Part shown: positions 1-12,544 of the stretch, piece after piece
Numbering within the stretch: the first letter of the stretch is position 1
Layout of the letters: every line of letters begins with the position of its first letter
Source of the DNA: Prevotellaceae bacterium
Lineage (GTDB): Bacteria; Bacteroidota; Bacteroidia; Bacteroidales; Bacteroidaceae
Direction of reading: 5' to 3'
NCBI GenBank assembly: GCA_022508685.1
Contig: JAFLUS010000024.1
Coordinates: 1 to 12,544 of the forward strand
DNA length: 12,544 nucleotides
Notes under the pieces: model-generated
Seen by the model: the letters and a program-made list of their open reading frames with translations, nothing else
Database searches by the model: none
What the model was told of the DNA's origin: nothing
Position numbers and translations under genes: made by a program

Positions 1-30
1 CCTGCAGGCGCAAAAATCAACCTGCCGTAA
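1..30 (+). CDS. Probable 3' end of an upstream gene (partial)
   Basis: Frame 1 from the first base reads PAGAKINLP and then stops at TAA (28-30). This stop lies 25 bases before a strong terminator hairpin, as expected for the end of a + strand gene that begins outside the window. Only nine codons are visible, so no function can be given. The other + frames run open across the terminator or stop inside it, which makes them less attractive. The call rests on position only and could be wrong. Confidence 0.3.
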   Translation, partial: PAGAKINLP

Positions 31-55
31 CGTCGCACCATACTTGTATAGAAAA

Positions 56-106
56 GAAACCCTCGCTGTGCAGATAGCAATTCTGACGCAGCGAGGGGTT
101 CTTTTT
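56..106 (+). terminator. Rho-independent terminator, possibly bidirectional
   Basis: The left arm ACCCTCGCTG (59-68) pairs with CAGCGAGGG (89-97) over nine perfect base pairs. After one A/G mismatch, three more pairs follow (56-58 with 99-101). The loop is 20 bases and a T-run follows at 102-106. The complementary strand also carries a T-rich tail after the stem (bases 51-59 are A-rich on +), so it may work in both directions. It separates the upstream gene from the riboswitch leader. Confidence 0.78.
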
Positions 107-195
107 GAAATGAAGAGTTGTAGTTGTTCTTCAAATATGATGATTAGTAGATGTCAAAACCGATTTGTGCGATTGAAAAAAATGTGTGGAAAATG

Positions 196-226
196 TTTTG
201 CGCATTGAAAATTTTGCGTACCTTTG
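196..226 (+). promoter_or_regulatory. Bacteroidetes-type promoter of the B12 operon
   Basis: A TTTTG at 196-200 (the -33 element) lies 18 bases before TACCTTTG at 219-226. The latter matches the Bacteroidetes -7 consensus TAnnTTTG exactly. The implied transcription start is near 232-234. That is exactly where the first paired strand of the riboswitch begins, so promoter and aptamer positions support each other. The start site itself is inferred. Confidence 0.65.
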
Positions 227-232
227 CCGCCG

Positions 233-427
233 TAATGGTATTTCCGATTGCGAGGAGTCGCGATGAGGCGTGTTCACGCTCAGGAAATCAAAAGGGAATC
301 CGGTGAAAATCCGGAACAGTACCCGCTGCTGTAAGTCCTATACCAAAAATCGTTTGCATCATGTCATTGAAACTTCGGTTTTGAGAAGGCGCATTCGGAT
401 TGGGACAAGTCAGAAGACCTGCCATTG
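233..427 (+). promoter_or_regulatory. Cobalamin (B12) riboswitch aptamer
   Basis: This leader RNA binds adenosyl- or other cobalamins and turns down the downstream genes when B12 is plentiful. The conserved core is present: AAAGGGAATCCGGTG, then a CCGG stem partner, then CCGCTGCTGTAAGT (291-336). The B12 box ACAAGTCAGAAGACCTGCC is at 405-423. The closing helix P1 can be drawn as AATGG (234-238) with CCATT (422-426). A hairpin of seven pairs (247-253 with 258-264, loop GGAG) and a GCGT/ACGC hairpin near 268-279 lie in the 5' part. The first gene downstream is a BtuB-type transporter, the classic target. The variable region 337-404 is about 65 bases, which is ordinary for this class. Ligand preference cannot be read from the sequence. 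Confidence 0.94.
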
Positions 428-542
428 CCGTAAAAATAGATGAAAGCCTGCGGGACTATGGGCTGCAACTATGCTTCTCGATGTGGAGGAGCCTGTTTTG
501 CTATGATTATCTGTCGGAGTCGATGCTTCGCATAGGTGACAT

Positions 543-586
543 TCCCGTTGGCGTACTGTCTGTTGGTGCGTAAACGGGATTTTTTT
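543..586 (+). terminator. Candidate expression-platform terminator of the riboswitch
   Basis: TCCCGTT (543-549) pairs with AACGGGA (573-579) around a 23-base loop, and seven T's follow at once (580-586). It ends 24 bases before the BtuB start, where a transcriptional riboswitch would place its terminator. A short competing pairing is possible: CGGGA (451-455) can pair with TCCCG (543-547), an outline of an antiterminator. Between the aptamer and this hairpin (428-542) there is also a seven-pair stem, GCTTCTC (473-479) with GAGGAGC (486-492). Translational control through a loop-loop contact is an alternative. Confidence 0.55.
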
Positions 587-610
587 AATTTATGCATCAC
601 TGACAGATAT

Positions 611-2605
611 ATGACGTTTCGAAAGATTTTATGTTTGATGGCTGTGTGGCCTGTCGGGTTGTTCGGCAGCGAACCTGCCGATACGCTGGGGCACCGGTTG
701 CAGGAAGTGACGGTGACGGCACAGCGGAAGGTGGCTGATGTAATTCCTGTGCAGACGTTGTCGGGCGAGGAGTTGCAGCGGTTGAGCAGCAACAGCGTTG
801 CCGACGCGTTGCGCTACTTTTCCGGTGTGCAGGTGAAGGACTATGGCGGTGTGGGCGGACTGAAGACGGTGAATATCCGTTCGATGGGTACGAACCACAC
901 GGGTGTGGTGTACGATGGTGTGGAACTGGGTAATGCGCAGAACGGACAGATTGACTTGGGGCAGTTTTCGCTCGACAATATCGCATCGATTTCGCTGTAC
1001 AACGGGCAGAAGAGTGCCATTCTGCAACCGGCAAAGGATTTTGGCAGTGCCGGCACGATTTATATGCAAACGCGGGTGCCGCATTTTGCTGACGGCGAAA
1101 CGTATCATGCACGTGCTGCCGTGCGTGCCGGGTCGTTCGACTTGCTCAATCCGTCGGCGTTGGTCGAACTGAAGTTGAGCGAGCGGACTACGGCGTCGCT
1201 GAGTACGGAGTGGGTGAATTCGAGCGGACGTTACCAATTCCGCTATCGCCGTGTAAATCCGGCGGGCGAGATTGCCTACGACACGACGGCGGTGAGAGAG
1301 AATGGCGATGTCAATGCCACGCGCATCGAGGCTGCGCTGCATGGCACGACGGGGGCAGGGACATGGACGGCTAAGGCGTATCAGTACAATTCTGAACGTG
1401 GCGTTCCGGGTGCGATTGTCAACAACGTGTGGCGCAGAGGTGAGCGGATTTGGGATACGAACTCGTTTGTGCAAGGTCGCTACATCGGATACTGCGGCAG
1501 ATGGACGACGCTGAACCATGTGAAATATGCGTTCTATCGCACGCATTATGTGAATAATGACGACAAGCAGGTCAAAATCGATAATCTGTACAAGCAGAAG
1601 GAAGTGTATGTGTCGTCGGCAAACGAAGTGGAGGTCTGCCCCTGTTGGCGCGTTGCCGTCGGTTGCGACGTGGTGTGGAATACGCTCGATGCAGATGTCT
1701 ATGGCTTTGCCCGTCCCGACAGGTTGTCCGGCTTTCTGTCTGCCGCCACTGCGCTTGACCTGCCGCGGTTCAAACTGCAAGCCAGTGCATTGGGCACGTT
1801 CGTGCACGACGAACTGAAGGGGCAGAAGGCTCCTTCCGACCAACGTGTCTGCACGCCGGCGGTCTGCGCATCCGTCCTGCCGTTTGCGAATGCCGATTTC
1901 TCTTGCCGTGCTTTCTGCAAGCAGTCGTTCCGCATGCCGACGTTCAACGACCTCTACTATGCCGACATGGGCAATGCGCAGTTGAACCCCGAACGGGTGA
2001 CGCAGTACAATGTCGGATTGCTCTACGACCATGCTGCTGCCGAACACTTCGTGGCAGCCCTTCGCGTCAGTGTGGATGCGTACTATAATAAGGTAAGCGA
2101 CAAGATTGTGGCTTACCCGAAGGGACAGCAGTTCAGATGGACGATGCTTAATCTCGGCAAAGTCGACATTCGCGGCATCGATGTCAGTACGTTGCTGACG
2201 ATGCACGTGGCGAAGCGCACCAACGTCACGTTGCGTGGGCAGTACACCTTCCAACGTGCCATTGACGTCACCGCTCCTTCGGACAATTATTATCGCCACC
2301 AGATACCCTACATTCCGCGACATTCGGGTGCGGCTGTCGTCAATCTGCAGTGTGGCGCATGGGCGTTCAACTATTCGTGGATTTATGTGGGCGAACGTTA
2401 CAATCAGCAAGAGAACATCCGATATAACTATACGCAGCCGTGGTACACGTCCGATGTGTCGGTCAGCCGAGATGTCAGGATTGGCACGACGGCGTTGCGC
2501 GGATTGCTCGAAGTGAACAACCTGCTCAATCAGGATTACGACGTGATTATCAACTATCCGATGCCCAAGCGCAACTATCGGTTTACACTCATGGTGGAAA
2601 TATGA
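611..2605 (+). CDS. btuB: BtuB-type TonB-dependent outer-membrane cobalamin transporter
   Basis: This is an outer-membrane 22-strand barrel that imports cobalamin (or related corrinoids) using TonB energy. The start at 611 gives 664 residues, close to the usual BtuB size, and begins with a signal peptide (MTFRKILCLMAVWPVGLFGS). An upstream in-frame ATG at 536 would lie before the leader terminator hairpin and add 25 residues that break the signal peptide, so it is rejected. A TonB-box-like EVTVTAQR is at residues 32-39. The plug spans about 42-155 with NIRSMGTNHTGVVYDGVEL. The rest reads as barrel strands and ends in FTLMVEI, a typical aromatic-rich last strand. There is no CarboxypepD_reg domain as in SusC proteins. 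It is the first gene after the B12 riboswitch and overlaps the next gene by ATGA (2602-2605). Specificity for B12 is inferred from the riboswitch and the BtuG neighbour. Confidence 0.93.
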   Translation: MTFRKILCLMAVWPVGLFGSEPADTLGHRLQEVTVTAQRKVADVIPVQTLSGEELQRLSSNSVADALRYFSGVQVKDYGGVGGLKTVNIRSMGTNHTGVVYDGVELGNAQNGQIDLGQFSLDNIASISLYNGQKSAILQPAKDFGSAGTIYMQTRVPHFADGETYHARAAVRAGSFDLLNPSALVELKLSERTTASLSTEWVNSSGRYQFRYRRVNPAGEIAYDTTAVRENGDVNATRIEAALHGTTGAGTWTAKAYQYNSERGVPGAIVNNVWRRGERIWDTNSFVQGRYIGYCGRWTTLNHVKYAFYRTHYVNNDDKQVKIDNLYKQKEVYVSSANEVEVCPCWRVAVGCDVVWNTLDADVYGFARPDRLSGFLSAATALDLPRFKLQASALGTFVHDELKGQKAPSDQRVCTPAVCASVLPFANADFSCRAFCKQSFRMPTFNDLYYADMGNAQLNPERVTQYNVGLLYDHAAAEHFVAALRVSVDAYYNKVSDKIVAYPKGQQFRWTMLNLGKVDIRGIDVSTLLTMHVAKRTNVTLRGQYTFQRAIDVTAPSDNYYRHQIPYIPRHSGAAVVNLQCGAWAFNYSWIYVGERYNQQENIRYNYTQPWYTSDVSVSRDVRIGTTALRGLLEVNNLLNQDYDVIINYPMPKRNYRFTLMVEI

Positions 2606-3753
2606 AACGAAAACGCTCTCCGCTCTATCTGCTGATGCTGTTGCTGCTCACAGCCTGTCGTCAGGATGAATTGGTCGTGCCGACGGAGTACGACGTGATT
2701 GCCGACAAGCCGTCGGCAGATACGCACGTCCGCGGATTTTATCTGCTGAATGAAGGCAACATGGGTTCCAACAAATGCACGTTGGATGCGTTCGACTATT
2801 TCACGGGGCTGTACGCACGCAACATCTATGCCGAACGCAATCCGCATGTAGTCAAGGAGTTGGGCGACGTCGGCAACGACATCGGCATTTATGGTTCGAA
2901 GTTGTACGTAGTCGTCAACTGTTCCCACAAGGTGGAGGTGCTGGATGCGCACAGCGGTCGGCGCATCGGACAAATCGACATACCGAACTGCCGCTACGTG
3001 CGTTTTCATCGCGGAAAAGCCTATGTCAGTTCCTATTTAGGACCGGTGCTCATCGACCCCGATGCGCCCAAAGGTGCCATTTATCAAATCGACACGCTGT
3101 CGCTGGCGGTGACGGCAAAAGTCATGGTGGGTTATCAGCCCGAGGAAATGGAGGTGGTCGATGACTACATGTATGTCGCCAACTCCGGCGGCTACCGCGC
3201 ACCGAACTACGACGAAACGGTTTCCGTCATTCAGATGGTGGACTTCAAGCAAGTGCAGCAGATACCGGTCGGCATCAATCTGCATCGGTTGAAGAAAGAC
3301 CGCTACAACAAATTGTGGGTGACGTCGCGTGGCGATTATCAGAACCGCCCGTCCCGCCTGTATGTCATGGAGAAGAAGCGCGGGACTCATCAGATGGTGG
3401 TGACCGACACGCTGCCCGTAGCCTGTTCCAACATGGCGTTCTTTGGCGATTCGCTCTACTATTATGCGACGGAATGGAACAACTACACGGCATCCAACGC
3501 GGTGAGTTACGGCATCATCAACGTCAGGACGAAGGAAATCGTGTCGACCCATTTCATCACCGACGGCACGGAGCAGGAAATCGCCGTTCCCTACGGCATT
3601 GCAATTCATCCGGAAACCGGCGACATTTTTGTTACCGATGCCAAGAACTATGTTTCATCGGGCACGCTGTATTGTTTCGACCGCCGTGGTCGGAAGAAAT
3701 GGAGTGTCCGCACCGGAGACATTCCGGCACATCTCACGTTTTTGCCCAAATGA
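2602..3753 (+). CDS. btuG: BtuG-type surface lipoprotein, beta-propeller cobalamin-binding protein
   Basis: Known BtuG proteins are seven-bladed, YncE/DUF5074-like propellers that sit on the outside of BtuB and bind B12 very tightly. This one has 383 residues, the normal size. The start at 2602 gives a lipoprotein signal, MKRKRSPLYLLMLLLLTAC, with lipobox LTAC (C19). The acidic CRQDE that follows fits a Bacteroidetes surface-export signal. The family opening GFYLLNEGNMGSN is at residues 45-57, and ELGDVGNDIGIYGSKLYVVVN follows from residue 86 (given as a family-like stretch, not a site map). Repeated blade motifs of the V.VIQM / GIAIHPETGDIFVTDA type continue to the C-terminus. Both flanking genes overlap by four bases (ATGA), so translation is probably coupled and stoichiometry fixed with BtuB. 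In-frame codons reach upstream to 2440 inside btuB, but that extension has no signal peptide. The role is assigned from family and position. Confidence 0.9.
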   Translation: MKRKRSPLYLLMLLLLTACRQDELVVPTEYDVIADKPSADTHVRGFYLLNEGNMGSNKCTLDAFDYFTGLYARNIYAERNPHVVKELGDVGNDIGIYGSKLYVVVNCSHKVEVLDAHSGRRIGQIDIPNCRYVRFHRGKAYVSSYLGPVLIDPDAPKGAIYQIDTLSLAVTAKVMVGYQPEEMEVVDDYMYVANSGGYRAPNYDETVSVIQMVDFKQVQQIPVGINLHRLKKDRYNKLWVTSRGDYQNRPSRLYVMEKKRGTHQMVVTDTLPVACSNMAFFGDSLYYYATEWNNYTASNAVSYGIINVRTKEIVSTHFITDGTEQEIAVPYGIAIHPETGDIFVTDAKNYVSSGTLYCFDRRGRKKWSVRTGDIPAHLTFLPK

Positions 3754-4937
3754 AGACATTGATATTGCTGCTTCTGGTGTTTGCCGCATCGTGTGCGAGC
3801 GACATTCCCCTCGTCAATGTAGGCATTGACGATGCTTACTACATCCGCCGTATGCAGAAACTGGCTCTGCGTCCGGCGCTGACCGGTGCAGCCTATCAGT
3901 GGACGTGCAATGGCGAGGTCGTGGCACGTTCGCGCGACTATATCTTTCTGGCACAGACGGAAGGCACCTATCATCTTGCGTTTGACATCGTCGACAGCCA
4001 CACGCCGTACCACTGCGAAACGGTGGTGCACGTGCTGCACGAGGACATTGAGTACAGCCCGTACATCAGTGCCGTGTATGAATATTGTCCCGCTCCCGGG
4101 CAGTTTGTCAACGACATGCCGCAGTACGAAGACGGCGACACCTATGCCGACATCCTGCGGAAGGTGGAAGAGTCCATCGTCGGCACGAACGACGTGATGG
4201 TGTCGCTCGGCGGATATGGCGGATACATTACGTTCGGGTTCGACCACACGGTCGTCAACGTGCCGGGCGAAAAGGATTTCCGCATTTGGGGAAACTGCTT
4301 CTACGAATCGCTCGACCCTCTGCGCAAGGGCGGTTCGGCAGAACCGGGCATCGTCATGGTCAGTTATGACACCAACTGCAACGGGCAGCCCGACGATGAA
4401 TGGTACGAACTCGCCGGCAGCGAATACCATGCGCCGACCACCATGCACGGCTACGTCATCACCTATCATCGTCCCGACCCCGACCGCGACATCGTTGCCG
4501 ACCGCAACCATGGCCTGACCGACCTCTACTATATCCGTTGGACGGACAACAGGGGAGAGGAAGGGTACATGGCGAAGAACGCCTACCACAGCCAATCGTA
4601 TTATCCGAAATGGGTGACAGCCGACACGCTCATGTTCCAAGGCAGCCTGTTGGCACCCAACGGCGAGGATGTGTCGGGCACCGGTGCCTACTTCATCCTC
4701 TATAGTTATCCGTGGGGCTACGTCGACAATCATCCGAACGATGAAGCCGAGTTAAATTCGTTTGACATCTCGTGGGCGGTCGACCGCAACGGGCAGCCCG
4801 TCCGTCTGCAAGGCATCGACTTCGTCCGCGTCTATACGGGCGTGAACCAGTATTGCGGATGGATTGGCGAAACGTCTACGGAATTGTCGCGGGCACAGGA
4901 TTTACATATTATTGATAACCAAACGATTACACCATGA
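3750..4937 (+). CDS. PKD-like surface lipoprotein of the B12 operon
   Basis: The start at 3750 (ATGA overlap with btuG) gives 395 residues with a lipoprotein signal, MKTLILLLLVFAASC (C15; the lipobox AASC is a weaker match than in BtuG). A short PKD/Ig-like region (about residues 30-95) contains YQWTCNGEVV and GTYHLAFDIVDS. The main domain follows, with YEYCPAPGQFVNDMPQYEDG and, from about residue 145, GTNDVMVSLGGYGGYITFGF. At residues 207-218 sits DTNCNGQPDDEW, an acidic loop resembling an EF-hand/dockerin calcium loop. Proteins of this family accompany btuB-btuG in Bacteroidetes B12 loci. I infer a surface role in corrinoid capture or complex assembly. It could correspond to the cobamide-binding lipoprotein called BtuH, but I cannot establish that from sequence alone. 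A 177-base gap with repeats follows. Confidence 0.83.
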   Translation: MKTLILLLLVFAASCASDIPLVNVGIDDAYYIRRMQKLALRPALTGAAYQWTCNGEVVARSRDYIFLAQTEGTYHLAFDIVDSHTPYHCETVVHVLHEDIEYSPYISAVYEYCPAPGQFVNDMPQYEDGDTYADILRKVEESIVGTNDVMVSLGGYGGYITFGFDHTVVNVPGEKDFRIWGNCFYESLDPLRKGGSAEPGIVMVSYDTNCNGQPDDEWYELAGSEYHAPTTMHGYVITYHRPDPDRDIVADRNHGLTDLYYIRWTDNRGEEGYMAKNAYHSQSYYPKWVTADTLMFQGSLLAPNGEDVSGTGAYFILYSYPWGYVDNHPNDEAELNSFDISWAVDRNGQPVRLQGIDFVRVYTGVNQYCGWIGETSTELSRAQDLHIIDNQTITP

Positions 4938-4953
4938 CAGAAAAATGCCAAAA

Positions 4954-5063
4954 ACGCTTATGCATAAACCATTTCAGGCGTGTGCATAAACCTAAATACG
5001 CTTATGCATACGCCTAAAAACGTTTATGCGCACGCCAAAATACGTTTACGCATACGCCTGAAA
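4954..5063 (+). repeat. 22-bp imperfect tandem repeat array (five units)
   Basis: Units start at 4954, 4976, 4998, 5020 and 5042, exactly 22 bases apart. A decayed sixth start at 5064 begins ACCGCTT. The shared core is ACGCTTATGCATACGCC followed by an A-rich spacer (TAAAA, AAAAT, TGAAA). The centre TATGCATA is palindromic and varies to TGTGCATA, TATGCGCA and TACGCATA. The array fills most of the 177-base gap between genes 3 and 4, the only real gap in an otherwise overlapping operon. Because 22 is not a multiple of three, it does not encode a peptide repeat. Its function is unknown: possibilities are a phased protein-binding array, an RNA structure tuning the distal genes, or a selfish or relic repeat. 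Confidence 0.88.
4976..5015 (+). other. Stem-loop formed by repeat units 2 and 3
   Basis: AGGCGTGTGCATA (4976-4988) pairs with TATGCATACGCCT (5003-5015) over 13 base pairs with one G-U pair and a 14-base loop. Unit 2 can instead pair with the next unit: 4977-4991 with 5022-5036, 15 pairs including one wobble. The hairpins are followed by A's, not T's, so they do not look like terminators on the + strand. They could stabilise the upstream btuB-btuG mRNA or separate it from the distal pair. This is inferred from base pairing only. Confidence 0.6.
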
Positions 5064-5114
5064 ACCGCTTTTCGTCATCAAAATAATAACGATTAAACTC
5101 TGTAACAAAAAACG

Positions 5115-6899
5115 ATGAAAACACTCTGTACTTTCTTGCTGTGGACGGCAGCCATGCTGTCGCACGCACAGCCGCGAACGGCTTCCGACGGCGTCTATGT
5201 GCTGAATGAAGATTGGTTCGGTGTCAACAACAGCACCCTGAATTTCTGGAACCGGAAGGAGGGGACTATCGACTATCGCATCATCAAGGATGCCAATCGT
5301 CAGCCATCGTCGGGCAACGTCAATGCGTTGGGATGCACGGCGACCTATGCCCAGATTTATGGTGGCAAACTATATGCAATGTCGAAACAAGACCAAGATT
5401 CAGGCGAAAAATCATTCCAAGGCGGCCGCTTCGTCATCGTCAATCTTGACGACATGAAGGTGGAACACGGCTTCCGCACCATCAGCACGACGGCTTCGGG
5501 CGTTTCCTTTGCCGACGGGCGTGCCTGTCTGGTGGTTTCTCCCCACAAAGTGTATCTCGGTACGTCGAATGGCATCTACATCTACGATGCCGACCGACAG
5601 ACGATTTCAGCCACGCCTATCGAAGGGACGGAAAACGAGTTGGCAACCGGCGGAGAGTCTGCTGCCCAAGGCATGGGTGCACTCTACAACAACCAAATCG
5701 GCAACATGATTAGAGGTCAGGACTATGTGTTTGCCGTCAAGCAAGATTGCGGCATCTTGGTCATCGATGCGGTCGACGACCACGTCCTGACCGTCATTCC
5801 GGGCTGCTTCAGCGCCATGGTGCAGTCGGCAGACGGAGCGATATGGGCAGGCATGAATACGGCAACGGGCGTAGACGCCGACGGCAACCGGCTCGACCAT
5901 TATCCGTATGGTAGCAGTGCCGGCGAAGGCTGGAAGGGCAATGCCCTGCTGCGCATCGACCAATATTCGTTGGAAACGACGACGGTGGAACTGACTGCCG
6001 GCGGCATACCGCAGTCGTGGTATGCGTGGACGGCAGGTTCGTTTGCAGCCCATCCGTCGAGGAATGTGTTGTACTACGTCTATTCCGACCCTTCGCTCGG
6101 GCAGTCGGGTTGGTTCTCTGCCGGTGCGCTATATCGGTATGACATCGACGCAGACGTGCAGGAGAAAGTCTGCGACATTTCCGACTACGGCATCCATTTC
6201 TATAGTTCCGGCGTACGGGTCAATCCGGTGGACGAACTGCTCTACGGCTTCTACTATTCGGGCGGAATTGCCAATGATGCATGGTCGTATTTCACGATTG
6301 AAGACGACGGCAGCGACGAACTGACGACCGACAACGAACGTCCGCTGATTGCCAACTATTGGTATCCTTCGTTGGTTGTCGTGCCCGACACCGAAGCGCC
6401 CGTGGTGCAGACGCCGGAGCGGCTGACGATAGATGGTGAAGCACTGACCATTGACTTGGCTGCATTGGTCGATGATGCCGACACGCCGAAGGCATCTATC
6501 GTCAAGCAGATTACGAATGTGGCAGATGCCGACATCGTCCGTGCCTCGCTCGTGCGCGGCAACTTGCTCGTTGAAGGATTGAAAGCCGGACAGACGACGG
6601 TGACGGTAGCATACGATGCTGCCGGTCAGTTTGCTGAAGTGACGTTCGACGTCGACGTCGTGACACCTTCGGGCATCACTGCCACCGAAAGCGAAAAGGC
6701 TGCATTGCGATATGCGAACGGCAGTCTGTATGCCACGACCGCAGGACGACTGCAGGTGTACTCCGCTTCCGGCAACTTGCTGATGTCGGCTGCCGTCGTG
6801 CCTTCGACACCCATTTCCGTTGCTCATCTCACAGGCATCGTCATGGTAAAATATATGACAAATGAACAAACTTATTCTTACAAATTGATGTTAAAATGA
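5115..6899 (+). CDS. Secreted BtuG-like (DUF5074-type) propeller with T9SS-like C-terminal tail
   Basis: This protein has 594 residues. A type I signal peptide (MKTLCTFLLWTAAMLSHA, cut after A18) has no lipobox, unlike genes 2 and 3. The propeller begins DGVYVLNEDWFGVNNSTLNF, which mirrors the GFYLLNEGNMGSNKCTL opening of the BtuG gene in the same operon, so the two are probably paralogous. Blade-like stretches run to about residue 420. An Ig/cadherin-like module (about 424-517) starts DTEAPVVQTPERLTIDG and ends VTFDVDVV. The end (about 546-594), LQVYSASGNLLMSA through SYKLMLK, resembles a degenerate T9SS type-A sorting domain. The start is preceded by A-rich sequence (ACAAAAAACG) typical of this phylum. 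It overlaps the next gene by ATGA (6896-6899). I infer a surface-attached corrinoid-binding or accessory role; binding is unproven. Confidence 0.83.
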   Translation: MKTLCTFLLWTAAMLSHAQPRTASDGVYVLNEDWFGVNNSTLNFWNRKEGTIDYRIIKDANRQPSSGNVNALGCTATYAQIYGGKLYAMSKQDQDSGEKSFQGGRFVIVNLDDMKVEHGFRTISTTASGVSFADGRACLVVSPHKVYLGTSNGIYIYDADRQTISATPIEGTENELATGGESAAQGMGALYNNQIGNMIRGQDYVFAVKQDCGILVIDAVDDHVLTVIPGCFSAMVQSADGAIWAGMNTATGVDADGNRLDHYPYGSSAGEGWKGNALLRIDQYSLETTTVELTAGGIPQSWYAWTAGSFAAHPSRNVLYYVYSDPSLGQSGWFSAGALYRYDIDADVQEKVCDISDYGIHFYSSGVRVNPVDELLYGFYYSGGIANDAWSYFTIEDDGSDELTTDNERPLIANYWYPSLVVVPDTEAPVVQTPERLTIDGEALTIDLAALVDDADTPKASIVKQITNVADADIVRASLVRGNLLVEGLKAGQTTVTVAYDAAGQFAEVTFDVDVVTPSGITATESEKAALRYANGSLYATTAGRLQVYSASGNLLMSAAVVPSTPISVAHLTGIVMVKYMTNEQTYSYKLMLK

Positions 6900-9856
6900 A
6901 AAAACAATGTTTGAAAACTGCCATTGCAGTAATGGCATTGGGAACGGCAACGTTCCACGCATGGGCTGACGAAGTGTCTAAAGGGACATTGAGCCTGTAT
7001 TCAGTCAGCGACGCATCTGACAAGTTCTGCAAAGTGTCCGGATTGGATGTGCCGGAAACCGCATCGGTCGCCGATGTGCCGCACGAAGGGAAATACGGAA
7101 GCAATATCTATCCGGTGACATGGGGCGAACGTGTGTACATGACTTCATGTATGCAGGGAGCGACTGCCGAAAACTTCTTCACCATTACCGACAATCAGTT
7201 GGTGCAGGTGGCACAGGCGAGTCTGGGCGTGGATAATCCGGGACATCATGTGCTGCCGCTGACCGACGACGGCGGTTTCGTATCGTCCTTTCGTCATCTC
7301 TACCAATACGCAGTGAACGATGCGGAGGTGACGCTGACTGAAGTGGCCGACGGCGCGTTCGGGCATCTTGTAGTCTTTGACGGGAAATTGTTCGTTCCCT
7401 ATGCGGAAAGTCCGTCAAATTCATATAGTTATGCGCAGATGAAGTCTGTCAAAGTCTACGACGTGGAGCATCTCGACGAAGTACAAACCATTGATTGTGC
7501 GGCGTTGATAGACGACGGATATGCCATTAACAAAGCCGTGCTTGCCCTTGACGGGAAGATTTACTTGGGCGTGCTGGCGTGTGATTATTCGCACTATTCC
7601 GACCCACAGGCATCGTACATGCTGCGTCTTGACCCTGCGGACATGTCGGTGTCGCGCATCGACTTCCCCGAAGGCATATCGGGCAACATCACCAACATCA
7701 TGAGTTTCGATGCCGCTCCGCTGATTGCCTCCACCGTGACGCCCGCGCTGTACTGGGTCGGCGGCGTTACGGAAGGGTGGAGCGTGGACTACCACATCTA
7801 CCGCTACAATTTGGTGACGGGCGAGACCGACATGATTGTCGACCGATGGGAGGGTGCAAACGATGGGTGCGCCATCTATAAAGGCTCGTTCATCGAATCG
7901 CCGGAAAGCGGTGTGCTGTATCAGGGCGTCGGCAACTATTACGATGCCAAACTCTATAGTTGGAATCCACAGGCACCGGAGGAAACGACGATGTATCCCG
8001 AGGTGAAAAGTCTTGGCGGTTCCATTGCATTCTGCTTCGACCGCTATGTGGCGCCGTCGAGCATCGCCATGCCTGTCAAGGCAGAGATGCGCCCGAATGA
8101 TACGATGGAACTGACGGCAACGCTGAACGAAGATGCTAACGTCACAGGCATCATCTGGACGAGTTCCAATCCGGAAGTGGCGTGGGTAGACATGACGGGA
8201 AAGGTGTCTGCCGTAGGCGAAGGTGAAGCCGTGGTGACGGCAACGAGCATTGCCAATCCACGATTGACGGCAACGTGCCGTGTATCGGTGGGAAAGACGG
8301 TGACGATGTCGCGTGGAGAGCAGTCGGTCACTATCGAAGGCGATGGCTGGAATTTGCGCAATCTGCCCTACAACGAGAACGAAGGGAAGATGGGCTACGA
8401 ATCCGATGTGCGCAACTGGCACACGGTGAAGTTGTATCCGGCAACGGAAGGTAACAAAGTGCAGGTGAACATTTCCAAACTCAATCTGTGTGGCTACGAC
8501 ATGAATGCGATGAGTCCGTCAATGGTGGAACATCTGAAAGACTGGCAAACGAAATTCTATATTTACAACGGTGCTGCCGATATTGAGTTTAAGAACTTCT
8601 ACACTGGCGTGATTGACTACGAAAACAGCCATTTCGACGACTGCCTGTATGAATGGCAATATGACAACAATCGTGCGGAAGAGGGTGAAGTATATCGCTC
8701 TACGGCAGACGATGGTGCGCTGACGATTATGTTCTGGCACGGCATTTGGGGATACTACAATGGTGATGTGCAGACGGATTCAGAATACGGATTTACGGCA
8801 ACCATTGCCGAAGTGGCACCGACGGAGATGACGGCCATTGGCAGCAAAGCCGACCGCAAGGCAACGTGGGTGACGAGTACGCCTACGGCAACGAATGTGC
8901 CTGTGCTCGATTTTGTGGTAAAGACCGACGGCGCCCTCCATGCGGCAGCCTTGACGGGCGTGACGATTGACCTCAAAGGACACGCGGAGAATATTCAGTC
9001 GCTGCACTTGATGTCCTACGGACTCGATGTGAAGAACAGCGAAGGCGTGGAAGTGGCAACGATAGCATCTGTCGATAATGCAGAAACCTGCACGTTTGTG
9101 CCCGAACAACTGCTGTTGCAGGACGGCCGTAACCGCTTTGCCGTTCTTGCCGATTTACGCGACGACTTGCCCGACTTGAGCGATGCGACCATCAAACTTG
9201 CCGGTGTGACGACCGACGATGTCAATCTCGCAGTCGACAACGCCGACCCGGAAGCATCCGTCGTTGTGCGTACATGGTATTGGTTTGCCGAAGGTACGAA
9301 CGAAGTGCTCATCGGTACAAATCCCATTCTGTTCAGCGACAGCAAGGGACTTGATGCCAACTACGACACGACTGCCGGCAGCGTTACCTTCGTTCCGCGT
9401 ATGGCTGACGCAAAAATCAGAATGACCATTGACGAACGTCCCGACCTTGCTCCGTCTGACAACCTGCTGCTGTATAGCGGTAGCGGCAGTGCCGACGACA
9501 GGTTGGTAGAAACTTTCAAATATAACTCGAAAACGAGCCTGTTCCCTTATCAATATATTTCGGAAAGCGAAGATGGCTGCATTACTTTCAGTTTCGCTCC
9601 GCAATCTGAAGCCGCAGATAAAGAACAGAAAGCCGGATGGCGCATCTTGTTGGAGGCAGTGATTGCCGACGGCATCGACGACAATCTCCAAACGGACATC
9701 AATGTCTGCCGCCCCGTTGATGTGTACGACCTCAAAGGTCTGCTGCTGCGCAAGAACATTCGCTATGCAGATGCCTTCACCGCACTTCCGGCAGGAATAT
9801 ACATTGTCAATCAGGGTTCTGTTAGCCGCAAGATAGTTGTCAAGTCAGCAGAATGA
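6896..9856 (+). CDS. Large multidomain secreted protein: propeller, BIG2, duplicated CUB-like modules, T9SS type-A tail
   Basis: This protein has 986 residues with a signal peptide (MKKQCLKTAIAVMALGTATFHAWA, cut after A24). Residues about 30-385 look like another beta-propeller, with repeated VFDGKLFVPYA / ALDGKIYLGVLA blades. Residues about 395-465 are a bacterial Ig-like group 2 (BIG2) domain: IIWTSSNPEVAWVDMTGKV and AVGEGEAVVTATS. A CUB-like module (about 468-640) contains FYIYNGAA and DDGALTIMFWHG. A stretch at 642-785 resembles the N-terminal associated domain of BNR-repeat sialidases. A second CUB-like module (about 795-930) contains NLLLYSGSGSADD and EDGCITFSF. The tail (941-986), VYDLKGLLLRKN to SRKIVVKSAE with LPAGIYIV, is a good T9SS type-A sorting domain. 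No catalytic motif is evident. It is the last gene of the B12 operon, directly before the terminator. Its task is unknown; surface adhesion or corrinoid capture is inferred from context. Confidence 0.83.
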   Translation: MKKQCLKTAIAVMALGTATFHAWADEVSKGTLSLYSVSDASDKFCKVSGLDVPETASVADVPHEGKYGSNIYPVTWGERVYMTSCMQGATAENFFTITDNQLVQVAQASLGVDNPGHHVLPLTDDGGFVSSFRHLYQYAVNDAEVTLTEVADGAFGHLVVFDGKLFVPYAESPSNSYSYAQMKSVKVYDVEHLDEVQTIDCAALIDDGYAINKAVLALDGKIYLGVLACDYSHYSDPQASYMLRLDPADMSVSRIDFPEGISGNITNIMSFDAAPLIASTVTPALYWVGGVTEGWSVDYHIYRYNLVTGETDMIVDRWEGANDGCAIYKGSFIESPESGVLYQGVGNYYDAKLYSWNPQAPEETTMYPEVKSLGGSIAFCFDRYVAPSSIAMPVKAEMRPNDTMELTATLNEDANVTGIIWTSSNPEVAWVDMTGKVSAVGEGEAVVTATSIANPRLTATCRVSVGKTVTMSRGEQSVTIEGDGWNLRNLPYNENEGKMGYESDVRNWHTVKLYPATEGNKVQVNISKLNLCGYDMNAMSPSMVEHLKDWQTKFYIYNGAADIEFKNFYTGVIDYENSHFDDCLYEWQYDNNRAEEGEVYRSTADDGALTIMFWHGIWGYYNGDVQTDSEYGFTATIAEVAPTEMTAIGSKADRKATWVTSTPTATNVPVLDFVVKTDGALHAAALTGVTIDLKGHAENIQSLHLMSYGLDVKNSEGVEVATIASVDNAETCTFVPEQLLLQDGRNRFAVLADLRDDLPDLSDATIKLAGVTTDDVNLAVDNADPEASVVVRTWYWFAEGTNEVLIGTNPILFSDSKGLDANYDTTAGSVTFVPRMADAKIRMTIDERPDLAPSDNLLLYSGSGSADDRLVETFKYNSKTSLFPYQYISESEDGCITFSFAPQSEAADKEQKAGWRILLEAVIADGIDDNLQTDINVCRPVDVYDLKGLLLRKNIRYADAFTALPAGIYIVNQGSVSRKIVVKSAE

Positions 9857-9891
9857 CACATACACATATCTGCCCGCAGACAATGTATGAA

Positions 9892-9920
9892 GGAGGACCG
9901 TCGTGAGACGCTCCTCTTTT
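9892..9920 (+). terminator. Rho-independent terminator of the B12 operon
   Basis: GGAGGACCGTC (9892-9902) folds with GACGCTCCTCT (9907-9917) around a GTGA loop. Ten pairs (one G-T at the base) are broken by one C-C mismatch, and TTTT follows. It lies 35 bases after the last stop codon, so the operon ends here and the two-component genes are a separate unit. Confidence 0.85.
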
Positions 9921-10017
9921 ATATTTTCCACGAATTCCTGTCGGACATCAACCAAGAAGTGCTGCTTTGTTGGTCATGGATTTATGTTAAGTTTTTATTA
10001 AATTTTTAATTTAAGGG

Positions 10018-10047
10018 TCTGTGAATGGCGGATTATTTGTAGATTTG
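10018..10047 (+). promoter_or_regulatory. Candidate promoter of the two-component operon
   Basis: TAGATTTG at 10040-10047 matches the Bacteroidetes -7 consensus TAnnTTTG. The -33 position holds TCTG (10018-10021) after an 18-base spacer, which is only a partial match to TTTG. AT-rich sequence (about 9979-10014) lies just upstream. The gap 9857-10081 otherwise contains only the operon terminator. The start site would be near 10054, leaving a short leader. Confidence 0.5.
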
Positions 10048-10081
10048 CAGTCGAGAACATCGTAATAAAAGATATTTGTAG

Positions 10082-10771
10082 ATGAATAAGAAACTCTTGG
10101 TTGTCGATGATGAAGACACGTTGTGCGAGGCGCTGCGTTTCAATCTTGAAGCCGAAGGTTATGAGGTTGACACCGCAGGCAGTGCCGAGGAGGTGCTGGC
10201 TATGGATGTGTCAGGCTATGACTTGTTGCTCCTTGACATTATGATGGGAGAGATTTCCGGCATCCAACTTGCAAAAATTCTTAAAGCCAATCCCGCCACC
10301 GCATCAATCCCTATCATTTTCTGCACGGCAAAGGACACGGAGGACGATATGATTGACGGACTTGAACTTGGTGCAGACGATTACATCGTGAAGCCTTATT
10401 CCTTGCGAAATGTATTTGCAAGGGTAAAGACGGTTCTTCGTCGGACTGCAGGAGATACACCCAAAGTCCAACACGATGACGGCAAGGTAACATACGAAGG
10501 GTTGACCATCATTCCGTCGAGCAAACACTGCATAGTTGACGGCGAAGAGGTAAAACTCCCGAAGAAGGAATTTGAGGTGCTTCTCAAACTGGTCAGTAAT
10601 GTTGGGCGGGTGTTTACTCGTGAAGAACTTCTGCAAGAGATTTGGCGCAACGATGTCGTTGTCCTTGACAGGGTTGTAGATGTCAACATCACCCGCATTC
10701 GTCAGAAGATAGGAAAGTACGGAAGTCTGATAAAGGCACGCTCTGGCTATGGTTATGGATTCATGGGTTAA
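10082..10771 (+). CDS. OmpR-family two-component response regulator
   Basis: This is a DNA-binding transcription regulator switched by phosphorylation. It has 229 residues, the normal length. The receiver domain (1-120) has the acidic pair D9/D10 (LLVVDDED), phospho-acceptor D52 (LLLLDIMMG), T82 (IIFCTAKD) and K104 (DDYIVKPYS). A winged-helix DNA-binding domain (about 132-229) has LPKKEFEVLLKLVSNVGRVF and ends VDVNITRIRQKIG with RSGYGYGFMG. It overlaps the histidine kinase gene by 23 bases, so the two are certainly a pair. It resembles the RprY/PhoB-like regulators common in Bacteroidetes, but the exact orthologue cannot be fixed by eye. Targets are unknown; the phosphate transporter gene downstream is one candidate. 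Confidence 0.93.
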   Translation: MNKKLLVVDDEDTLCEALRFNLEAEGYEVDTAGSAEEVLAMDVSGYDLLLLDIMMGEISGIQLAKILKANPATASIPIIFCTAKDTEDDMIDGLELGADDYIVKPYSLRNVFARVKTVLRRTAGDTPKVQHDDGKVTYEGLTIIPSSKHCIVDGEEVKLPKKEFEVLLKLVSNVGRVFTREELLQEIWRNDVVVLDRVVDVNITRIRQKIGKYGSLIKARSGYGYGFMG

Positions 10772-12206
10772 ACTTTCCTACGCTCAAAGGCTCTTTATAT
10801 GGCTGCTGGGCTATTCTCTGCTGCTTGTAGGTTGCTTTGCAGCATTCCAATACCAAAGGGAGAAGGATTTCAAAGCCGCCGAACTGAATGCCCAACTACA
10901 ACTTATCAATTCCTACATATCGCAGGAATTGGAGTCGGGAGTTGCCCCCGATTCCATACGGCTAAACCGAACAGGGTATTTTGAAGACATAAGGGTAAGC
11001 ATCATCGACCATGAGGGCGAGGTGGTCTATGATAATTCCCTTGACCGTCTGCCCGGCTCCAATCATTTGAATAGAAAGGAGATAGCCGAAGCCAAGAAAT
11101 TTGGCAGAGGGTTTACGCAACGTCGTCACAGCGAAAGCACAGGCGACACCTATTTCTACTCTGCTACCCTTACCGACAACGGAAAGATAATAAGGACGGC
11201 AGTGCCATACTCGGTTTCACTCAACCATTTGCTTGAAGCCGACTATACTTTCCTTTGGATGATGGGCGGCATCGCATTGGTGTTCTGTCTGTTGGGATTT
11301 TTCGCCACTCGGCGTGTCGGACTGCACATTTCTCGTCTTAACGCATTTGCCGCTTCCGCAGAGCGTGGCGAAAGAATAACAGATACCGAACCATTCCCAC
11401 ATGATGAACTGGGCGACATTTCCAATCATATCGTCAGATTGTATGCCCGACTGCAAAAGGCGATTGCCGACCGTGACCGTGAACACGCATCCGCCATGCA
11501 TCAGCAGCAAGAGAAGGAGCGGATAAAGAAACAATTGACCAACAACATCAACCACGAACTGAAAACCCCTGTTGCGTCCATTCAGGTCTGTTTGGAAACA
11601 ATGCTCGCACATGAGGATATGAGCGACGAGAAAAGACATGAATTTCTTGAAAGGAGCCTTTCCCATACCGATAGATTGAAAAGACTCTTGTCTGACGTTT
11701 CGCTGATTACACGAATGGATGATGGTGGTATGGTCATCAACAGGGAACCTCTTAACCTCACAGAACTGATTTCTTCTGTAGTGGAGGATTGTAAGCCGTT
11801 GGCAACGAGGAAAGGAATGCATATTGCAAATGACATTCGTGCTGAAATTCCTGTCAATGGCAATGAATTGTTTTTACTCTCCGTATTCCACAATCTGATT
11901 GAGAATGCGGTGGCTTACAGCGGAGGCACACGCATTGCCCTGAAAATTGATTCGATTGACGCGAAGAGAGTGGTCATTTCTGTGTCCGATGATGGGTGTG
12001 GAGTGAGCGAAGAGCATCTTTCGCATATTTTCGAGCGCTTCTATCGTATAGACAAAGGCCGTTCCAGAGCATCGGGTGGCACCGGACTCGGACTGGCTAT
12101 CGTCAAGAACGCTGTGCATTTGCATGGTGGGACAATATCCGTTGCCAATCAGGTTTCAGGCGGACTGGTCTTCACCATTGTTTTTCCGTTAAATCATCCC
12201 CAATAA
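10749..12206 (+). CDS. Membrane sensor histidine kinase, partner of the OmpR-type regulator
   Basis: This has 485 residues. TM1 is about residues 15-33 (LFIWLLGYSLLLVGCFAAF), a periplasmic sensor region about 34-165, and TM2 about 168-190 (FLWMMGGIALVFCLLGFFA). A HAMP-like linker runs about 190-240, with a charged helical stretch (about 240-262). The HisKA domain has phospho-acceptor H269 in NNINHELKTPVASIQ. The ATPase domain has the N box HNLIENA (381-387), G1 box SDDGCGV (413-419), F box IFERFYRI and G2 box GGTGLGLAIVKN (from 443). All catalytic motifs are intact. The start at 10749 lies inside the regulator gene; ATG at 10755 is an equally possible start and would remove two residues. It resembles RprX/PhoR-like kinases. 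The signal sensed is unknown. Confidence 0.92.
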   Translation: MVMDSWVKLSYAQRLFIWLLGYSLLLVGCFAAFQYQREKDFKAAELNAQLQLINSYISQELESGVAPDSIRLNRTGYFEDIRVSIIDHEGEVVYDNSLDRLPGSNHLNRKEIAEAKKFGRGFTQRRHSESTGDTYFYSATLTDNGKIIRTAVPYSVSLNHLLEADYTFLWMMGGIALVFCLLGFFATRRVGLHISRLNAFAASAERGERITDTEPFPHDELGDISNHIVRLYARLQKAIADRDREHASAMHQQQEKERIKKQLTNNINHELKTPVASIQVCLETMLAHEDMSDEKRHEFLERSLSHTDRLKRLLSDVSLITRMDDGGMVINREPLNLTELISSVVEDCKPLATRKGMHIANDIRAEIPVNGNELFLLSVFHNLIENAVAYSGGTRIALKIDSIDAKRVVISVSDDGCGVSEEHLSHIFERFYRIDKGRSRASGGTGLGLAIVKNAVHLHGGTISVANQVSGGLVFTIVFPLNHPQ

Positions 12207-12240
12207 AGCATACGTTTTTTCTTTAACAGATACTTAAAGA

Positions 12241-12278
12241 TTTTGAAATGTCTTTGAAATAAAATAGGGCGACCTTTG
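12241..12278 (+). promoter_or_regulatory. Weak candidate promoter before the phosphate transporter gene
   Basis: GACCTTTG (12271-12278) resembles the TAnnTTTG element but lacks the T. TTTTG (12241-12245) and CTTTG (12252-12256) lie upstream at spacings of 25 and 14, neither ideal. The gap 12207-12318 is AT-rich and shows no clear terminator, so read-through from the kinase gene is also possible. Confidence 0.25.
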
Positions 12279-12318
12279 CCGTAGAAATTAATTTATAAAC
12301 TTTTAATTTTTACGACAA

Positions 12319-12544
12319 ATGGACATTCTATTTCTTTGTGTAATTATCTTCCTTTTCCTGCTGGCGGTGTTTGACCTGTCGGTAGGAGTCAGCAATGACG
12401 CTGTCAATTTCCTTAATTCAGCCATTGGTTCAAAGGCTGCTACTTTCCGACGTGTGCTGACAGTCGCTGCTATCGGCGTATTTATCGGTGCAGCCATGAG
12501 CAACGGCATGATGGACATTGCCAGACATGGCATATTCCGTCCCG
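12319..12544 (+). CDS. PiT-family inorganic phosphate transporter (5' part only)
   Basis: The ATG at 12319 opens a frame that runs to the window edge (75 codons). The protein begins MDILFLCVIIFLFLLAVFD, a membrane segment, followed by LSVGVSNDAVNFLNSAIGSK. This is the PiT signature, in which the conserved ND and N line the ion path. AIGVFIGAAMSNGMMDIAR continues with the second membrane segment. PiT proteins carry phosphate across the inner membrane with a cation. The start is preceded by an AT-rich leader (TTTTTACGACAA) without a Shine-Dalgarno. The gene begins 112 bases after the kinase gene, which hints at a link between this two-component system and phosphate, but that is only positional. 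The rest of the gene is outside the window. Confidence 0.88.
   Translation, partial: MDILFLCVIIFLFLLAVFDLSVGVSNDAVNFLNSAIGSKAATFRRVLTVAAIGVFIGAAMSNGMMDIARHGIFRP

Follow-up and report, generated by a model that had tools for sequence, protein, structure and literature searches.

The window analysed here is a 12,544-nt stretch of DNA from a Prevotellaceae bacterium (GCA_022508685.1, contig JAFLUS010000024.1, positions 1-12,544, forward strand). On its + strand, on which all features given below lie, a promoter motif is followed by a riboswitch, a leader hairpin, btuB, btuG, btuH, two further genes termed gene 4 and gene 5, and a terminator-like hairpin. The parts that an earlier, sequence-only reading had assigned to an operon at 611..9856 (a riboswitch, btuB, btuG, a third lipoprotein, two tailed genes and a terminator at the end) were all recovered, although the cobalamin riboswitch aptamer (RF00174; 93.2 bits, gathering score 31.5) sits at 233..427, just beyond that interval. 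Its location 5' of btuB is the one that marks a cobalamin-riboswitch BtuBGH operon. At 197..226 lies the motif TTTG...TAnnTTTG, the sole match in the window, where 0.13 would be expected from shuffles; its consensus is one that we take to describe a Bacteroidetes-type promoter. Downstream of the aptamer, a stem at 543-579 followed by a T-run makes up a terminator-like leader hairpin (543..586; -20.6 kcal/mol, z -4.3), and the operon ends in a second such hairpin, with a stem at 9893-9916 and a T-rich stretch (9893..9930; -13.9 kcal/mol, z -4.3). A stricter terminator pattern scan yielded 8 sites against 13.2 in shuffles, and missed both of these hairpins. Immediately 3' of the operon, at window positions 10082-12206, a response regulator and a sensor histidine kinase are encoded.

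The first three genes correspond to a known B12 uptake system. The TonB-dependent B12 receptor BtuB (611..2605) has a Plug domain (63 bits) and matches TIGR01779 with 106 bits, below the equivalog cut-off of 599.7. BtuG (2593..3753) is a DUF5074 propeller lipoprotein (57.6 bits) that matches BtuG entries in the PDB with E-values down to 5.8e-38, its lipobox, LTAC, being identified by eye. The third gene (3747..4937) had been described as encoding a PKD-like lipoprotein; a single PKD_3 match (26.6 bits) and a lipobox, AASC, again found by eye, agree with this, but the protein is not merely PKD-like, since residues 104-388 match the BtuH domains of 8blw_B (E 5.2e-77) and 7biz_A (E 9.3e-44), which identifies it as BtuH. 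By its PDB title, 8blw is BtuB1 with BtuG1; BtuG1 is described as having a fused BtuH domain and 7BIZ as BtuH2 (PMC10404256), while BtuH2 is reported to bear N-terminal PKD domains (PMC8941943), BtuH from the window having its one PKD_3 match. Both BtuG and BtuH are thus homologous to solved B12 binders. The same riboswitch, BtuB, BtuG lid and BtuH catcher are found in the BtuBGH systems of gut Bacteroides, for which lipoproteins are described (PMC6143338, PMC8941943, PMC10404256).

Genes 4 and 5 depart from this pattern. Gene 4 (5115..6899) encodes a signal peptide, a BtuK-like propeller (about 5184-6386), an Ig-like domain (about 6402-6659) and a type IX secretion system (T9SS) tail (about 6696-6896). 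Gene 5 (6896..9856), whose start overlaps the end of gene 4 by 4 bases, encodes a signal peptide, a propeller-like N-terminal part (about 6938-7915), a Big_2 domain (8084-8266; 35.8 bits) and a short T9SS-like tail (about 9701-9844). Both N-termini resemble signal peptides and have no lipobox, as judged by eye and, for gene 4, also by a regular expression. The two proteins would thus resemble type A cargo of the T9SS, which combines a signal peptide with a C-terminal sorting domain.

To place gene 4 in its wider setting, named species genomes were scanned with two peptide patterns derived from the gene-4 alignment, which returned at least 24 loci, in Muribaculaceae, Coprobacter secundus, Mariniphaga, Tannerella, Paludibacteraceae, further Bacteroidales and Bacteroidetes bins, and Empedobacter stercoris of the Flavobacteriales. 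The arrangement is not limited to the lineage of the window. Gene 4 lies immediately 3' of btuH in 21 of the 24 loci; L033 and L043 have both genes in one run, though not side by side, and L041 is too short to tell. A cobalamin riboswitch precedes btuB in 18 of the 20 loci with upstream sequence, the two without one being L032 and L034, and the promoter motif occurs just 5' of the riboswitch in 7 of 18 loci, the window counted, and within the operon in one (L025). Because near-duplicates are present by sequence (L033/L043, L038/L042, L037/L044/L045), these counts are not independent, and because the loci were picked by gene 4, they show the setting of this gene and not the frequency of the arrangement. 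In sampled genomes, gene 4 was matched at E≤1e-20 in 18 of 295 from the order, some of them apparently identical to named genomes, and in 16 of 349 from the family. In many genomes the distal genes follow btuBGH within a single riboswitch-preceded run, which lends indirect support to their putative control by B12.

Several loci are elaborated. L027 (699-10922) contains two tandem riboswitch-btuB-btuG units, with btuH and gene 4 after the second. Additional sequence ahead of the T9SS tail enlarges the gene-4 homologs of L029 (10001-12847; 948 residues) and L032 (5484-9269; 1261 residues), and the Tannerella locus L034 (1191-5255) has a second gene-4-like protein of 1354 residues 5' of btuB.

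Gene 4 belongs to the BtuK/DUF5074 propeller family. It matches DUF5074 above the gathering score, and in both sequence and predicted fold its nearest relative is BtuK1 (Bacteroides thetaiotaomicron BT_1486, PDB 9s6c), ahead of BtuG and BtuK2, although the fold score of BtuK2 is nearly equal to that of BtuK1. The two references differ in function, BtuK1 being reported to bind B12 and BtuK2 not to do so (PMC12751083). BtuK1 is also described there as a lipoprotein, whereas gene 4 bears an Ig-like domain and a T9SS tail in place of the lipid anchor. The earlier guess that genes 4 and 5 specify corrinoid-binding proteins is therefore strengthened by the likeness of gene 4 to BtuK1, which does not prove it, and is much less certain for gene 5. 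Elsewhere, the vesicle proteome of Elizabethkingia anophelis is reported to include a DUF5074 protein, listed as uncharacterised and placed in one group with a YncE-family protein (PMC9431301).

Gene 5 is a rarer protein built in a similar style, for which the evidence is weaker. By hhalign, its N-terminal part is a remote relative of the gene-4 family (95.2%, E 2.5e-8, 18% identity), with no Pfam DUF5074 match at E≤1. Its structure model, with a pLDDT of 40.9, was not good enough to look for similar folds, and the seven matches at E≤1 from a PDB profile search all fall at about residues 382-464, in the Big_2 region, which is also the only part similar to proteins of the 24 loci. It nevertheless occupies the slot of a large tailed protein in other loci. 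Among 7,994 candidates scored, only four near-full-length relatives other than gene 5 itself were found (P0122-P0125), and 399 family genomes held none besides itself, with seven partial matches within large open frames. In these seven (L076-L082), whose frames are 1,730-2,337 residues long, the similarity lies in the C-terminal half of gene 5. As a putative B12 catcher, gene 5 is about evenly balanced between being one and not.

Members of established B12-binding families were also found with T9SS tails in these operons. A second BtuH-like domain occurs in a protein encoded 3' of gene 4 in 10 of the 24 loci; in L024 this protein (8blw_B, E 3.3e-42) ends in a Por_Secre_tail domain of 48.8 bits (cut-off 27). 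The BtuH of L030, 58.6% identical to that of the window, carries a Por_Secre_tail domain of 35.5 bits, and a DUF4465 protein of the same locus (103 bits) carries fn3 and Por_Secre_tail (28.5 bits) domains. This latter protein, from an operon of the same type as that of the window, belongs to the family of the B12-binding BtuJ/DUF4465 proteins (PMC12751083, PMC13398666), but has an fn3 domain and a T9SS tail where PMC13398666 speaks of lipoproteins and periplasmic signals. In L033, the 395-residue BtuH (8blw_B, E 5.9e-71) has a signal peptide, a C-terminus that matches 7pzj_A (E 6.4e-6) and 8glj_D (E 9.3e-3), and the position held elsewhere by the lipoprotein BtuH. With tailed gene 4, BtuH and DUF4465 proteins in riboswitch operons, known B12-binder families therefore appear to occur as riboswitch-linked likely T9SS cargo. 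The tailed BtuH and tailed DUF4465 proteins of L030 are encoded within one riboswitch operon (11721-14276), and in L033 (4765-5952) and L043 (4767-5954) BtuH has a signal peptide and a T9SS-like tail with no lipobox.

These observations bear on whether genes 4 and 5 might instead encode T9SS surface proteins that do not bind corrinoid, such as scaffolds, adhesins or vesicle-promoting factors. That a B12 binder is nearer in fold to gene 4 than BtuG and BtuK2 are, and that BtuH and DUF4465 domains, both from B12-binding families, occur in T9SS-tailed operon proteins of relatives, make such a role unlikely, though it is the strongest of the alternatives considered here.

Corrinoid capture by this route presupposes a secretion system, and the T9SS genes whose absence would have spoken against it are present in the genome of the window, with SprA at 2704 bits, PorU at 997 bits and PorM/GldM at 555 bits, all above curated cut-offs. 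The SprA model, TIGR04189, matched none of 14 control genomes. By comparison, a genome scan with the sorting-domain model TIGR04183 at E≤1 gave matches in 13 of 14 control genomes and above the cut-off in 1 of 14, so that only above-cut-off matches of that scan are meaningful; in the genome of the window, 11 other tails exceed the cut-off, one of them only together with its neighbours in frame.

The assignment of the two C-termini as sorting domains was borne out in part. Both fall below the curated TIGR04183 cut-off of 23 bits, gene 4 scoring 21.1 bits (E 2.3e-4) and gene 5 16.3 bits (E 7.2e-3), and neither matched Pfam Por_Secre_tail at E≤1; in the whole-genome scan, the tail of gene 4 was listed (19.6 bits) and that of gene 5 was not. 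As the tails were sub-threshold in NCBIfam and unseen by Pfam, a lineage profile was built solely on C-terminal sequences from related loci (15 proteins, the two of the window not among them). With this profile, gene 4 scored 21.9 bits and gene 5 26.2 bits, well above the maximum of 7.5 bits in 30 BtuG/BtuH C-termini and of 8.8 bits in 400 shuffles.

The curated model at E≤0.01 matched 20 of 30 gene-4 homologs, that of the window included, and 13 of 15 neighbouring proteins, but none of the 30 BtuG/BtuH controls, which are a selection from those available (set A4). The 30-row homolog set (A3) leaves out homologs from genomes in which SprA was not found (L031, L036, L058) or which are SprA-negative (L059, L060, L062), those with cut 3' ends (L037, L038, L044, L045), and L047 and L063-L066, which are the window again or extra pieces of represented genomes, L063 being a second homolog from G503. 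The 15-row set (A5) leaves out L025, L026, L040 and L042, with open 3' ends, and includes L031 and L036, from genomes without a found SprA, and the L034 protein upstream of btuB. Of 10 gene-4 homologs taken singly, five were above the cut-off (L029, L032, L034, L036, L039), three scored 15.9-17 bits, and L023 and L028 had no tail match at E≤0.1. In the PDB, a profile of 15 gene-4-family tails found as its top match 8glk_D (E 3.1e-12), followed by 8glj_D (E 1.4e-10), both 75-residue chains. The latter is labelled Por secretion system sorting domain and the former Endonuclease I, which by our own reading is a sorting domain too; mirolase and gingipain R2 chains ranked lower, among unrelated propellers and other proteins.

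A further argument comes from genomes without SprA. In G326 (one contig, 99% complete) and G325 (three contigs, 99%), both SprA-negative, gene 4 is represented by a lipoprotein homolog whose sequence stops behind the Ig-like domain. The order riboswitch-btuB-btuG-btuH-gene 4 of G326 is that of the window, and G325 has extra genes between btuH and the homolog. These two homologs scored 3.6 and 0.0 with the tail profile, whereas in SprA-positive genomes 26 of 30 homologs outscored every control (exceptions L051, L061, L052 and L054), a contrast with a Fisher p of 0.03, uncorrected for relatedness. SprA was found in 22 of the 24 genomes with named loci, the others being those of L031 and L036, whose homologs keep the tail (37.6 and 48.4 bits). 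The G350 homolog also keeps it (26.8 bits), SprA not being found in this 89%-complete genome. Three tailed homologs (L031, L036 and L058) thus come from genomes in which SprA was not found; its absence is taken, by assumption, to reflect gaps in draft genomes. The alternation between lipoprotein and tail provides the best argument that the T9SS tail may replace the lipid anchor. The lipobox regular expression gave ambiguous flags on the tailed L050 and L031 and missed L062 (MLYTSCSKDDD, by eye). In SprA-negative G352, a gene-4-like gene (L060/L072) is broken by one in-frame stop.

In the sampled genomes, SprA was above the cut-off in 277 of 295 from the order and 267 of 349 from the family. 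Each of the 18 order genomes that matched gene 4 had it, as did 12 of 16 such family genomes (10 of 10 above 250 bits), the family exceptions being G325, G326, G350 and G352. Co-occurrence of gene 4 and SprA was rejected as statistical proof, with Fisher p of 1.0 for 7 order genomes and 0.125 for 10 family genomes with matches above 250 bits.

Were the tails degenerate or no export signals at all, the proteins would be periplasmic or released by another path. The sub-threshold curated scores, the unmatched Pfam tail and the 10 of 30 homologs missed by the curated model fit this account, but the separate lineage profile scores with clean controls, the strand-rich C-terminal domain that is confidently modelled in gene 4, the matches of gene-4-family tails to solved T9SS domains, and the absence of the tail from both intact SprA-negative homologs all argue against it, and it is judged improbable. 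Less probable still is a separate transcription unit for genes 4-5 outside riboswitch control, to which the strong hairpin (4945-5075; -38.5 kcal/mol, z -4.7) in the 177-nt btuH-gene 4 spacer (4938..5114) and the active internal promoter described for operon 1 of B. thetaiotaomicron (PMC12751083) might point, but the hairpin has no T-run after it, the promoter motif is absent within the operon, and the spacing is tight in 19 relatives (3-76 nt, median 13, against 177 nt in the window; L033, L034, L041, L043 and L046 left out of the count). The spacer also holds TTATGCATA-like units besides its long hairpin.

The T9SS genes, the tail profile and the conserved gene order support the earlier proposal of a two-route surface system, and the locus is quite probably a riboswitch-controlled operon for corrinoid capture at the outer surface that draws on two export routes. 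A shortage of corrinoid would keep the leader terminator from forming, so that all five genes are expressed. BtuB would serve as the transporter with BtuG as its lid, and BtuH as a lipid-anchored surface catcher. The BtuK-type propeller of gene 4, and possibly gene 5, would pass the outer membrane via the SprA translocon and lose the C-terminal domain to PorU; surface-held or released, they would form an extra catcher layer that passes corrinoid to BtuBG. The riboswitch, gene order, gene 4 family, T9SS machinery, tail homology and lipoprotein/tail alternation were computed; to these we add, by inference, co-transcription, export, corrinoid binding by both proteins and hand-over.

A parallel among T9SS cargo is the capture of heme by gingipain adhesin domains. 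The statement that no role of T9SS cargo in B12 uptake had been described was matched by our search of the literature outside subscription papers and preprints, which returned no report of riboswitch-linked T9SS cargo for B12, nor of any micronutrient-riboswitch set of such cargo. T9SS terms are absent from the main texts of PMC12751083, PMC10404256, PMC8941943, PMC13398666 and PMC6143338, and PMC12578637, on outer-membrane assembly, does not link the T9SS and B12 binders in its accessible portion; a paper that names both type IX secretion and the cobalamin riboswitch treats them separately. The B12 capture known from the surface of Bacteroides depends on lipoproteins. In the present operons, likely T9SS cargo forms a conserved set marked by a riboswitch, which gives tailed DUF5074 proteins a likely role and would add the capture of micronutrients to a T9SS repertoire of enzymes and adhesins. 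One protein family in one operon slot with two export routes furthermore offers a clean test case.

More tentatively, the surface anchor for corrinoid capture might be an exchangeable module across Bacteroidota, such that BtuK-, BtuH- and BtuJ-type binders are lipid-anchored without a T9SS and can be T9SS-anchored with one. Because T9SS cargo of Porphyromonas gingivalis is described as attached to A-LPS and packed in vesicles (PMC12704123), and vesicles are reported to carry BtuJ (PMC12751083), the T9SS versions could be LPS-attached and vesicle-packed, and so make up a pool akin to cobalophores, in convergence with the vesicles of B. thetaiotaomicron that carry BtuJ as a lipoprotein; this reading, by analogy, is doubtful.

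The genome of the window has a second cobalamin riboswitch (85.4 bits) on contig C43 (L069), which precedes genes for a TonB receptor, a DUF5074 lipoprotein, a Peripla_BP_2 (BtuF-like) protein and a FecCD (BtuC-like) protein. Corrinoid transport across the inner membrane is therefore probably encoded at that locus.
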